Source: Leifsonia sp. 466MF (lineage in GTDB: Bacteria; Actinomycetota; Actinomycetes; Actinomycetales; Microbacteriaceae). Taken from it: a stretch of 64,000 nt of DNA. A model generated the notes under the pieces. That model was not told the origin of the DNA and ran no database searches. It saw nothing but the letters and a program-made list of their open reading frames with translations. The position numbers and the translations under genes are program-made. Below, piece by piece: positions 1-64,000 of the stretch (position 1 is the stretch's first letter; each line of letters starts with the position of its first letter). Location: contig NZ_LT629696.1 of assembly GCF_900100265.1 (NCBI RefSeq), positions 3,844,001-3,908,000 on the forward strand, read 5' to 3'.

Positions 1-338
1 TCGTCGTCGTGGATGTCGACGGCAGCCGGTTCGTGCTGGGCGTCACCGAGCGCCAGGTCAGCGTCCTCCATTCCGGTGACCGCCCGCAGGATGCGGATGT
101 CACCCCGCTCAAGCCCGTGCGCGAGGTGGAGGCCAGGACCGGCACCACGGACGCGGCGGCGAGCACAGGCACCACAGGCACCACCAGCAGCACCAGCACC
201 ACGACGACCACCAGGCAGGATGCCGACTTCCTCACGGCGCAGGGACGCGCCTCGCTCTTCGACGAGGCACTCAAAGGCTCGATCCTGTCCCCGGCAACGT
301 GGCGTCAGGCGAGTTCGGCGGTGCGCCCCAAGAAGTGA
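1..338 (+). CDS. fliO: Flagellar biosynthesis protein FliO, 5'-truncated by window edge
   Basis: Only the C-terminal part is visible and the frame stays open to the left edge. FliO is a small membrane protein that helps assemble the FliP-FliR core of the flagellar type III export gate. Seen: the FliO soluble motif VDGSRFVLGVTERQVSVLH at the visible N-terminus, then a long Ala/Thr/Ser/Gly-rich linker (a run of threonines) and a short basic tail. The membrane segment expected before this motif is outside the window. The stop overlaps the preferred start of fliP, the coupling used through the rest of the operon. Identification rests on the motif and on its place directly before fliP. Confidence 0.8.
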   Translation, partial: VVVDVDGSRFVLGVTERQVSVLHSGDRPQDADVTPLKPVREVEARTGTTDAAASTGTTGTTSSTSTTTTTRQDADFLTAQGRASLFDEALKGSILSPATWRQASSAVRPKK

Positions 339-1189
339 CGGCGCCGGAGGTCACGGCGCGCACAGTGCGCGCCCGCATGCCCCGCCTCGCGGTAGCCGGC
401 GTCCTGATCGCACTGATCGTCGCGGCCATCGTCCTGCTCAGCGCCACCGCCGCGCACGCCGTGCCAACGCCCGTCCCGACCCCGTCCGGACCGGCCGGTC
501 CCACGGGCGGTTCCGGCGGCATCACCCTCGACATCAACGGCCCGAACGGCACGCCGAGCGCCGCCATCCTGACCCTGCTCGGCATCACCGTGCTGTCGGT
601 GGCGCCTGCCCTGCTGCTGATGATGTCGTCGTTCACGAAGATCTTCGTCGTGCTCGCGATCACCCGGAACGCGCTCGCGCTCCCGTCCATCCCGCCGAAC
701 CAGGTGCTCGCGGGGCTGTCACTGTTCCTCAGCCTGTTCATCATGAGCCCGGTGCTCGTCGACATCAACAACACGGCCGTGCAGCCGTATCTCGCCGGGC
801 ACATCGACTTCACGGCGGCCGCACACGCGGCTGAGGCGCCGCTGCGCGGCTTCATGGCGGCGCACACCCGCGAGGAGGACATCGCGCTGATGACCCGCGC
901 CGCGGGCCGCCCCAACCCGGAGAGCGTGAGCGCGGTGCCCCTGCTGACGCTCATCCCCGCGTTCATGATCTCCGAGCTGCGTGCCGCGTTCATCATCGGC
1001 TTCGTCATCTTCGTGCCGTTCCTGGTGATCGACATGGTGGTCTCGGCGGCGCTCATGTCGATGGGCATGATGATGCTCCCGCCCGTGATGATCTCGTTGC
1101 CGTTCAAGATCCTGCTGTTCGTGCTGGTCGACGGATGGGGGCTCATCATCACGAGCCTGATCACGAGCTACGGGGGTGGTGGCGGATGA
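335..1189 (+). CDS. fliP: Flagellar export gate protein FliP
   Basis: FliP forms the pentameric core of the flagellar export gate in the inner membrane. The start chosen is GTG at 335, which overlaps the fliO stop as GTGA like the other junctions in this operon; GTG 299 and ATG 377 are in-frame alternatives. The N-terminus is signal-peptide-like: a basic stretch, a long hydrophobic segment and an AHA site, as usual for FliP. Conserved features include SFTKIFVVLAITRNAL, a FLSLFIMSP helix, and the C-terminal block beginning PAFMISELRAAFIIGFVIF. About 284 residues, normal once the long signal region is allowed for. It overlaps fliQ by 4 bases. Confidence 0.95.
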   Translation: MTAPEVTARTVRARMPRLAVAGVLIALIVAAIVLLSATAAHAVPTPVPTPSGPAGPTGGSGGITLDINGPNGTPSAAILTLLGITVLSVAPALLLMMSSFTKIFVVLAITRNALALPSIPPNQVLAGLSLFLSLFIMSPVLVDINNTAVQPYLAGHIDFTAAAHAAEAPLRGFMAAHTREEDIALMTRAAGRPNPESVSAVPLLTLIPAFMISELRAAFIIGFVIFVPFLVIDMVVSAALMSMGMMMLPPVMISLPFKILLFVLVDGWGLIITSLITSYGGGGG

Positions 1190-1461
1190 ACCCGAACGCC
1201 GTCCTCGACATCGCCATGCAGGGCCTCATGGTGACCGCGAAGCTGGCCGCGCCGATCGTGGTCACCGCGCTGGTCGTCGGCTTCGCGATCTCGCTGGTGC
1301 AGTCGATCACGCAGATCCAGGAGGTCACCCTCTCGTTCGTGCCGAAGGCGGCGGCCGTGGCCATCGCGTTGATCATCTGCGGCCAGTGGATGATCGCCGA
1401 GCTCGTCTCCTTCACCCACGTGCTCTTCGACAAGATCCCGCAGCTGCTGGGCGGTGGCTGA
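1186..1461 (+). CDS. fliQ: Flagellar export gate protein FliQ
   Basis: A 91-residue protein with two transmembrane helices, the normal FliQ size and topology. FliQ packs around the FliP/FliR core of the export gate. Seen: an N-terminal helix rich in Ala/Val, the conserved loop SITQIQEVTLSFVPK between the helices, and a second helix ending in GQWM. The start ATG overlaps the fliP stop (ATGA), and the stop overlaps the fliR start (TGATG), so the genes are translationally coupled. Confidence 0.96.
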   Translation: MNPNAVLDIAMQGLMVTAKLAAPIVVTALVVGFAISLVQSITQIQEVTLSFVPKAAAVAIALIICGQWMIAELVSFTHVLFDKIPQLLGGG

Positions 1462-2222
1462 TGTCCATCCCCATCGACCTGGCCGCGATCGAGGCGATCG
1501 CGCTGGCCTCCCTCCGCATGGTCGCCTTCCTGGTGATCGCGCCGCCGTTCTCGTACAACGGCTTCCCGGCGCAGGTGAAGGGGATGCTCGCCATCGGGCT
1601 CGCCGTCGCCGTCGCCCCGCGCGTGGGCGCCGGCTACCGGTCGGCCGACACCGGAGCGTTCTTGCTCGACATGGTGCGCGAGCTCGCCGTGGGGGCGACG
1701 CTCGGGTTCCTGGTCTTCGTGGTGTTCGCGGCGATCCAGTCGGCGGGCAGCCTGATCGACCTGTTCGGCGGCTTCCAGCTGGCGCAGGCGTTCGATCCGC
1801 AGTCGATGATCAACGGCGCGCAGTTCACACGGATGTTCCAGCTCACGGCCCTCGCGCTGCTGTTCGCGTCGGGCGGCTACCAGCTGATCATCGGCGGCCT
1901 CATCCGCACGTTCGACGCCGTCCCGCTCGCCGCGGGCCTCAGCATGGCCGACCCGGCGAAGCAGATGGTCGACGGGCTGACCCAGATGTTCCTCGCGGCA
2001 CTGCAGATCGCCGGGCCGCTGATCGTGGTGCTGTTCCTCGCCGACGTGGGCCTCGGCCTCCTCACCCGGGTCGCCCCCGCGCTGAACGCCTTCTCGCTCG
2101 GCTTCCCGCTGAAGATCATGCTCACCGTCGTGCTCGCGGCCATCGTCTTCGTCGCGCTTCCGGGCGTCGTCTCCGGGCTCACCGACACCGCCGTCAAGAC
2201 CATGCTGGGGGTGGGCCGATGA
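1461..2222 (+). CDS. fliR: Flagellar export gate protein FliR
   Basis: A 253-residue multi-helix membrane protein, the single FliR subunit that closes the FliP5FliQ4FliR1 export gate. Seen: six or so hydrophobic segments, the PPFSYNGFP motif near residues 25-33, the central FGGFQLAQAFDPQSM block (FliR 'D(P)' region), and the C-terminal FSLGFPLKIML segment. The start is an ATG overlapping the fliQ stop; the end overlaps flhB by four bases. Confidence 0.95.
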   Translation: MSIPIDLAAIEAIALASLRMVAFLVIAPPFSYNGFPAQVKGMLAIGLAVAVAPRVGAGYRSADTGAFLLDMVRELAVGATLGFLVFVVFAAIQSAGSLIDLFGGFQLAQAFDPQSMINGAQFTRMFQLTALALLFASGGYQLIIGGLIRTFDAVPLAAGLSMADPAKQMVDGLTQMFLAALQIAGPLIVVLFLADVGLGLLTRVAPALNAFSLGFPLKIMLTVVLAAIVFVALPGVVSGLTDTAVKTMLGVGR

Positions 2223-3313
2223 GCGACGCGCAGGAACGCACCGAGCAGGCGACCGAGAAGCGGATGAAGGAGGCGCGCTCCAAGGGCCGCCTCTCGAAGT
2301 CGACCGACCTGACCGCCTGGGTCGGCGTCGGAGCCGCCGCCGTCATGCTGCCGTTCACGCTGCAGGCGGGCAGCACCGCGGCGATCGAGCAGCTGTTCTC
2401 GGTCCGGTCCGTGATCGAGAGCCCGGACCCGGCGAAGGCGGTCGCCGCCCTCGGCGACGGTCTCGGCAGCATCATGGCGACGATCGGACCGCTGCTGGCG
2501 GTCGGTGCCCTCGCCGTGGTGGGCGCCGCGGCCGTGCAGGGCGGCATCCACTTCAAGAAGCTCGAGGGCAAGTACGAGCAGTTCAACCTGGTGCAGGGCA
2601 TCGGCCGGGTGTTCGGGATGCGCGCCCTCTGGGAGGGCGCCAAGACCTTGCTGAAGTCGGCCGTTGTCGCGATCGGGCTGTTCCTGGTCGTCCAGGGGCT
2701 GATGCCGGTGCTGCTCACCTCCGGTTCGATGCCGCTCGCCTCCCTGCTCTCGGCCGCATCCGGCGGCACGGCCGGGCTGCTGCAGGCGGCGATCGGCGCG
2801 GGCCTCGTGCTCGCCGGACTCGACGTGCTCGTGGTCATGCGCCGCAACCGCAAGCACACGCGCATGAGCAAGCAGGAGGTGCGCGACGAGAACAAGAACA
2901 CCGAGGGCGACCCGTTGGTGCGTTCGCACCGGCGCTCCCGGCAGCTGGCGATGAGCCGCAACCGCATGATCGCGGCGATCGGCGGGTCGGATGTGGTGCT
3001 CGTCAACCCGACGCACATCGCCGTGGCGGTGAAGTACGAACCGGGCAAGTCGGCCCCGCGAGTCGTCGCGAAGGGTGCGGGCGCCATCGCCCTGCGCATC
3101 CGCGAGAAGGCGGAGGAGGAGCGCGTGCCGATCGTCAAGGACATCCCGCTCGCCCGGGCGCTGCACGCCGGGTGCGAGATCGGGGACGAGATCCCGGTCG
3201 AGCTCTACAACGCGGTCGCGCGGGTGCTCGCCTTCGTCATGTCGCTCAAGCAGCGCGGCTCCGCCGCCGGCATGCACACCATGCGACCGCAGCTCCAGGG
3301 AGGGATGTCGTGA
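2219..3313 (+). CDS. flhB: Flagellar export switch protein FlhB
   Basis: FlhB sits next to the export gate and switches substrate specificity from rod/hook to filament proteins. The 364-residue protein starts with the usual hydrophilic ERTEQATEKRMKEARSKG segment, has four membrane helices, then a cytoplasmic domain with the autocleavage motif NPTH at residues 263-266, followed by IAVAVKYEPG. A C-terminal GDEIPVELYNAVARVLAFV block matches the family. Overlaps of 4 bases with fliR and flhA show tight coupling. All features needed for self-cleavage are present, so the switch is probably functional. Confidence 0.96.
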   Translation: MSDAQERTEQATEKRMKEARSKGRLSKSTDLTAWVGVGAAAVMLPFTLQAGSTAAIEQLFSVRSVIESPDPAKAVAALGDGLGSIMATIGPLLAVGALAVVGAAAVQGGIHFKKLEGKYEQFNLVQGIGRVFGMRALWEGAKTLLKSAVVAIGLFLVVQGLMPVLLTSGSMPLASLLSAASGGTAGLLQAAIGAGLVLAGLDVLVVMRRNRKHTRMSKQEVRDENKNTEGDPLVRSHRRSRQLAMSRNRMIAAIGGSDVVLVNPTHIAVAVKYEPGKSAPRVVAKGAGAIALRIREKAEEERVPIVKDIPLARALHAGCEIGDEIPVELYNAVARVLAFVMSLKQRGSAAGMHTMRPQLQGGMS

Positions 3314-5367
3314 AGCCGAACAAGGGTCTCGCCGCCAAGGTCGCCGTGCCGATCGGGGTCGTCGGCATCATCATGCTGCTCGTCGTCCCGGTTCCGTCGT
3401 GGATCCTCGACATGCTCATCATCGTCAACATCATGCTGGCGCTGGTGATCCTGCTCACGACGATGTTCGTCAAGAAGCCGCTCGACTTCTCCGTCTTCCC
3501 GTCGCTGCTGCTGGTGGCGACCCTGTTCCGGCTCGGACTCAACGTCGCCTCGACGCGCCTGGTGCTGGGCGACGGGTTCGCCGGGCAGGTCATCCAGGCG
3601 TTCGGGCATGTGGCGGTCGGCGGGTCGATCATCATCGGCGCCGTGGTCTTCCTCATCCTGGTGGTCATCCAGTTCATCGTCGTCACCAAGGGCGCAGAGC
3701 GCGTGGCCGAGGTGGGCGCCCGCTTCACGCTCGACGCCATGCCGGGCAAGCAGATGGCGATCGACGCCGACCTCAACGCCGGGCTCATCACCGAGGAGCA
3801 GGCGCGGGCGCGGCGCGCGGAGGTCTCGGCCGAGGCGGACTTCTACGGCGCGATGGACGGCGCATCGAAGTTCGTCAAGGGGGATGCGATCGCGGGCATC
3901 CTCATCATCGTCATCAACGTCGTCGGCGGCATCGCGATCGGCATGATCCAGCGGGGCATGGAGCTCGGCGACGCTGTCAACTCCTACACGCTGCTCACCA
4001 TCGGCGACGGTCTCGTCTCGCAGATCCCCGCGTTGCTCATGGCCGTGTCGACGGGCATGATCGTGACCCGGTCGAACGCCGAGTCCGAGATGGGCACGAC
4101 GGCGAGCAACCAGCTCAGCCAGTCGCGCAACGCCCTGATGATCGCGGGATGCGCCGCGATCGTCATGGCGCTCATCCCCGGGATGCCGCCCATCCCGTTC
4201 GTGCTCGTCGGCGCGTTCCTCATCCTCGCGTCGCAGCGGATCAAGACCGCACAGGCGGCGGCGAAGAAGGCGCAGGCCGCCCAGAACGCCGTCGCCACGG
4301 CGACCAAGTCGGAGACGACGGAAGACCTCATCGAGCAGATGCGGGTCCACGCCCTCGAGATCACGCTCGCCCCCGACCTCGTCGACATCGTCAGCGGCGC
4401 CTCCGACGACCTGCTCGCGCGCGTGCGGGCCCTACGGCGCAAGATCGCGCTCGAACTGGGCGTCATCGTCCCGCCGGTCCGCACCCGCGACAGCGCCGAG
4501 CTGCCGCCGTCGACCTACGTGATCAAGATCGCCGGCGTGGAGGCCGGCCGCGGGCAGGCGCCCTCCGGCCGGGTGCTCGCCCTCGGCGACGCCCTCGACA
4601 ACCTGCCGGGCACGCCGACCGTCGAGCCGGTGTTCGGCCTGCCGGCGAAGTGGATCCCGTCCGAGATGCGGCACAGCGCCGAGCTGGGCGGTGCCACGGT
4701 CATCGACCGGGTCTCCGTGCTCATCACGCACCTGTCGTCGATCATCACGGCGAACGCGGCACGCCTCCTCACCCGGGAGGATGTGCGTCTCCTCACCGAG
4801 GGCGTCAAGCAGGTGAACCCGCCCGCGGTGGAGGAGCTCATCCCTGCTCTGCTCTCCCTGGCGGAGGTGCAGCGCGTGCTGCAGGGGCTGCTCGCCGAGC
4901 AGGTGCCGATCAACGACCTGCCGCGCATCCTGGAGGCGCTGACGCTGCGCGCGAAAGTGTCGAACGACCCGGAGGGACTGGTGGAGGCTGCCCGGGCCGC
5001 CCTCGGCCCGGCCGTCGTCGCCCCCCACCTCGACGAGGGGACGCTGCGGGTCATCATGATCGACCCCGGGCTTGAGCAGTCGATGCTCGAAGGCCTGCGT
5101 CCGTCGGAGGGCGGCACGCAGATCGTGCTCGACCCTGTGCGGCTGGAGGCGGTTCTCGCCTCCGTGCGCGACACCGCGGCGCGGCTCGACGACTCGGGCG
5201 TCTCGGCGGTCCTGGTCTGCGCGCCCGCGCTGCGCCCGGCCATCCGGCGGCTGGTCGCCGGCCAGATCGCGGGACTCGCCGTGCTCTCCTATCAGGAGGT
5301 GACCGCCGTGCAGGCGGCCATCGAGACGGTGGGGGTGGTCCGCGGTGCGGAGTCGATCGCGGCCTGA
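3310..5367 (+). CDS. flhA: Flagellar export gate protein FlhA
   Basis: FlhA is the large export-gate ring protein that uses proton motive force and docks chaperone-substrate complexes. The 685-residue protein begins at GTG 3310 (GTGA overlap with flhB). Residues 1 to about 320 hold the membrane domain, with the conserved FRLGLNVASTRLVL motif, the ERVAEVGARFTLDAMPGKQM cytoplasmic loop and KFVKGDAIAGI. The C-terminal half is the cytosolic docking domain, with NAARLLTREDVRLL and RILEALTLRAK blocks. Length and motifs are normal. The last 23 bases overlap the next gene. Confidence 0.97.
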   Translation: MKPNKGLAAKVAVPIGVVGIIMLLVVPVPSWILDMLIIVNIMLALVILLTTMFVKKPLDFSVFPSLLLVATLFRLGLNVASTRLVLGDGFAGQVIQAFGHVAVGGSIIIGAVVFLILVVIQFIVVTKGAERVAEVGARFTLDAMPGKQMAIDADLNAGLITEEQARARRAEVSAEADFYGAMDGASKFVKGDAIAGILIIVINVVGGIAIGMIQRGMELGDAVNSYTLLTIGDGLVSQIPALLMAVSTGMIVTRSNAESEMGTTASNQLSQSRNALMIAGCAAIVMALIPGMPPIPFVLVGAFLILASQRIKTAQAAAKKAQAAQNAVATATKSETTEDLIEQMRVHALEITLAPDLVDIVSGASDDLLARVRALRRKIALELGVIVPPVRTRDSAELPPSTYVIKIAGVEAGRGQAPSGRVLALGDALDNLPGTPTVEPVFGLPAKWIPSEMRHSAELGGATVIDRVSVLITHLSSIITANAARLLTREDVRLLTEGVKQVNPPAVEELIPALLSLAEVQRVLQGLLAEQVPINDLPRILEALTLRAKVSNDPEGLVEAARAALGPAVVAPHLDEGTLRVIMIDPGLEQSMLEGLRPSEGGTQIVLDPVRLEAVLASVRDTAARLDDSGVSAVLVCAPALRPAIRRLVAGQIAGLAVLSYQEVTAVQAAIETVGVVRGAESIAA

Positions 5368-6070
5368 GTGGGTCGGCGGCGACGAGGAGGTCCTCCCGGC
5401 CGTCTCGACGTCATCGCTCGCGTTCCAAGCGGTCCTCGACGACCTCGTGCGAGCCGTCGACGCGCCGGACCTCGCCCCGCCCGCCCCGCCCATCCCTCCC
5501 ATCCCGCCCACCTCGCCCGCCCCTCCCGCCCCTCCCACCCCTGAGCCGAAGGGCACGTTGTGGCGGGAAAACGACTCGAATAGCAGCCACGACGTGCACT
5601 TCGACGACGTCGTGCCCGCCGGTCCGCCCCCGGCGCGGCTGCGCGGCCGCGGCGACCTCACCCTCGTGGTGGGGCTCGGTGCAGACGCGGAGGAGGCCGC
5701 GCGCGTCCTCGCCGCCTCCGCCGACGCGGGCGCCGAGGTCCAGCACCTCGCCGACCGCCGCGACGCGCTGGCCGCCCGCGCGGACGGCGTTCGCCGCGAC
5801 ATCCCCGTGGTGGCCGCGTTCCCGCTCGCCGGCCCCGCCGCCGTGCCCACGCTCGCCGCCGACCTGGCCGGCATCGCCCCCGATCAGGTCTGGGTGGCCG
5901 TCGACGTCTCGCGCACGTTCGGCGACACGAGCACCTGGGTCCGGGCGGTGGATGCGGTGCTCGCCGTGGACGCGGTGGCCGCGACCGGCGCATCCTTCAC
6001 CTCGACGCCGGACGACGTGCACCGTCTCGGCCTGCCGGTGCTCTGGCTGGACGCGCCGCCCGGCGGATAG
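5345..6070 (+). CDS. Unrecognised flagellar-operon protein with Pro-rich linker and inserted palindrome
   Basis: A 241-residue protein I do not recognise. It overlaps the end of flhA and precedes csrA, the position where many Gram-positive operons carry flhF. Seen: a short N-terminal helix, an Ala/Pro-rich linker at about residues 37-65 (repeated PP-A-PP units), then about 20 residues encoded by a palindromic repeat (5547-5603), then an alpha/beta domain beginning near residue 85 with alternating hydrophobic strands (LTLVVGLGA, DIPVVAAFPLAG, QVWVAVDVSRTF, GLPVLWLDAP). The domain could be a degenerate relative of the FlhF/FlhG P-loop proteins, but there is no intact Walker A, so this is only a positional guess. 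Confidence 0.7.
   Translation: MRSRSRPEWVGGDEEVLPAVSTSSLAFQAVLDDLVRAVDAPDLAPPAPPIPPIPPTSPAPPAPPTPEPKGTLWRENDSNSSHDVHFDDVVPAGPPPARLRGRGDLTLVVGLGADAEEAARVLAASADAGAEVQHLADRRDALAARADGVRRDIPVVAAFPLAGPAAVPTLAADLAGIAPDQVWVAVDVSRTFGDTSTWVRAVDAVLAVDAVAATGASFTSTPDDVHRLGLPVLWLDAPPGG
5547..5603. repeat. Palindromic repeat, family II, in-frame inside a gene
   Basis: Inverted repeat with 18-base arms (5547-5564 and 5586-5603, two mismatches) and a 21-base loop. It lies wholly inside the flagellar unknown gene, just after the proline-rich linker, and adds no stop codon. The right half matches the element at 60435-60498: both contain GACGTGCAC next to CCAC and an ATAGC run. Confidence 0.75.
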
Positions 6071-6079
6071 GCTGGACCG
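6068..6079 (+). promoter_or_regulatory. -10 element of a probable leaderless csrA transcript
   Basis: TAGGCT lies 6 bases before the csrA ATG, the spacing expected when transcription starts at the start codon. It falls around the stop of the preceding gene, so csrA may be expressed apart from the flagellar operon. There is no Shine-Dalgarno sequence at this ATG. Confidence 0.45.
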
Positions 6080-6316
6080 ATGCTGGTATTGACGCGCAAG
6101 GCGGGGGAGCGGGTGCTGATCGGCGACGACATCGTCGTGACGATCCTCGAAGCGCGTGGTGACGGAGTGCGGATCGGCATCGACGCGCCGCGCGGCATCC
6201 GCATCCAGCGCGACGAGGTCGTCAAGGCCGTGACCGAGGCCAACCAGGAGGCGACCGAGCGCGCCGCCGGCACCGACGACGCCGAGGCGCTGATCAAGAA
6301 GTCGCTGGGACTCTGA
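6080..6316 (+). CDS. csrA: Carbon storage regulator CsrA
   Basis: A 78-residue RNA-binding translational regulator. It begins MLVLTRKAGERVLIGDDI and contains the conserved IGIDAPRGIRIQRDEV block, the strands that bind GGA motifs in mRNA leaders. In Gram-positive flagellates CsrA represses flagellin translation and is usually counteracted by FliW; fliW is not in this window. The C-terminal 20 residues are an acidic-to-basic helical tail. It follows the flagellar export genes, and its 3' end overlaps the convergent gene by 23 bases. Confidence 0.96.
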   Translation: MLVLTRKAGERVLIGDDIVVTILEARGDGVRIGIDAPRGIRIQRDEVVKAVTEANQEATERAAGTDDAEALIKKSLGL

Positions 6317-7004
6317 CCGTCGACCCCGGCGCGGCCTGGGCGGACCGCCGGTGGAACCCGTGGACGGTCAGGTAGATGCCGAGGAACAGCTCCCACACGA
6401 CCTCCGGCAGCGTGAGCACGGCCGACCAGGCCGAGACCTGATCCCAGACGCCGAACAGCACAGCGACGCCGGACAGTGACACCAACGGCCCGCCGATCAT
6501 GCCGAACCACACCCAGCCGCGCGGCACGAGTCGGGCCCGGTGCAGCATCCAGCCGAGCATCAGGCCGTTCCCGATGCCGACGACGAAGCCGGGGCCGAGC
6601 AGGAACGTCCAGCCGTGCAGGGCGACGAGCGCGTGCGCCACGACGACGGCCGAGCCCGCAGCGCCTCCGTCGGCTTCCCGCAGCGTCACGACCGAGAGCA
6701 GGCTGAGGATCCCGACGGCGATCAGCGTCGACTCCATCACCCGGGCGACGACGTAGCCGAGCGCCAGCGACGGGCTGGTCCGCCGGAGCACCGGATAGAG
6801 CACGAGGGCCGTGCCGAGGTTGGCGATGACCAGGGCGATCTCGAGCAGGGCGCCCGCGAGAACCGGCGTGGCCGATCCCGAGCCGAGCACGAAGCGCGGA
6901 TCGCTCAGCACCGGCCCGTACAGCAGGGCGCCGGGGATGGAGGTGGCGAAGGTGAGCAGGAAGAGCACGCCCGCGAGGAGCGAGCGGCGGCGATCCGGGT
7001 CCAT
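6294..7004 (-). CDS. DUF4386-type six-helix membrane protein
   Basis: A 236-residue membrane protein of the DUF4386 type: about six hydrophobic segments, an N-terminal MDPDRRRSLLAGVLFLLTF and a central PSLALGYVVARVMESTLI helix typical of the family. Function unknown. The start ATG at 7004 was preferred over one 14 codons upstream because AGAGGA lies 4-5 bases before it and because the upstream choice would place coding sequence across an operator. The divergent neighbour is a TetR regulator, and two operator-like palindromes lie between them, so this gene is the likely regulated target. The 3' end overlaps that of csrA. Confidence 0.85.
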   Translation of the reverse strand: MDPDRRRSLLAGVLFLLTFATSIPGALLYGPVLSDPRFVLGSGSATPVLAGALLEIALVIANLGTALVLYPVLRRTSPSLALGYVVARVMESTLIAVGILSLLSVVTLREADGGAAGSAVVVAHALVALHGWTFLLGPGFVVGIGNGLMLGWMLHRARLVPRGWVWFGMIGGPLVSLSGVAVLFGVWDQVSAWSAVLTLPEVVWELFLGIYLTVHGFHRRSAQAAPGSTVRVPATS

Positions 7005-7024
7005 GATGTCCTCTCGGAAGACGA

Positions 7025-7076
7025 GGTGTACGGCGTACACCTTCATCGCGATCAGGCTAGGCGTACGCTGTACACC
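7025..7076. promoter_or_regulatory. Twin TetR operators between divergent genes
   Basis: Two similar 17-base palindromes: GGTGTACGGCGTACACC at 7025-7041 and GGCGTACGCTGTACACC at 7060-7076. Their centres are 35 bases apart. The second ends directly before the tetR start codon and contains a possible -10 (TACGCT, 7064-7069), so tetR is probably leaderless and autorepressed. The first lies 20 bases upstream of the DUF4386 start. Confidence 0.75.
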
Positions 7077-7760
7077 ATGTCAAGAGACGTCGCGGCACCC
7101 AGGCAGACGCTGAGCACCGCACGGGTGATCGAGGCGGCCGTCGAGCTGGCCGATCGCGAGGGACTCGACGGCCTCAGCATGCGCGAACTTGCTCAGCGCC
7201 TCGGCGTCGTCCCGATGGCGCTGTACAAGCACGTCGCCAACAAGGACGACCTGCTCGACGGCATGGTCGACACCGTGTGGGCGGAGGTCGAGGCTCCCTC
7301 GCCCGAACTCGGCTGGCGCGAGGCGATGCGCCGCCGCTCCATCTCCCTGCGCGATGCCCTGATGCGGCACCGCTGGGCCGTCGGACTCCTGGAGGCCCGG
7401 ATGCGTCCGGGCCCGGCCAACCTCAGCCAGCACAACGCGATGATGGGCTGCCTGCGCACCGCCGGCTTCACGTTCCGCACGACGGTGCACGTCACGTCGG
7501 CCCTCGACGCCTACGTGTACGGCTTCGCGCTGCAGGAGAAGACGCTCCCGTTCGGCACTCCCGAGGAGTCGGGGGAGGCGGCCGCCGCCAAGCTCGACGC
7601 CACCCCTCCGGAGCTGGCGCAGCAGTTCCCACACCTGCTCGAGGTGGTCTCCGAGCTCGCCCGCGCCGGGTACGACTACGACGAGGAGTTCCTCACCGGC
7701 CTCGACCTCCTCCTCGACGGCGTGGAGCGTCTGCGACCGGAGTGGATCACGACCGGCTGA
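7077..7760 (+). CDS. TetR-family transcriptional repressor
   Basis: A 227-residue regulator. Residues 13-60 form the TetR helix-turn-helix: RVIEAAVELADREGLDGLS followed by MRELAQRLGVVPMALYKHVANKDDLL. The rest is helical and matches the TetR_C ligand-binding domain of the tetracycline-repressor type (WREAMRRRSISLRDALMRHR). It starts at ATG 7077, immediately after an operator palindrome. It probably represses itself and the divergent DUF4386 gene; the ligand cannot be read from the sequence. Confidence 0.93.
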   Translation: MSRDVAAPRQTLSTARVIEAAVELADREGLDGLSMRELAQRLGVVPMALYKHVANKDDLLDGMVDTVWAEVEAPSPELGWREAMRRRSISLRDALMRHRWAVGLLEARMRPGPANLSQHNAMMGCLRTAGFTFRTTVHVTSALDAYVYGFALQEKTLPFGTPEESGEAAAAKLDATPPELAQQFPHLLEVVSELARAGYDYDEEFLTGLDLLLDGVERLRPEWITTG

Positions 7761-7825
7761 CGCGCATCCTCCGCCGCGCGCCGGAGCAGAGGGCTCGCGA
7801 CTGACCCCTGCGGCAGAATGTCCGC

Positions 7826-8455
7826 ATGGCGGTGATCAGGACGGAGCGCGGGCTCGACCGGCTCGTGAACTTCTCCGACGCGACGGTCGCGATCGCGATC
7901 ACGTTGCTGATCCTTCCGCTCGTCGATCAGGCCTCGAAGCTGGGCGGCACGTCGTTCGGCGACTTCCTCGGCGAGAACGGCTGGGAGATCTTCGCGTTCG
8001 TCATCTCGTTCGCCGTCATCGCGCGCTTCTGGGTCGTCCATCACCGCATGTTCGAGAGCGTGCGCGACTACAACTCCTGGATCATCTGGTTCAACTTCCT
8101 CTGGCTGCTCGCCATCGTCGCGATCCCGTTCAGCGCCAACGTGCTCGCCGAGTCCGACGGGCAGCGCGCGGAGGTCTATGCGCTCTACATCGGCGACATG
8201 CTCGTCGCGACGATCGCGACCCGGCTGATCGCCGAGGTGCTGTACCGCACCCCGGAACTGCTCACCGAGGAGGCGCGGGCGCAGATCGACCGCACCAACG
8301 GGATCGCCGAGGCGAGCATCATGGCCGTCGCCCTCGTGCTCGCCGTGCTGTTCCCGAGCATCAACCTGTTCTGGCTGTTCCTGCTCTTCCTGTCGGGCCC
8401 CCTGCATGCCCTTCTGCACAGGCTCGTCTACGGCCCTTCCCAGACGACAGCCTGA
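7826..8455 (+). CDS. TMEM175-family potassium channel-like protein
   Basis: A 209-residue, six-helix membrane protein of the TMEM175/DUF1211 family. The signature at residues 13-27 is RLVNFSDATVAIAIT, the FSD motif of helix 1 that lines the pore in bacterial TMEM175 channels. Bacterial members have one six-helix repeat and form tetramers, and this length fits. The FSD motif is present, while the residues after it (AT in place of the usual GVF/AVF) are slightly divergent. CAGAAT 6 bases before the ATG suggests a leaderless transcript. Confidence 0.85.
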   Translation: MAVIRTERGLDRLVNFSDATVAIAITLLILPLVDQASKLGGTSFGDFLGENGWEIFAFVISFAVIARFWVVHHRMFESVRDYNSWIIWFNFLWLLAIVAIPFSANVLAESDGQRAEVYALYIGDMLVATIATRLIAEVLYRTPELLTEEARAQIDRTNGIAEASIMAVALVLAVLFPSINLFWLFLLFLSGPLHALLHRLVYGPSQTTA

Positions 8456-8471
8456 GGGCTAGCGTCGGGGC

Positions 8472-8660
8472 ATGCGCCTGAAGACCGTTCTCATCCTTGT
8501 CGTCGTGGCCGTCGCGTACCTGCTCGGAGCCCGCGCCGGGCGCGAACGCTACGAGCAGATCACCGAGGCCGTCACGTCGTTCTGGAACGCGCCCGATGTG
8601 AAGAAGGCGCGTAAGAAGGCCGCGGCGCGTGCTCAGAAGGCGCGCAAGCGCCTGTCCTGA
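8472..8660 (+). CDS. Small YtxH-like membrane protein
   Basis: A 62-residue protein: one N-terminal membrane segment (TVLILVVVAVAYLLGARAG), followed by RERYEQI and a strongly basic helical tail (KKARKKAAARAQKARKRL). This layout matches the small YtxH-type proteins common in actinobacteria; function unknown. TAGCGT 6 bases upstream of the ATG suggests a leaderless start. A strong hairpin follows the gene at 8698. Confidence 0.8.
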   Translation: MRLKTVLILVVVAVAYLLGARAGRERYEQITEAVTSFWNAPDVKKARKKAAARAQKARKRLS

Positions 8661-8697
8661 CGGCTCTGTCGGGCCTGATCGCCTGACCTGATCGCGG

Positions 8698-8742
8698 ATT
8701 GACCCGCGCGGATCCCGCCCGAGTGGATCCGACGGGGTCAAT
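8698..8742. terminator. Bidirectional hairpin terminator
   Basis: Arms 8698-8715 and 8725-8742 pair over 18 bases with a block of three mismatches, around a 9-base loop. ATTGACCC and GGGTCAAT form the outer pairs and GGATCC the inner pairs. It lies between two convergent genes, and the arms carry A/T-rich outer ends on both strands. Confidence 0.7.
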
Positions 8743-8747
8743 GAGGT

Positions 8748-8975
8748 TCAGGGCTCGTCGTAGTCCCCGTCGGTGTATTCGCCTTCGGGGGCGTCGGCGG
8801 CCTCGTCCGCATCCGTGTACGTACCCTCGACCGCAGGGTCGGGGCCGGGGTTCTCCTCGGTCTCGGTGTACTGACCGTGGACCGTGCGCTCGTGCGGCGC
8901 CTCGCCGTCGACCTCGGTGTAGCTGCCCTCGAGGTTCTCGCGTGCGTCGCCGGTCGGCTGCTCTGGGTTGCTCAT
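8748..8975 (-). CDS. Small acidic protein with four YT repeats
   Basis: A 75-residue, very acidic protein of unknown function. It carries four spaced copies of a G-x-Y-T-[ED] unit (GSYTEVDG, GQYTETEE, GTYTDADE, GEYTDGDYDE), with the spacing growing from about 15 to 20 residues. No signal peptide or membrane segment. It is convergent with the YtxH-like gene and divergent from the large membrane hydrolase gene. Regular codon use and a clear ATG support a real gene. Confidence 0.75.
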   Translation of the reverse strand: MSNPEQPTGDARENLEGSYTEVDGEAPHERTVHGQYTETEENPGPDPAVEGTYTDADEAADAPEGEYTDGDYDEP

Positions 8976-9004
8976 AGCAGGGACATTACGCCGTGCCGTC
9001 GCGC

Positions 9005-9044
9005 ACGGCTACAGGTGCGGTGTGCGCAACGTCGCTGTAGCCGT
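9005..9044. promoter_or_regulatory. 10-base inverted repeat between divergent genes
   Basis: ACGGCTACAG (9005-9014) and CTGTAGCCGT (9035-9044) are perfect arms separated by 20 bases. The site lies between the acidic repeat gene and the membrane hydrolase gene. It could be an operator or a transcript hairpin. A TAGTCT -10-like sequence for the rightward gene follows at about 9062. Confidence 0.45.
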
Positions 9045-9097
9045 CCGGGCCCGGCGGAGAGTAGTCTGCGCGCGTCACCCGGACGATCGGCGGAGGG

Positions 9098-11998
9098 ATG
9101 AGCGACGAGGCGCGGCCCCATGACTGGCCCCATCATGTGCTCGAGTTGCGCATCCACGGCATCAAGAACACCCCGCCGACGGAGATGCTCGGGCGCGAGC
9201 AGAGCGAGCTGCGGCAGACGCAGGGCGACGAGAACGGCGGGTTCTGGTGGGCGCCGAAGCAGGATGAGCCCGACCGCGATCCCGACGACGCGCCCGGCAC
9301 GATCGACCCGGCCGTTCCGCCGCCCGACGTGCGCACCGAGGCGTACTCGTGGGGCCGGCTGGCCCGGTACGGCTCCGGCCCGCTGCTGTTCATCGGGCAG
9401 CTCTTCGTCCAGCTCGCCTGGCTGCTGCTGGCCCCGTTCGGCCTGGCGAACTCGGCGTACTGGACCCGGCGCATCCCGACCCAGCGGGCGGGCGGCGAGT
9501 GGGATGCCGGGGTCGGCGGCGCGTCCCTCCGCATCTTCGCGCTCGGACTGACCCTGCTCTACGTCTGCGCCCTCGGCTCCGTGAGCCTCGACCTGGGCGT
9601 GCAGTGTGTGACGGGCACGGCGTGCACCGCGCTTCCGGAGGCGGTCACCGGCTTCTTCGCGAACGCGCCGCTGAGCTGGCGCGGGCCGCAGCTGTCGCTG
9701 CTCTCGCTCGTGCCGATCGCGGGCGTCCTACTCCTTTTCCTCGTGTCGCGCCGAGCGCGGGCGCGCTACGAAGCGGCGATCTTCGACGCGGCCGACCGCA
9801 TGGGCGGGCGCGGTGTCCGGCGCAACGGCCGTCTGCGTCCGCTCGCGTCGGAGGGCTTCTGGCGCACGGCGCGCGTCGGCTCCCCGACCGAGCGTCTGCA
9901 CCTGGCGGCCGCCTTCCTGCTCGTCGCCCTGCTGCTCGCCTGGGACCGCATGTTCGCCGGCGCTGCCGCGTGCGTGAAGCTGCAGACCTTCGTGTCGGGC
10001 GAGTGCCTCAGTGCCGCGTTCGGATCGCGGGACGTGCTCGCCCTCAGCGGCGGGATCATCGCGGCGGCAGGGCTGACGGTCACCATCATCCTGGTCGGGG
10101 TGTTCGCCGAGACGACGAGCACGGGGGATGCCGGCGACACCTCGGTCGACGAGTTCCTGCGCGACCGCCTCCGCCGCACCGGAACGGTCACAGCCTGGGT
10201 GCTGGTGGTGTCCATCCTCGTCTACCTCTACGTCGGCGCAACCCTGTGGTTCGGCGGCGAGTATGCGGCGCCGCCGTCGGGGGCGTTCCTCGGGCTCGCG
10301 ACCGCGCCATCCATCATCCTCGGCGTACTGCTCGCCATCTGCATCTCGGCGCTGGGATGGCGGCGCGGGGTTCCGCACTGGCGGTCGATCGCCCTGATGA
10401 CCGGCGCAGGGCTGACCTTCCTCGCCGGAGTCGCGCAGAATCCGCCGACGCAGAACGCCGCGCCGGGTCCGCTTCGTTTGCCCCTGTTCGCCATCGCGGC
10501 CGTGCTGACCCTCGCGCAGCTGATCCTCGTCTGGCGGTGGCCGTACTTCCCGAGCGGCCGCCGGGCCGGCCCGCCGGAGCGATTCCGGGCCGAAGGCTGG
10601 GCGGGCATGGGTCCGGGCGTCGTCATGCTGTGGTCGCTGGGCGCCGCGATGATCCTCTCCACCCTGCTCGTGCTCGGGGTGCAGGGCTGGCTGGTCAGCG
10701 GGTCGCCGCCGTGCGGCTGTGCGACCCCGCCGCACGCGGTGCTGAGGCCGCCGATCGTCTACCACAACTTCGGCGACGTGCTCCCGTTCATCGCCATCGC
10801 GCTCGCCCTCGTCGGGATCGGCGTCGCCGCCGCGGTCCTGCGCTGGGTTCCGCTGCTGACGACGCCCCGCACGCGTGACGGCCGCCGGCCGCTGCTGGAG
10901 CAGGTGGATGCGTACCGCGACGGCCGCATCGCCGCGAGCACGACGGCCGACCGCCTGGCGCTGAAGATCCTGCGTGCACGGCGACTAGCCGCGCTGGTGC
11001 ACCGGGGCGAGCCCATTCTCGGAATCCTCGCCGCGCTGCTCGCCGTCGGCTTCGTCGTAGCGCTCGCCGTCTCGTACTCGGTCGTCTTCCGCTGGATCGA
11101 CGCGCTCGTCGGTCCGGCTCTCGCGGTCATCGCCGCCGCCATCCTCGCCGTGGTGGTGGAGAACGCGTTGACCGCCAAGGAACGGCCGATCAGCATCATG
11201 TGGGACCTCATGTGCTTCCTCCCGCGGGCGGGACATCCGTTCGGTCCGCCTTGCTACGCGGAGCGCGTCGTCCCCGAGCTGCGCGACCGTGTCGCCGACT
11301 GGCTGACGCACGACCGGGAGCCGCCGGAAGGGCTCACGCTGGCCGAACGACTCCGCTGGCGAGACGAGCAGGAGGAGGCCGCGCTCGGCGAGAAGCGCCC
11401 GTTCAGCGTGGTCCTGTCGGCCCACAGCCTGGGCGCCGTGCTGGCTGTCTCGACGCTGTTCACCCTGCGGCCGGACGACGCCGACCGGCTGCGCAACGTC
11501 GCGCTGTTGACCTACGGCTCGCAGCTGCGCGTCTACTTCGGGCGGTTCTTCCCCGAACTATTCGGGCCGGATGCCCTCGGTACCCTCGGCTCGCGGCGTC
11601 CGCTCCTCGGCAAGGCCGACCCGTGGTTCACCCAGGTGGAGCGCGATCAGGACGGCGACCCGGTCGTCATCGGCGCGTCCGGCGCATCCGACCCGTCGCT
11701 CGTGCAGCTGCTGACACAGGAGGACGGCTCGGTCGCCTGGATCAACCTGTGGCGCCGGACGGACTACCTCGGCTTCCCGGTCAACAGCTACCGCCTCGAA
11801 GACCGCCGCCCGGACGACATCGACCGGGGAGCCGACGAGTTCGGTCCGCCGCGCTACCTCGTGAAGGTCGCGACGCATCCCGACTACCAATCGGCGCCGC
11901 AGTACCGCGTGGCGCTCCTCGACCTCATCGCCCGCCTCGACGCTCCCGCCCCGCCCGCCCCGCCCGCCTCACCCGGCTCCCCATCCAACAGCTCCTGA
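9098..11998 (+). CDS. Large integral membrane protein with serine-hydrolase motif
   Basis: A 966-residue protein. The N-terminus has LELRIHGIKNTPPTEMLG, the same opening (H-G-[VI]-x-x-T-P-P) as a family of large actinobacterial membrane proteins. About ten hydrophobic segments follow between residues 90 and 700. The C-terminal part carries SAHSLGAVLA near residue 770, a Ser-based nucleophile-elbow motif of alpha/beta hydrolases, and a polar tail rich in Pro/Ala. The substrate is unknown. The start follows a GGAGGG Shine-Dalgarno sequence. The final codons and the TGA stop are supplied by a palindromic repeat (11985-12049), so the original gene may have ended differently. Confidence 0.8.
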   Translation: MSDEARPHDWPHHVLELRIHGIKNTPPTEMLGREQSELRQTQGDENGGFWWAPKQDEPDRDPDDAPGTIDPAVPPPDVRTEAYSWGRLARYGSGPLLFIGQLFVQLAWLLLAPFGLANSAYWTRRIPTQRAGGEWDAGVGGASLRIFALGLTLLYVCALGSVSLDLGVQCVTGTACTALPEAVTGFFANAPLSWRGPQLSLLSLVPIAGVLLLFLVSRRARARYEAAIFDAADRMGGRGVRRNGRLRPLASEGFWRTARVGSPTERLHLAAAFLLVALLLAWDRMFAGAAACVKLQTFVSGECLSAAFGSRDVLALSGGIIAAAGLTVTIILVGVFAETTSTGDAGDTSVDEFLRDRLRRTGTVTAWVLVVSILVYLYVGATLWFGGEYAAPPSGAFLGLATAPSIILGVLLAICISALGWRRGVPHWRSIALMTGAGLTFLAGVAQNPPTQNAAPGPLRLPLFAIAAVLTLAQLILVWRWPYFPSGRRAGPPERFRAEGWAGMGPGVVMLWSLGAAMILSTLLVLGVQGWLVSGSPPCGCATPPHAVLRPPIVYHNFGDVLPFIAIALALVGIGVAAAVLRWVPLLTTPRTRDGRRPLLEQVDAYRDGRIAASTTADRLALKILRARRLAALVHRGEPILGILAALLAVGFVVALAVSYSVVFRWIDALVGPALAVIAAAILAVVVENALTAKERPISIMWDLMCFLPRAGHPFGPPCYAERVVPELRDRVADWLTHDREPPEGLTLAERLRWRDEQEEAALGEKRPFSVVLSAHSLGAVLAVSTLFTLRPDDADRLRNVALLTYGSQLRVYFGRFFPELFGPDALGTLGSRRPLLGKADPWFTQVERDQDGDPVVIGASGASDPSLVQLLTQEDGSVAWINLWRRTDYLGFPVNSYRLEDRRPDDIDRGADEFGPPRYLVKVATHPDYQSAPQYRVALLDLIARLDAPAPPAPPASPGSPSNSS

Positions 11999-12049
11999 GT
12001 TTTTCGCCCTTTTCGACCGCGAAACGCGCAAAAACTCCGCAGCTGTTGG
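11985..12049. repeat. Palindromic repeat, family I, across a stop codon
   Basis: Arms 11985-12006 and 12027-12049 share CCAACAGCT...GAGTTTTT and its complement. It begins inside the last codons of the membrane hydrolase gene and provides its TGA. The codon phase (aac agc tcc tga gtt ttt) is the same as in the copy at 35419, where GGA stands in place of TGA. Confidence 0.8.
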
Positions 12050-12146
12050 CGAGGGGGGCGCGGGCGCGGGGATGCACGGTACGCCGGGAGGCGGGCGCGG
12101 GTAAGCCCCCTTGCGGGCGGCGGGGGTGCGGCGTTTCGTGGGGCCT

Positions 12147-12359
12147 ATGACCGATTCGCGCGATGCACAGGAGCCGATCACCGGCCACGACCCCACCAAC
12201 GGGCTGGCCGGCGATCTCGAGGGCGACGACGGCGGTGCCGCCGAGCCCTCCGCGGACAGGGACGTGATCCAGGAGGTCATCCCGGATCTCGACGACGCCC
12301 GCGCCGAACCGGATGACGGGAACTCCGCCACCTCGTACAGCGAAGAGGGCAAGCCGTGA
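12147..12359 (+). CDS. Small acidic hypothetical protein
   Basis: A 70-residue acidic protein (MTDSRDAQEPITGHD start), rich in Asp, Glu, Ala and Gly, without membrane segments. Not recognised. The ATG at 12147 is preferred to a start 12 codons upstream because the upstream part is basic and lies in repeat-adjacent sequence. It is followed after 22 bases by another acidic gene with a good ribosome site, and the two probably form a unit. Confidence 0.6.
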   Translation: MTDSRDAQEPITGHDPTNGLAGDLEGDDGGAAEPSADRDVIQEVIPDLDDARAEPDDGNSATSYSEEGKP

Positions 12360-12381
12360 GGCGCCCGGGAAGGAGCGAAGC

Positions 12382-12696
12382 ATGAGCGACACCAGCGGAC
12401 TGCCGAACACGGACGCCGAGGGCGTTCCGGCCGAGGACAAGCCCGAACGCTTCGAGCAGGGTCAGGGCGCCGACGCCGACCGCGACGCCCAGGCCGCCGA
12501 GCCCGCCGAGACGGAGCCCGGCCAGTCCGGAGACGTCTCCGAACCGCACGAGACGGGAGTCGCACCGGAAGGGGCAGAGGATGTGACGGCCGCCGACAGC
12601 GGCACCGACCAGGCCGAGCCCCCGCCCGCCGACTTCGATCCGGCCGACCAGCCGTCCAACCCGGACCTCGTGGGGCACGTCGAGCCCCCGGACTGA
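12382..12696 (+). CDS. Acidic, disordered hypothetical protein
   Basis: A 104-residue protein that is almost entirely acidic and probably disordered (many Glu, Asp, Ala, Pro, Gln). AAGGAG lies 8 bases before the ATG. Not recognised; similar acidic Pro/Ala-rich proteins are common in Microbacteriaceae. It ends 43 bases before a GC-rich hairpin. Confidence 0.7.
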   Translation: MSDTSGLPNTDAEGVPAEDKPERFEQGQGADADRDAQAAEPAETEPGQSGDVSEPHETGVAPEGAEDVTAADSGTDQAEPPPADFDPADQPSNPDLVGHVEPPD

Positions 12697-12738
12697 TCCG
12701 CCGCATCCAGCCACCGACGTGACGTCGGTACCCGACCG

Positions 12739-12767
12739 GCCCCGCCCTCTTCATCCCAGGGCGGGGC
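12739..12767. terminator. GC-rich hairpin between convergent genes
   Basis: GCCCCGCCCT (12739-12748) pairs with AGGGCGGGGC (12758-12767) around a 9-base loop. It lies between the acidic gene and the convergent membrane protein gene and can serve both. Confidence 0.7.
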
Positions 12768-12808
12768 TGCTCGCTGTCCGGGTGCGGCTGTCGGCTCAGC
12801 AGCGCAGT

Positions 12809-13003
12809 TCAGACGTGCGGCCGCCCGGCCAGCCAGCAGGCGCCCGCGAGGAGCCCGACCACGCACATCCCCACGCCCACGCCGAGCACCGGGGCGTCCC
12901 CGCCGGTCCGCGGCAGCAGCAGACCGACGACGAACAGCAGCGCGCCGACGTTGAGCGTCACGGCGGAGACCCAGCCGAGTGTCGTGCGCAGCGTCGCGTT
13001 CAT
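12809..13003 (-). CDS. Small two-helix membrane protein
   Basis: A 64-residue protein with two hydrophobic helices (VTLNVGALLFVVGLLL and VLGVGVGMCVVGLLAGACW) and a short loop with PRTGGDAP. Function unknown. TACGAT lies 7 bases before the ATG, consistent with a leaderless transcript. Confidence 0.7.
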   Translation of the reverse strand: MNATLRTTLGWVSAVTLNVGALLFVVGLLLPRTGGDAPVLGVGVGMCVVGLLAGACWLAGRPHV

Positions 13004-13029
13004 CCGGGCAATCGTAGCCCGTCGGGCGG

Positions 13030-13377
13030 CTACTCCCCGTCGATCAGCTCGAGCAGGCGCTTGGTCTCACGGGCGATATCGTCGTGGTCGTTCTGTGCGG
13101 CGCGGCTCTCCAGCGAGATCACCGCGCAGCGGTGCACCTTCGTGAAGTCGCCGTACGGGAAGCTGAAGCGCCCCTTGGTCTCTTCGCTCTTGTCCGGATC
13201 CTCGCCGAGGTGCCAGAGCGCGTAGTCGTCCCAGCCGTTCTTCTCGATGTAGCGGTTCTCCTCGTCGGCGCTGGGGGCGTGTTCGCTCCAGTCGTCGCGC
13301 TCGTCGTGCACGACCTTGCCCTGCTCGACCAGCTTCCTGGCGTGCTCCAGCGCTTTCTTGTTGAGACGTACCGTCAT
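13030..13377 (-). CDS. Conserved hypothetical protein, about 115 residues
   Basis: A 115-residue soluble protein starting MTVRLNKKALEHARKLVEQG. Conserved-looking blocks are WSEHAPSADEENRYIEKNGW, YALWHLGEDP and KGRFSFPYGDFTKVHRCAV. From memory, this layout belongs to a widespread but unnamed bacterial family. The start ATG overlaps the stop of the upstream gene (ATGA), so the two are coupled. Confidence 0.85.
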   Translation of the reverse strand: MTVRLNKKALEHARKLVEQGKVVHDERDDWSEHAPSADEENRYIEKNGWDDYALWHLGEDPDKSEETKGRFSFPYGDFTKVHRCAVISLESRAAQNDHDDIARETKRLLELIDGE

Positions 13378-13673
13378 GCCTCTCCCTGGTTGCCTGTCGC
13401 GGCCGTCTCCGCGTCCAGCGACTCGTTGATGAGCGATGCGACGAGCATCTTCCAGTCGGATCCTTCGTGCAGCGTCTCCGTGTAGCCCGGGGGCACTGCG
13501 CCGAACACCGGCTCGTGCTCCTCCCCTTCGACGGCGACGCGGATCAGGGTCCCCAGTTCGGCGTGCGACTCGTCGAGGACGACCCACACCCCTGCCGTCT
13601 TCTTCTCCACGTGGAAGATGCGGCCCCGGTACGGGTACCGCACGCTGGACATCTCGAGCTCGCTCGCCGACAT
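13374..13673 (-). CDS. Small hypothetical protein
   Basis: A 99-residue protein starting MSASELEMSSVRYPYRGRIF; the ATG at 13673 has AGAGGAG just upstream and is preferred to a longer form. The sequence is beta-rich (GRIFHVEKKTAGVWVVLDE), then ends in a Glu/Ala-rich tail. Not recognised. It is the first gene of a two-gene unit with the conserved hypothetical downstream. Confidence 0.75.
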   Translation of the reverse strand: MSASELEMSSVRYPYRGRIFHVEKKTAGVWVVLDESHAELGTLIRVAVEGEEHEPVFGAVPPGYTETLHEGSDWKMLVASLINESLDAETAATGNQGEA

Positions 13674-13755
13674 GGCGACTCCTCTCGTCGGACTCGTCGG
13701 CACCTATCGAACGCCCAGCGCCCGCGCTTGGCAAGAGGGATGTCGTGAGCGGCCG

Positions 13756-13779
13756 CTGCGGAGCGCGCGCTCGCCGCAG
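13756..13779 (-). terminator. Short GC hairpin behind the HAD gene
   Basis: CTGCGG (13756-13761) and CCGCAG (13774-13779) pair, and the inner bases AGCG/CGCT extend the stem. It lies 14 bases after the stop of the leftward HAD gene. Confidence 0.5.
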
Positions 13780-13792
13780 GCCCAGCGGGCTC

Positions 13793-14461
13793 TCAGGCCG
13801 ACCGTCGACCGCTGAGAACGCCGTCGATGCGGTCGAGCAGATCGGCCGGGTCGTCGAACACCGACACCGCTCCGGCTTCGAGGAGCTCGGAGGGCCCCAC
13901 CCCGCCGGACAGCACGCCCGCAGCGCGGACGTGCGCGCGCGCCGCGGCCATCATGTCCCACGTCGAGTCGCCGATGAAGAGCGCGTCGGAAGGCGCGGAT
14001 CCCGCGCGTTCCAGCGCGACCTCGATGATCCCGGGCTCGGGCTTGGCCGTCGCCACATCGTCGGCGTTCGTCGTCGCGTGGATGGCGTCCTCCGCATCCA
14101 GAGCATCCATCAGCAGCTCCAGCTCGTCCGTCGGCGCGGAGGTCGCCAGCACCACCCGGATCCCGCGCGACGACAGCTCCCGCAGCAGGTCGCCCGCGTG
14201 CTCGAACGCCCGCAGCCGCCCGGCCTGCTCGCGGTAGTAGCGCGAGTGCAGATCCTTCGCCCGCGTGACCCAGTCGTCATCGCGGTCACCGACCAGCCCT
14301 TCCAGGAGCCGGGCGGAGTCCTGCCCGATGGCCCGGTGGATGCGCCACGAGTCGACGGGCGTCCCCATGTCGGCGAACGCGCGGCTCCACGCGTCGACGT
14401 GCAGGAAGTTGGAGTCGACCAGGGTCCCGTCGACGTCGAAGAGCACAGCGGAGATCGTCAT
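13793..14461 (-). CDS. HAD-superfamily phosphatase, beta-phosphoglucomutase-like
   Basis: A 222-residue HAD hydrolase. Motif I is DVDGTLVDSN (residues 9-18) with the nucleophile Asp and the +2 Asp, then a helical cap, motif II at LATSAP (T/S), motif III KPEPG, and motif IV FIGDSTWDM. The cap position and size match subfamily IA sugar-phosphate phosphatases or phosphoglycolate-phosphatase-like enzymes; the substrate cannot be told. TAGTCG lies 7 bases before the ATG, so it may be leaderless. The divergent neighbour is a broken SDR gene. Confidence 0.92.
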   Translation of the reverse strand: MTISAVLFDVDGTLVDSNFLHVDAWSRAFADMGTPVDSWRIHRAIGQDSARLLEGLVGDRDDDWVTRAKDLHSRYYREQAGRLRAFEHAGDLLRELSSRGIRVVLATSAPTDELELLMDALDAEDAIHATTNADDVATAKPEPGIIEVALERAGSAPSDALFIGDSTWDMMAAARAHVRAAGVLSGGVGPSELLEAGAVSVFDDPADLLDRIDGVLSGRRSA

Positions 14462-14517
14462 GGCTCCACGACTACCACCCCTTGCGCACGTCCGGCATGG
14501 GGTGCACCGTTCCCGGC

Positions 14518-15177
14518 ATGGCTGATCACTCGTATCCGGAACTCACCGACCCGCGCACCGCCATCGTCACCGGCTCCGACTCCGGCATCGGCCGAGCGAC
14601 CGCGGTCGCCCTCGCCCAGGCCGGCATGGACGTCGGGATCACCTGGCACTCCGACGAGGAGGGCGCGGAGGAGACCACGCGACTCGTCCGCGAGGCCGGC
14701 CGCCGTGCCGTCGTCGCCCAGCTCGACACCACCGACGCCCCCGCCTGCGGCGACGTCGTCGAACGCATGGCCGACGAGCTCGGCGGCTGCGACGTCTTCG
14801 TCAACAACGCCGGCCTCAACGGCGGCACCCCCTTCTTCGAGACCGACTGGGAGACCTGGCGGAAGACCGTCTGCGCCGACCTCGACGGCGCGTTCGTCTG
14901 CATCCAGCGCATGGCCCGGCGGATGGTGGATGCGGGACGCGGCGGTCGCATCATCGGCGTCACCAGCGTCCACGAGCACCAGCCGCGCGTCGGATCCGCC
15001 GCGTACGATGCCGCGAAGCACGGGCTCGGCGGCCTCCTGAAGACCCTCGGAGGCGACGAGCCCGGAGTCCGGCCCCGGCGCCGTGTTCCGGAACACGATC
15101 CGCGGGCCCGAGGGCAGCTTCCACACCGACGCACCGGTGGATGCGGGAGCCGAGGTCGAGGCGGCGGGCGCCGGTGA
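14518..15177 (+). pseudogene. Short-chain dehydrogenase, C-terminus lost at a deletion junction
   Basis: The first 180 residues are a normal SDR: cofactor motif TGSDSGIGRA, NNAG at about residue 98, catalytic Ser in ITSVHEHQ-type strand (seen as GVTSVHEHQ) and YDAAKHG (Tyr and Lys present). After GGLLKTL the family match stops abruptly. The remaining frame reads through the antisense of a lipoprotein gene and ends at 15177 with a basic, low-complexity tail. The lost part would carry the substrate loop and the NAVAPG-type segment. The junction lies at about 15046-15060. The product is probably not a working enzyme. Confidence 0.8.
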
Positions 15178-15273
15178 GGCTCCCGCGCATCCACTCGCTC
15201 CGCCGAGCACCGCGGCGATGGCTGCCGCAGCGGCGACAGCCCGCGCGACGCGACGTCTGGTGGCCTTGTTCAT
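15058..15273 (-). pseudogene. 5' fragment of a lipoprotein gene
   Basis: On the minus strand an ATG at 15273 begins a clear lipoprotein signal: basic n-region (MNKATRRRVAR), Ala-rich hydrophobic stretch and lipobox LGGASGC. An Ala/Ser/Pro linker and a beta-like segment WKLPSGPRIVFRNTAPGPDS follow. The match then ends and the frame runs on as antisense of the SDR gene. The segment resembles the start of actinobacterial TolB-like lipoproteins (from memory). It is the other half of the deletion that cut the SDR gene. Confidence 0.7.
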
Positions 15274-15372
15274 CGACGGTCTCCTCCGCTTGAGCGCTCG
15301 TTAATTAAGGACTCGGGAAGGAGCGGGTGATTACGCAGGAGGACGACATCCACAGGAGGGGTCGCCCACCGC

Positions 15373-16068
15373 TCAGCCGATCAGCGAGACGGCGCGCGCG
15401 ATCACGAGGGCGAGGAGCGCGAAGCCGGCGAACGACTCCAGTGACATCAGCAGCTTGGCGCGGTGGGTCAGCGGCATGGTGTCGGTCGGGCTGAACGCCA
15501 TCGAGTTCGACAGCGAGAAGTAGAAGTAGTCGATGTAGTTCGGCACCCAGTCGGCCTGCTTGCTGGATCCGCGCGCCACTTCGTCGACGGCGTCGTGATC
15601 CTCGTCCTGCGGGAAACGGAAGTCCGCCAGGGCCAGTCGAGGCCGCGGAACGGTCGCGCGTGCGACCGGGCCACCGCGGTCGAGCACCCAGAACACCAGC
15701 GCGAAAGCGATCACGTTGGTCAGCCACACCTGCAGCGACGCGAGGAGCAGCTCGTAACCGTTGCCGTGCTTGTTGAGCAGCCGGACCACCGTCTCCGCGA
15801 ACGCGATCTGGTTCGCCAGCAGGATGAAGATCGAGAGGGCGATCTCGGCCCGGCGCGACCACCGCGACTCCCTGGTGAGCCGGTGCGGGTTGTAGAGAAC
15901 GAGTGCGACGACCATGAGCACGCACACCCCGACGACGGCGTATCGCTCCAGCAGGGGGACGACGCTGGGGAGGAACGCGTACGCCGCCAGGGCGACGAGC
16001 GTGGCGATCACGGCGGGCCAGCGATGCTCCGGCTGGGCCGACCGCTCCCGCTTCTCGGTCTGGGTCAC
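15373..16068 (-). CDS. Multi-helix membrane protein with ion-channel-like C-terminus
   Basis: A 231-residue membrane protein with about five to six helices. Near the C-terminus, YIDYFYFSLSNSMAFSPTD precedes TMPLTHRAKLLMSLES; this resembles the pore-like segment of DUF1345/two-helix ion channel-like proteins found in actinobacteria. Function not established. Start is a GTG with TACTGT 7 bases before it, consistent with a leaderless transcript. It stands alone between the lipoprotein fragment and a small leftward gene. Confidence 0.8.
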   Translation of the reverse strand: MTQTEKRERSAQPEHRWPAVIATLVALAAYAFLPSVVPLLERYAVVGVCVLMVVALVLYNPHRLTRESRWSRRAEIALSIFILLANQIAFAETVVRLLNKHGNGYELLLASLQVWLTNVIAFALVFWVLDRGGPVARATVPRPRLALADFRFPQDEDHDAVDEVARGSSKQADWVPNYIDYFYFSLSNSMAFSPTDTMPLTHRAKLLMSLESFAGFALLALVIARAVSLIG

Positions 16069-16128
16069 ACGGGGAACAGTACCGCCGGGGCGCGCGGTGG
16101 AGCGGGAGGCGGCGCGGGGCGGTGCCGC

Positions 16129-16164
16129 GACCTCTCCGCCGAGAGAGCCTTCGGCGGAGAGGTC
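16129..16164 (-). terminator. Perfect 14-base hairpin
   Basis: Arms 16129-16142 and 16151-16164 are perfect complements (GACCTCTCCGCCGA and its reverse complement) around an 8-base loop. It sits 7 bases after the stop of the leftward 82-residue gene and upstream of the next leftward gene, as expected for a terminator. Confidence 0.8.
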
Positions 16165-16170
16165 GGACCG

Positions 16171-16419
16171 TCAGTTGAAGATCGCCCACTCGGAGCGGTC
16201 GAGCTTGGCGCGGCTGCCGTTGATGACGAGGTACCACGACCCTTCGTCGCGATGGAGGTACTCCGCGAGGATCGTGGTGTACTTCCACTCGCCGGACACG
16301 AGTGACCACCGGATCAGGGAGATCAGCTGGCCCTGTCGCAGGTACGGGACGGCGACGAAATCATCTTGACGATGGGGCTCCAGTGACCGGTTGCGGGCCC
16401 CCGTCCGCTGCATGCTCAT
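16171..16419 (-). CDS. Small hypothetical protein, 82 residues
   Basis: An 82-residue soluble protein starting MSMQRTGARNRSLEP. The core RQGQLISLIRWSLVSGEWKY and a C-terminal SWYLVINGSRAKLDRSEWAI look like a small beta-sheet domain. Not recognised. GGAG lies about 10 bases before the ATG. A perfect hairpin follows the stop. Confidence 0.7.
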   Translation of the reverse strand: MSMQRTGARNRSLEPHRQDDFVAVPYLRQGQLISLIRWSLVSGEWKYTTILAEYLHRDEGSWYLVINGSRAKLDRSEWAIFN

Positions 16420-16460
16420 GCTGAACTGTAACTCCGCGCCCGACCCGCTGGATATACCTG

Positions 16461-16480
16461 AATTCACCCCAGGGTGAATT
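16461..16480. promoter_or_regulatory. AT-rich palindrome upstream of a small gene
   Basis: AATTCACCC and GGGTGAATT (16461-16480) form a 9-base-arm palindrome. It lies between the stop of the dehydrogenase gene and the start of the 82-residue gene. It may be an operator for the small gene or the terminator of the upstream gene; there is no clear U-run. Confidence 0.45.
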
Positions 16481-16490
16481 TTCTGCGAAC

Positions 16491-17531
16491 TCAGCTCTCG
16501 GGCGCGGAGGCGGCCACCAGTTCGCGCACCGAGCGGACCGGCGCGATCGTCCTGTTCTGCGCCGATTCGTAGGCGGCGAGGATGATGCCGAGCACCTCGA
16601 TCCCTTCCTTCTGCGTGTGGAGGGGGCGCGTGCCGTCGAGGATGCTGCGACCGAAGTGGCCCACTTCCTCCTGGAACTCGTGCACCGGCGCGAGCTCGAG
16701 CACCGTCGGCTCGGACTCGCCGCGCAGCCGATAGCTGAGGGATGTGCCGTCGCTGGTGAGACTGCCCAGCTCGCCGACCACGGAGAACTTCTCCGTGCCG
16801 TCCGCCGGCTGGTAGGCCCAGCTGGTGACGAGGCTGCCGATCACGCCGTTGTCGAAGCGGACCAGCACCTGCGCGGAGTCCTCGCCCTCCATGAACGAGA
16901 GACGGTGGGTGGCGAGCATCGCGGTCACCTCGACCGGCGAGCCGCCCGCGAGGTGCAGGAGGAGGTAGGTCGGGTGGTAGCCGGTGTCGATCAGCTCGCC
17001 GCCGCCGCTCGTGGATGCGTGGGCCCGCCATCCCATGTTCGACGGGTCGAAGTCGTTGTAGAAGCTGTCGGTGGTGCGCACCTCGTAGACCCGGCCGAGC
17101 ACGCCGGAGTCGATGAGCTCCTTGGCCGTGGCGACGGCCGGGAGGAACAGCTGGTTGTGCGCGCACATCAGGGTGACGCCGGCTTCGACGACCGCGGCAT
17201 CCACCTCGGCGGCCTCCTCCGGGGTGAGGCAGAGCGGCTTCTCGCACAGGATGTGCTTGCCGGCGCGGGCGGCGGCGACGATCGCATCCTTGTGCAGGTG
17301 GTGGGGCAGGCAGATGTCGACGGCGTCGATGTCGGCCTCGGCGAGCATGGTCGCGTAGTCGGCGTAGACCTCGGCGCCGCTGTCGCCGGCCCGGCGCTCG
17401 GCGGCCTCACGGACCGGGTCGGCGACGGCGGCGAACGTGACGGTCTCCGGGTTGCGGAGGTAGCCGGCGACGTGGGCTCCGGCGATGCCGCCGGCTCCGA
17501 TGAGACCGATACGGACGGTGTTGCTGGGCAT
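16491..17531 (-). CDS. Gfo/Idh/MocA-family sugar dehydrogenase
   Basis: A 346-residue NAD(P)-dependent oxidoreductase. The Rossmann motif is GLIGAGGIAGAH near the N-terminus, followed by the family hallmark EKPLCLTPEEA (the EKP motif with the active-site Lys) and DTGYHPTYLLLHLAGG, which includes the conserved His of the catalytic region. Such enzymes act on sugars, inositols or sugar acids. It follows a second Gfo/Idh/MocA gene in the same direction, after 77 bases, and is probably cotranscribed. The start is the ATG at 17531 with GGAG upstream. Confidence 0.93.
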   Translation of the reverse strand: MPSNTVRIGLIGAGGIAGAHVAGYLRNPETVTFAAVADPVREAAERRAGDSGAEVYADYATMLAEADIDAVDICLPHHLHKDAIVAAARAGKHILCEKPLCLTPEEAAEVDAAVVEAGVTLMCAHNQLFLPAVATAKELIDSGVLGRVYEVRTTDSFYNDFDPSNMGWRAHASTSGGGELIDTGYHPTYLLLHLAGGSPVEVTAMLATHRLSFMEGEDSAQVLVRFDNGVIGSLVTSWAYQPADGTEKFSVVGELGSLTSDGTSLSYRLRGESEPTVLELAPVHEFQEEVGHFGRSILDGTRPLHTQKEGIEVLGIILAAYESAQNRTIAPVRSVRELVAASAPES

Positions 17532-17608
17532 GGTGATGCTCCTTCGGAGAAGTGGATGGGCGTGCGGATGCACGGAATGAGGGGTGGGAGTGGGGATGCT
17601 GCGGCGGG

Positions 17609-18619
17609 TCAGGCGACCGGCGCCGGCTGTCCGGTCAGTGCGACGGCACGGCCGGTGGCGGCGGACTCGTTGGCGGCGACGACCATGCGGGTCAGCTCGA
17701 CGGCGTGACGCAGGTTGTCGTCGGCGGTCGTGCCGTCGTGGATGTGGTGCACCCACTGCGCGAACGCGCCGGGCCGCCGCTCCGGGAGGGGCAGCTCCTG
17801 CCACTCGTCGCCGAACGCGCCGCCCTTCGCGAGAAGGCGCTCGCCGCCGAAGCCGAACATGACCGTCGCGGCGGTGCCGCGCAGCTCGATCGTGAACGCG
17901 CCCGGCGTGGTGACGACGCTCGCCTCGAAGACGCCGATGCGTCCGCCGGGGAACTCGGCCGTGACGACCGCGTTGTCCTCGACCGCGCGGTCGGTCACGT
18001 GCCCGTAGGCCGCCGAGATGGTGAGCGGCTCGGCGCGATGGAACAGCCGCGTCAGGTACGCCGGGTGGCATCCCAGGTCGGTGAGGGCGCCTCCGATCGC
18101 GGCCACCGGGTCGGCGAACTGCTCCGGCAGCCAGCCGGCGACCCAGCCGTCGTGCGCGAGGCGCACGCGGGAGTAGGTCAGCTCGCCGAGCGTGCCGTCG
18201 TCGAGGATGCGCTCGATGGCGACGGTGTAGTCGTCGGAGAGCCGGGGGAGGGACACCACGAGTGCGACGCCGGCCTCGCGGGCCAGGTCGACCAGTTCCT
18301 CCGCTTCGGCGACCGTCGGGGCGAGGATCTTCTCGGTGAAGACGTGCTTGCCTGCCGCGATGGCGCGTCCGATGACGTCGCGGTGCTGGTCGGTCGCCGT
18401 GGTGATGGTCACCGCGTCGAGTTCGGGGCGGGCGAGCAGCTCGTCGAGGTCGGCGACGAACTCCACGCCGAACTCGTCTGCGGCCGCGCGGCCGCGCTGC
18501 TCGTCGTCGTCCCAGACGGCGACGAGGGTGGTGTCGGGATGCTGCTGGACGTTGCGCACGTAGTCGCCTGCGTGGACGTGCCAGAAGCCGATCGCTGCGA
18601 CAGCGAGTGGGTGGGACAT
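17609..18619 (-). CDS. Gfo/Idh/MocA-family sugar dehydrogenase
   Basis: A 336-residue paralogue of the downstream dehydrogenase. It begins MSHPLAVAAIGFWHVHAGDY; the dinucleotide-binding loop is unusual (GFWHVHAGD in place of GxGxxG), as in a subset of the family. The EKP motif is replaced by TEKILAPTVAEAEEL (EKI), and TDLGCHPAYLTRLF carries the conserved Asp/His region. The start at 18619 has AAGGAGG 10 bases upstream; a longer frame would cross the promoter region. It is divergent from the GH2 mannosidase gene and shares a control region with it. Confidence 0.9.
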   Translation of the reverse strand: MSHPLAVAAIGFWHVHAGDYVRNVQQHPDTTLVAVWDDDEQRGRAAADEFGVEFVADLDELLARPELDAVTITTATDQHRDVIGRAIAAGKHVFTEKILAPTVAEAEELVDLAREAGVALVVSLPRLSDDYTVAIERILDDGTLGELTYSRVRLAHDGWVAGWLPEQFADPVAAIGGALTDLGCHPAYLTRLFHRAEPLTISAAYGHVTDRAVEDNAVVTAEFPGGRIGVFEASVVTTPGAFTIELRGTAATVMFGFGGERLLAKGGAFGDEWQELPLPERRPGAFAQWVHHIHDGTTADDNLRHAVELTRMVVAANESAATGRAVALTGQPAPVA

Positions 18620-18677
18620 GCCTGTCAAGGCCTCCTTGCCTGGTATTCGATGCGCGCGAACCACGAAAGCGTACCTT

Positions 18678-18748
18678 CTGCTCGGGAGCAGTCGATAGTC
18701 CCTGACGCAAATTTCTGGAATCGTTCCCAGATTGGGCATGATCGTGGG
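18678..18748. promoter_or_regulatory. Divergent control region with LacI-type operator
   Basis: CTGGAATCGTTCCCAG at 18715-18730 is a LacI/GalR-type half-palindrome whose complement reads TGGGAACGATTCCA. It matches the operator at 54194-54211 in 13 of 14 core bases. CATGAT (18737-18742) lies 6 bases before the GH2 GTG start, so that gene may be leaderless and the operator covers its -35/spacer. A second palindrome, CTGCTCGGGAGCAG, lies at 18678-18691. Confidence 0.65.
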
Positions 18749-21355
18749 GTGAGCTCAACGACGATCACCCTCGACGGCGACGATTGGACCATCCGCGAAA
18801 CCCTCGGCGACACGGCCGAGTGGTACCTCGGGGCGCCCCTGCCGGAGGCGGGGAACAACGTGGCCGAGGCGTCTGCGGCGATCGCGGCCTCGCCGGGCTG
18901 GCTGCCGGGACGGGTGCCGGGTGCGGTCGTCGACGACCTGCACCGCGCGGGCGAGCTGCCCGATCCACGCGTCGGCCGCAACTCCCGCGCGGCCGAGTGG
19001 GTGGCCGAGCGCTCGTGGGTGTACCGGCGGGCCGTTGAGCTGGATGCGAACGCAGCTCACGGCGTGGCGGTGTTCGAGTTCGACGGCGTGGACCCGGGAG
19101 CCGACGTCTACTGGGACGGAGAGCGCGTCGGCTCGGTGCGCGGGCTGTACCACCGCCTGCGGGTGCCGCTGGACGCATCCCTCCGCTCGTCTGGGCGGCA
19201 CAAGCTGGCCCTGCGCGTGCATCCCGCGCCGGACTCCGAGCCACAGGTCGGACGGACCGAGCGGGTACGCGTTCACACACCGCGCCTCGGCTACGGCTGG
19301 GACTTCTCGCCGCGACTCCGCCACCAGGGCGTCTGGAAGAGCGCGCGCCTGCGTATCGGGCGCGCGCTGCTCGGCGACGTGACGGTGCGCGCGTCGGTGG
19401 CCGAGGCGCCGTATGGCGAGTCGTTGCGCGACTTCGCGCCGACTGACGACGAGCTGTCGCAGCAGGGCGGTTCAGATGGGGTCGTCGCCGTCGCGTGGGA
19501 GGCGCCGGTGGCGGAGGCCGCCAACGCGCGGCTCAGCGTCACGGTCACGGTCGCGCGAGACGGACGGGCGGTCGCCGAGCGGCGCGTCCAGGCGGCCGAC
19601 GGTTCGGCGGAGCTGCGCATCCCGAACCCGGAGCTGTGGTGGCCGAATACGGTCGGCGCCCAGCCGCTGTACACGGTCACGGTCGTCCTCGCGGACGACG
19701 AGGGCGAGACCGACCGCACCGAGCGTCGGGTCGGCTTCCGGACCGCCGCGCTGGTGCCGAATCCCGGCGCCCCGGCGGACGCGCTCCCGTACACGGCCGT
19801 CGTGAACGGCGTGACCGTCCCGCTGCTCGGCTGGAACTGGACGCCCGCCGACGCCCAGTTCGGATCGATCGACGAGGGGACAGTCGAGCACCTGCTCGGC
19901 CTGACGGCGGCCTCCGGCGCGCGGCTGATGCGCGTCTGGGGCGGCGGGCTGATCGAGACCGAGCACTTCTACGACACCTGCGACCGCCTCGGGCTGCTCG
20001 TCTGGCAGGAGTTCTCGCAGTCGAGTTCCGGGATGCAGAGCGCGCCCAGCACCGACCCGGAGTTCGTGGCGCTGATGCGCGCGGAGGCCGAGGCGCTCAT
20101 CCCGACCCGGGTGCACCATCCGTCGCTGCTGCTCTGGGGCGGCGGGAACGAGCTCGATGACGGCGGGGTGCCGCTCTCCGACGATCGTTCGCCCGTGCTG
20201 GGCGCGCTCTCCGACGCGGTCGCGCGCCTCGATCCGGGCCGCGCGTGGCTGCCGACGTCGCCGACAGGTCCGGAGTTCCACAACCGGCTGGACCGCATCG
20301 AGGCGAACCCCGACGGGCAGCACGACGTCCACGGACCCTGGGAGCATCAGGGCCTCGTCGGCCAGTACACGCTCGGCAACGCCGGAACGAACCTCGCGCA
20401 CACCGAGTTCGGGGTCGAGGGGATGACGAACCTGAGGTCGCTCGAAGCGCTCGTGGCCGAGTCGGATCGCTGGCCCGCGAACCGGACGAACCCGGTGTAC
20501 CGGCACCTCGGGGAGTGGTGGAACAACGCCGACCAGGTGGTCGAGCTGTTCGGCGGCCGGCCGGACACGCTCGAGACGCTGAACCGCGCATCCCAGCTGC
20601 TGCAGGCCACCGCGCTGCAGTACGCGGTCGAGGCGGACCGGCGGCGCTCGCCGCGCTGCAGCATGGTGCTGCCGTGGCAGCTGAACGAGAGCTACCCGAA
20701 CGCGTGGTGCACGGCGACGGTCGACTTCCGGGGCGACCCGAAACCCGCGTACTTCGCGGTCGCCCGCGCGTACGAGCGACGGCGGGCGACGCTCCGCGTG
20801 ACGCGGGCTGTGTGGGGCGGCGAGGCGGTCGCGTCGGTCGAGGCGTGGTTGTGGGCGGAGGATCCTGTGCCGTCCGGTTCCGTGCTGACGGTGCGCGCCC
20901 GCGGGCTCGACGGCGGCGTGCTCGCCTCGCGTGAGGTGCGCGCGGGCGCTGTGCGGCATCCCGAACCCGTCGGGACGCTGGAGGTCGCGACCACCGACCT
21001 GCCCGACGTCTTCCTGTGGGAGGCGGAGTGGCGGGATGCGGACGGCCGCGAGCTCGACCGCGAACGGATGCTCGCCACGGCGACTGCGGACTGGGCCGCG
21101 CTCTTCGACGTGCCGGCACCCGTTCTGACCGTCGCTCGTGACGCGACCGGAGGCGTGCGCGTGCGCAATGACGGCCCGAATGCCGCCCTGACCGTGCGGT
21201 TGGTCGACCCACGGCCGGTCGGTGCGCCCGGCATCCTGAGCGTCGGCGGCGACCCCCGACCGCTGCTCCCTGGGGAGGAGCGGATGCTCGCTGCGACCCC
21301 CGGAATGCCCGTGCGCGTCGAGGCCTGGAACGCCGAACCGGCGGATCTGGCATGA
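18749..21355 (+). CDS. GH2-family beta-mannosidase
   Basis: An 868-residue glycoside hydrolase, family 2, of the beta-mannosidase type. It has the order expected for the family: N-terminal sugar-binding beta domain (WVYRRAVELD, GVDPGADVYWDGERVG), two immunoglobulin-like domains, then a TIM barrel with RLMRVWGGGLIETEHFYD. The acid/base Glu is E468 in WGGGNELDD, and the nucleophile is E553 in HTEFGVEG. No signal peptide, so it acts in the cytoplasm on small mannosides after uptake. GTG 18749 was chosen because the upstream frame overlaps the divergent gene. It shares an operator type with the GH38 operon. Confidence 0.92.
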   Translation: MSSTTITLDGDDWTIRETLGDTAEWYLGAPLPEAGNNVAEASAAIAASPGWLPGRVPGAVVDDLHRAGELPDPRVGRNSRAAEWVAERSWVYRRAVELDANAAHGVAVFEFDGVDPGADVYWDGERVGSVRGLYHRLRVPLDASLRSSGRHKLALRVHPAPDSEPQVGRTERVRVHTPRLGYGWDFSPRLRHQGVWKSARLRIGRALLGDVTVRASVAEAPYGESLRDFAPTDDELSQQGGSDGVVAVAWEAPVAEAANARLSVTVTVARDGRAVAERRVQAADGSAELRIPNPELWWPNTVGAQPLYTVTVVLADDEGETDRTERRVGFRTAALVPNPGAPADALPYTAVVNGVTVPLLGWNWTPADAQFGSIDEGTVEHLLGLTAASGARLMRVWGGGLIETEHFYDTCDRLGLLVWQEFSQSSSGMQSAPSTDPEFVALMRAEAEALIPTRVHHPSLLLWGGGNELDDGGVPLSDDRSPVLGALSDAVARLDPGRAWLPTSPTGPEFHNRLDRIEANPDGQHDVHGPWEHQGLVGQYTLGNAGTNLAHTEFGVEGMTNLRSLEALVAESDRWPANRTNPVYRHLGEWWNNADQVVELFGGRPDTLETLNRASQLLQATALQYAVEADRRRSPRCSMVLPWQLNESYPNAWCTATVDFRGDPKPAYFAVARAYERRRATLRVTRAVWGGEAVASVEAWLWAEDPVPSGSVLTVRARGLDGGVLASREVRAGAVRHPEPVGTLEVATTDLPDVFLWEAEWRDADGRELDRERMLATATADWAALFDVPAPVLTVARDATGGVRVRNDGPNAALTVRLVDPRPVGAPGILSVGGDPRPLLPGEERMLAATPGMPVRVEAWNAEPADLA

Positions 21356-21421
21356 AACGAATGCAGGCGGCACACCGTGAGCGTTCACGATCCGTTCAGA
21401 CACAGGTGGTGTGATAGCCCC

Positions 21422-22345
21422 GTGAAGACGCGAATCGCGGAATACCCGCGGCCGGACCACTTCCTCCTCCACATCAGCGACACCCATCTGCTGGCGGGAG
21501 GCGAACAGCTCTACGGCACCGTCGACAGCGAACAGCACCTCCGCGCCCTCCTCGCGGAGGTCGAGGCGTCCGGTGGCAGGCCGGAGGCGATCGTCTTCAC
21601 CGGCGATCTCGCCGACCGCGGCCAACCCGATGCGTACGCGCGGCTGCGCGCCCTCGTCGACCCGGCGGCCGAGCGGATGGGCGCGCGCGTCATCTGGGTG
21701 ATGGGCAACCACGACGATCGTGCGTCGTTCCGGCAGGGCCTCCGCGACGAGATCGGCGACACGTCGCCGATCGACGACGTGTACTGGCTCGGCGGACTGC
21801 GCGTCATCGTCCTCGACTCCACCGTGCCCGGACACCACTACGGCGACGTCAGCGAGTCGCAGCTGGACTGGCTGGCGGCCGAACTGGCGATGCCGGCGCC
21901 GGAGGGCACCATCCTCGCGATGCATCACCCGCCCATCCCGAGCGTGCTCGACCTCGCCGTCTCCGTGGAGCTGCGCGACCAGTCGCAGCTGCGCGAGGTG
22001 CTGGAGGGCAGCGACGTGCGCAGCATCCTGGCCGGGCACCTGCACTACTCGTCGACGGCGACCTTCGCGGGCATCCCCGTGTCCGTGTCGTCGGCGAGCT
22101 GCTACACGCAAGATCTCAACGTGCCGGTGGGAGGCACGCGCGGCCGGGATGGGGCGCTCGCCTTCAACCTGGTGCACGTGTACCCGAACACCGTGCTTCA
22201 TTCCGTGGTGCCGCTGGGTCACTACCCGACGCTCGACTACGTGGACGCGGAGGAGTCGGCGCGGCGCCTGGCCGAGGATGGCATCCGCATCCCTCCGGCG
22301 CCGCGTCGCGAGACTCCGACCGAGCCCATCAGCGTCCTCGCCTGA
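21422..22345 (+). CDS. Calcineurin-like phosphodiesterase, CpdA/GpdQ type
   Basis: A 307-residue class III phosphodiesterase with all metal-binding motifs: DTH in [24 protein letters not shown], a histidine in AMHHPPIP, and GHLHYSS. The closest known groups are cAMP phosphodiesterase CpdA and glycerophosphodiesterase GpdQ. The GTG at 21422 is preferred to one at 21377 because TGTGAT lies 6 bases before it (leaderless pattern) and family proteins begin close to the DTH strand. It follows the mannosidase by 66 bases. A hairpin repeat follows it. Confidence 0.9.
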
Positions 22346-22378
22346 CCCTCGCCTCGCCTCGTCCCGTCCCGTCCGGGC

Positions 22379-22437
22379 CGAGATTTGCGCCAAATCGTCG
22401 TTATGGACGCGCCATAACCGAGATTTGGCGCAAATCG
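22379..22437. repeat. Palindromic repeat, family III, copy 1
   Basis: Arms 22379-22406 and 22412-22437 pair over about 26 bases with few mismatches; each arm also contains the small palindrome GATTTGCGCCAAATC. It lies between two convergent genes and may act as a terminator. It aligns without gaps over about 62 bases with the copy at 24113. Confidence 0.8.
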
Positions 22438-22468
22438 TAGCCACCCCGGGCGGCGGCAGGAGCGCGCC

Positions 22469-24061
22469 TCAGGTGCCGGGGCGCTCCCAGGGAGCCGCGA
22501 ACGGGAAGTAGCGCTCGAGGAAGTCGGTCACGATCCGCGTCCGCTCCTCGGGGCTGATCTCGGGCTTCGAGCCGTCGTTGAGGCAGAACATGTCCTGATC
22601 GCGCCGCTTAAGCAGGCGCCGCATCATGTCGGGCGCCCGCCGCAGCGTCGTCTCGATGTAGAGCACCTTCGCCTGTGTCTGCGTCACCGCGCGCCCGGTC
22701 ATCAGCGCGTAGTAGTGGTAGAGCGAGTTCGTGACGGAGATGTCGGTCGCCGAGCGGAACGGGCTCGCGGCGGTGCGCCGGAAGTCCTCCGCGAACTCCC
22801 TCTCCATCTCCCGCAGCACGCTGATGCGCAGCGGGGCCGCGCAGTGTTCGAGGTGGCGGGTCGTGACGGCGCCGAATCGCTCCCAGAGCAGGCGGCGGTT
22901 CACGCGAGCCGCATTCTCGAACCCGCTGCGCGCCGGGTCGGTCTCGCCCAGCCCGATGCGCGTCCCCGCCTCGACGAACTTGGTGATCCCGCCGGGCGAG
23001 AAGAACACGTCGGGCGACAGCGGACGGCCGATGAACATGTCGTCGTTGCTGTAGAGGAAGTGCTCCGACAGGCCCGGGATGTGGTGCAGCTGGCTCTCGA
23101 CGGCGTGCGAGTTGTGCGTGGGCAGTGTGGAGGTGTCCGCGAAGAAGTCCTCGCTCCGCATGATGTGGATGCGCGGATGCTCCGGGTCGAGCCACGGCGG
23201 CACCGGGGAGTCGGTCGCGATGTAGATGTTCCGGATCCACGGCGCGAACATGTGGACGCTGCGGAGTGCGTACTTGAGCTCGTCGATCTGCCGGAAGCGG
23301 GCCTCGTTGTCGTCGCCCTCCCCGACCACGTATGCCGCCATCCGCGCGGCCCGCTGTCGCTGGTACTCCGCACTGGAGCCGTCGACCCACGAGAACACGA
23401 TGTCGACGTCGAAGGCGATGTCGCTCGCCAGCGGGTCGAACATGTGCTGGAGGGTCCGCCAGCGTCGTCCGTACAGCTCCACCTCGGCCTCGACCGCTTC
23501 GCTGCGGGGAAGGCGCGGCCGCATGAGGGCGTTCTCGCGCGGTGCGGTGATCTCGTCGTCGCCGAACCGCCAGAACTCGAGCTGGAACGCGGTGTCGGCG
23601 CCGTAGCGCAGCCGTCCGATGGGTTCGAGCCGAGGACGGTACAGGCGCAGGATGTCGGCCTTCCGCCGCGAGAGGCGGCCGTCGGCGATGAGCAGGTCGT
23701 CACCGTGCTCGTCCTTCTCGGGGTCGATGCTGCGGGAGTAGAAGGGCTCGTCGGCGAACGCTTCGGCGAGGACCGCCGAGACCTCTTTGCGGCGCCGGCG
23801 GTCGAGCGCCACGATCAGGCGGTTGTCGTCGTCGCGCACGAGCAGGTACTCGAGACCGGCCGCATCGAGCGCGTCGCGCACGGCGAGGAGGTCTTCGATC
23901 ATCGACTCCCGCGGCGTGAAGGGGCCGGAGACCAGCGTGAAGAGACCCTTGCGCTGCACGATGTCGTCGCGGGCGAACCGGGGCGCGCCGGGACCGGGGT
24001 CGAGGGTGACGACGACGGGCTCGGGCTGGTCGGAGAGGGATGCGGGAGGATGCTCAGCCAT
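22469..24061 (-). CDS. Stealth-family sugar-phosphate transferase
   Basis: A 530-residue Stealth protein. The family transfers sugar-1-phosphates during capsule or wall polysaccharide synthesis. The conserved regions are visible in order: CR1 around residue 218 (FDVDIVFSWVDGSS), CR2 around 255-290 (RQIDELKYALRSVHMFAPWI, IYIATDSPVPPW), CR3 around 330-348 (LYSNDDMFIGRPL) and CR4 near the C-terminus (DMFCLNDGSK). The N-terminal 200 residues form an extra domain found in actinobacterial members. The gene stands alone and is flanked by two copies of a palindromic repeat. TAGAGT 9 bases before the ATG suggests a near-leaderless transcript. Confidence 0.93.
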   Translation of the reverse strand: MAEHPPASLSDQPEPVVVTLDPGPGAPRFARDDIVQRKGLFTLVSGPFTPRESMIEDLLAVRDALDAAGLEYLLVRDDDNRLIVALDRRRRKEVSAVLAEAFADEPFYSRSIDPEKDEHGDDLLIADGRLSRRKADILRLYRPRLEPIGRLRYGADTAFQLEFWRFGDDEITAPRENALMRPRLPRSEAVEAEVELYGRRWRTLQHMFDPLASDIAFDVDIVFSWVDGSSAEYQRQRAARMAAYVVGEGDDNEARFRQIDELKYALRSVHMFAPWIRNIYIATDSPVPPWLDPEHPRIHIMRSEDFFADTSTLPTHNSHAVESQLHHIPGLSEHFLYSNDDMFIGRPLSPDVFFSPGGITKFVEAGTRIGLGETDPARSGFENAARVNRRLLWERFGAVTTRHLEHCAAPLRISVLREMEREFAEDFRRTAASPFRSATDISVTNSLYHYYALMTGRAVTQTQAKVLYIETTLRRAPDMMRRLLKRRDQDMFCLNDGSKPEISPEERTRIVTDFLERYFPFAAPWERPGT

Positions 24062-24112
24062 ACACGCATTACTCTAGGCCGCTCTCGTGCGAGTGCGTTC
24101 CGCGGTCGGAGG

Positions 24113-24176
24113 CGCGAGATTCGTGCCGAATGTGCGTTATCGACTCGCCATTCCGCACATTCGGCACGAATCTGCG
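24113..24176. repeat. Palindromic repeat, family III, copy 2
   Basis: Arms 24113-24136 and 24154-24176 pair over 23 bases with one or two mismatches around a 17-base loop. It lies 6 bases after the stop of the leftward GH84-like gene and 52 bases upstream of the Stealth start. Relative to copy 1, several changes occur in both arms so that pairing is kept. Confidence 0.8.
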
Positions 24177-24181
24177 GGGGA

Positions 24182-26029
24182 TCAGGGGAGGAGGGCGCGG
24201 AGGGTGGCGAGCAGGAGGTCGCGAGCCTCGGGGGTCACCAGCCACGGGGCGAAGCCGTCGGCGGCGAGGAAGAACGTGGCACGCGCGGCGGGAGCGGGCG
24301 TGCCGTCGGCGAGGGGCGACCCGGCCGGGGTGATGCCGATCACCACGCGGCCGGACTCGGGGTCGCGTGCGACCACATCCGCGTCTGCTGGAGGGTCCGC
24401 GACGGTGAGCTTCGAGCGTCCGCGGTAGACGACCACCTCGCCGTCGAGACCCGCGGCGGCCGGGTGCTCGGCGGTGGAGATGTGGATGCGGTCCAGCGAC
24501 AGCGGGACGGCTGCGGCCGACGCCAGCCTCAGCGGGACGAGGTGCCCCCACGCCAGCAGCGGCACGGGACGGGACGCGGCGGCCCGCGCGACTTCCTCGG
24601 GCGCGGCGCGCGTGACGATGACGAGGTCCGCGTTGGGGTCGTCGCCCAGGTGCGCGCGCATCCCGGACCGGCCGAGGAACTCGACGAGTTCGCGGTCGCC
24701 CGGCGTCGGGTTGGGGCCGCTGAGCACGGCGACGAGCGAGCCGTCGCCGTGGGTACGGTGGGCTGCGACCCCGAGGCGTTCGAGGGCCGCGTCCACGAGC
24801 GCGAGGACGGCGCCGCGCGCGACGTCGGCGTACTCGGACTCCAGCTCACGTCGCGCGTCGAGGAGCGCCGAGGCGTCGCCGGCCGTGTGGATGTCCGGAG
24901 CGGCCAGGACTCGGCACGCGAGCGCTCCCGCGGTACCGGCGGCCCGCGCCGCGACGATCCACGGCTCCAGCTGGTCGGCGAGGTCGGCCGGCACGGAGGT
25001 CGCCGCGTGGGTGTCCGCGAGCTCGGAGAGCAGGGCGCCTGCCGCATCCCATCGCTCGGCGTCGACGGCGGCGTCGAGGTCCGGCCAACGCGGGGCTCCG
25101 GGCGGCCAGGCGCTGCACGCCGCCACGAGGGCACGGAGCCCCGGGTCGCCGCCGACGACCGCCGCGTAAGCGCGGTCCGCTGCGTCTGCCGCGTCGTACC
25201 CGGCCGGGTCGGCCGCCCACTCGGCGACCGTCTGCAGCGCGAGCCGGGAGGGCGCGGCCTCGACCATCGGGTTGGCGACGATGCCGACCAGTCCCGGCGC
25301 TGCCTCCCGCCCGGTCAGCGGACCGAGGAAGACGCGCGAACGGTCGAAGTCGTTGACGGGGAAGTTGTCCCAGAGCACGAGGTCGCGGCCGAAGCTCTCG
25401 ACGGCTCGGGTGATGTCGTCGGCGGTCACTGTGCCGACTACGACGTCCGCGCCCGTCCACAGCAGGCGTGCATCGGCCGGGAGCGTCTCGGCCAGCCCGA
25501 CGCGGTACGGCGTCCGCTCGACGCCGGCGTAGTCGGTCGGGCAGAGCAGCACGGGTTCGTCGATGCCCGCCGGGCGGAGGAAGCCGCGCTCGAACAGGGC
25601 CGCGACCTCTCCGTGGGCGCGGCCGAGGGCCTCCGGCTCGTCCATCGGCACATCGTCGAAGAGGAGGGCGAACGAGCGGATGCCCGCGTCGAGGAGCTGG
25701 CGGCACTTGGCCGCGAGCGCGTCGTGCTCCGCGTCGTCGTCGAAGCGCATCGAGAGGCCGGGAGAGATCGCGTAGACGAAGAGCACGCCGCGCTCGGCGG
25801 CGGCGCGGTTCAGCTCTGCGAGGTCGGCGAGCCGGTCGGCGGGATACGGCTCGCGCCACTCCTCGCGGTGCCACGGGTCGTCCTTGGGGGCGTACAGGTA
25901 GCGGTCGAGCCCGATCGCACCACCCCGCTCGAACCAGGCGAGCCGGTCGGCGTGCGACCACGGTTCGCCGTAGAACCCTTCGACGACGCCGCGCCACGTG
26001 AGGGCGCCCGGCCCTCCCGCGGCGCTCAC
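24182..26029 (-). CDS. GH84-like beta-N-acetylglucosaminidase
   Basis: A 615-residue protein. Its N-terminal catalytic barrel has the GH84 opening RGVVEGFYGEPWSHADRL, then YLYAPKDDPWHREEW and the catalytic Asp pair in ALLFDDVPMDE. These enzymes remove N-acetylglucosamine by substrate-assisted catalysis. No signal peptide was seen. The C-terminal third is an Ala-rich helical region followed by an alpha/beta domain (DLVIVTRAAPEEV, PVPLLAWGH) that I do not recognise. The GTG start at 26029 overlaps the stop of the upstream ABC gene (GTGA), so it belongs to the exporter operon. Confidence 0.88.
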   Translation of the reverse strand: MSAAGGPGALTWRGVVEGFYGEPWSHADRLAWFERGGAIGLDRYLYAPKDDPWHREEWREPYPADRLADLAELNRAAAERGVLFVYAISPGLSMRFDDDAEHDALAAKCRQLLDAGIRSFALLFDDVPMDEPEALGRAHGEVAALFERGFLRPAGIDEPVLLCPTDYAGVERTPYRVGLAETLPADARLLWTGADVVVGTVTADDITRAVESFGRDLVLWDNFPVNDFDRSRVFLGPLTGREAAPGLVGIVANPMVEAAPSRLALQTVAEWAADPAGYDAADAADRAYAAVVGGDPGLRALVAACSAWPPGAPRWPDLDAAVDAERWDAAGALLSELADTHAATSVPADLADQLEPWIVAARAAGTAGALACRVLAAPDIHTAGDASALLDARRELESEYADVARGAVLALVDAALERLGVAAHRTHGDGSLVAVLSGPNPTPGDRELVEFLGRSGMRAHLGDDPNADLVIVTRAAPEEVARAAASRPVPLLAWGHLVPLRLASAAAVPLSLDRIHISTAEHPAAAGLDGEVVVYRGRSKLTVADPPADADVVARDPESGRVVIGITPAGSPLADGTPAPAARATFFLAADGFAPWLVTPEARDLLLATLRALLP

Positions 26030-27768
26030 CGACCGCCTCCGTGCCACGACGCCCAGAGTTCCGCGTAAGCACCGCCCGCGGCCACGAGTTCTTCGTGGCT
26101 GCCCAGCTCCTCCACGGCGCCGTCGCGCACCACGGCGATGCGGTCGGCGTCGTGCGCGGTGTGGAGGCGGTGCGCGATCGCGACGACGGTCCGGCCCTCC
26201 AATACGCGGTTCATCGCGCGTTCCAGGTCGCGGGCTGCGGTGGGGTCGAGCAGCGAGGTCGCCTCGTCGAGGATGAGCGTGTGCGGGTCGAGGAGCACCA
26301 GCCGGGCGAGGGCGAGCTGCTGCGCCTGCGCCGGGGTGAGGACGACGCCGCCGGAGCCGACGACCGTGTCGAGTCCCTTCGGCATCGCGGCGACCCAGCG
26401 CAGCGCATCCACCACCCGGAGCGCCCGGGCGAGCTCGTCGCGGCCGGCGCCCGGCTTCGCGAGCGACAGGTTCTCGGCGATGGTGCCGACGAAGACGTGG
26501 TGCTCCTGCGTGACGAGGGCGACGTGGCTGCGGAGGTCGTCGAGCGGGAGGTCGACGAGCCGGACACCGCCGACGGTGATGCGTCCGCTGGTCGGCTCGG
26601 TGATGCCGGCCATCAGGCGGCCGAGCGTCGACTTGCCCGACCCGGACGGTCCGACGATGGCGAGGCGCTCGCCGACGGCCAGGTCGAGGGTGACGCCGTG
26701 CAGCACCTCGGTGCCTTCGCGGTAGGAGAAGCGCACGTCTTCGGCCAGCACGTGCTCGTCGACCGGCTGCTCGCCGGTCGCGTGACGGTCCTCCGGCACG
26801 TCGGCGACGCCGATGATGCGCGACAGGGCGGTAGTGCCGACCTGGATCTCGTCCAGCCAGCTGATCAACTCGTCGACCGGCGACACCAGCTGCATCGCGT
26901 AGAGGGCGACCGCGGTGACGGCGCCGATCGTCGCCGCGCCGCTGCCGACGAGGAACGCGCCCCACGCGATGACGACGATCACCGGGAGCAGGAACGCGAT
27001 GTCGGTGCTCGGAAAGAACCAGGAGCGCAGCCAGAGCGTGTACCACTCCGACTCGCGGCGCTCGCGGAGCGCGGCGTCGATCTTGGCGCGCTGAGCCGGG
27101 GCGAGGCTGAGCGCCTCGATGGTCCTCACGCCGTCCACGGTCTCGCTGATCGTTCCGCCGAGGGTCGCGTAGGAGGCGAGCTGGCGCTGGTAGCCGGGGC
27201 CGGAGCGCCGGAGGTACCAGCGCGCTGCGATCACAAGGATCGGCACGCCGGCGAACATGGCGACAGCGACGGCCGGGTTCACCAGGAACGCCGCGACGAC
27301 CGTCAGCACGGCCGTGACGCTGGCGACCAGGATGCGCGGGACGCCGAACCGCACGGTCTGGGCGACCGACTGGATGTCGTTGGTGGTGCGCGCGAGCAGG
27401 TCGCCCGTCCCCGCCGCCTCGACGGTGGAGAGCGGGAGCCGTGCGACGGTCGCGAGGAACTCCTCCCGCAGCTGCGCGAAGACCCCCTCGCCGAGAACCA
27501 TCGACTGCCGCTGGGCGAACCGGATCAGCACGGCCTGGCAGACGATGGCGACGAGCAGGATGAGCGCGATCGTGTCGATCCCGCTCGTGACGAGAGTGTG
27601 GCCGGTGACGCCGTCGATGATGACGCCGATGAGGGCCGGTCCGGCGAGACCGGCGACCGCGGCGAGGGTGTGCAGGACCAGCACGACGGAGAGGCCGCCG
27701 CGATGCTGGCGGATGAGACGCGCGCCGGTCTCCCGGACCGTCCTGGTGCTAGCGATCGGCAGCAGCAT
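26026..27768 (-). CDS. ABC exporter half with degenerate signature motif
   Basis: A 580-residue ABC exporter subunit: six membrane helices (residues 25-310), then a nucleotide-binding domain. Walker A is intact (GPSGSGKST, 373-381), the Q-loop is TQEHH, Walker B is intact (TLILDEATS, 497-505) and the H-loop is AIAHR. The signature LSGGQ is replaced by LTPAQ (about 477-481). It is encoded next to a second half whose defects are the opposite, so the two must act as a heterodimer. The substrate is unknown. It overlaps the upstream half by 20 bases and the downstream GH84-like gene by 4. Confidence 0.93.
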   Translation of the reverse strand: MLLPIASTRTVRETGARLIRQHRGGLSVVLVLHTLAAVAGLAGPALIGVIIDGVTGHTLVTSGIDTIALILLVAIVCQAVLIRFAQRQSMVLGEGVFAQLREEFLATVARLPLSTVEAAGTGDLLARTTNDIQSVAQTVRFGVPRILVASVTAVLTVVAAFLVNPAVAVAMFAGVPILVIAARWYLRRSGPGYQRQLASYATLGGTISETVDGVRTIEALSLAPAQRAKIDAALRERRESEWYTLWLRSWFFPSTDIAFLLPVIVVIAWGAFLVGSGAATIGAVTAVALYAMQLVSPVDELISWLDEIQVGTTALSRIIGVADVPEDRHATGEQPVDEHVLAEDVRFSYREGTEVLHGVTLDLAVGERLAIVGPSGSGKSTLGRLMAGITEPTSGRITVGGVRLVDLPLDDLRSHVALVTQEHHVFVGTIAENLSLAKPGAGRDELARALRVVDALRWVAAMPKGLDTVVGSGGVVLTPAQAQQLALARLVLLDPHTLILDEATSLLDPTAARDLERAMNRVLEGRTVVAIAHRLHTAHDADRIAVVRDGAVEELGSHEELVAAGGAYAELWASWHGGGR

Positions 27769-29761
27769 CGCCCGTTCCCTTCTTCGTGCGCTTGTCCTTC
27801 TTCTTCGGTCTCTTCGTCGTGCGTCCGCTCTCCGGGCGCTGCGCCGTCACGGGATGCGTCGCCGTCCAGAGCGCGTCGATCGAGCCGGTCCAGGCGGCGT
27901 CGAGGTCTTCGCCTTCGGCCGGCTCGGCGGCCGAGATCGTACGCGAGACGATCGCGCGGTAGAGGTCGCCGAGGTCGTCCTCCTGGCGCAGAAGCTGCTG
28001 GTGCGTTCCGGTGCCGACGACCCGACCCTTCCGCACCACCGCGATGGTGTCCATCCGGTCGAGGAGCAGCGGGCTGGCGGTGACGACGACGGTGGTGCGG
28101 CCGTCGCGGGCCTCCCGGAGACGCTCGGCGATCTGCGACTCGGTGTGCGCATCCACCGCGCTCGTCGGCTCGATGAGCACGAGCACCTCGGCGTCGGTGA
28201 GGAGCGCGCGGGCCAGGCTGAGGCGTTGCCGCTGGCCACCGGAGAAGGTGCGGCCGCGCTCGGCGACGCGCTCGTGCACGCCCTCGGGCAGGGCGTCGAC
28301 GGTCTCGGTCGCTGCCGCCGCGTCGAGCGCGGCGGAGACCCGGCGCATCCGCCCGGTGGAGGTGTCGTCCTCGCGCCAGCGGCCGGCCTCCTCGTCGCGC
28401 ACGGGCAGCGTGTCGAGGCCGTCCAGCAACCGGCCGCCGAACAGGTGCGGGTTCGCGTCGTTGACGACGATGCGCCGACGCACGTCGCGGACGGGGACGC
28501 GGGTGTGGTCGACGCCGCCCCACAGCACCGGCGCCTCGCGGTGCACGGCGTCGTCGAAGCGGCCGATGCGGGTCGCGATGGCGGCGGCCTCGTCGGGGTC
28601 CGCATCCACGATCGCAGTGAACCGGCCGGGCGGGATGACGACACCGGAGGCAAGGTCTTCGATGGCCGATCCCCACGCCGGCGCCTCCGCGGTCTCGTCG
28701 GCGTCCTGCGCGGCGGGCCGCGTGCGGAGCACGGAGAGCACGCGACGGGCGGACACGACCCCGGCGGTGAAGGTCTGCGCGGCCTCGACCGCGGTGCGCA
28801 GCGGGAGCACGAGGAAGGTCGCATAGCCGTAGAACGCGGTCAGCTGGCCGGGCGTGATGGTGCCGTCGACCGCGAGGTGGGCGCCGAACCAGACGATGAA
28901 GACCAGGAAGACGCCGGGCAGGAGCACCTGCAGTCCGTCGAGCCAGCTCTGCGTCTTGGCCACGCCGACCCCGGCGGCACGGACCCGCTGCGACTGGTTG
29001 GCATACCGCTCGACGAACTCCTGCTCGCCGCCGATGCCGCGCAGCACGCGCAGGCCGACGACCGTGTCGGCGCCGAGGGTGGTGAGGCCGCCGGACTCCT
29101 CGCGCCACACGGCCTGCCGTGCGCGAAGCGGCCGCAGCAGCAGGGCGAGCACGGCGGCCACGGCGGGGACGCCGATGACGACGGCGAGCCCGAGCGGAAC
29201 ACTGGCGGACAGCATGATGATCGACACCACGACGAACGCGACGACACCGCCGCCGAGCCGGGCGGTCACCTCGTACATCGCACCCAGGCGCAGGGAGTCG
29301 GTGCTCACGGTCGCGACGATCTCGCCCGACGAGGTCGTCGCGGTGATCGCCGGACCGGTCTCGGCGGAGTGGTAGCCGATCAGCCGGGCCACGCCGAGCG
29401 ACGAACGCAGCCAGTTGGAGATCGCCATCCGGTGGCGCAGCATCCCGGTGACCGCCTGGACGACGGCGACGATCAGCAGGGCGCCGCACCAGGTCCACAG
29501 GCGGTCGGAGTCGCCGGAGACGCCCTCGTCGACCGCGCGGCCGAGCAGGTAGGGCCAGACGGCCTGGCACAGCATCCAGACGACGCCGAACAGCATGCCG
29601 GCACCGAGGCTGGCGGGCTGTCGCGCGGCCTGCCACAGCAGGAACCGCGGCACCGACGACAGGTGCCGTTCGGTGGGCCTGGCCGAGGGGATGCGGGCGC
29701 CGCGCGGTGTGCGCGACGGCGGACGGGAGGCGGACGGACGAGCAGCGCGGACGCTGGACAC
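27749..29761 (-). CDS. ABC exporter half with lost Walker A but intact signature
   Basis: A 670-residue ABC exporter subunit with a basic N-terminal tail, six membrane helices and a nucleotide-binding domain. The Walker A loop is replaced by IVDADPDEAAAIAT (about 384-397, no Lys/Ser), the Walker B Asp is replaced (VLVLIEPTSA, Ile at 530), and the H-loop His is absent (TASPLLL). The signature FSGGQ (506-510) is perfect. The C-terminal tail is Lys-rich. Start GTG at 29761 has AGGAG upstream. It pairs with the downstream half to give one complete composite ATP site. Confidence 0.92.
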   Translation of the reverse strand: MSSVRAARPSASRPPSRTPRGARIPSARPTERHLSSVPRFLLWQAARQPASLGAGMLFGVVWMLCQAVWPYLLGRAVDEGVSGDSDRLWTWCGALLIVAVVQAVTGMLRHRMAISNWLRSSLGVARLIGYHSAETGPAITATTSSGEIVATVSTDSLRLGAMYEVTARLGGGVVAFVVVSIIMLSASVPLGLAVVIGVPAVAAVLALLLRPLRARQAVWREESGGLTTLGADTVVGLRVLRGIGGEQEFVERYANQSQRVRAAGVGVAKTQSWLDGLQVLLPGVFLVFIVWFGAHLAVDGTITPGQLTAFYGYATFLVLPLRTAVEAAQTFTAGVVSARRVLSVLRTRPAAQDADETAEAPAWGSAIEDLASGVVIPPGRFTAIVDADPDEAAAIATRIGRFDDAVHREAPVLWGGVDHTRVPVRDVRRRIVVNDANPHLFGGRLLDGLDTLPVRDEEAGRWREDDTSTGRMRRVSAALDAAAATETVDALPEGVHERVAERGRTFSGGQRQRLSLARALLTDAEVLVLIEPTSAVDAHTESQIAERLREARDGRTTVVVTASPLLLDRMDTIAVVRKGRVVGTGTHQQLLRQEDDLGDLYRAIVSRTISAAEPAEGEDLDAAWTGSIDALWTATHPVTAQRPESGRTTKRPKKKDKRTKKGTGDAAADR

Positions 29762-29835
29762 GAGTGCTCCTGAGGGGGATCGAGCGGGTGCGGGATGTGG
29801 GGGAGGTGCGTTGGGCGGAACGGCGGGACGGCGGT

Positions 29836-30501
29836 TCAGCGGCCCGGCGGGGTGAGCGCGGCGATCGCCGCCGCGTCGAGCGGGACGGCCGGGGCCTGCT
29901 GCAGCAGTAGCGTCAGCTGGGCGGCCGTCTCGAGCTCCTCGACCAGGTCGATGGCGCCGTCGAGGGTGCCGGCCGCGACCACGGGGCCGTGGTTGGCGAG
30001 CAGCAGAGCAGGATGCCCGGGTGCGGCCGCGGACACGCCCACGGCGAGTTCGGCACTGCCCGGACGCGCGTACGGGACGAGCGGCACATCGCCCAGCCGC
30101 ATCACGCGATACGGCGTCAGCGGAGGCAGCTGGGCGAACCCGCCCTCCGTCGCCGGGAGGCAGGCGACCGCCGTCGCGTACGGCGAGTGGAGGTGGACCA
30201 CAGCGGTGGCGTCGGGATGCGCGGCGTACATCGCGGCGTGCAGCGGCAGCTCCTTGGTGGGTCGCGGTGCGCCCTCCTGGTCGGCGGGCGTCGCGGCCAG
30301 CTGCTCCTCGGTCACGGAGCGCAGGGAGGAGCCGGTCGGCGTCGCGATGATGCGGGAGCCGACGCGGACGCTGACGTTGCCTGAGCTTCCGGGCGACAGG
30401 CCGGCCGCTGACAGGTGGCGGCAGGCGCGGACGACCGCCGCGCGGGCCTCCGCCTCGCGCGCATCCCGCTCCCGCAGGGCCGTGTCGTCGGAGCGCGTCA
30501 T
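29836..30501 (-). CDS. Class II aldolase, 3-oxo-tetronate 4-phosphate decarboxylase-like
   Basis: A 221-residue class II (AraD/FucA) aldolase-fold protein. Seen: the SPGSSGNVSVRVG motif, the catalytic Glu region PTKELPLHAAMY, metal ligands in HLHSPYATA and the third His in LANHGPVV. OtnC decarboxylases with this fold convert 3-oxo-tetronate 4-phosphate to dihydroxyacetone phosphate. The pairing with an OtnK-type kinase, overlapping by 4 bases, is the main support for that role. It is the last gene of a deoR-otnK-otnC operon. Confidence 0.88.
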   Translation of the reverse strand: MTRSDDTALRERDAREAEARAAVVRACRHLSAAGLSPGSSGNVSVRVGSRIIATPTGSSLRSVTEEQLAATPADQEGAPRPTKELPLHAAMYAAHPDATAVVHLHSPYATAVACLPATEGGFAQLPPLTPYRVMRLGDVPLVPYARPGSAELAVGVSAAAPGHPALLLANHGPVVAAGTLDGAIDLVEELETAAQLTLLLQQAPAVPLDAAAIAALTPPGR

Positions 30502-31796
30502 GGCGCCACCTCCCACGCGTCGGTGAACAGGGTCGGGAGGCCGAAGTTGCCCGACTTGAGCAGAACGGCGACGCTCCGCTCGGAGCCTGTGCGGGCGACC
30601 GCCCACGGCACGCCGGGGGCGGCCTGCACGCCGATCCGCAGGCGCTCGATGCCCAGGCGGGTGGTCACGGCGCCGGAGGTCTCGCCTCCCGCGACGAGCA
30701 GATGACTGACCTCCAGCTCGTCGACGGCCCAGGCCGCGAGTTCGGAGAGGGCGTCCTCCAGCAGTGCCGCGGCCCGCTCGGCGCCCAGTTCGCGCTGTGC
30801 GGTCGTCACATCCGGCGACGCGTGCAGCAGGACGGGCGCCAGCCGGTCGGTGCGCGAGGCGAGGGCATCGCGGAGGCGGTCGAGCGTGCCGGGGTCGCGA
30901 GCGAGGGTGAGCGGGTCGAGTTCGTGGCGTTCGCCGGTGAAAGCCGCGATCTGGCCGCGCGTGGCGGCGGAAGCGCTTCCGGCGAGGATGAGGCGGCCGG
31001 TCACGGGGACGGCCGGGAGGGAGGCGGCGGGTCCCGTGGCGCCGAACTCGCGGACCGCGACGCGCGCCAGCGCGGTCCCCACCCCTGCGCCGCCGCCCGC
31101 GACGACGGGACGTTCGGCGGCCACGCGGAGGACGGCCGCCGCGACGGTGTCGAGGTCGTCGTCGGTGAGGGCATCCACGAGGGTGTGTCCGTCGCCGATG
31201 CTGTCGACGACCGCGTCGGCCCCGCGCTGCACGTCCAGCCAGCGCACCAGGGAGACGGGCGCGGAGGTCTGCGGGGTGAGCAGGCGGACGACGTTCGAGT
31301 CGCGCATGGGCGTCAGCGGGTGGTCGCGCATCGGGGACTCGGCCAGCGGCACCCCGCCGGCGAAGAGCACGCCCTGGTACTGGGTGCGCGCGGCGTCCGG
31401 GGTCGCGGGAGTCCCGATGGTGACGGCGGTCGGCGCATCGGCTGTGGCGCCTTCCGCAGCGACGGCCGCGAGCGCGTCCGCGATCGGCCCGATGTTGCCC
31501 TCCGGCGTCGAATCGAAGGTCGAGCAGTACTTCTGGTACAGCAGCGTCGCGCCCGCGCCGACGAGGAACCGGGCGGCCTCCGACGAGGCGGCGACCGCGT
31601 GCGCCACGGGCGCGGTCCGTACCTTCAGGGCGACGACCGCGCACGACGAACCGGCCGGGGCGAACACATCATCCGGCGATACGTCCGAAACCGGGGTGCC
31701 GAGCAGCACGCTCGCCGGAAGCCCCGCTTCGGCGACGCGTCCCGCCAGGTCGCAGGCTCCGGTGACGTCGTCGGCGACAGCGCCGAGCCGCATCAC
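30498..31796 (-). CDS. 3-oxo-tetronate kinase, OtnK-like (DUF1537)
   Basis: A 432-residue four-carbon acid sugar kinase. Seen: N-terminal GAVADDVTGACDLA, the substrate-binding block LLYQKYCSTFDSTPEGNIGP, the DUF1537 C-terminal nucleotide-binding half with LVAGGETSGAV, and the closing motif LKSGNFG. These match OtnK, which phosphorylates 3-oxo-tetronates. The start is GTG 31796 (overlapping the deoR stop as GTGA) or ATG 31793. It is coupled to the decarboxylase gene downstream. Confidence 0.92.
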   Translation of the reverse strand: MMRLGAVADDVTGACDLAGRVAEAGLPASVLLGTPVSDVSPDDVFAPAGSSCAVVALKVRTAPVAHAVAASSEAARFLVGAGATLLYQKYCSTFDSTPEGNIGPIADALAAVAAEGATADAPTAVTIGTPATPDAARTQYQGVLFAGGVPLAESPMRDHPLTPMRDSNVVRLLTPQTSAPVSLVRWLDVQRGADAVVDSIGDGHTLVDALTDDDLDTVAAAVLRVAAERPVVAGGGAGVGTALARVAVREFGATGPAASLPAVPVTGRLILAGSASAATRGQIAAFTGERHELDPLTLARDPGTLDRLRDALASRTDRLAPVLLHASPDVTTAQRELGAERAAALLEDALSELAAWAVDELEVSHLLVAGGETSGAVTTRLGIERLRIGVQAAPGVPWAVARTGSERSVAVLLKSGNFGLPTLFTDAWEVAP

Positions 31797-32629
31797 GAGA
31801 CACCGACCCCCGGCGCGTCGGTGGTGGCGCTGGTCGCGCGGGAGGTCAGAGAGCCCGGAGCGACGTGCTCGCCGGCGACGACGACGGTCGCACCGGCGTC
31901 ACGCAGCGCCTGCAGGTCGTCGGGGTCGGCGCCCGGGTCGGTGAGGATCACATCCACCAGGTCCAGGCCGCCGACGCGGATCGGGGCGCGCGCTCCGAGC
32001 TTGGAGTGGTCGACCAGCAGGATGGTGGTGCGGGCCGCGCGGGCGAGCTCCTGCTTGAGTTCGGCGTCGAGTGCGTTGGCGCAGAGGATGCCGGTGGTGT
32101 CGACCGCCGTCGCCGAGAGGACGGCGATGTCGACGGAGTAGTCGGCGATGGTCCGGCGTGCGGTGGCGCCGGCGAAGGAGCGGGTCTCGCTCTGGTACAC
32201 GCCGCCGACGGCGACGAGCTCGACGTCCGCACGCTCGATGGCGGCCTGGATGACCGGCGCAGAGTGGCTCACGATCGTGGTGCCGGGTTGCAGCATCCCG
32301 GTCAGGGGTGCGACGGAGGTGCCGGCGTCGAGGGCGACCGTGACGGCGCCGTCGAGAAGGTCGAGGCAGGCCTCGGCGATGGCGTGCTTCTCGCCGCTGC
32401 CGGTGACGGCGCGCTCGTCGAAGGGACGCCCGTGGCCGAGGTTCGGGAGGCTGGCGCCGCCGATCACCCGCCGGGCGAGCCCCTCCCCTTCGAGCTGCCG
32501 GAGGTCGCGGCGGATGGTCATCTCGGAGACGCCGAGTTCTTCCGCGACGCGCGACGACGATACGTAGCCCTCGGCGGAGAGCCGTCGGAGCAGCTCCTCG
32601 CGGCGGGCGGGGGCATCGGTGTAACGCAC
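31793..32629 (-). CDS. DeoR-family sugar repressor
   Basis: A 278-residue repressor. The DeoR winged helix is at residues 7-60 (RREELLRRLSAEGYVSSSRV, VSEMTIRRDLRQLE), followed by the sugar-phosphate-binding DeoRC domain with LDAGTSVAPL and LLVDHSKLG. GTG 32629 was chosen because TTGACA and TTGGAT lie 18 bases apart with the second element 6 bases before it, a leaderless promoter; a GTG at 32674 is possible. It probably controls both its own operon and the divergent kinase operon through the palindrome at 32690. Confidence 0.93.
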   Translation of the reverse strand: MRYTDAPARREELLRRLSAEGYVSSSRVAEELGVSEMTIRRDLRQLEGEGLARRVIGGASLPNLGHGRPFDERAVTGSGEKHAIAEACLDLLDGAVTVALDAGTSVAPLTGMLQPGTTIVSHSAPVIQAAIERADVELVAVGGVYQSETRSFAGATARRTIADYSVDIAVLSATAVDTTGILCANALDAELKQELARAARTTILLVDHSKLGARAPIRVGGLDLVDVILTDPGADPDDLQALRDAGATVVVAGEHVAPGSLTSRATSATTDAPGVGVS

Positions 32630-32635
32630 CCGTCC

Positions 32636-32716
32636 ATCCAAGCGGCTGCTCCGAACACTTGTCAACAAACGCACAAATCTTGACGTGAATGTTCAGAAGT
32701 GAACAGAATGGAGCAC
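32636..32716. promoter_or_regulatory. Divergent leaderless promoters with DeoR operator
   Basis: Minus strand: -35 TTGACA (32660-32665) and -10 TTGGAT (32636-32641), 18-base spacer, start codon 6 bases further. Plus strand: -35 TTGACG (32680-32685) and -10 CAGAAT (32704-32709), 18-base spacer. The palindrome TGTTCAGAAGTGAACA (32690-32705) fills the plus-strand spacer and is the likely operator. Confidence 0.7.
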
Positions 32717-34198
32717 GTGACCTCCGCCTCTCTCGCCGCCCTCGGCGTGGACGTCGGCACCACCAACACCAAGGTGGTCCTGGCGCTGCTGGGCGATTCC
32801 GTGCGCGAAGAGCGGACGCTGACCGTCCCGACGCCCGGAAACGGCGCGGGGCTCCAGGCGGTCGTGCTGGGGGCGATCCGGGAGATCGCCGCCGATAGCC
32901 CGTACCCGATCGCCGCGCTCGGCGTGGCCTCGATGGGCGAGACCGGCTGCCTGGTCGCCCCGGACGGACGCCCCCAGGGCGACCTCCTGCGCTGGGCCGA
33001 CGGAGACACGGCGACCGCCGACCGCCTGGTCGCGGCCGCCGGCGCCGAGGCGTTGTACGCGGCGACCGGCGTGCCCGCCCCGGCCAAGTCGCCGCTGACG
33101 CACTGGCTGCGGCTCGCGGCAGACGGGGATGCGCGGCTCGCCGATGCGCGCTGGCGCGGCGCCGACGGACTGATCGTCGAGGCGCTCACAGGAGAGGCGG
33201 CCACGGACCACACGCTCGCCGCCCGCACCATGGCGTATCGCCTGCCCGAGCGCGGGGGCGCGCTCGCCGCATCCTTCGACCCCGAGCTGCTCGCGCTCGC
33301 CGGCGTGACCCCTGAGCGCTTCCCGCGCGTCGTCGAGCCGGGCGGTATCGCCGGGACCCTGACCGTCTCGGCCGCTGCCGCGCTTGGCCTCCCAGCCGGG
33401 CTGCCCGTGGTCGTCGCGGGCCACGACCACTCCGTCGGCGCCTGGGCCGCGGGAGTCCGCGCACCCGGCCAGGCCGCCGACTCGGTCGGCACCGCGGAAG
33501 CGCTTCTGCGGGTCGCCGACGCAGTCTCCCGCGAGGGCGCGCGCCGCCACGGGATGAGCCTCGCGCGCACCGTGGACGGCGCGCACGAGACGCTGCTGGC
33601 GGGCAATCCCACCGCCGGTGCGCTGGTGGAATGGGCGTTCGCCGAGCTGCTGCCCGGGGCCGATCGCCACGATGTGCAGGAGCAGGCGCTCGGGCTCGCG
33701 GGCGGCCCGGTCGAGGCCGTCCTGCTCCCGTACCTCCGCGGGCGTCAGTCGCCCGCGCCGGACCCCGCCGCGACGCTGCGCCTCGTCGAGCTCGCCTCCG
33801 CGGGCGACGCGGGCACCGCATCCACCGGGCTGGCCGACCCCGCCGCGACGCTGACCGCCGTGCTCGCCGGACTCGCGCTCCAGCTGGCGTGGATGGATGC
33901 GGCCCAGACCGACCTCGCCGGCCCGCGTTCCGGCGACCTCGCCGTGCTCGGCGGTCCGGGTGCGGCCAACGGTGCCTGGTGGCGGCTCAAGCAGCGTTTC
34001 GTCCCCGGCGCGTTGCGTCGCGCGGACGCTGCGGAGCCGGTCGCCACCGGCGCCGCCATGCTGGCCGCCCACCGCGTCGCCGGCCTCACGACCTCGCTGC
34101 CCCTGCGCAGCGCCGACAGCGCCGCGTCCGCGGGCGATCCAGCACTGCTGGACGCCTTCGTGCGCGCGGCCACGCTCCACGACAAGGAACACGCATGA
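32708..34198 (+). CDS. FGGY-family carbohydrate kinase
   Basis: A 496-residue FGGY kinase. The N-terminal phosphate loop is GVDVGTTNTKVVL, followed by GVASMGETGCLV, VVVAGHDHSVGAW and the nucleotide-binding C-terminal half (LAVLGGPGAANGAWWRLK). The C-terminal A-loop GAAMLAA also fits. The family phosphorylates xylulose, ribulose, glycerol and related sugars; the substrate here is not clear. ATG 32708 overlaps the predicted -10; GTG 32717 would give a leaderless start and is equally likely. It is the first gene of a six-gene operon and overlaps the aldolase gene by 4 bases. Confidence 0.92.
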   Translation: MEHVTSASLAALGVDVGTTNTKVVLALLGDSVREERTLTVPTPGNGAGLQAVVLGAIREIAADSPYPIAALGVASMGETGCLVAPDGRPQGDLLRWADGDTATADRLVAAAGAEALYAATGVPAPAKSPLTHWLRLAADGDARLADARWRGADGLIVEALTGEAATDHTLAARTMAYRLPERGGALAASFDPELLALAGVTPERFPRVVEPGGIAGTLTVSAAAALGLPAGLPVVVAGHDHSVGAWAAGVRAPGQAADSVGTAEALLRVADAVSREGARRHGMSLARTVDGAHETLLAGNPTAGALVEWAFAELLPGADRHDVQEQALGLAGGPVEAVLLPYLRGRQSPAPDPAATLRLVELASAGDAGTASTGLADPAATLTAVLAGLALQLAWMDAAQTDLAGPRSGDLAVLGGPGAANGAWWRLKQRFVPGALRRADAAEPVATGAAMLAAHRVAGLTTSLPLRSADSAASAGDPALLDAFVRAATLHDKEHA

Positions 34199-35094
34199 CC
34201 GACACCACCTCCCGCCCGGCGCTCGACCTCGACGCCATCGCCCGCCCCAGCGGCGGCCTCGCGATGGTCGCGATGGATCAGCGCGAGAGCCTCCGCCACA
34301 TGTTCGATCTGGCGGGTGCCGGACGCCCGGCGGACGACGTGCTCATCCGGTTCAAGCTCGACGTCGCCGAGGCGCTCGGCCCGCTCGCATCCGGCTTCCT
34401 GATCGACCGGCACTACGGGTTCGAGGCCGTGCGCGACGCGCTCCCCGCTGAAACGGGCCTCATCCTCGCCGCCGACGCCCTCACGCAGGAGGACGGCGGT
34501 CCGGTCGAGGAGACCGCACTCGACGAGGTCGTCCTCGACCAGACCGATCTGGCCGGCGTCTCGGCGCTGAAGCTGCTCGTGATCTGGCGGCGCGACGCCA
34601 AGCGCGAGCAGCGCGTCCGGCTGGTCGAGCGGTTCGTCGCCGAGTGCCGCACGCGTGGCGTGCTCTCCGTGCTGGAGCCGGTCGTCCGGGCCACCCCCGA
34701 GGAGCTCGACGCCGGCACCTGGGATCTGGATGTCGCCATCCGCGAGGCGGCGGAGGAGCTGTCGCCGCTCGGCCAGAGCCTCTACAAGGTGCAGGTGCCG
34801 ATGTCGGGCACCGGTGATGAAGCAGCGCAGCGGGAGGCGAGCGAGAAGCTCAACGCCTCGATCACCGGGCCGTGGGTCGTGCTCTCGCAGGGCGTCGACC
34901 GGCCGGCGTTCCTGCCCGCGGTCGAGGCGGCGTGCCGGGCCGGTGCGAGCGGCTTCCTCGCCGGACGTGCCCTGTGGAGCGACGTCGTCGGTCGCGACGA
35001 CGTGCCGTCGGCTCTGCGCGAGCTGTCGGTTCCGCGTCTCGAAGCGCTCATCGAGGTCGTCGACCGCGAGGCCCGGCCGTGGCGGGAGGCATGA
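34195..35094 (+). CDS. Class I aldolase of the LacD/YihT type
   Basis: A 299-residue class I aldolase. The opening IARPSGGLAMVAMDQRESLR and the blocks ALKLLVIWRRDAKRE, VLSVLEPVVRATPEE, LYKVQVPMSG and WVVLSQGVDR closely resemble sulfofructosephosphate aldolase YihT and tagatose-bisphosphate aldolase LacD. The Schiff-base Lys is expected in SLYKVQVP. It would split a phosphorylated ketose made by the FGGY kinase. A sulfosugar role is not supported by neighbours: no YihV-type kinase or sulfolactaldehyde enzyme is visible. Coupled on both sides by ATGA overlaps. Confidence 0.88.
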   Translation: MTDTTSRPALDLDAIARPSGGLAMVAMDQRESLRHMFDLAGAGRPADDVLIRFKLDVAEALGPLASGFLIDRHYGFEAVRDALPAETGLILAADALTQEDGGPVEETALDEVVLDQTDLAGVSALKLLVIWRRDAKREQRVRLVERFVAECRTRGVLSVLEPVVRATPEELDAGTWDLDVAIREAAEELSPLGQSLYKVQVPMSGTGDEAAQREASEKLNASITGPWVVLSQGVDRPAFLPAVEAACRAGASGFLAGRALWSDVVGRDDVPSALRELSVPRLEALIEVVDREARPWREA

Positions 35095-35933
35095 TGATCG
35101 CGGGGCTGCTGCACACTGTCCCGGCGCTCGCGCCGACGTTCGACGCGCTCGTCGCCGGTGCCGTTCCCGGTGCCTCGCGTGAGCATGTCGTCGACGCGTG
35201 GATGCTCGAGACGGCCATCGCCGAGGGCGTCACCCCCGCCGTGCGCGAGCGCGTCGCCGGGCACCTGCGTCACCTCGCGGACTCGGGCGCGGACGCCGTG
35301 CTCGTGACCTGCTCGTCGATCGGCGAGGCCGCGGAGGAGGCGGCTGCTGCGCTCCGCATCCCCGTCATCCGCGTCGACGCCGCCATGGCCGTCGAGTCCG
35401 TCCGTCTCGCCGCCCACGCCAACAGCTCCGGAGTTTTTCGGCCTGACACGCCGTCCGAGGGCGGAAAAACTCAGGAGCTGTCGGCTGGGGGGATCGCGGT
35501 GCTCGCGACGAACACCGCGACACTCGGGCCGACCACCCGGCTGATCGAGCGGGAGGCGGCGGCGCGCGGCGTCGCGGTCGACGTCACCGCGACGGTCGTC
35601 GAGGGCGCTGCGGCCGCACGGGCCGCCGGCGACCAGGCGACCCACGACCGGCTCATCGCCGACGAGGTGCGCCGGCTCGCGGGGAGCGGAACGGCCTCCG
35701 TCCTCGTCCTCGCCCAGGCCTCCATGGCCCCGGCCGCCGAATCGGCCGGCGTCGACCTCCCCGTGCTCACCTCCCCGGCCGGCGGCGTCGCCGGCCTGCG
35801 GGAGGCCCTGACCCCGTCGGACCCGGGAACGCCGGACGCCAGCGCGAACCGGCCGGCGCCTCCCGGGTCCGGCGGTACCTCCGCCGCGGCGAGCCCGGCG
35901 GACGGGACCCCGGCGAACGGAGCCCGCGCATGA
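35091..35933 (+). CDS. Asp/Glu racemase-family protein with inserted palindrome peptide
   Basis: A 280-residue member of the aspartate/glutamate racemase superfamily. The first catalytic Cys is in VLVTCSSIGEA. The position of the second is LVLAQASMAPAA with Ala in place of Cys, as in some non-racemase members. About residues 110-132 are encoded by a palindromic repeat (35419-35484) that interrupts the boundary before strand GIAVLATNTATL. A Pro/Gly/Ser/Ala-rich tail of about 40 residues ends the protein. The role in the operon is unknown; it may act on a sugar-acid or hydantoin-like intermediate. ATG 35091 overlaps the aldolase stop. Confidence 0.85.
   Translation: MMIAGLLHTVPALAPTFDALVAGAVPGASREHVVDAWMLETAIAEGVTPAVRERVAGHLRHLADSGADAVLVTCSSIGEAAEEAAAALRIPVIRVDAAMAVESVRLAAHANSSGVFRPDTPSEGGKTQELSAGGIAVLATNTATLGPTTRLIEREAAARGVAVDVTATVVEGAAAARAAGDQATHDRLIADEVRRLAGSGTASVLVLAQASMAPAAESAGVDLPVLTSPAGGVAGLREALTPSDPGTPDASANRPAPPGSGGTSAAASPADGTPANGARA
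35419..35484. repeat. Palindromic repeat, family I, in-frame inside a gene
   Basis: Arms 35419-35443 and 35460-35484 (25 bases, about four mismatches) around a 16-base loop. The element is 66 bases, exactly 22 codons, and is read as part of the racemase-like protein. The encoded core SGVFRPDTPSEGGKTQ aligns with SGLSPADTPRVGGETP from the copy at 55861, in the same codon phase. Confidence 0.88.
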
Positions 35934-37402
35934 CCGGCGTCGACCTGCTCGCCTACGCGGACCGCCTCGGCGGCGACCTGCCGCGGCTGCGCGCGCTGCT
36001 CGAGGGCCCGCTGCGCGACTTCGCCGGGGTGCACATCCTGCCGTTCTTCGTGCCTTTCGACGGCGCCGACGCGGGCTTCGACCCCATCGACCACGGCGCG
36101 GTCGACCCGCGCCTGGGCACCTGGGACGACGTCCGTGCCCTCGCTGCGGAGCGCGAGGTGACCGCCGACCTGATCGTCAACCACGTGTCGAGCGACTCCG
36201 CCGAGTTCGTGGACTGGCTGGCGAACGGCGAGCAGTCCGCCCACGACGGGATGTTCCTCACCTTCGACACGGTCTTCCCCGACGGCGCGACCGAGGACGG
36301 CATCACGGCGTTCTACCGCCCGCGGCCCGGCCTGCCGTTCACGGCCTACCGGATGGCCGACGGCCGCCGCCGGCTGGTGTGGACCACCTTCATGCCGACC
36401 CAGGTCGACCTGGATGTGGCCAACGACCGGGCCCGCGTGTACCTGCGCCGCATCCTCGCGACCCTGCGGTCGGGCGGCGTCACCACGGTCCGTCTCGACG
36501 CGGTCGGCTACGCGGTCAAGACGCCCGGCACCGACAGCTTCATGACCCCGGAGACGCTGGAGTTTGTCCGCGAGATCGTCGCGATGGCCCGCGATGAGGG
36601 GCTCCGCGTGCTCGTGGAGGTGCACGCCCACTACACGCAGCAGCTCGCCATCGCGCCGCTCGTCGATTACGTCTACGACTTCGCGCTCGCACCGCTGCTG
36701 CTCCACAGCCTGGGCACGGGCACCTCCGATCGCCTCGTCGAGTGGATGCGCATCCGCCCGCAGAACGCGATCACCGTGCTCGACACCCACGACGGCATCG
36801 GCATCATCGACGCCGGACCCTCCGGCGATCGGCCTGGGCTCATCGACCAGCGCGAGATGGCCGCCATCTTCGAGCGCGCCGCCGTCGCGACCGGCGGCCA
36901 CTCGACCGTCGCCTCCGTCATCCCCGCGTGGATGAGCCTTCCGCACCAGATCAACGCGACCTTCTTCTCCGCCCTGGGCGCCGACGCGCGCAGCTACCTG
37001 CTCGCCCGGGCGGTGCAGCTGTGGCTGCCCGGCAAACCGCAGCTGTACTACGTCGGGCTGTTCGGCGGTCTGGATGACGTGGCGCTCTTCCAGCGCACCG
37101 GCCAGGGCCGCGACGTCAACCGTCACGTGTACACGCCCGACGAGGTGGAGGCGGCGCTCGCGAGCGAGGTGACGCGCGCGCAACTCGCGCTCGTCCGCCT
37201 GCGCTCGGCGCATCCGGCTTTCCAGGGCGAGTTCCGCTACCGTGTGGAGGCGGACGGCTCGCTCGACCTCGAGTGGGTGCTCGGCGACGAGCGCGCCACC
37301 CTCACCGTCTCGTTCGCCCCCGAACCCGAGTTCCGCATCCGCCTCGCGGGTGCCGGCGGCCAGCTCACCGCCGACTCCGTGCCCGCCCTCGCCGCTCTCT
37401 GA
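35930..37402 (+). CDS. GH13_18 sucrose phosphorylase-like enzyme
   Basis: A 490-residue enzyme of GH13 subfamily 18. It opens with LAYADRLGGDLPRLRALLEG and FVPFDGADAGFDPIDH. The nucleophile Asp is in TVRLDAVGYAVK, the acid/base Glu in RVLVEVHAHY, and the third Asp in VLDTHDGIGI. The phosphorylase block LYYVGLFGG followed by RTGQGRDVNRH is typical. Known members split sucrose, sucrose 6'-phosphate, glucosylglycerate or glucosylglycerol with phosphate. The loop sequences do not let me choose; the sugar-acid context makes a glucosylglycerate-type substrate worth testing. It overlaps the racemase-like gene by 4 bases. Confidence 0.92.
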   Translation: MTGVDLLAYADRLGGDLPRLRALLEGPLRDFAGVHILPFFVPFDGADAGFDPIDHGAVDPRLGTWDDVRALAAEREVTADLIVNHVSSDSAEFVDWLANGEQSAHDGMFLTFDTVFPDGATEDGITAFYRPRPGLPFTAYRMADGRRRLVWTTFMPTQVDLDVANDRARVYLRRILATLRSGGVTTVRLDAVGYAVKTPGTDSFMTPETLEFVREIVAMARDEGLRVLVEVHAHYTQQLAIAPLVDYVYDFALAPLLLHSLGTGTSDRLVEWMRIRPQNAITVLDTHDGIGIIDAGPSGDRPGLIDQREMAAIFERAAVATGGHSTVASVIPAWMSLPHQINATFFSALGADARSYLLARAVQLWLPGKPQLYYVGLFGGLDDVALFQRTGQGRDVNRHVYTPDEVEAALASEVTRAQLALVRLRSAHPAFQGEFRYRVEADGSLDLEWVLGDERATLTVSFAPEPEFRIRLAGAGGQLTADSVPALAAL

Positions 37403-37425
37403 CCCCTCTTCCCCCACCGAGGACC

Positions 37426-39327
37426 ATGCAGACCATCCAGGACATCACCGTCACCCGCAGTGCGACCGAGGTCGTCCTCGTCGCGCCCGCGTATACGCTC
37501 GGCGTCGCGCTCACCCGACCGCGCGCGACCATCGCCGGCCCGAACGGGGAGCTCTGGAGCGATCTGTCGCTCCTCGCGAGCGTCGACCGCGTCGGCCTCC
37601 CGGACGAGTCGTCCGGCCCGACCGCGGTCACCGTGGAGGAGCAGGAGGACGGCACGGTGCGCGTCACCGTGCTCACCGATTCCAGCGCGTGGGCGACCAA
37701 GGCCGTCGTCCTGCACTGCACCCCGAGCGAGGTCCGCGCCCGCGTCGAGGTGACGACGGATGACGACGACGCCCGGATCACCGACCTGACGATCTTCGGC
37801 GGTCAGGCGGCCCTGCCGACGGGGGCGGCCGGCACGTTCCGCTCGGGCATCCGCTTCCCGTCGGTCTTCGTGCCGACGCCGACCGAGCCCATCCAGGTCG
37901 TCCGCGCCTCCAACACGCAGGCGCAGCTCGGCGTCGTCGGCGACGCCGAACCGGGCCGGCTGAACGGCATCTTCTCGCCGCCCCCGCTCGTGTTCGGCCT
38001 CGGCCGGCCGTCCATCGCACCGGACGCGCCGCACGGACCGACCGACATGCCCGTCGGCGACTGGCTCGGCGTCTCGGTGGTCGCGCCGATCTCGCAGCTG
38101 GGCTTCACGACGTTCCGCTATGACGCGATCGACGGCGGCTTCCTGTTCCGCCTCACCTACGAGGGCCACACGCGGGTCCGGGCGGGTGGATGGGTGTCCC
38201 CCGAGTTCGTGCTGCGGCCCGGCGGCGCACCGCTGAGCCTCATCCGCGACTACCGCGACGACCTGCTCGAGCGCGGCTGGGCCGAGGAGCCGAGTGCCGG
38301 CGCCGAGTGGTGGCACGAGCCGATCTTCTGCGGCTGGGGGGCGCAGTGCGCGCTCGCCGTCCGGATGAGCCACGAGGGCGAAGCGCTCGCCACCGACAAC
38401 GCGGACGGCTTCGTGCTGCCGGCCGGTGCCGCCTTCGCCCCCGACCTCGCCCGCCAGTACCTCTACGACCGCTGGCTGAACCGTCTCGCCGAGCGCGACA
38501 TCCACCCGGGCACCGTCGTCATCGACGACCGCTGGCAGGCCGACTACGGCACAAACACGGTCGACACCGAGAAGTGGCCGGACCTCCGCGCCTGGATCGA
38601 CGCGCGGCACGCCGCCGGTCAGCGCGTCCTGCTGTGGTTCAAGGCGTGGGACCCGGCCGGCCTGCCGCCGGAGCTGACCGTGCGCGACGCGCACGGGCGC
38701 CCCGTCGCCGTCGACCCGTCGAATCCCGCCTACCTCGACGCGCTGCGCGCCCAGGTCACGCGGATGCTGTCGGCCGACGGACTCGACGCCGACGGCTTCA
38801 AGGTCGACTTCACCCAGCGCGCGCCGTCCGGTGTCACCCTCCGCACCCACCGCCACGACGTGTGGGGCATCAGCGCGCTGCACGCGATCATCGCGACCAT
38901 CCACGACGCGGCAAAGGCGGCCAAGCCGGATGCGCTGGTCGTGACGCACACCGTGCATCCCTCGTTCTCCGGGGTCACCGACATGGTGCGCCTCAACGAC
39001 GTGCTCGAGGACTCGGTCCACGGCGACCCGGTGCCCGTCGCCGACCAGCTGCGCTACCGCCACGACATCGCCGCGGCCGCCCTTCCCGGCCACCCGATCG
39101 ACACCGACCAGTGGCCGATGCCGAACCGCGACGAGTGGCTCGCCTACTCGCGCATCCAGCCCGAGCTCGGCGTTCCGGCCCTGTACTACGTGGAGTCCAT
39201 CGACAACAGCCGCGAGACGGTGACCGACGCCGACCTGGATGAGATCGCCGGTCTCTGGGGCGCCTACCGGGCGACGCGTGCGAGCCGTGCGGCCGAACCC
39301 GCCGAGAAGGAGCCATCCGCCGTATGA
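37426..39327 (+). CDS. TIM-barrel glycosidase, GH31/GH36-like
   Basis: A 633-residue protein. The first 270 residues are beta-rich, as in the N-terminal domains of clan D and GH31 enzymes. The barrel has GTVVIDDRWQ followed by EKWPDLRAWIDARHAAGQRV, then LLWFKAWDP and the probable nucleophile Asp in DGFKVDFTQRAPSG, and VTHTVHPSFSG later. No signal peptide. I place it near the GH31/GH36 alpha-glycosidases, without a family number. ATG 37426 has GAGGA upstream. It sits between the phosphorylase-like and tandem MBL genes and overlaps the latter by 4 bases. Confidence 0.75.
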   Translation: MQTIQDITVTRSATEVVLVAPAYTLGVALTRPRATIAGPNGELWSDLSLLASVDRVGLPDESSGPTAVTVEEQEDGTVRVTVLTDSSAWATKAVVLHCTPSEVRARVEVTTDDDDARITDLTIFGGQAALPTGAAGTFRSGIRFPSVFVPTPTEPIQVVRASNTQAQLGVVGDAEPGRLNGIFSPPPLVFGLGRPSIAPDAPHGPTDMPVGDWLGVSVVAPISQLGFTTFRYDAIDGGFLFRLTYEGHTRVRAGGWVSPEFVLRPGGAPLSLIRDYRDDLLERGWAEEPSAGAEWWHEPIFCGWGAQCALAVRMSHEGEALATDNADGFVLPAGAAFAPDLARQYLYDRWLNRLAERDIHPGTVVIDDRWQADYGTNTVDTEKWPDLRAWIDARHAAGQRVLLWFKAWDPAGLPPELTVRDAHGRPVAVDPSNPAYLDALRAQVTRMLSADGLDADGFKVDFTQRAPSGVTLRTHRHDVWGISALHAIIATIHDAAKAAKPDALVVTHTVHPSFSGVTDMVRLNDVLEDSVHGDPVPVADQLRYRHDIAAAALPGHPIDTDQWPMPNRDEWLAYSRIQPELGVPALYYVESIDNSRETVTDADLDEIAGLWGAYRATRASRAAEPAEKEPSAV

Positions 39328-41186
39328 GCGCGTTCACCGAGGTCGCCCCGGGCGTCCACCGGTTCACGGACACGTGCAACGTGTACGTGGTGATCCCGCC
39401 GGCCGGTTCGGCCGGCGGTGCGCGTTCCGGCGCCGAGCGTGCCGGGGCCATCGCCATCGACTTCGGCTCGGGCGACGTGCTCGACCACCTCGGCGAACTC
39501 GGCCTCGAGACCCTCGACGCGGTGCTCATGACGCACCACCATCGCGACCAGGGGCAGGGCCTTCCGCGCGCGGTCGAGGCCGGCATCCCGATCTTCGTGC
39601 CTCCGGTCGAGCAGGACCTCTTCGCCCGCGTCGACGAGATGTGGTCGGCCCGCGCGCTGTACAACGACTACAACCTGCGCCAAGACCGCTTCTCCCTGCT
39701 CGCCCCGGTGCCGATCGCCGGGACCGTGCCCGAGTACCGCACCGCGCGATTCGGCGGCGTCGACGTGAAGACCGTCCCGACGCCCGGCCACACCATGGGG
39801 TCGGTCACCTACCTCGTCGACAGCGGGGATGCGCGGGTCGCCTTCACGGGCGACCTCATCTACGCGCCGGGCAAGGTGTGGTCGCTCGCGGCCACGCAGT
39901 GGTCGTACACCGAGAACGAGGGACCGGCGATGAACGTGCTCTCGTGCCTGCTGCTGCAGGAGGAGGAGCCGACCATCCTGCTCCCGTCGCACGGCGAGCC
40001 CATGCCCGAGGCCGTCGACGCACTCGACCAGCTGGCCACCCGGATGAGCGGCTACGTCGACTCGCGGCGCACCCACCCGTGGGATCTGCGCGACTGGCTG
40101 GAGCGTCCCTTCGTCCGGCTCACCGACCACCTGCTGCTCAACCGCACCGCCAACTCGTGCGTGTACGTGCTGCTCAGCGACTCCGGCGCCGCGCTGTTCA
40201 TCGACTACGGCTACGACATGTCCACCGGCTGGCCCGCCGGCACCGACCGCGCCGCACGGCGGCCGTGGCTGGCGTCGATCCCGGCGCTCAAGCGCGACTT
40301 CGGGGTCACCTCGGTGGAGGTCGTGCTCGGCACCCACTACCACGACGACCACATCGCGGGGCTGAACCTGCTGCGCGACGTCGAGGGCACCGAGGTGTGG
40401 CTGCCCGAGAACGTCGCACCGATCATGGCCGACCCGATGCGCACCGACCTTCCGTGCCAGTGGTTCGAGCCCATCCCGGCCGACCGGGTGCTCGGTCTCG
40501 GCGAGACGGTGCGCTGGCAGGAGTACGAGATCGTCACGCACGAGCTGCCCGGCCACACGCTCTACGCCGCCGCGTTCGAGTTCGAGGTCGACGGCGTGCG
40601 GGTGCTCGCCACCGGCGACCAGCAGACCGCGGAGGGGCGGCTCGGGGTCCAGCGCGAGATCCTCAACTACCAGTACCGCAACCGGTTCCGGCGTGACGAC
40701 TTCATCCAGAGCGCAGCGCTCTACCGTCGCGTCGCCCCCGGTCTCATGATCACCGGGCACTGGCAGGGTCGCGAGGTGGACGAGGACTACCTGCAGCTGC
40801 TGACCGAGCAGGGCGACGAGCTGGCCGCCATCCACGACGGGCTGCTGCCGGACGACGGGATGCTGCCGCCCGCCGACGGCAACCTGGTGCTGGTGGAGCC
40901 GTTCTATCAGCGCGTGTCCCCGGGCGCGGAGCTCGACTACGAGGTCGTCGTCGTGAACGCCTACGACGAGCCGCGCGAGGTGGTGGTACGGCTGGTGACG
41001 CCCGCCGGCTGGAGCGACCCGGACCCCGCGTCAGTCGTGGCGGGAGCGGGCGAGACCGTGCGGCTGCGGTTCTCCGTGCGGGCGACCGCTGACGTGCGCA
41101 AGCGTCAGCGGATCGCGGCGGACGTCACGATCGGCGCCGCCCGCTACGGACAGGCGGGGGATGCCGTGGTGGACACGGTCGTCTAA
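39324..41186 (+). CDS. Tandem metallo-beta-lactamase-fold hydrolase
   Basis: A 620-residue protein with two complete MBL-fold domains. Domain 1 (about residues 1-235) has THHHRDQGQG, a PGHTMGS His, FTGD and a final SHGEP. Domain 2 (about 270-490) has THYHDDHIAG, LPGHTLYA, ATGDQQ and GHWQG. Both keep most metal ligands; domain 1 has Arg-Asp-Gln where the usual motif is x-Asp-His. The last 100 residues look like an Ig-like beta domain (PREVVVRLVTPAGW). The substrate is unknown; it ends the sugar-acid operon. Confidence 0.85.
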   Translation: MSAFTEVAPGVHRFTDTCNVYVVIPPAGSAGGARSGAERAGAIAIDFGSGDVLDHLGELGLETLDAVLMTHHHRDQGQGLPRAVEAGIPIFVPPVEQDLFARVDEMWSARALYNDYNLRQDRFSLLAPVPIAGTVPEYRTARFGGVDVKTVPTPGHTMGSVTYLVDSGDARVAFTGDLIYAPGKVWSLAATQWSYTENEGPAMNVLSCLLLQEEEPTILLPSHGEPMPEAVDALDQLATRMSGYVDSRRTHPWDLRDWLERPFVRLTDHLLLNRTANSCVYVLLSDSGAALFIDYGYDMSTGWPAGTDRAARRPWLASIPALKRDFGVTSVEVVLGTHYHDDHIAGLNLLRDVEGTEVWLPENVAPIMADPMRTDLPCQWFEPIPADRVLGLGETVRWQEYEIVTHELPGHTLYAAAFEFEVDGVRVLATGDQQTAEGRLGVQREILNYQYRNRFRRDDFIQSAALYRRVAPGLMITGHWQGREVDEDYLQLLTEQGDELAAIHDGLLPDDGMLPPADGNLVLVEPFYQRVSPGAELDYEVVVVNAYDEPREVVVRLVTPAGWSDPDPASVVAGAGETVRLRFSVRATADVRKRQRIAADVTIGAARYGQAGDAVVDTVV

Positions 41187-41189
41187 CGT

Positions 41190-41261
41190 ACCTTATATAC
41201 ACATATAAAGCTTGGATTCGGTACTCCTCTCCGTGTAACGTCCTGTCTACCGACCAGGAGG
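41190..41261 (+). promoter_or_regulatory. AT-rich promoter region of the secreted protease
   Basis: A short AT-rich island in GC-rich DNA. The palindrome TTATATACACATATAA lies at 41193-41208, followed by GTGTAA near 41233 as a possible -10 and AGGAGG at 41256-41261 as the ribosome site. The palindrome is a candidate operator. Confidence 0.55.
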
Positions 41262-41267
41262 ATGTGC

Positions 41268-43268
41268 ATGAGGGACCGAGATCGGGTGTTGGGGTTTGCG
41301 CCGACGCGGCTGAAACGCGCGGTCGCCATGGCGTCGGCCACAATCGCGGGACTCGCGATGCTCGTCCCGATCGCCGGCGCCGAGACCCCCGCGGCAGCGT
41401 GGGAGGCGCTGCCCGCCAACGGCGTCTCCCGGTGCGAGACGCTTCCGGATACAGCGGTGTTCAGCATCGTGCTTGAGTCCGTTCCCCAGGAGTTCCAGTC
41501 CAGCCTCATCAAGGCGGCTGCCGAGTGGGATGAGTGGTCAGGGAGCACTGGAGTCGGCGTGAAGGTCGTCCCCTCCGAGTCGTCCGCGCGCCCCGGGAGC
41601 CACATCGTCCCGGTCCGCGTGTACAGCTCCATCCCCGAGGCGCCCACCGGACTCGCCGGCGCGTCCATGCGTTGCGCGGGATCGCCGTCCTGGCTGTCCG
41701 GTGGGCAGATGGCCATCAGTACGGCCCGTCTCGGCGGCAAGAGCGAGACGTACAAACGGGAGATCTTCCTTCACGAGATCGGACACCTGCTGGGCGTCGG
41801 GCACAACACCGGCCAGTGGGCGTGCGCAACCGTGATGCTGGGCACGGCGAACTACTGGTCCATGTGCGGCAACGGCGCTGGACCGTATGTCGACGATGTG
41901 GCCGCCGTCGTGGCGATCTGGAAGCCACAGCAGACGCCCAGTCTGCCCGCGGAGTCGCGGATTTTCCCGAAATCCGTCGGATCGGGTAGTCAGCTGCTGT
42001 CGAGCTATGCGTCGACCGCCGGATATCGTCGTGCCGTCTCCTTTGGAAGTCCCAATTCGCAGGGATATGCAGACTGGACCTTCGTCCCGGACAAGGGTGA
42101 GACCGTCCAAGGATGGGGCTGGTTGGTGAACTCCGCTTCCGGCCTGTGTCTGACGGAGGGCTCGAACTCTTATACGCACATGGGTTACTGCGATAATCGC
42201 GCAGCGCAGTGGATGGTCGGAGTCTTCTCCGAACGGATACACCTGGAAAGCAGGGCAACACGACGGTGTCTCTCCACCGAGGGCGGGTACGCCCGATTGG
42301 CTCTCTCGTGTGGCGACAGCTCCACGCATCTCAAAGCGGAGAAGTCATCTACGGCGCGCGCGAAGCGCTCGATCCCCGACGTGCTCAATCCCGCTGACGC
42401 CATCGTCGGCTGGGGCTCGAAGCGGTGCGTCACGGTCACGGGTGGCGCGCGGACCGCGGGCGCGGGGCTCTCGATCCGGACCTGCGACGGGTCGGTAGAA
42501 CAGAAGTGGATGTTCCATCCACTCTCCGGCGGCGGGTACCTCCTCGGTGTGTACCCGCAGTTCGTCGACAACCCCGTCGATGAGCCATCCCCCGAGTTGT
42601 GTGCGCAGGGCTCGGGCGGAACGGTCTCGCTTGCGCCCTGCGATCTCGTGGCGACCCAGATCTGGAGGCTGCCTGCGAACGGGACCATTCTCAACCAGTG
42701 GACGGGAACCTGCCTCAACGTGAGCGGGGCTGCGACGGGCGATGGCGCGCCTCTGATCCTGTACTCGTGCGGCACGGCTCCGAACGCGGCGTGGAGTGTT
42801 CCCGAGGCCCTCCGCACGACGGCCATCTCCCTCGCGTCGGTCGCGATGACGACGGGTGGGGTGCTGGGAACCGCCCCAGCACCCGCCGGCGACCCTGACC
42901 AGCGGGTGAGAGGCGTCCTGACCCGCACCTCTACGGAAGCGGCCAAATGGGGATACGTCGAGGTCGAGGGCACCGGCGGCGGTGTCGTCCAGAACCTCGA
43001 ATCCGGCATGTGTCTGCGGTGGCGAGGAAAGGGCGCGCAGGTCGGGCTGGATCAGGCGTGCGACGGCGCCGACTCGAGCTACCGGTGGGGGCCGACGGTC
43101 ACGGCGACCGGTGCCTGGACCCTGCAGAGCCAATACACCGGCGAATGCCTCGACCTTCTGGGCGGCTCCTCGACCGAGGGCGCGGCCATCGGAACCTACG
43201 CGTGCACCGGTGGGACGAACCAGCTCTGGCGCGCGGTGCCGTACGCACCGCTGCCTGTCGCGCCATGA
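41268..43268 (+). CDS. Secreted metzincin protease with ricin-type lectin modules
   Basis: A 666-residue exported protein. The start ATG 41268 lies 6 bases after AGGAGG. A signal peptide covers about residues 1-40 (basic start, then SATIAGLAMLVPIAGA). The protease domain carries HEIGHLLGVGH, the metzincin zinc motif, with MCGNG downstream as a likely Met-turn. From about residue 230 there are several ricin B-type beta-trefoil modules with repeated cysteines and Q-x-W motifs (AAQWM, EQKWM, TQIWRL, NQLWR). It probably binds and degrades glycoproteins outside the cell. Base composition is a little lower in GC than its neighbours, suggesting transfer. Confidence 0.9.
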   Translation: MRDRDRVLGFAPTRLKRAVAMASATIAGLAMLVPIAGAETPAAAWEALPANGVSRCETLPDTAVFSIVLESVPQEFQSSLIKAAAEWDEWSGSTGVGVKVVPSESSARPGSHIVPVRVYSSIPEAPTGLAGASMRCAGSPSWLSGGQMAISTARLGGKSETYKREIFLHEIGHLLGVGHNTGQWACATVMLGTANYWSMCGNGAGPYVDDVAAVVAIWKPQQTPSLPAESRIFPKSVGSGSQLLSSYASTAGYRRAVSFGSPNSQGYADWTFVPDKGETVQGWGWLVNSASGLCLTEGSNSYTHMGYCDNRAAQWMVGVFSERIHLESRATRRCLSTEGGYARLALSCGDSSTHLKAEKSSTARAKRSIPDVLNPADAIVGWGSKRCVTVTGGARTAGAGLSIRTCDGSVEQKWMFHPLSGGGYLLGVYPQFVDNPVDEPSPELCAQGSGGTVSLAPCDLVATQIWRLPANGTILNQWTGTCLNVSGAATGDGAPLILYSCGTAPNAAWSVPEALRTTAISLASVAMTTGGVLGTAPAPAGDPDQRVRGVLTRTSTEAAKWGYVEVEGTGGGVVQNLESGMCLRWRGKGAQVGLDQACDGADSSYRWGPTVTATGAWTLQSQYTGECLDLLGGSSTEGAAIGTYACTGGTNQLWRAVPYAPLPVAP

Positions 43269-43327
43269 TGGGCTCCCCGTGGCCCGCAGTCCTCGACACC
43301 TCGGTGCCGCTCCGCTAGCCTGCGGGC

Positions 43328-44089
43328 GTGGAACGCATCCCCCTGTATCGCGAATGGCACGGCGACCCGGACTCGCCGCATCCACCCCTCCTGCTGATCC
43401 ACGGCGGCGGTTCCACGATCGAGTCGAACTGGGGGATGCTGCTGCCGCTGCTCGCGCCGACGCGATCGGTGCTCGCGGTCGAGCTGCAGGGGCACGGCCG
43501 CACCACCTCGGGTGACCGTCCGGCGAGCTTCGAAGGCTCGGCGGATGACGTCGCGGCCGTGCTGGACGAGCTCCGGCTGGGCCCAGTGGATGTGCTGGGC
43601 TTCAGCAACGGCGGCCAGGTCGCTCTGCAGCTGGCGGCGCGGCATCCGTCCGCGGTGCGGCGGCTGATCGCGGCTTCGGCCCCGGTGCGTCGCGCCGGGA
43701 TGGTGGACGGCTTCTGGGACGGGCTCGCCGCCGGGACGTTCGACGACCTGCCCGCGCCGTACCGGGAGGCCGACCTCGCGGTCAGCCGCGACCCGGAGCA
43801 CGCGCGGCGGATGTTCGACCTCGACCGCGAGCTGATGCTCGGGTTCCAGGACTTCCCCGACGACCTGCTCGCCTCCGTGTCGGCGCCCACGCTCGTGGTC
43901 GGCGCGGATCGTGACGTGGTCCGGGCGGAACACTTTGTCGAGCTGGCGTCGCTGCTGCCGGACGCGCGCCTCCTCATCGTCCCCGGCGTCCACGGCGACT
44001 ACCTGGGCGAGCGCCTCGCCGCCGCGGGCGACCCGGGCCCGCTCCGCCGCACGCTGCCGCACCTCCTCGCCTTCCTCGACGCCGCCTGA
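43328..44089 (+). CDS. Alpha/beta hydrolase
   Basis: A 253-residue alpha/beta hydrolase. The oxyanion motif is LIHGGGSTIES, the nucleophile elbow GFSNGG (Ser), the Asp is in GADRDVV and the His in VPGVHGDYLG, so the triad is complete. Substrate unknown. Start GTG 43328; TAGCCT lies 6 bases before it, consistent with a leaderless transcript. A long perfect hairpin follows the gene. Confidence 0.92.
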   Translation: MERIPLYREWHGDPDSPHPPLLLIHGGGSTIESNWGMLLPLLAPTRSVLAVELQGHGRTTSGDRPASFEGSADDVAAVLDELRLGPVDVLGFSNGGQVALQLAARHPSAVRRLIAASAPVRRAGMVDGFWDGLAAGTFDDLPAPYREADLAVSRDPEHARRMFDLDRELMLGFQDFPDDLLASVSAPTLVVGADRDVVRAEHFVELASLLPDARLLIVPGVHGDYLGERLAAAGDPGPLRRTLPHLLAFLDAA

Positions 44090-44124
44090 CCTCGCGGGGC
44101 GTTCCGTCTCTCGCCCCTCTCCGG

Positions 44125-44196
44125 CCCCCGTCGAGTACGCACAAATTGCACGCCCGCGGTGCTCGGGGCGTGCAATTTGTGCGTACTCGACGGGGG
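44125..44196. repeat. Perfect 31-base inverted repeat between convergent genes
   Basis: Arms 44125-44155 and 44166-44196 are exact complements around a 10-base loop. It lies between convergent genes and probably stops transcription from both sides, but the stem is much longer than a normal terminator. The outer part starts with CGAG like the family II and III repeats. Confidence 0.88.
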
Positions 44197-44219
44197 GCGG
44201 GGATTGGGAGGGGTGCGGA

Positions 44220-44714
44220 TCAGCGGGTGACGTCGGCGGCGAGGAGGTCGTCGATCTGGGAGACGGCCTCGCGCATACCCTCCTCCATGCCCATGGCGAC
44301 CATCTCGTCCAGCTGCTTCGTGCTGGCGAACTGGGTGAGCTGCGTCATACGGGTGCGGCCGTCGCGCTCCTCGAGCGTCGTCGTCATCCGGACGGGCTCC
44401 CCGGGCGCCGGGTTGCCGTCGTCGTCGGCGAAGCCGTCGTCGAGCGAGATCCGAACCGGAGGCTCGATCTCGACGAACCGCCACCAGCCATGGGCTTTCG
44501 TGCCGTCAGGCCCGGTCATGTAGTAGGACGCCCGTCCCGCCGGCTCGAACTCGAACACGTCGAACGTGGCCGGCCAGGTCGGCGGTCCCCACCACCGCTC
44601 CAGCTGGCGCGGGTCGGACCACAGCTGCCACACGCGCTCCGGCGGCGCGTCGTACTCGGTGACGAACGTGAGCGTCAGCGCATCCACGTCCTTGTTCGAT
44701 TCGATGAAGGTCAT
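44220..44714 (-). CDS. SRPBCC/AHSA1-domain protein
   Basis: A 164-residue START-like protein of the AHSA1 group. It opens with LTFVTEYDAPPERVWQLW, then PRQLERWWGPPTWPATF and GGWW-type blocks (HGWWRFVEIEPP), all typical. Such proteins are usually the coregulated partner of an ArsR repressor; the ligand is unknown. The ATG overlaps the stop of the upstream ArsR gene by 4 bases. Confidence 0.93.
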   Translation of the reverse strand: MTFIESNKDVDALTLTFVTEYDAPPERVWQLWSDPRQLERWWGPPTWPATFDVFEFEPAGRASYYMTGPDGTKAHGWWRFVEIEPPVRISLDDGFADDDGNPAPGEPVRMTTTLEERDGRTRMTQLTQFASTKQLDEMVAMGMEEGMREAVSQIDDLLAADVTR

Positions 44715-45088
44715 CGCTCGTTCCTCTCTGGTTCGGTGGTGCTCAGCGTGGTTCGGGCCTCCTCGGCGAGGATGCCGTCGATGGCGCGATCGCGACGGCG
44801 CCAGATCTCCTCGTAGGCGTCGAGCAGCCGGGATGCCCGCCGGATCGTCTCCGGGTCGCCCGACACGACGCGCTCGCGTCCGCGGGTCCGCTTGCGGACG
44901 AGTCCCGCCCGCTCGAGCACGGCGACGTGCTTCTGCACGGCGGCGAAGCTCATGTCGTACCGCCGGGCGAGTTCGCTCACCGAGTGCTCCCCCTGCAGCG
45001 ACCGCGCGACGATATCCCGTCGGGTCGCATCCGCCAGTGCCTGGAAGATGCGATCGACCTCAGCATCCGTCAACTCATCTACAACCAT
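44711..45088 (-). CDS. ArsR-family repressor
   Basis: A 125-residue winged-helix repressor: VDRIFQALADATRRDIV, then SVSELARRYDMSFAAVQKHV and LERAGLVRKRTRGRER. It has no visible metal-binding Cys motif, as in the ArsR proteins paired with SRPBCC genes. Its start codon lies inside an 18-base palindrome, so it probably represses itself and the SRPBCC gene. It marks the left border of the AT-richer accessory region. Confidence 0.93.
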   Translation of the reverse strand: MVVDELTDAEVDRIFQALADATRRDIVARSLQGEHSVSELARRYDMSFAAVQKHVAVLERAGLVRKRTRGRERVVSGDPETIRRASRLLDAYEEIWRRRDRAIDGILAEEARTTLSTTEPERNER

Positions 45089-45104
45089 TTGGTTGTACGT
45101 TACG
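45080..45104 (-). promoter_or_regulatory. ArsR operator overlapping the start codon
   Basis: TACAACCATTTGGTTGTA (45080-45097) has perfect 8-base arms and contains the arsR start codon. On the minus strand TAACGT lies 8 bases before the ATG, so the transcript is probably leaderless and the operator covers the transcription start. Confidence 0.7.
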
Positions 45105-45870
45105 CGCTGCGCCGTGTGCCCGCAATCCCTGAATTGTCAGTTCTCGAGCCGCACTGCACAAACTGGTCACCTTGCACTTGGCATGTGGCGCGTTGCATCC
45201 AGTGCAAGTGGGGACCGTTGGCGGAACGTGTCCACGCCCACAAGGGCGGTCGCCACACCGCGGTCCGCCGCCGCTCCCACACCGCAGTCAGTGACGTACT
45301 GAACGACCTCGGCAACGTGATCGCCATCACGACATTCGTCTCGGGGGTCGACTCACTGCGGTTCACCGCACCGCAGCCGCCTAGCTCTGGTGCCGCACCG
45401 CTGACTATCGTCGCGCATGTGAGGGACATCGACGGGCTCGAAGAGTTCGGGGGACTCGCACGCTGGCGCGATGTCGAGCTGCGCTTCCCCGGCGGCCGCA
45501 CCGAACCATACCGGGTGATGGAGATGGACGGTCGTCTCCCGCGGGAACTGGAAGCGCCCGCTCAATGCGTCAAAAACCATGTACGAGAGGTTCGTGCTTG
45601 CCGGCCAGCACGCGGTCGTTTACGACTGGTGCGGCATCGAAGCGCGATAGAAGCAGCGAAGCCACCACGCCAGGCGCGCCGTTCTAGAAAATGAAGGTTT
45701 GCTATATCTGGTATGATGGCTGACGGCGATATTTTACCCAAGGTGGGTAAGGCTTTCGTTGGCCCAGTTTTTGCGAGAAACTTCTATCAAGCTTACAAGT
45801 GAGATAGCGGGATGTCAAATGTCATCCGGGGGTCGGGAGCAGCTAGGTCGCCAGACAGGGAGTCACGAAA
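45098..45870. other. Non-coding or decayed stretch at the island border
   Basis: About 770 bases without a gene I can support. A rightward frame is open from about 45290 to 45694 and encodes a plausible but unrecognised segment (VRDIDGLEEFGGLARWRDVE); it has no clear start, and its upstream part is antisense of arsR, so it may be a gene remnant. CTTGCACT (45171) and AGTGCAAG (45201) form an inverted repeat. Base composition falls toward AT near 45700. Confidence 0.5.
45734..45750. promoter_or_regulatory. Short palindrome in the island border
   Basis: TTACCCAAGGTGGGTAA has perfect 7-base arms. It lies in an AT-rich stretch with TATGAT-like promoter sequence just upstream (about 45709-45714) and about 120 bases before the small basic gene. 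Candidate operator. Confidence 0.4.
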
Positions 45871-46008
45871 GTGGCAAAGAACAGCAAGCAGACCAGCTCG
45901 AAGGCCGCCACGGCCGCCAGCAAGGTTCTGAGCAACCCGCGCTCGACCAAGGCCGAGAAGACGGCCGCCGCGAGTGCGCTCGCCCAGAAGGGCAAGGGCA
46001 GGAAGTAA
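45871..46008 (+). CDS. Small basic protein, 45 residues
   Basis: A 45-residue Lys/Ala/Ser-rich protein starting GTG (MAKNSKQTSSKAATAASK) and ending in ALAQKGKGRK. AGGGAG lies about 10 bases before the GTG and a strong hairpin follows the stop, so it is a complete small transcription unit. Proteins of this type (MAKNS start, ending ASALAQ-K) are widespread and unnamed. It could bind nucleic acid, but nothing proves it. Confidence 0.75.
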   Translation: MAKNSKQTSSKAATAASKVLSNPRSTKAEKTAAASALAQKGKGRK

Positions 46009-46015
46009 CACCCGA

Positions 46016-46049
46016 CCGCCTGGGATCATCATTGAGTGGTCCCAGGCGG
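46016..46049 (+). terminator. Hairpin behind the small basic gene
   Basis: CCGCCTGGGA (46016-46025) and TCCCAGGCGG (46040-46049) are perfect arms with a 14-base loop, 7 bases after the stop. Confidence 0.8.
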
Positions 46050-46452
46050 CCTGTCCAGCGGGGTACCGACATCCTGTGGCGGTGGTTGAACGTCACGAAC
46101 CCCGGGATCCCGTGGCCCCCGACGAGTTCGTAGCAGGAGGTTTTGCCGTTCTCCTCGATGTGCTCGTAGTTGTAGTGGATGTTCGGCGGCTGATGGCCAT
46201 GATGGGTACTGGTACACGCCAATACAGACACCGGCGCTGCCCTCTCATCCGGGCTTGGGATCGAATGGGGGCAGCACTTGGCCGCCCCTGGGACTCCTCC
46301 ATGTGAAGGCGGCTCAGCACCTCGATGAGGACGGCCCCGGAGCCGGGAACCAGGGCGACGAACGCCATCTCTGGGTCTCCTGCGCTAAGCGAGGTCATGT
46401 TTCATCGACCCGCGTTCACCTAACACGGGTGCGACATGGATCGTCCGACGCC
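46050..46452. other. Stretch without a supported gene
   Basis: About 400 bases. Leftward frames are open: one from an ATG at 46398 (MTSLSAGDPEMAFVALVPGS) and another near 46231 containing NIHYNYEHIEENGKTSCYEL. They overlap in different frames and could be two halves of one frameshifted gene. I recognise neither. Confidence 0.4.
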
Positions 46453-47505
46453 TCAATTGCCCGTGCGAACAAAGAGCACTCCCTCGGGAGAGACCAGAAC
46501 TCCGAACTCCGGATCCGCGGCAAGGGGGGAGCGATTTTGTTCGCTTTCGAAGACCCGAGTGTTCGCGCGATCGACGCGGACCGCTCTAGCTACCTCGGGA
46601 GCGAGCTTTCCGAACGTGCGCACTACGACGTCGGCGAGAGAAATCAGATCAGGGCGTCGCGTGACAAGCCCTTCATTAATCGATGCCGCTAGCAAGTCGC
46701 TGGCTTTCATCAATTGGCCGCCATTGGCCAGTGTCCGTGCCTGGACCATCGACAGGGTCGAAAGCACGTTCAACGCGTCATCGTCACGATGGAGGCCTGG
46801 TAGAAGCGCTCGTTTATGTTGATACGACGAGAGGATCGAATAGACGTCTTCGTACTGGCTAGTGAAGACCGCGATGCGCCATAACTCATCATCGGAGTCC
46901 TGGAGGGATATTGCGAAGGCCTGGAAAGCCGGCGGATCGTACTCCCAGCCTTCTAAGGCCTCCAGCTCCGCACGCGCCTTCTTGTCGTCGGACGCATTGA
47001 TCTGGAAGGTGTCGAGTGCCCGCGCCGTCATCCACGTCTCGGATGGCCGGGCTTCCAGCAGGGCGAACTCGGTCTCGCCTTGCGCGAAATGATCATAGAT
47101 TGCGCAGACGATTCGCCGTAGTCGCGGCTCGAGGGCGTCCTGTTGGAGTCCCGGAACCAAGGGCTCCAAGAGTGGGGTCGATTGTTCTATCCGCGATATC
47201 GCGTCGAATATGTCTACCGCGGTGGCCGTAACAGGCGTTCCGTGCTTGTCATCATTGTTGGTCTTTCGAATCAGGTGGAGATCCGGGGCGGCCGCCCAGC
47301 CTAGGGCCGCGAGATCCTCGGTCTGGTAATACAGGTACGTGTTCGTCCATGTATGGCCGCTCATCACAAGAGTGGATTCCCAGAGTGCGCACAAATCACG
47401 AGCAGCTTCGCCGACGTCCGACCGGCGGTATCCCGATGCCATCTTCTCTTCAAGCTCCCGACGGATGTCGCCGGTCCTTGTCTGCAGTTTTTCGAGCAGA
47501 TTCAA
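46453..47505 (-). CDS. Uncharacterised helical island protein, 350 residues
   Basis: A 350-residue mostly helical protein I do not recognise. The TTG start at 47505 is supported by AAGGAG 6 bases upstream. N-terminal helices (ARDLCALWESTLV) are followed by LIRKTNNDDKHG at residues 78-89; an R-x7-H arrangement between helices resembles HEPN ribonuclease sites only loosely. The middle is acidic and rich in aromatic residues, and the C-terminal part again helical (LSTLSMVQARTLANGG). No membrane segment. Codon use is less GC-rich than the surrounding core genes, consistent with transfer. Confidence 0.8.
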   Translation of the reverse strand: MNLLEKLQTRTGDIRRELEEKMASGYRRSDVGEAARDLCALWESTLVMSGHTWTNTYLYYQTEDLAALGWAAAPDLHLIRKTNNDDKHGTPVTATAVDIFDAISRIEQSTPLLEPLVPGLQQDALEPRLRRIVCAIYDHFAQGETEFALLEARPSETWMTARALDTFQINASDDKKARAELEALEGWEYDPPAFQAFAISLQDSDDELWRIAVFTSQYEDVYSILSSYQHKRALLPGLHRDDDALNVLSTLSMVQARTLANGGQLMKASDLLAASINEGLVTRRPDLISLADVVVRTFGKLAPEVARAVRVDRANTRVFESEQNRSPLAADPEFGVLVSPEGVLFVRTGN

Positions 47506-48114
47506 GCTGTCTCCTTGGAAGAAGGCATCGGTGGGCTCGCTGATCCAGTGGAACGAGCGATCGAGCGTTCCGTACGCGTGACGCGTTCTCGCATGTGCGA
47601 GCGGTTGCGTATGAGCCTAAGGACTCCGACGCGGTGAGCCGAACTTTCGGCCGGCCCGCCGTGTCGACCTGTGCTGGCCACACTACGAGGCCGCCTAAGA
47701 AAGCGAGGTACCGAAGCGGGGCGCCTTTGCTAAGCGTGCCGGCGCTGACTGCAAATTGACGGGCTGATGGAGGCGGTCTAGATTTCTCGCTGACCGTCCT
47801 AGGCGGCGCCCGGATTCAGCGCAGCCGTGTGGCGGCGATTCCGCCGTCGACATCCAGCGTCGCCCCGTGTACGAGGGCGGCGTCGTGGTTCCCTGCAAGA
47901 GACCGAATCTTCACCGCAATAACCCCCCAATTGAATGTTGATGAGCCTTACGCATCATTCACAAAATGGGGGTAGACCACCCTTGTATCCCCAGGTCGGA
48001 TCCTGAAGGATACGCGCTTGCTCATTGTGGTCTCGCTGGGCACACCTGTGGCGGTGAAACCCACCATCTGTGGCCGAGATCGGCCCGCTCGTCCGACACG
48101 CAAACCGTCAGTTG
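47506..48114. other. Intergenic stretch holding one gene fragment
   Basis: About 600 bases between two leftward island genes. Apart from the SDR fragment at 47816-47914, no coding signal was found. Possible AT-rich promoter sequence lies around 47920-47990. Confidence 0.5.
47816..47914 (-). pseudogene. C-terminal fragment of a short-chain dehydrogenase gene
   Basis: On the minus strand a 32-codon frame ends in LVHGATLDVDGGIAATRLR and a stop at 47816. This is the standard C-terminus of FabG-like SDR proteins (G-x-x-[LI]-x-V-D-G-G). Nothing upstream continues the gene, so it is the 3' remnant of a gene cut when this region was rearranged. Confidence 0.7.
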
Positions 48115-49563
48115 TCAATCAAGATCGAACAATGCCACCTGGTCCGAGGCTGATGGCTTCCTGCGCGCCCGAGGCCCGACTGAAGTGGCCTCTGAGTCGG
48201 GCGCGGCGTCGTCGCCCCGTGACACGATGACCTCGAAGTCTGTGACTCCCGTCTCCTCGAGGAGTTGCAAGGCGCGAATCAACACCGCATCTGACCCCAT
48301 ACGGGCGCGGGGCGCCGTCTCGGACGCGCCCCACTGGGGCATCTCCGCTTTCGTGTATACGACGTCGAGGAGGAGTTCGCCTCTCCACCACGCGAGTATC
48401 GACTGCTCAAGCGAGTAGGCGTCGTCTCCAGTGGGCACCTGTATTCGCCACATCTCTTCCCACCCGTAACGTCGGTGCTCGTCGAGTCGTTTGGCGGAAC
48501 GAGCCGCTATTCCAACCTTTACGGCGCGAACATCGGCCACGAGGTACAAGATCGCCGGACCCGCAAACGGAAATGAGGAGATGCAATAACGGCAGACACC
48601 CTTTCCAGCGCGAACGTTCGAGAGCGTCGGCGAGACTTCGCGGCCGCATCTGTGACGCGACCGCCACGGCTTCGCGCTTCCCGGATACGGTTCCAACGGT
48701 GTGAGGTCGTGGGCCGCCATAATCGCGCGAGCTTGAGGCTCCGGCATGATTAGCCGCTGGCTCGCCTTTTCCCAAGCGCACGGACTGCAGCCTCCCTGCC
48801 CGCGCTTGATGTTGGTCCAAGTCGGGGACACGATCCGGCCGCATGCAAGGTGCCGGCATTTCCATGGCGTGTCGACTCCGGGGAATGCCTCGATTGGCTC
48901 CAGGCCCGCTGCACGCATGAGTTGAGCTGCGACATCGTGGTCTTTACGGAATGCACGGTGGGTAGCTTCTTGCCCACAGTGGACGCATGCTCCCTGGCCC
49001 TCCGCAAGGTTCCCCAAACGTGGGCTGACTGTGCGCCCGCAAACTCGGTGACGTGCTGCCCACGGAACTGTCGATGAGCCGGGATAGGGAACCAGTGGCT
49101 CCAAGCCTTTCGACTCCATCAACGCGCGGGCCGACTCCTCCGTCCACACTCGATATCCAAGAGCGCGCAGCGAGCACGGCTGGCATCCGCCCTTACCCGT
49201 CCTACTGCCGCGTACGGAGTTGAGCGACGGGGATCTCTCCTCGCCGCATTCCAGATGCATGCTTCGCCAGGGTTTGTCGGCACCAGGGTAAGGTGCGAGC
49301 GGCTCAAAACCAGCGGCGCGCATGGTCGAGATCGCGGAGTTTTCTAGCCTGGCACGGCGAGCGGCGCCTCGGGCAATAGCTGCGCAGTGTGCGCAGCAGG
49401 AACCGCTTCGGCGGACGGTGTTCAAGTTCGGTGTCACGTGGCGGCCGCACGCCTCATGAATCGATGACCATGGCTTTGCGACACCGGGGAAAGGGACGAG
49501 CGGGACTCCTCCCGCGGCGCGCAGAATGCGCTCAGCCTCCGATGGGTCGAAGAACTTCGCCAC
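48115..49563 (-). CDS. Five zinc-finger repeats plus GIY-YIG-like domain
   Basis: A 482-residue protein. Five tandem units of about 55-60 residues start near residues 8, 75, 143, 208 and 275. Each has a helix (RILRAAG-like), then P-[YF]-P-G, P-W, H-x2-3-C-G-R, [ST]-P, N and a closing C-x2-C: four Cys/His ligands per unit, a treble-clef-like zinc site. Residues 336-395 (AILYLVADVRAVKVGIAARS, then RLDEH and YSLEQSIL with Glu) resemble a GIY-YIG/T5orf172 nuclease core. The C-terminal tail is acidic. Start GTG 49563 has GGAGG 8 bases upstream. Function unknown; DNA binding and cleavage is an inference. Confidence 0.8.
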   Translation of the reverse strand: MAKFFDPSEAERILRAAGGVPLVPFPGVAKPWSSIHEACGRHVTPNLNTVRRSGSCCAHCAAIARGAARRARLENSAISTMRAAGFEPLAPYPGADKPWRSMHLECGEERSPSLNSVRGSRTGKGGCQPCSLRALGYRVWTEESARALMESKGLEPLVPYPGSSTVPWAARHRVCGRTVSPRLGNLAEGQGACVHCGQEATHRAFRKDHDVAAQLMRAAGLEPIEAFPGVDTPWKCRHLACGRIVSPTWTNIKRGQGGCSPCAWEKASQRLIMPEPQARAIMAAHDLTPLEPYPGSAKPWRSRHRCGREVSPTLSNVRAGKGVCRYCISSFPFAGPAILYLVADVRAVKVGIAARSAKRLDEHRRYGWEEMWRIQVPTGDDAYSLEQSILAWWRGELLLDVVYTKAEMPQWGASETAPRARMGSDAVLIRALQLLEETGVTDFEVIVSRGDDAAPDSEATSVGPRARRKPSASDQVALFDLD

Positions 49564-49734
49564 TGCTACGCCTCCAGGACGAGGCTATCCGGGGCGACCG
49601 ACATAGCGAACGGTCCGCAGGGGTTGCGCGGCTGCGCCATTTGGCAAGTCTCAGCACTGGCAGAAGGTAGCTTCGATGGTTGCCGAAACGGGGATAACCC
49701 AAATCGGCTCAACCGGACAGTGACAGACGCGCTC

Positions 49735-52605
49735 CTAGTCATCCACGTCATCGACGCCGACCCTGCCATCGAGCACGGATTGAACCTCGGCCTCGAGGGC
49801 GATGTTGCCCTGGGCCCCGAGCTCGTTCATGTAAGCCTCGGCCTCTTCAGTGAGTTCTGCATCGCGCGAGATCATGGCGTTCGCGATTATCACGGGAGTC
49901 GCCTGCTGACTCAGGGCGAATGCGGCTTGGCCACGTTCGCCGCGTCCGCCGAGCAGGAGCTTCAGAACCGCGAGAGCAGCGGCAGGGTCGGTCGTGGATG
50001 CCTGCGCTAGTTCCTTCCCGATCATGTGTCTCTCAGTCGCAATGGTCGGTTCGAGTCGGAGTGCTTCTCGCAGTCGCGGAAGCCACCACTCCGACGAGAA
50101 CGCACTGCTCTTCACCAGCCAGTAGATGCCTTGGAGTTCCTTGCTGTCCTCGGGCTGCTCTCGAACGTGGCTAATGCGGTCATCCCAGAGAACTGCGAAG
50201 CGATCACGAATCGCATCATCCACAGTCGTCGCACGGAAGAAGGACCAAGCGACCGTGCCCAACGATTTGCCGCGAACCAAGGGACTCGTCTTGGTGAAGA
50301 ACGCCTCGAATACCGGGTCGTTAGAGTTGATGTGGCCGTATACGAATGCGTCGATGACCCATTCGCCGATGCGTGGCAGTGGGTCGGACTCGCCCCTCCA
50401 ACCAGCTACGAGCGAATCCCCGACGTCGATCGCCGCAAGCATCGCCGGAGTCAGAGCGTCATACATCGCGCGGTTGTAGCGGTGTGTCGCCATGGCCGTC
50501 GTGAGCACAATCTGTTGTTCGACCGAAATACCGTCGCGAGTACCGACCAGCTCGTCCAGATGAGCCGCTATCCAGTCCGGCCCGGAGTTGAGAAGCCTGC
50601 CGAAACCTTCGCCTAGAGCGGCTCGGCCGGCGCCGTGCCGGTCAACGCGTGACGCCTCGCGCTCAATCACTTTGAGGGCGTCATCCCGCCACGACGCATT
50701 CTCCGAGCTGGTGGCGGCCACAATCAGCGCACGGAGCCTGCTTGGCCATTGCCAATTGAGCGACATGTTGAGCGGGTCCCACCCTGAGCCCTCGTGCTGA
50801 TAGGTGTCGTACTGGGTCCAGGCATCCTCATCATCTGACCGATCGATCAGAAGCCGAGCGAACCGCTCTTCGTAGCGCTTGGGAACCAAGACGGACCCTC
50901 GCATTTTGAGCAGTTCCTCGAGCAGGCCGATGGCGGCGTCCTTCGCTCCGCGGTAATCCTTGTCGTCGTCGAAATCACCGCCTTCAATAGGAAAGGGAGA
51001 GGCAAGAGGGTGATCAAGGACGTACTCCACTAGCTCGGCCACCTGCGACCAATCGAGTTCGAGACCGGCTTTGCTCGCGGCTTCCCAACCCTGCAAGATC
51101 GCGCGCAGGTAGGTGGGGCGAAGCTTTTGCCCTAGCTGCGGCACTCCCTTCAGGGCGAGTGGATTCGTCGTCAGAAGACCTGAGAGCGCTCTGCCTTGGC
51201 CTTCGTGGGATGGTTCGGGGCCCCATCCATCGCCGTTGTCATGCCAGCTCGCAAGGTGAACAACAAGCTCGATCGGCGCCATCGCAGCCATTTGATCCTG
51301 GCTCGTGTGCGGGTTGGGGCCAGTCCAACTTGTCACTCGACCCATTGGCTCGAGAGGGTTCTCGATCGGGCCATTTGCCTTGTCTAGCTTCGCCAGATCT
51401 TTACGTAGATTTTCTGGCAACGCGTCGTGGCCAATTGCAGCGAGCCAACTATGCCGGTATCGCTGAGCCTTCGTCTGAATGCTCGCTTCCCACTGCTCAT
51501 CGGTAAGACCTTCAGGGCGAACGAGTCGCTCTCGCATCCAAGCGAGGTCAGCTGCGAATGCCTTCGCAAGAAACGGCGTCACCACCGACGTCGCAGACCC
51601 GTCTGCGCGAGCGACGGTCTGTGCTAGTCGCGCGTACTCAACCCGAACGTACTCATCATCGGATTCTTCATCACCGAGTAGCTGCTTCGCCTGTTCCAGC
51701 AGGGCAGCAACGTTTCCTCCTGTGTCAAGCTCCCGACGAATCGCCTCAGCGGTGACGTAGATGGCGATCTTCCTCAACAGCTTCACGCCGCTACGCAGCA
51801 GAATCTTGACCGTTTCTCCAGGGGCCGTGCGAATGGCATCGACCGCAACATCGCGAATGGCATCGATGAGCGCGTCCTCCGGCCGATCTGTGGAGTCACC
51901 ACGCGCGTCGATCGATGACCGGTCCATTGCACTGAAGTCGTGCTCACCGGAAGCGTGACCGGAAGAGTTGACGTATGTCGTCAGCCAGCCGACGAGCGCC
52001 TTGAGCGCGTTATCACCAAGGGCGGGGACGATCCGTGGCAGTTCCTCTTCGTACCAGTACTCCTCCAGGAAAAGCTTCGGCTTTCGGATGGACTGGGTCT
52101 CGTCGCTTTGGCGCGGCTCGAATAAGACGTTCGCTAGCCACCGACCAAGTCGGGGCTGTCCGCCTTCGAGGAGATTGATAGCGAGCGACACTAGCGACCG
52201 CGACTCGGTTCTCCACCCAATTCCCGACTTCATCCAGGCCTTGATAAGCGGTTCCAGTCGAACGCTGGATTCGACAGGAATCTGGCACGCGATTTCGAAC
52301 ACAGCACGCCGGACCCAGGGGTTGTTGCTCGCCTCGAGTCGGAGCAACACGTCCACCACGTCGTCGGGCGATTGGGGCGCGATGCGAGTCAGATATGACA
52401 GTTCGGGCCAGTAGAGGTCGCGGATATACCCATCTTCGGTGGTTTCAGGCTCCGGAGGGTCGGTGAATGCGCCAGCCTCCATTAGCGGACGGACCCAAAG
52501 TGGGTTTTCAAGCCCCTCGTAGAACACTCGCCTGAGTTGGTATGTCGGTATCTTGAGTAAGGTGGCCCGAACCTGTTCTGGTGTCGGAGCGCGAAAACTA
52601 GGCAT
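49735..52605 (-). CDS. Large HEAT-like helical protein of unknown function
   Basis: A 956-residue, almost all-helical, soluble protein. Long stretches of paired amphipathic helices (SPDDVVDVLLRLEASNN, WVRRAVFEIACQIPVES, RLEPLIKAWMK) suggest a HEAT/ARM-type solenoid. I see no Walker motif, nuclease motif or membrane segment. ATG 52605 was chosen because it overlaps the stop of the upstream gene by 8 bases and the longer frame is antisense-like. The large size and coupling with a 222-residue partner suggest a two-protein complex. The last residues are acidic (VGVDDVDD). Confidence 0.85.
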   Translation of the reverse strand: MPSFRAPTPEQVRATLLKIPTYQLRRVFYEGLENPLWVRPLMEAGAFTDPPEPETTEDGYIRDLYWPELSYLTRIAPQSPDDVVDVLLRLEASNNPWVRRAVFEIACQIPVESSVRLEPLIKAWMKSGIGWRTESRSLVSLAINLLEGGQPRLGRWLANVLFEPRQSDETQSIRKPKLFLEEYWYEEELPRIVPALGDNALKALVGWLTTYVNSSGHASGEHDFSAMDRSSIDARGDSTDRPEDALIDAIRDVAVDAIRTAPGETVKILLRSGVKLLRKIAIYVTAEAIRRELDTGGNVAALLEQAKQLLGDEESDDEYVRVEYARLAQTVARADGSATSVVTPFLAKAFAADLAWMRERLVRPEGLTDEQWEASIQTKAQRYRHSWLAAIGHDALPENLRKDLAKLDKANGPIENPLEPMGRVTSWTGPNPHTSQDQMAAMAPIELVVHLASWHDNGDGWGPEPSHEGQGRALSGLLTTNPLALKGVPQLGQKLRPTYLRAILQGWEAASKAGLELDWSQVAELVEYVLDHPLASPFPIEGGDFDDDKDYRGAKDAAIGLLEELLKMRGSVLVPKRYEERFARLLIDRSDDEDAWTQYDTYQHEGSGWDPLNMSLNWQWPSRLRALIVAATSSENASWRDDALKVIEREASRVDRHGAGRAALGEGFGRLLNSGPDWIAAHLDELVGTRDGISVEQQIVLTTAMATHRYNRAMYDALTPAMLAAIDVGDSLVAGWRGESDPLPRIGEWVIDAFVYGHINSNDPVFEAFFTKTSPLVRGKSLGTVAWSFFRATTVDDAIRDRFAVLWDDRISHVREQPEDSKELQGIYWLVKSSAFSSEWWLPRLREALRLEPTIATERHMIGKELAQASTTDPAAALAVLKLLLGGRGERGQAAFALSQQATPVIIANAMISRDAELTEEAEAYMNELGAQGNIALEAEVQSVLDGRVGVDDVDD

Positions 52606-53266
52606 CTGTAGGCTCCCCGGTCGTATTGATCTCAGCGAGTAGGTCGTCGATGGCGTGGCGCGTCGCGAAGAAGGGATTGATGACCCCGTCCAACAGCTCG
52701 TCGAAGACTTCGACGTGCGAGCGAATCTCGTCATCGCTAGGCAAATCCGCGTCTTTGACATCGCGGTCGTGTAGGTGCGCCCATTTCACGAAGAAACCGC
52801 GAGACTCAATCCAGCGCGAGACGGCAACATGGCCAGCGTTCCCATCATCTGTGATCAGGGCAGCGATATCGTCTCTGATTCGGCGCTTCTCATGGACGGC
52901 GGCCTTGAACAGTTTGTCCATGGCAGCGGCGACTTCTTGAGGAACCGGGACCAGGTCGCCCTCGCGGTCCAATTCGAGTTCCGGGAATCTTGCGAGCAGA
53001 TCGGGAAGTGCTTTGACTTGTTCTCCCGAGGGTGGCTTGAACCGAGGGGCCGTCGGCCGGCCAAGCGAACCAAGTACACGATTCATGACCTCACGCATGC
53101 AGTGGCAGATGAACGTTACTCGGGTTCGAGGGTCAGCCATTTCAAGCTCACCGCCGAGCAGCATCAAGGCTGTCAGGTAGAAGTTAGCCAGCTCCGACCG
53201 TTTGCCCTGAAGCGCAGCGAGAACTCGTCGCTGCCTCTCGTCCATAAATGTGGCTGAGTCGACCAT
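52598..53266 (-). CDS. Partner of the HEAT-like protein, helical, 222 residues
   Basis: A 222-residue helical protein starting MVDSATFMDERQRRVLAALQ; ATG 53266 has AGAGG 5 bases upstream. A segment RTRVTFICHCMREVMNRVLG near residue 50 looks like a conserved helix with R-x6-H and RE residues; I cannot assign a family. The C-terminal half contains KWAHLHDRDVKDADLPSDDE and FFATRHAIDDLLAEI. Its stop lies inside the start of the 956-residue gene, so the two are translationally coupled. Confidence 0.82.
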   Translation of the reverse strand: MVDSATFMDERQRRVLAALQGKRSELANFYLTALMLLGGELEMADPRTRVTFICHCMREVMNRVLGSLGRPTAPRFKPPSGEQVKALPDLLARFPELELDREGDLVPVPQEVAAAMDKLFKAAVHEKRRIRDDIAALITDDGNAGHVAVSRWIESRGFFVKWAHLHDRDVKDADLPSDDEIRSHVEVFDELLDGVINPFFATRHAIDDLLAEINTTGEPTDA

Positions 53267-54162
53267 TAGGCCTCTATGCCCCCTTGAAAGCCAAATCACC
53301 AAGTCCCCACGCGTTTGCCTGAGGGCATCGTGGACCTTGGCCGCCTACTTGTCACGGTACCGATTCATGACTCTGGCAGATGCCCCACATTCGCGGGACT
53401 CATGTGCCGGGGAACAGGCGGACAGTCGCGCGTCCGGAAACCAGCCAGAGGTAAACCTCTTGTGGATGGCTGACGCGATGACTGAAGCACCGCCTGGGCG
53501 AGCTCGCCGCGCGTCAGCCGCATTTCGCCGAGTTCCGGAAGAGTGCGTTCGCTTGTGCTGGCCGAGTTATCCGCCAGATTTGCGGTGGGATTCCCTGACC
53601 GTCGGAATCTCTCTGAGGCCATAGTGAGGTCGTCTGCTTGTGGCGGGAGGGCATCTCGCCACAGTCCGCCCGGGAGCAGTCCGGCCGGCCGCGCCAATTA
53701 ACTTGTTGTCGACGAGCTCGGAGGACGTTTTGTGTGGTCAGGCGAAGTTTTTTGGCAAGTCCACAGCTGCCGTCAGACAGGGGTTTGGTTCCCGGGACAC
53801 GCCCGAGTGTGCAAGCACCCGAAACAAGGATCTGCGCGTTCAGGTTTGTCCGTATATGAGCAAAATCCGAGCGGCAAGGGTCGAGGTCTCGTCCTGCACT
53901 CACTTGGGTCATCCGCGAAATGTGCTCAACTTTTCCTTGGGAGGCGCGCGTCAGGGCGATTCCGGCGCACACATCGCAGAAGCGGGACAGTTCCCGGCGC
54001 GCATTCCGTAGCGAACAACGTTCGTGGAGGGGGCAGCGCCATGCGACCTGCGGAGATCGCCAAGCAGATCTCTGCCCGGCGGCGTTCACCTCATACCGAG
54101 TTGCACTGGGCGCGTGCGGCGGGCGCGAGCGCCGGGCGGACGCGCCCAGCGAACGCGCCGTG
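53267..54162. other. Long intergenic stretch at the right island border
   Basis: About 900 bases without a convincing gene. Several frames of 100-190 codons are open on both strands, but none has a ribosome site, a recognisable motif or a natural amino-acid mix. The stretch may contain decayed DNA. GC-rich core sequence resumes near 54150. Confidence 0.5.
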
Positions 54163-54211
54163 TTGACCCGCCTGCCCGCGGCGTCCTAGTATCTGTGGGA
54201 ACGATCCCACA
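54163..54211 (+). promoter_or_regulatory. Promoter and LacI-type operator of the mannosidase operon
   Basis: -35 TTGACC (54163-54168), 18-base spacer, -10 TAGTAT (54187-54192). The palindrome TGTGGGAACGATCCCACA (54194-54211) starts 2 bases after the -10 and covers the transcription start, the usual place for repression. It matches the operator-like site at 18715-18730. Confidence 0.8.
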
Positions 54212-54256
54212 CGATCCACCGACGCTGGCGCGGTCGTGCACCCTCGGAAGGACATG

Positions 54257-55258
54257 ATGGCAAACGGCCTCCGCGCCGTCCTCTCGCTCGACATCGGCGG
54301 CACGAAGCTCGCCGTCGGTGTTGTCACGGAAGACGGACGAACCCACGCACTGATCGTCGAACCCACTCGTCGGGAGGAGGGCCCGGGTGCGATCGTTCCC
54401 AGGCTGTTCGACATGGGTCATCGCGCGATCGCCGAATCCGGCCTCGAGGTGGAGGCGGTCGGCATCTCCTGCGGCGGTCCGCTCGACGCCAAGGCCGGTG
54501 TGCTGACCGGCCCGCTGCACCTCCCCGGTTGGATCGACCTGCCGATCGTCGAGCTCGCCGAGCGCGAGTTCGGCATCCCGGCCGTGCTCGAGAACGACGC
54601 GACTGCCGGCGCCCTCGGCGAGTTCCGCTACGGCGCCGCGCGCGACGCCGACACCATGGTCTACCTGACGATCTCCACCGGCATCGGCGGCGGCGCGGTC
54701 ATCGACGGCCGCCTGCACCGCGGCGCGGCCGGCAACGGCGGCGAGTTCGGCCACGTGATGGTCCGCACCGGCGGCCGTCCGTGCCTGTGCGGGCGGCGCG
54801 GCTGCCTCGAGGGATACGCCTCCGGCACCTCCATCGCCCAGCGCGCCCGCGAGGCCGTCGCCGAGCGCGGCGCCGGCTCGACGCTCGCCCAGCTGCCCGT
54901 CGTGCGGGCGGAGGATGTGGTCGCGGCCGCCGCGGACGGCGACGCCCTCGCCACCGAGCTCTGGGACGAGACGGTCGACGTGCTCTCCGTCGCCCTCACC
55001 GACCTTGTCAACGTCTTCGAGCCCGACCTCGTCGTGCTCGGCGGCGGGGTGACCCGCTCCGGCGACGCCCTGCTCGTTCCCGTGCGCGAGCGCGTCGCCG
55101 CCGACGCGATGCCGCCCGCTGCCGCCGCATCCACCGTCGTGCTCGCCGCCCTGGGCGACGTCGTCTGCGTCGTCGGCGCCGGTGCCGTCGCGTTCGACCG
55201 GCTCGACCAGCTCGCCGGTGCGGGCGCAGGCGTCCGGAAGGGAGACCACCGTGGCTGA
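54257..55258 (+). CDS. ROK-family sugar kinase
   Basis: A 333-residue ROK kinase without the helix-turn-helix of ROK repressors. Seen: LSLDIGGTKLAVGV near the N-terminus, the catalytic Asp in LENDATAGALGE, STGIGGGAVIDG, and the zinc site with His in EFGHVMV and Cys in RPCLCGRRGCLEG. It probably phosphorylates mannose, glucose or N-acetylmannosamine released by the operon's glycosidases. ATG 54257 is favoured over ATG 54254 for spacing to GGAAGG. It overlaps the SIS gene by 8 bases. Confidence 0.93.
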   Translation: MANGLRAVLSLDIGGTKLAVGVVTEDGRTHALIVEPTRREEGPGAIVPRLFDMGHRAIAESGLEVEAVGISCGGPLDAKAGVLTGPLHLPGWIDLPIVELAEREFGIPAVLENDATAGALGEFRYGAARDADTMVYLTISTGIGGGAVIDGRLHRGAAGNGGEFGHVMVRTGGRPCLCGRRGCLEGYASGTSIAQRAREAVAERGAGSTLAQLPVVRAEDVVAAAADGDALATELWDETVDVLSVALTDLVNVFEPDLVVLGGGVTRSGDALLVPVRERVAADAMPPAAAASTVVLAALGDVVCVVGAGAVAFDRLDQLAGAGAGVRKGDHRG

Positions 55259-55835
55259 GTGGATGCGACAGCAGCTGGAGGCGCACATCCAGGTCGCCGA
55301 GCAGGGCGAGGCACTGCTGCCGGCCCTGCGTGAGGTCGGGAAGCTGCTCTGCGACGCGTTCGCCGAGCGCGGCATCCTGTACACGTTCGGCAACGGCGGT
55401 AGCGCGGCGGATGCGCAGCACTTCACCGGTGAGATCATCGGGCACTACGAGCGCGACCGTCGGCCGCTCGGGGCGGTCACGCTCAGCACCGACCCCACGA
55501 CGATGACCTGCATCGCCAACGATTACTCGTACGACGACGTCTTCTCGCGCCAGGTGCTCGGTCTCGCCCGCCCGGGCGACGTCGTCGCGGCCTTCACGAC
55601 GAGCGGCCGGAGTGCGAACATCGTCTCAGCGCTCGAAGCGGCGAAGTCGGTCGGCGCCACGACGGTGCTGTTCGGCGGAGGCGACGGCGGCCCGGCGAAG
55701 GAGTTCGCCGACTACGCGCTGCTGAGCCCGTCCACGACCACCCCGAGGATCCAGGAATTCCACACGTTCATGCTCCACGTGCTCTCCGAGATCGTGGACG
55801 CATGGGCCGACGGCGACGAGGAGTACGCACTGTGA
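55251..55835 (+). CDS. SIS-domain sugar isomerase, GmhA-like
   Basis: A 194-residue SIS protein of the phosphoheptose isomerase/DiaA group. The signature is TFGNGGSAADAQHFTGE near residue 45, followed by LSTDPTTMTCIANDY and FTTSGRSANIV (sugar-phosphate loop), with His in QEFHTFMLHV. GTG 55251 has GGAAGGGAG upstream. In this operon it more likely handles a mannose- or ketose-phosphate than lipopolysaccharide heptose. The stop overlaps the GH38 start as GTGA. Confidence 0.9.
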   Translation: MAEWMRQQLEAHIQVAEQGEALLPALREVGKLLCDAFAERGILYTFGNGGSAADAQHFTGEIIGHYERDRRPLGAVTLSTDPTTMTCIANDYSYDDVFSRQVLGLARPGDVVAAFTTSGRSANIVSALEAAKSVGATTVLFGGGDGGPAKEFADYALLSPSTTTPRIQEFHTFMLHVLSEIVDAWADGDEEYAL

Positions 55836-58582
55836 CCACCCCCGAGCAGGCAGCCGTCGATTCCGGACTTTCTCCGGCCGACACGCCGCGTGTGGGCGGA
55901 GAAACTCCGGAACAGATCGCGGTGGATGCGGCGCAGGAGCCGCGCGAGAGCGCATCCGGGAACGAGGTCGCCGGCGAGACGGGCGCCCCCGACGCGAACG
56001 GCAAAGCCCCCGTCGCGAACGCGCCCGCCGGCACCCAGCCGCGCGACCTCCCGCCAGCGAAGCGCCCGACGGCGACCCCGCAGCGCACCCTCCACATGAT
56101 CGGCAACGCGCACCTCGACCCGGTGTGGCTGTGGCCGTGGCAGGAGGGCTACCAGGAGGCCCGCGCGACCTTCTGGTCGGCCATCCACCGCATGGAGGAG
56201 TACCCCGATTTCGTCTTCACCTGCGACCAGATCGTGCTGCTCAGCTGGGTGGAGGAGTCCGACCCTGAGCTGTTCGAGCAGATCAAGCGCCGTGTCGCCG
56301 AGGGCCGCTGGGTCAACGTCGGCGGCTGGTGGGTCGAGCCGGACAACAACATGCCGATGGGCGAGAGCTTCGTGCGCCAGGGTCTGTACGGCCAGCGCTA
56401 CCTCGAGTCGCGCTTCGGGAAGCCGTCGACCGTCGGGATGAATGTGGACCCGTTCGGTCACAACGCGATGCTCCCGCAGATCCTGCGCGGCCAGGGGATG
56501 GACTCGTATACGTTCCTGCGGCCCGGCCCGCACGAGTCCGACCTGGCTCCGAGCCTGTTCTGGTGGGAGGCGCCCGACGGCTCGCGGGTGCTGGCCTACC
56601 GCATCCCGTTCGAGTACTGCAGCCCGCCCGGCTCGGTCGACGGCCAGACCGAGAAGGCGCTCGCCTCGCTCGACCGCACCGTCGGCTTCGGCGAGAACGC
56701 GACCGCGATGGTGTTCTACGGCGTGGGCAACCACGGCGGCGGCCCGACCATCGCGAACATCGAGTCGATCCACCGCTACGACCGCATGGGCTCTTTCGGA
56801 AGGATGACGATGTCGTCACCGCGCACGTACTTCGACGAGGTGCTCGGCCGGGGCGAGGCGTTCCTCGACACCCTCCCGGTGCGCCGCGACGACCTGCAGC
56901 ACCATGCGCCCGGCTGTTATTCGGCGCACTCGGGCATCAAGGCGTGGCAGCGTCGCGCGCAGTTCGCCGTGCTGAACGCCGAGCGCTGGGCGGCGGTGGT
57001 CGCCGCGACCGACGGCGTCGACTACCCGCGCGAGCAGCTGGAGACCGCCTGGAAGCAGGTGCTGTTCAACCAGTTCCACGACATCCTGCCCGGTTCGGCG
57101 ATCGAGCCGTCGTACGACGACGCACGCGACCAGCTCGGCGAGGCCGTCGCGATCTCGAAGCGCATCATCACGCGGGCGCACAACGTCCTCGCCCGCCAGG
57201 TGCAGGTCGACCGGGAGGACGGCACGCAGCCGGTCCTGGTCTTCAACCCGCACCCCTGGGCGGTGTCGGTGGATGTGGACTTCCAGTACGGCGCGCAGCG
57301 CGCCGGCGTGCACGTGGTCGACGAGAACGGCGAGCCCGTCGTCTTCCAGAACTCGCAGTCGACCGCGACGACGGACGATGTCTCGCGCGGCGCCGTGGTG
57401 TTCCGCGCCGACGTCCCGGCTCTCGGCTACCGCCTCTACCGCCTGCGTCCCGGCGCCGGCCCGGGTGCGGCATCCAACGCCCTGACCGTGACCGCCGACA
57501 CCCTCGAGAACGAGCACGTCCGCATCCGCATCGATCAGGAGACCGGCTGGATCTCGTCCTACCTGGTCAAGGCGACCGGCGTGGATGTGATGGCCGGCGT
57601 CGACGGCGCCAAGCACACCCAGATCAACGACGACCCGACCGATACGTGGGGCCACCGGGTCATCTCGTACGCCTGGCCGGGCGCGACGATGGGGCTGAAG
57701 CGCATCGTGGTCCGCGAGACCGGCCCGCTGCGGTCTCGCGTCCGGGTCGAGCGGGCGTGGGGCGCATCCACTCTGGTGGAGGAGCTCATCCTCGACCACG
57801 ATTCGCCTGTGCTGCGGGTCAACGTGACGCTCGACTGGCGCGAACAGGCGCACCTGCTGAAGCTGCGCTTCCCGACCGTGCTCGATGACCCGACGGCGAC
57901 GTACGAGATCCCGTTCGGTCACCTGGAGCGCCCGGTCGACGGCGCCGAGGAGCCCGCGCAGTCGTGGGTGGATCTGACCGGCACGATCGACGGCGCCGCC
58001 GCCGGTCTCACGGTGATCACGACCAACAAGCACGCCTACGATGTGTCGCCGGGAACCGCCGACGACGGCGAGCAGCCGAGTATCGGCGTGACCGCCGTCC
58101 GCAGCCCGGTCTACTCGTGGCACGACCCGCGCTTGCTCGACCCGGAGGGCATCTACTCCTTCCAGGATCAGGGCGTCCAGCGGTTCAGCTACGAGCTGGT
58201 GCCCCACGCGGGCGATTGGCGTGAGGCCGACCCGATCCGTCGCGCGCTCGTGCTCGGCAACCCGGTGCGGGCGATGCAGGAGTCGTTCCACGACGGCGTG
58301 CTGCCTCCCGTGAACTCGTTCGCGAGCGACGGCGGCGATACCGTCATGGTGACCGCGCTGAAGGGCACCGAGGACGAGACGGATGCCCCCGGCGGCGCGG
58401 ACGTGGTCGTGCGGGCCGTCGAGACACGCGGAGAGGGCGGACGCTCGCGCATCGAGCTCCCGCTGCTCGGGCGCACCATCGAGGAGGACTTCGGCCCGTC
58501 GCAGCTGCGCACCTTCGTGGTGCCGGCCGACCCGGCCCAGCCGGTCCGCGAGGTCGACCTGATCGAGCGCCCGCTGCCGTGA
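55832..58582 (+). CDS. GH38 alpha-mannosidase with repeat-bearing N-terminal extension
   Basis: A 916-residue GH38 alpha-mannosidase. The catalytic domain opens with HMIGNAHLDPVWLWPWQEGY (zinc ligands His and Asp), the nucleophile is D206 in GMNVDPFGHN, and the later FNQFHDILPGSAI block holds another zinc His. C-terminal beta domains follow. No signal peptide. The first 85 residues are an extension rich in Ala/Pro/Glu; residues 11-27 are encoded by a palindromic repeat (55861-55912). GTG 55832 overlaps the SIS stop; a start near residue 89 would leave out the extension but has less support. It cleaves alpha-mannosides of glycans together with the next gene. Confidence 0.92.
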   Translation: MTTPEQAAVDSGLSPADTPRVGGETPEQIAVDAAQEPRESASGNEVAGETGAPDANGKAPVANAPAGTQPRDLPPAKRPTATPQRTLHMIGNAHLDPVWLWPWQEGYQEARATFWSAIHRMEEYPDFVFTCDQIVLLSWVEESDPELFEQIKRRVAEGRWVNVGGWWVEPDNNMPMGESFVRQGLYGQRYLESRFGKPSTVGMNVDPFGHNAMLPQILRGQGMDSYTFLRPGPHESDLAPSLFWWEAPDGSRVLAYRIPFEYCSPPGSVDGQTEKALASLDRTVGFGENATAMVFYGVGNHGGGPTIANIESIHRYDRMGSFGRMTMSSPRTYFDEVLGRGEAFLDTLPVRRDDLQHHAPGCYSAHSGIKAWQRRAQFAVLNAERWAAVVAATDGVDYPREQLETAWKQVLFNQFHDILPGSAIEPSYDDARDQLGEAVAISKRIITRAHNVLARQVQVDREDGTQPVLVFNPHPWAVSVDVDFQYGAQRAGVHVVDENGEPVVFQNSQSTATTDDVSRGAVVFRADVPALGYRLYRLRPGAGPGAASNALTVTADTLENEHVRIRIDQETGWISSYLVKATGVDVMAGVDGAKHTQINDDPTDTWGHRVISYAWPGATMGLKRIVVRETGPLRSRVRVERAWGASTLVEELILDHDSPVLRVNVTLDWREQAHLLKLRFPTVLDDPTATYEIPFGHLERPVDGAEEPAQSWVDLTGTIDGAAAGLTVITTNKHAYDVSPGTADDGEQPSIGVTAVRSPVYSWHDPRLLDPEGIYSFQDQGVQRFSYELVPHAGDWREADPIRRALVLGNPVRAMQESFHDGVLPPVNSFASDGGDTVMVTALKGTEDETDAPGGADVVVRAVETRGEGGRSRIELPLLGRTIEEDFGPSQLRTFVVPADPAQPVREVDLIERPLP
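55861..55912. repeat. Palindromic repeat, family I, in-frame inside a gene
   Basis: Arms 55861-55879 and 55895-55912 (TTCCGGA, TTTCTCCG and complements) with a 15-base loop. It lies within the N-terminal extension of the GH38 gene and keeps the frame. The encoded SGLSPADTPRVGGETP matches the peptide of the copy at 35419 in the same phase; 8 of 17 codons are identical. Confidence 0.85.
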
Positions 58583-60432
58583 GCGCGCGCCCCGAGGTCC
58601 GGGCGACCGTCGTCGGTCCCGCTTCCGCGGCGGCAGAGGTGCAGCTGGAGTGGAGCGAGGCGGAGCCCGGCTGGCGGCTCGCGGTGCGCGTGACGTACAC
58701 CGGCGCGGAGCCGGCCGACGGGTCGGTGCTGGTGGAGGCTCCGGTGCACGGCGCCGACGATCCCTGGTGGCTCATCCCCGGCGCCTTCTACGGCGAGAAC
58801 CGGCCGGCCGAGAACACCCGGGCGTTCCCGCGCTTCGAGATCGGGGCGAGCACGCCCGAGCAGCACGCGGCCCTGGTGAGCGACGCCTGGGAGTTCCGCG
58901 CCGACCGTGCGGCGACGCCGGCGGTGTTCGCCTGGGCGGGGCCGGACCGTGGAGGAGTCGCGCTCGCCGCGGCCGAGACCTCCGTGCTCGGCCTCACCGG
59001 CGTCGGGCTCGCGCACGACCCGGAGTGGGGCGACGCGACGGTCAGCCTGCGCTTCCCGTACCGCGAATACCCGGTCACGTACTACGGCGACGACCGCCCG
59101 CGGCCGGCCGACGTGGCGACGCACCGCTTCGTCCCCGGCGAGACGGTGGAGCTCGCGGTGCGCGTGTTCGCGCTGGACGCATCCCGCCACACCTACGCCC
59201 CGATCCTGCGCGCGCTGCACGCCGAAGCGGCTGAGCACACGACCGAGAATCCGTGGGTGGATGTGGCCACCGCCGCCGACCTCACCGCCGCCGGCCTGCT
59301 CGACTGGCACTACGACCCGGACCCCGGCGTGCTGCTGGAGACCGTCGGCTTCGACCGCGAGGTCAGCGGCCGGGACGGGCTCAGCGTCGACCGGCAGGCC
59401 ATGCACGTGGGCTGGGTCAGCGGCATCCCGTGGGCGTACGCGCTCCTCGCGCACGGGCTGCGGACCGGCCGGCCGGCCGAGGCGGACGCGGCGCGTCACG
59501 TCATCGACTTCATCACCGCATCCCTGTCGCCCTCCGGAACCTTCTGGGGCGTCTGGTACCGCGACCACGGCTGGACGCAGAGTTGGACCGAGCTGAAACG
59601 CGGACTCCACTCGCGCACCCTCGCCGAGGCGACGCTGTTCCTCGTCCGGGCGCAAGCGCTCGACCCGCACGAGCAGTGGGAGCGCGCCATCCGCTCGAAC
59701 CTGGACGTCGTCGTCGGCCGTCAGCGCGACGACGGCAACCCCGGATCGGTCCACCATGCCGAGACCGGCGAGGTGCTGTCGTGGTCGGGCGCTTCGGGCC
59801 TGACCTGGATCGCCGCGCTGGTGGAGGCCGCCGGACGCGACGACCGCTACCTGACCGCGGCGCTCGCCGCCGGAAGGTATTACGAGCAGTTCGTCGACCG
59901 GGAGTTCCTCCACGGCGCCCCGGAGGACGTGGACCTCGCGCCGACGTCGGAGGACGGCTACGCCGCCGTGATGGCCTACGTCGCCCTGCACCGCGCGACC
60001 GGCGATCGCCACTGGCTCGATGTGGCGCGGCGCGCAGCCGATTGGATGCTGACCTTCCGCTACACGTACGACGTCACGTTCCCGGCGCACACCCTGCTCG
60101 GGGCGTACGGCTTCCGCACCCGCGGCGCCGACAACGCATCGCCGTCGAACCAGCACCTGCACGCCTACGGGCTCGTCTGCACGGCCGAGCTGCGCGAGCT
60201 GTCGGCGGCCCTCGGCGACCCGCACTATGCGGAGCGCGCCGACGAGACGTTGGCGTGCTTCCGCCAGTTCATCGCCCGCGAGGACGGCGACTTCAACGCC
60301 TACCGCGGCATGGTCAGCGAGCGGTACTACCAGACGGCGTGCTTCCAGCCGAAGGGGATGCTGCTGACGCTCTCGCACGCCTGGAGCGTCGGCGTGACGC
60401 TGCTCGCCTGCGAGCAGACGCTGGCGGGCTGA
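58579..60432 (+). CDS. (alpha/alpha)6-barrel glycosidase-like protein
   Basis: A 617-residue protein, not assigned to a family. The first 220 residues are beta-rich (WRLAVRVTYTGAE, FPYREYPVTYYGDD). The rest is helical with repeated inner-helix motifs of (alpha/alpha)6 toroids: HVGWVSGIPWAYALLAHG, SWTELKRGLHSRT, WSGASGLTWIAALVEAAG, PTSEDGYAAVMAYVALHRAT. Acidic residues in GVWYRDHGW and TSEDGY are candidates for catalysis. GTG 58579 overlaps the GH38 stop. As last gene of the operon it probably processes the same mannoside substrates. Confidence 0.8.
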   Translation: MSARPEVRATVVGPASAAAEVQLEWSEAEPGWRLAVRVTYTGAEPADGSVLVEAPVHGADDPWWLIPGAFYGENRPAENTRAFPRFEIGASTPEQHAALVSDAWEFRADRAATPAVFAWAGPDRGGVALAAAETSVLGLTGVGLAHDPEWGDATVSLRFPYREYPVTYYGDDRPRPADVATHRFVPGETVELAVRVFALDASRHTYAPILRALHAEAAEHTTENPWVDVATAADLTAAGLLDWHYDPDPGVLLETVGFDREVSGRDGLSVDRQAMHVGWVSGIPWAYALLAHGLRTGRPAEADAARHVIDFITASLSPSGTFWGVWYRDHGWTQSWTELKRGLHSRTLAEATLFLVRAQALDPHEQWERAIRSNLDVVVGRQRDDGNPGSVHHAETGEVLSWSGASGLTWIAALVEAAGRDDRYLTAALAAGRYYEQFVDREFLHGAPEDVDLAPTSEDGYAAVMAYVALHRATGDRHWLDVARRAADWMLTFRYTYDVTFPAHTLLGAYGFRTRGADNASPSNQHLHAYGLVCTAELRELSAALGDPHYAERADETLACFRQFIAREDGDFNAYRGMVSERYYQTACFQPKGMLLTLSHAWSVGVTLLACEQTLAG

Positions 60433-60434
60433 GT

Positions 60435-60498
60435 GCCGAGGTGCACGTCGTGGTCGCTATCCCGCCCGAATAAGCGCCAATAGTCGCACCTCGACGGC
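60435..60498. repeat. Palindromic repeat, family II, behind a stop codon
   Basis: Outer arms GCCGAGGTGC (60435-60444) and GCACCTCG plus CGGC (60486-60498), with weaker inner pairing. It starts 2 bases after the stop of the (alpha/alpha)6 gene and ends before a convergent small gene, so it can act as a terminator. Its complement shares CGACCACGACGTGCAC and ATAGC with the element at 5547. Confidence 0.7.
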
Positions 60499-60500
60499 CT

Positions 60501-60686
60501 TCAGCGGTGGAGGCCCCAGAACGCCCACGGCGACACGTGGTCGATCCACGGATCGCGAACGGGTCGGGGTCGCAACCGCCCCACCCGTCGTGCCCGGTAG
60601 TGGATGCGCATCCACCTCCCGATCGTCTCGGCCGGGATCTCCGGCCGATGTCCGACCGCGATGATCTGCTGTGCTGTCTGATCCAC
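60501..60686 (-). CDS. Small basic hypothetical protein, 61 residues
   Basis: A 61-residue basic protein (MDQTAQQIIAVGHRPEIP start) with ARRVGRLRPRPVRDPWIDH and a C-terminal WAFWGLHR. GAGGTCATC precedes the ATG. Not recognised; the proline/arginine/tryptophan pattern is more protein-like than chance. It is convergent with the glycosidase-like gene across a palindromic repeat. Confidence 0.6.
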   Translation of the reverse strand: MDQTAQQIIAVGHRPEIPAETIGRWMRIHYRARRVGRLRPRPVRDPWIDHVSPWAFWGLHR

Positions 60687-60738
60687 GATGACCTCCTACA
60701 CCGGCTAAGTGTTAATGCCGGTGTCAACACCATGCCCA

Positions 60739-60774
60739 TTGTCGAGACACCTGTCAAGGGCGTATGGTGGTGTC
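60739..60774 (+). promoter_or_regulatory. Leaderless promoter of the CGNR gene
   Basis: -35 TTGTCG (60739-60744), 18-base spacer, -10 TATGGT (60763-60768), then 6 bases to the ATG at 60775. GTGTCAACAC (60721-60730) just upstream is a short palindrome and a possible operator. Confidence 0.65.
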
Positions 60775-61362
60775 ATGGGTCGACAGACGGATCTCGCGTT
60801 CGAACGGGAGAACGAGATGATCCCCGCCCAGCTGCGGCTGGTGCGGGACTTCGTCAACACCGTCGAGTATCAGGAGGACGAAGAGGGCTGGGAGAGCCCG
60901 GACGACCTCGCCGCGTGGCTGCGGGGCCGCGACCTCCTCGGGGAGGGCGTCGCCGCCACCGAAGACGACCTGGCACTCGCGAAGACCGTGCGCGAGGGCC
61001 TGCGCTCGGTGCTGGCCACGCACGCCGGCCACGACGCCGACCCCGACGCACTTCGCAGCCTCGACGACGCGCTCGCCGAACTGCCGCTCCGGCTGTCCTT
61101 CGGCGGCTCCGGGTCATTCGCGCTGGCGCCCGCGACCGATCGCGGCGCCCGCGCCGCCCTGACTGGAGTGCTGGATGGGGTGCGCGCCTCCCGCGAGGAC
61201 GGCAGCTGGTCACGGCTCAAGGTCTGCGATCGCGTCACCTGCCGGTGGGCGTACTACGACTACTCGAAGAACCGGTCCAGCCGGTGGTGCACCATGGCGG
61301 GCTGCGGGAACGCGGTCAAGATGCAGAAGGCGCACGCGCGTCGCGCATCCACCTCGGCCTGA
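60775..61362 (+). CDS. CGNR zinc-finger regulator
   Basis: A 195-residue protein of the CGNR family. The N-terminal ABATE-type domain (LRLVRDFVNTVEYQEDEEGW) is followed by the C-terminal zinc finger: VCDRVTCRWAYYDYSKN, then WCTMAGCGNAVKMQ. All four cysteines are present and the CGN motif reads CGNAVK. Members are thought to be stress-related transcription regulators. ATG 60775 fits the promoter spacing. Confidence 0.9.
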   Translation: MGRQTDLAFERENEMIPAQLRLVRDFVNTVEYQEDEEGWESPDDLAAWLRGRDLLGEGVAATEDDLALAKTVREGLRSVLATHAGHDADPDALRSLDDALAELPLRLSFGGSGSFALAPATDRGARAALTGVLDGVRASREDGSWSRLKVCDRVTCRWAYYDYSKNRSSRWCTMAGCGNAVKMQKAHARRASTSA

Positions 61363-61371
61363 GCGGTCAGG

Positions 61372-61929
61372 TCAGGAGTCTGCGGGTACGTCGGCCCGGG
61401 CGTACTCCGACCCTGAGCGCGTGCGCACCAGAATGCCGGCATCGACGAGATAGCGGCGCAGCGTCACGGGATCGTCGCCGAACCGTGTCAGGCGTTCCGT
61501 GAGTTCCCGTTCGGTGACGGTCTCGCCGTCGGCGAGCACGCGGTCCCCGATGTGGGCGAGCAGCGCAGCGCGGTCGTCCGCCGCCGCGGGGAAGCGGTCG
61601 ATCCGGCCGTCGGGACGCAGGAATCGCTCCACTCCCGTGCGGCGCGGCTGCAGCGATGCCGACGTCGCGAGCAGCTCGCGGAAGGCCGTGTCGACCGGCT
61701 CGTGGACACCGTCGGCGCGGCGCACCAGGCCGACGCTCTCGAGCAGCGCCAGCGCGCGCCGCTGCCGCGCCGGACTCATCTCGCTTGCCGGGGCGCCGTC
61801 CGCGATGAGCTGCGCCCACACAGCGCGCGCGTCTCGGTTGGCGAGCGCGGCGACCACGGGCCGCCAGTCCGCGGGCCGCTGCCCGTCGGCCGGCGTCCCG
61901 TCGGCGCTCGCGCTGTCGTCCTGCTCCAC
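61372..61929 (-). CDS. DUF2087-domain protein
   Basis: A 185-residue protein. An N-terminal winged-helix-like part (WRPVVAALANRDARAVWAQL, LALLESVGLVRR) is followed by the DUF2087 core ERFLRPDGRIDRFPAAADDR and RRYLVDAGILVRTRSGSEY. DUF2087 is often fused to an ArsR-like helix-turn-helix and is thought to be regulatory. GTG 61929 was chosen because the upstream frame is highly Arg-rich antisense sequence. Confidence 0.87.
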   Translation of the reverse strand: MEQDDSASADGTPADGQRPADWRPVVAALANRDARAVWAQLIADGAPASEMSPARQRRALALLESVGLVRRADGVHEPVDTAFRELLATSASLQPRRTGVERFLRPDGRIDRFPAAADDRAALLAHIGDRVLADGETVTERELTERLTRFGDDPVTLRRYLVDAGILVRTRSGSEYARADVPADS

Positions 61930-61967
61930 GTTCCCAGTCTCCCGCTCGGGTCCGCCGTGTGGGCGCC

Positions 61968-63539
61968 TCAGGCGTCCTTCCGCAGCTGCAGTAGCAGCTC
62001 CGGAGCCCGCGCGTCCAGCACGCGGCCGCCCACGCGCACGCCGACGACGAGCAGCACCGCGCCGAGCACGATCCCGGCGGCGAGCCCGAGCCAGCCCCAG
62101 ATCGCCTCGCGGGTCACGAGGGAGACGATCAGCAGCACGATCTCGGGCAGGCACAGCACGGCGATGACGCCCCACGCCGCGAACGTCGGCCCGAGCAGCG
62201 AGATGTTGCTGCCCGGCCGCGACCGGAACGGGTTGTCGCCGGGCTCAGGCACAGGGAAGACGAACCGCGCCGAGGTCACCGAGCAGACGGCGGCGCCGCT
62301 GAGCAGCATCCCGAGCGACAGCCCGAGCAGACCGGGTGCGGGAAGCCAGTCGCCCTCGAAGGCCGTGGCGCCGACGGAGATGATGACGACCGCGGGGATC
62401 GCGAACGTCAGCAGGGCGGATGCGCGACCCCAGCGGTCGGCGCGACCCGGCACGGCCTTCGACACGTGGAGCGCGAACGCGGTCGAGTCGTACGAGACGT
62501 CGGCGATCATCCCGATCCCGAGCGTGAACGCGACCACCGGGCCGGCCGCGAAGAAGTAGCCGGTCGAGTGGTTGATGCTCGAGTAGAACCACATGATCGC
62601 CGGGAGCAGCGGGATGATGAGCAGCTGCCGAAGGTATCGCGGATCGCGGAACCAGTAGGTGAGGCAACGCGCGGCGATGGCGCCGGCCGGAGTCCCGGGC
62701 AGGATGCCGAACAGACCCGACTTGCCGGGCGCACGCACGCGCGACGAAGCCCGAGCGGGGGTGACCAGGGAGCGCGCGAGCCCCCAGCGCCAGACCGCCC
62801 AGAGCACCGCGAAGGTCGCAACGGCGATGAGCAGCCGCAGCAGCGCGCCGAGCGGGTCGCCCGCGGCGACGGCTCCGGGGACGGCCCACACCGCGCCGAG
62901 CGGCGACCAGCCGAGGCCGGCGGCGACCGCGGGCAGGGCGTCTGCCGACGACCGCAAGCCGCTGGTGATCCCGATGATGATCGGGCCGGCGAGGATGAGC
63001 GGGATCAGGATGAGGAGCCCGCTGGCCTCCCGGAAGCGGCGGCCCGACGACAGCCCGCTCGCGATGGAGGTGACCGCGCGCGACACGACGATGCAGGTCG
63101 CGGCGCCGAGCACGCCCGTGACGAGGGCGATCAGCGCGATTCCCGGCGAGTGCAGCCAGGGCAGGGCGGTGCCGAGGGATGCGAGAGTCGTCGCCGCGCC
63201 GGCCACACCGACCGCGCCGCTCAGCAGCATCCCGATCATCAGCGGCCGCAAGGCGATCGGATAGACCGCCAGATGGCCCGGGTCGAGCGTCTGCTCGACG
63301 CCGGAGAGCAGCAGTGGCAGCACCGCCCAGCCGAGGACGGCCGCCGAGCCCGCGAGCACCACGGCGGTCGTCGCGACCTCCGCAGGAGCGAACGACAGGC
63401 CGACGAGCGCGCCGAGCACGACGAGGAGGCCGACTGTCCCGTAGATCGCGCCGATGATCACGGCCACCAGCTGCCCGGTGCTGCGGCGGAACGAGTTCTT
63501 GAGGACGAGCAGGCGCAGCCTTACGAGTGTCGCAACCAC
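61968..63539 (-). CDS. ABC exporter permease
   Basis: A 523-residue membrane protein with about 12 or more helices, starting at GTG 63539 (VVATLVRLRLLVLKNSF). It resembles ABC-2-type permeases in the ABC-ATPase/permease pairs of actinobacteria. The central loop GTPAGAIAARCLTYWFRDPR is a conserved coupling-region motif of this group. It overlaps the 3' end of the ATPase gene by 19 bases, so the two are coupled. Substrate unknown. Confidence 0.87.
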   Translation of the reverse strand: MVATLVRLRLLVLKNSFRRSTGQLVAVIIGAIYGTVGLLVVLGALVGLSFAPAEVATTAVVLAGSAAVLGWAVLPLLLSGVEQTLDPGHLAVYPIALRPLMIGMLLSGAVGVAGAATTLASLGTALPWLHSPGIALIALVTGVLGAATCIVVSRAVTSIASGLSSGRRFREASGLLILIPLILAGPIIIGITSGLRSSADALPAVAAGLGWSPLGAVWAVPGAVAAGDPLGALLRLLIAVATFAVLWAVWRWGLARSLVTPARASSRVRAPGKSGLFGILPGTPAGAIAARCLTYWFRDPRYLRQLLIIPLLPAIMWFYSSINHSTGYFFAAGPVVAFTLGIGMIADVSYDSTAFALHVSKAVPGRADRWGRASALLTFAIPAVVIISVGATAFEGDWLPAPGLLGLSLGMLLSGAAVCSVTSARFVFPVPEPGDNPFRSRPGSNISLLGPTFAAWGVIAVLCLPEIVLLIVSLVTREAIWGWLGLAAGIVLGAVLLVVGVRVGGRVLDARAPELLLQLRKDA

Positions 63540-64000
63540 TCCGGCCCCTCCCCGACGCGGCGTCCGCCGACCAGCTCGACGAACCGGTCCTCGAGCGTGG
63601 ATCCGGCGCGCACGTCGTCCACCGAGCCGGCCGCGACCACGCGTCCTGCCGTGATGACGGCGACGTGGTCGCACATCCGCTCCACCAGGTCCATCACGTG
63701 CGACGAGACCACCACGGTCCCGCCGCCGTCGACGTAGGTGCGGAGGATGTCGCGGATGTTCGCCGCCGAGACCGGGTCGACCGACTCGAACGGCTCGTCA
63801 AGCACGAGCACGCGCGGGGCGTGCACCATCGCGGCGGCCAGGGCGATCTTCTTCGTCATGCCCGCGGAGTAGTCGACGACGAGCGTTCCGCCCGCCGACT
63901 CCAGGTCGAGCAGCTGCAGGAGGTCGTGGGTGCGCTGCTGCGCGGTCGGGCGGTCCATACCGCTCAGGAGCCCCGCGTACTCGACGAGCTGCTGCCCGGT
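63521..64000 (-). CDS. ABC transporter ATPase, 5'-truncated by window edge
   Basis: The C-terminal part of an ABC ATPase; the frame is open to the right edge and Walker A lies outside the window. Seen: YSAGMTKKIALAAAMVHAPR, a signature where SAGM replaces SGGQ as in ABC-2 ATPases; Walker B VLVLDEPFESVDP; and the H-loop VVSSHVMDLVERM. It supplies ATP hydrolysis for the permease downstream. Confidence 0.92.
   Translation of the reverse strand, partial: TGQQLVEYAGLLSGMDRPTAQQRTHDLLQLLDLESAGGTLVVDYSAGMTKKIALAAAMVHAPRVLVLDEPFESVDPVSAANIRDILRTYVDGGGTVVVSSHVMDLVERMCDHVAVITAGRVVAAGSVDDVRAGSTLEDRFVELVGGRRVGEGPEWLRHS

Follow-up and report, generated by a model that had tools for sequence, protein, structure and literature searches.

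A family of short palindromic repeats at gene 3' ends in Leifsonia, with rare in-frame copies in predicted coding sequence

The window is a stretch of 64,000 nt from Leifsonia sp. 466MF, here genome G000. The features discussed below are the following.

35145..35933, + strand: Asp/Glu racemase-family gene (PF01177) carrying an insert; an ATG start is assumed, and our home-made gene finder puts the start at 35079 instead of 35145
35414..35489, + strand: family I element in the racemase-like gene, with the boundaries of its covariance-model match (G000:C1:3879414-3879489 in the genome); the 66 nt first described are 35419-35484
11980..12054, + strand: family I copy at the 3' end of the predicted gene 9137-11998, which uses the element's TGA (11996-11998) as its stop codon
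55832..58582, + strand: GH38 alpha-mannosidase gene with an N-terminal copy
55849..55924, + strand: diverged family I copy, in frame near the GH38 N-terminus (48.7 bits)

Elsewhere in the window, the gene finder calls only one ORF of 47 aa between 45088 and 54257, where a ribosomal RNA operon is likely.

The racemase-like gene had drawn attention because a 66-base palindrome appeared to lie in frame inside it, and the sequence, a repeat finder and a folding test all bear this out. Positions 35419-35484 form an imperfect palindrome of 66 bases. The repeat finder places the arms at 35413-35443 and 35460-35490 with 84% complementarity. With flanks of 10 nt, the strand has a predicted folding energy of -56 kcal/mol (z -6.6), which none of 200 shuffles equalled. 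A chance palindrome is contradicted by this comparison, by the presence of the arms in many copies and by a Markov-2 control of a 400-kb stretch of the genome, in which no palindrome scored 18 or more vs 21 in the real stretch (one control). An Rfam scan of positions 35300-35600 gave three matches, all far below the gathering scores, and no known RNA family. A viral origin was rejected, as the exact two-arm pattern had no matches in viral contigs.

The element sits in an open frame, 5 nt beyond the end of the Pfam Asp_Glu_race match. The original prediction spoke of 22 residues added at a domain boundary; an in-frame insert just past the domain is indeed present, but its size is not exactly 22. 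The stretch from VDA to LGPT measures 54-59 residues in four occupied genomes and 30-42 in five unoccupied ones, so the edges of the insert are not exact. The AlphaFold (AF2) model shows the insert as a loop, predicted with reduced confidence, that lies between helix 79-94 and strand 115-121. Racemase orthologues without the insert exist. Inspection by eye of the best 120 of 1385 homologues found a recognisable element peptide in 18, none in about 101 and one ambiguous case. Eleven of the 18 carry the family I peptide, and in the other seven the position is taken by related peptides of different arm types; a stricter script pattern recovers eight of the eleven and the same seven others. At the DNA level, family I arms are present at this site in genomes G013 and G020, G001 has different arms around the same centre GACACGCCG in the same frame, and the element is absent from five further genomes. 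Residues without the palindrome in unrelated genera were not seen in the material examined, nor was a lack of further copies. It should be noted that the racemase-like family keeps a TCSS cysteine motif, and that its second motif reads AQASM, free of cysteine, in 40 of 40 aligned sequences, where we presume a second catalytic cysteine would be expected.

The racemase element is one copy of a Leifsonia short palindromic repeat family, which we call family I. In brief, two inverted arms of about 25 nt surround a spacer of 25-26 nt (25 in 33 copies, 26 in 14), giving a total of about 75 nt. A 12-base arm word occurs 89 times in the 4.14-Mb genome at up to one mismatch; the reversed control word occurs once. 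All 89 matches are explained by 47 palindromes, whose 94 arms include five with two mismatches. A covariance model built from the 47 palindromes found 49 copies in the genome (98 rows, both strands), adding the GH38 copy and one at 1597715, and thereby supported the proposal of a dispersed family. It also supported the proposed kinship of the racemase element with the GH38 copy, which matched at 48.7 bits from outside the training set, and with the copy at the gene end at 11998, which matched at 61.6 bits and belongs to that set. The copies are not evenly spread, with 33 of 47 lying within C1:820000-2450000 (0.82-2.45 Mb), about 39% of the chromosome. No solitary arm was found in the genome at up to one mismatch, all 89 arm matches being paired, and thus no longer element bearing these arms. 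A parent transposon with the same terminal repeats, as expected for a MITE, was likewise not found in the genome at this stringency, at which more diverged ends may escape. A target site duplication is not obvious at the pyrF junction, and divergence obscures the picture at the other vacant sites compared.

Family I copies usually lie shortly after a stop codon, and most often between convergent genes. Gene context was taken from our codon-score gene finder for 47 copies. Of these, 28 are convergent, four are convergent and overlap a gene end, 12 are tandem, one is tandem and overlapping, and two lie inside ORFs. Thus 32 of 47 copies lie between convergent genes and none between divergent genes; convergent pairs make up 53 of 376 gene pairs (14%) in the 400-kb stretch. 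The cores of the 45 non-internal copies start -7 to 36 nt from the stop codon, and 45 of the 47 copies surveyed are counted at gene 3' ends, the N-terminal pyrF copy among them. In all five copies that overlap a gene end, the element's own TGA is the stop codon of the gene, in the same phase.

Palindromes at gene ends are not restricted to family I. We surveyed spacers of 40-300 nt for palindromes scoring at least 12, with one shuffle of each spacer as control. In the 400-kb stretch of G000, such a palindrome was present in 24 of the 29 convergent spacers, in 20 of the 127 tandem ones and in 1 of the 43 divergent ones, and in none of the shuffles. The corresponding counts were 22 of 26, 10 of 92 and 1 of 40 in G013 and 17 of 22, 20 of 117 and 1 of 44 in G001. 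By eye, 21 of the 24 convergent palindromes of G000 fall into about six repeat families, including family I, and three resemble ordinary single hairpins. In the window, gene-end palindromes of other families lie at 44118-44203 (CGTCGAGT..), 22382-22436 (GATTTGCGCCAAATC..) and 24117-24173 (ATTCGTGCCGAAT..); these recur elsewhere in the genome.

Four of the 49 copies are in-frame inserts in predicted coding sequence, all in one orientation and phase: those in the racemase-like gene and in priA, and those at the N-termini of pyrF and the GH38 gene. Each adds a short polar segment to the predicted protein, within a linker in the racemase and PriA and at the N-terminus in PyrF and GH38. The shared phase is closed by a TGA in the usual arm CTCCTGAG and is open in CCGGA variants, which all four carry. 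This agrees with the common orientation and codon phase first noticed for the racemase and GH38 copies and with the gene at 11998 ending on the element's TGA. These host genes are unrelated, and unoccupied orthologues were found for racemase, priA and pyrF, and also for GH38. For a copy at 1597727, a C-terminal frame on the reverse strand is possible, again in the phase of the coding copies.

The insert in priA (PF17764) is present in 5 of 25 readable genomes of the genus, three more being unreadable by our script, and by pattern its peptide is found in 6 of 120 listed PriA homologues. In nine of ten species pairs, which are not independent of each other, this peptide shows lower conservation than the remainder of PriA, and between G000 and G014 it is fully conserved; such weak conservation does not demonstrate selection for the peptide. 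In the same PriA linker, genomes G005, G009 and G041 (L230, L229, L228) carry a different, repeated SGDQMSP-like peptide, which is expanded many times in protein P0136. Of 28 Leifsonia genomes, 3 have the insert in pyrF (PF00215), where it is N-terminal and located at the carB-pyrF junction. The junction lacks the element in the other 25 and reads exactly ATGACG-TTCGG in G001, G020 and G005. The gene finder places the pyrF copy in a tandem intergenic spacer, but judged from the G001 junction it is coding. In the GH38 gene, the core of the copy (55861) starts about 25 nt past the predicted stop of the upstream gene. Among 21 printed homologues the insert is clear only in the gene's own cluster, P0243 having a degenerate-looking form, and a pattern scan of 120 listed homologues matched the own cluster alone.

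Comparison with related genomes showed both shared and vacant sites. In a contiguous stretch of G013, family I occupies nine of the ten alignable G000 sites (of 12), the tenth holds another palindrome, and one G013 copy is without counterpart in G000. In a wider set 26 of 27 sites are occupied in G013, a figure biased by the fact that most loci were fetched because they hold a copy. A contiguous stretch of G001 has 6 of 11 sites occupied, two more filled by other repeats and three that are empty or nearly so. At the site orthologous to G000 1601727, the G001:C2 stretch (L273-L292) has only a short CTCCCAAGCCAGGAGGGG-like stretch at the gene end, possibly a remnant of an element. Identity between G000 and G013 is 98.2% in the arms, a value inflated by the way the copies were found, 91.4% in the outer 12 nt, 86.2% in the spacer and 94.9% in the mostly coding flanks.

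The arms differ between species in the manner of dialects, with paired changes in both arms, and more distant species have other arms. At arm position 10, T is found in all 94 arms of G000, and C or G in 26 of 28 arms of G001 and 10 of 14 of G020; in this comparison, the G013 and G014 sets contain a few spurious arms. Covariation was assessed on 26 elements from eight genomes, picked with covariance model R1 and therefore leaning to paired arms; sequences within a dialect are related, so that individual cells cannot be counted as independent. Across dialects, pairing holds for 92.6% of cells vs 75.8% when shuffled, 117 cells show two-sided change vs 41, and the covariation score is 0.435 vs 0.135, falling to at most 0.10 when slid; for each of these measures, none of 500 shuffles was as high. 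Pairs with two-sided change (15 of 26 vs 12.8 shuffled; 23 of 500 shuffles as high) are hardly more numerous than in the shuffles, and further pair types (28 vs 27.7; 268 of 500 shuffles as high) are not in excess. G-U pairs account for 11 of about 625 paired cells.

Model R1 had matches in 18 of 40 genomes including the own one, all among the 25 of the same genus. With stricter filters it matched 5 of 199 family-level genomes, two of them outside the genus with one weak site each. The permissive model R2 gave 146 rows in G000 vs 98 with R1 and may take in other palindrome families, so its rows were not used as copy numbers. It had matches in 26 of 28 genomes of the genus and in 15 of 199 family-level genomes from 9 of 85 genera, strong only in the own genus and in genus g61. 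Two inspected elements of g61 share a GGCGTGTC centre. This neighbouring genus (L362, L363) has many gene-end palindromes with quite different arms and the same central GGCGTGTC motif.

Based on these sequence comparisons, we lean towards the view that family I is a REP-like family of gene-end palindromes, probably acting as a two-sided 3'-end hairpin, whose rare coding copies would be tolerated inserts. The hairpin would end transcription or protect mRNA ends, and could be used by both transcripts of a convergent pair. Such an element is consistent with the placement at gene ends, with the occupation of convergent spacers by any of several palindrome families and with the preserved two-sided symmetry. 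Copies inside genes may survive for two reasons: ribosomes trailing the polymerase would prevent the RNA from folding, and the insert leaves the frame intact at a site that tolerates it. New sites would be gained by mobility through some helper, which we infer from the differing breadth of the inserts, that in priA being wider than that in pyrF, and arms would be kept alike within a species by concerted evolution. Several observations count against this reading. TTTT follows the stem at none of 94 element ends, and a simple terminator scan gave no match at the gene-end copy 11980-12054; family I is thus not a textbook intrinsic terminator, and this candidate was rejected. Two of the covariation measures are at or near the shuffle level. 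Within the genome, covariation in the spacer was expected by eye and was not borne out, its pairing being no more complementary than letters re-dealt between copies, save at one position. Copies between tandem genes keep both arms, which a DNA-binding dyad explains equally well. Finally, G-U pairs are few for an RNA stem, yet few would also be expected in a stem that functions on both strands.

The arms may instead be half-sites for a sequence-specific DNA-binding or DNA-cutting protein that changes between lineages, such as a nucleoid factor, a nuclease or an uptake or recombination system, with gene ends as the places where they do least harm. We regard this as possible but rather doubtful. 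It would account for arms that are nearly invariant within a species around a spacer that drifts at a fixed length of 25-26, for the confinement of all 89 arm-word matches to the 94 arms of the 47 copies, for the joint shift of the dialects at position 10 (T in G000, C or G in most arms of G001 and G020) and for the scarcity of G-U pairs. However, another palindrome family takes the place of family I at some orthologous convergent sites (one in G013, one or two in G001), which suggests that any palindrome suffices. At much the same low level of confidence, we speculate that Leifsonia and at least one neighbouring genus mark gene ends with palindromes whose arms change together by species, around a stabler centre GACACGCCG, in step with a putative DNA- or RNA-binding factor that is specific to the lineage. 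Copies inside priA and the racemase-like gene would be subject to the dialect as well, so that an outside recognition system would be rewriting amino acids of housekeeping enzymes.

A selfish element of Rickettsia or MITE type, spreading by insertion, with purifying selection producing the gene-end bias and the in-gene peptide harmless or useful, appears unlikely. The breadth of occupation varies by site, as such spread would predict (priA 5 of 25 readable genomes, pyrF 3 of 28, GH38 one of 21 printed homologues plus the degenerate-looking one), and orientation and phase are common to all four coding copies. Against it stand the lack of an obvious target duplication at the pyrF junction, the absence of solitary arms at up to one mismatch, the slow turnover indicated by nine of ten alignable sites common to G013 and the weakly conserved insert peptide. 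Mobilisation as REP or REPIN sequences by a RAYT (Y1) transposase would suit a small inverted pair with a variable spacer placed at gene ends. We consider it very improbable, since PF01797 was found in none of 28 genomes of the genus vs 5 of 14 control genomes, which rules out a resident enzyme that Pfam recognises; a diverged or lost enzyme is what this scenario would call for. That the racemase palindrome is old coding sequence resembling the repeat by chance can be rejected. Its near-identical arms are common to 46 other copies, the model match has an E of about 1e-18, although this copy was in the training set, and the insert is missing from about 101 of 120 homologues.

In-frame insertions of palindromes into genes are best known from Rickettsia. 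We found no description of family I in the open-licence full-text literature, judged by title and abstract among the matches listed. As described in the sections of a review used here, Rickettsia palindromic elements (RPEs) comprise several families per genome, some copies lie in frame in unrelated genes and encode a conserved peptide, and a similar process is conceivable in other prokaryotes (PMC10969869). Going by these descriptions, the Leifsonia family is alike in being palindromic with in-frame copies in unrelated genes. RPEs are longer, about 95-150 bp vs about 75 bp, their hosts belong to a different phylum, and nearly half of those first reported were in ORFs, whereas in Leifsonia 4 of 49 copies are in-frame inserts and the rest lie at gene ends. 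The suggestion of a Rickettsia-like family creating peptide inserts therefore holds for four inserts in unrelated predicted genes, but not as the main habit of a family with 45 of 47 copies at gene 3' ends.

Family I shares with REP sequences (BIME/REPIN), as characterised in the part of the source used, a short, palindromic, multi-copy nature and a position near gene ends (PMC12306157). It differs in length, REPs being 14-40 nt in E. coli vs about 75 nt here, and in its fixed spacer of 25-26 nt, the absence of a detected Y1 transposase, the in-frame coding copies and the lineage arm dialects. DUS/USS uptake sequences also have dialects that differ between species. These have many solitary copies, while the Leifsonia arms have none and lack a poly-T tail. 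USS terminators resemble the family in that a fixed word is paired in inverted orientation at gene ends, and the motif CCTAC(N)19TAGGT of D. alkenivorans forms palindromic pairs of fixed gap and unknown function, mostly intergenic and partly between convergent genes; such pairs belong to other genomes, and the passages concerned do not mention in-frame inserts or dialects (PMC5217627). In the actinobacterium Corynebacterium diphtheriae, the small repeat Cod-2 lies within several coding genes; its authors liken it to the R. conorii elements. In the excerpts used, Cod-2 is 32 nt long, mainly genic and translated into different peptides in different frames, unlike the one phase and gene-end habitat of the Leifsonia family (PMC2267715).

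These findings extend in-frame palindromic inserts to a genus of actinobacteria, with PriA and PyrF among the host proteins, and link them to gene-end palindromes of a class present in most of the convergent spacers of the stretches surveyed. As close species differ in their arms and have many sites in common, the genus offers a direct test of repeat homogenisation and recognition.
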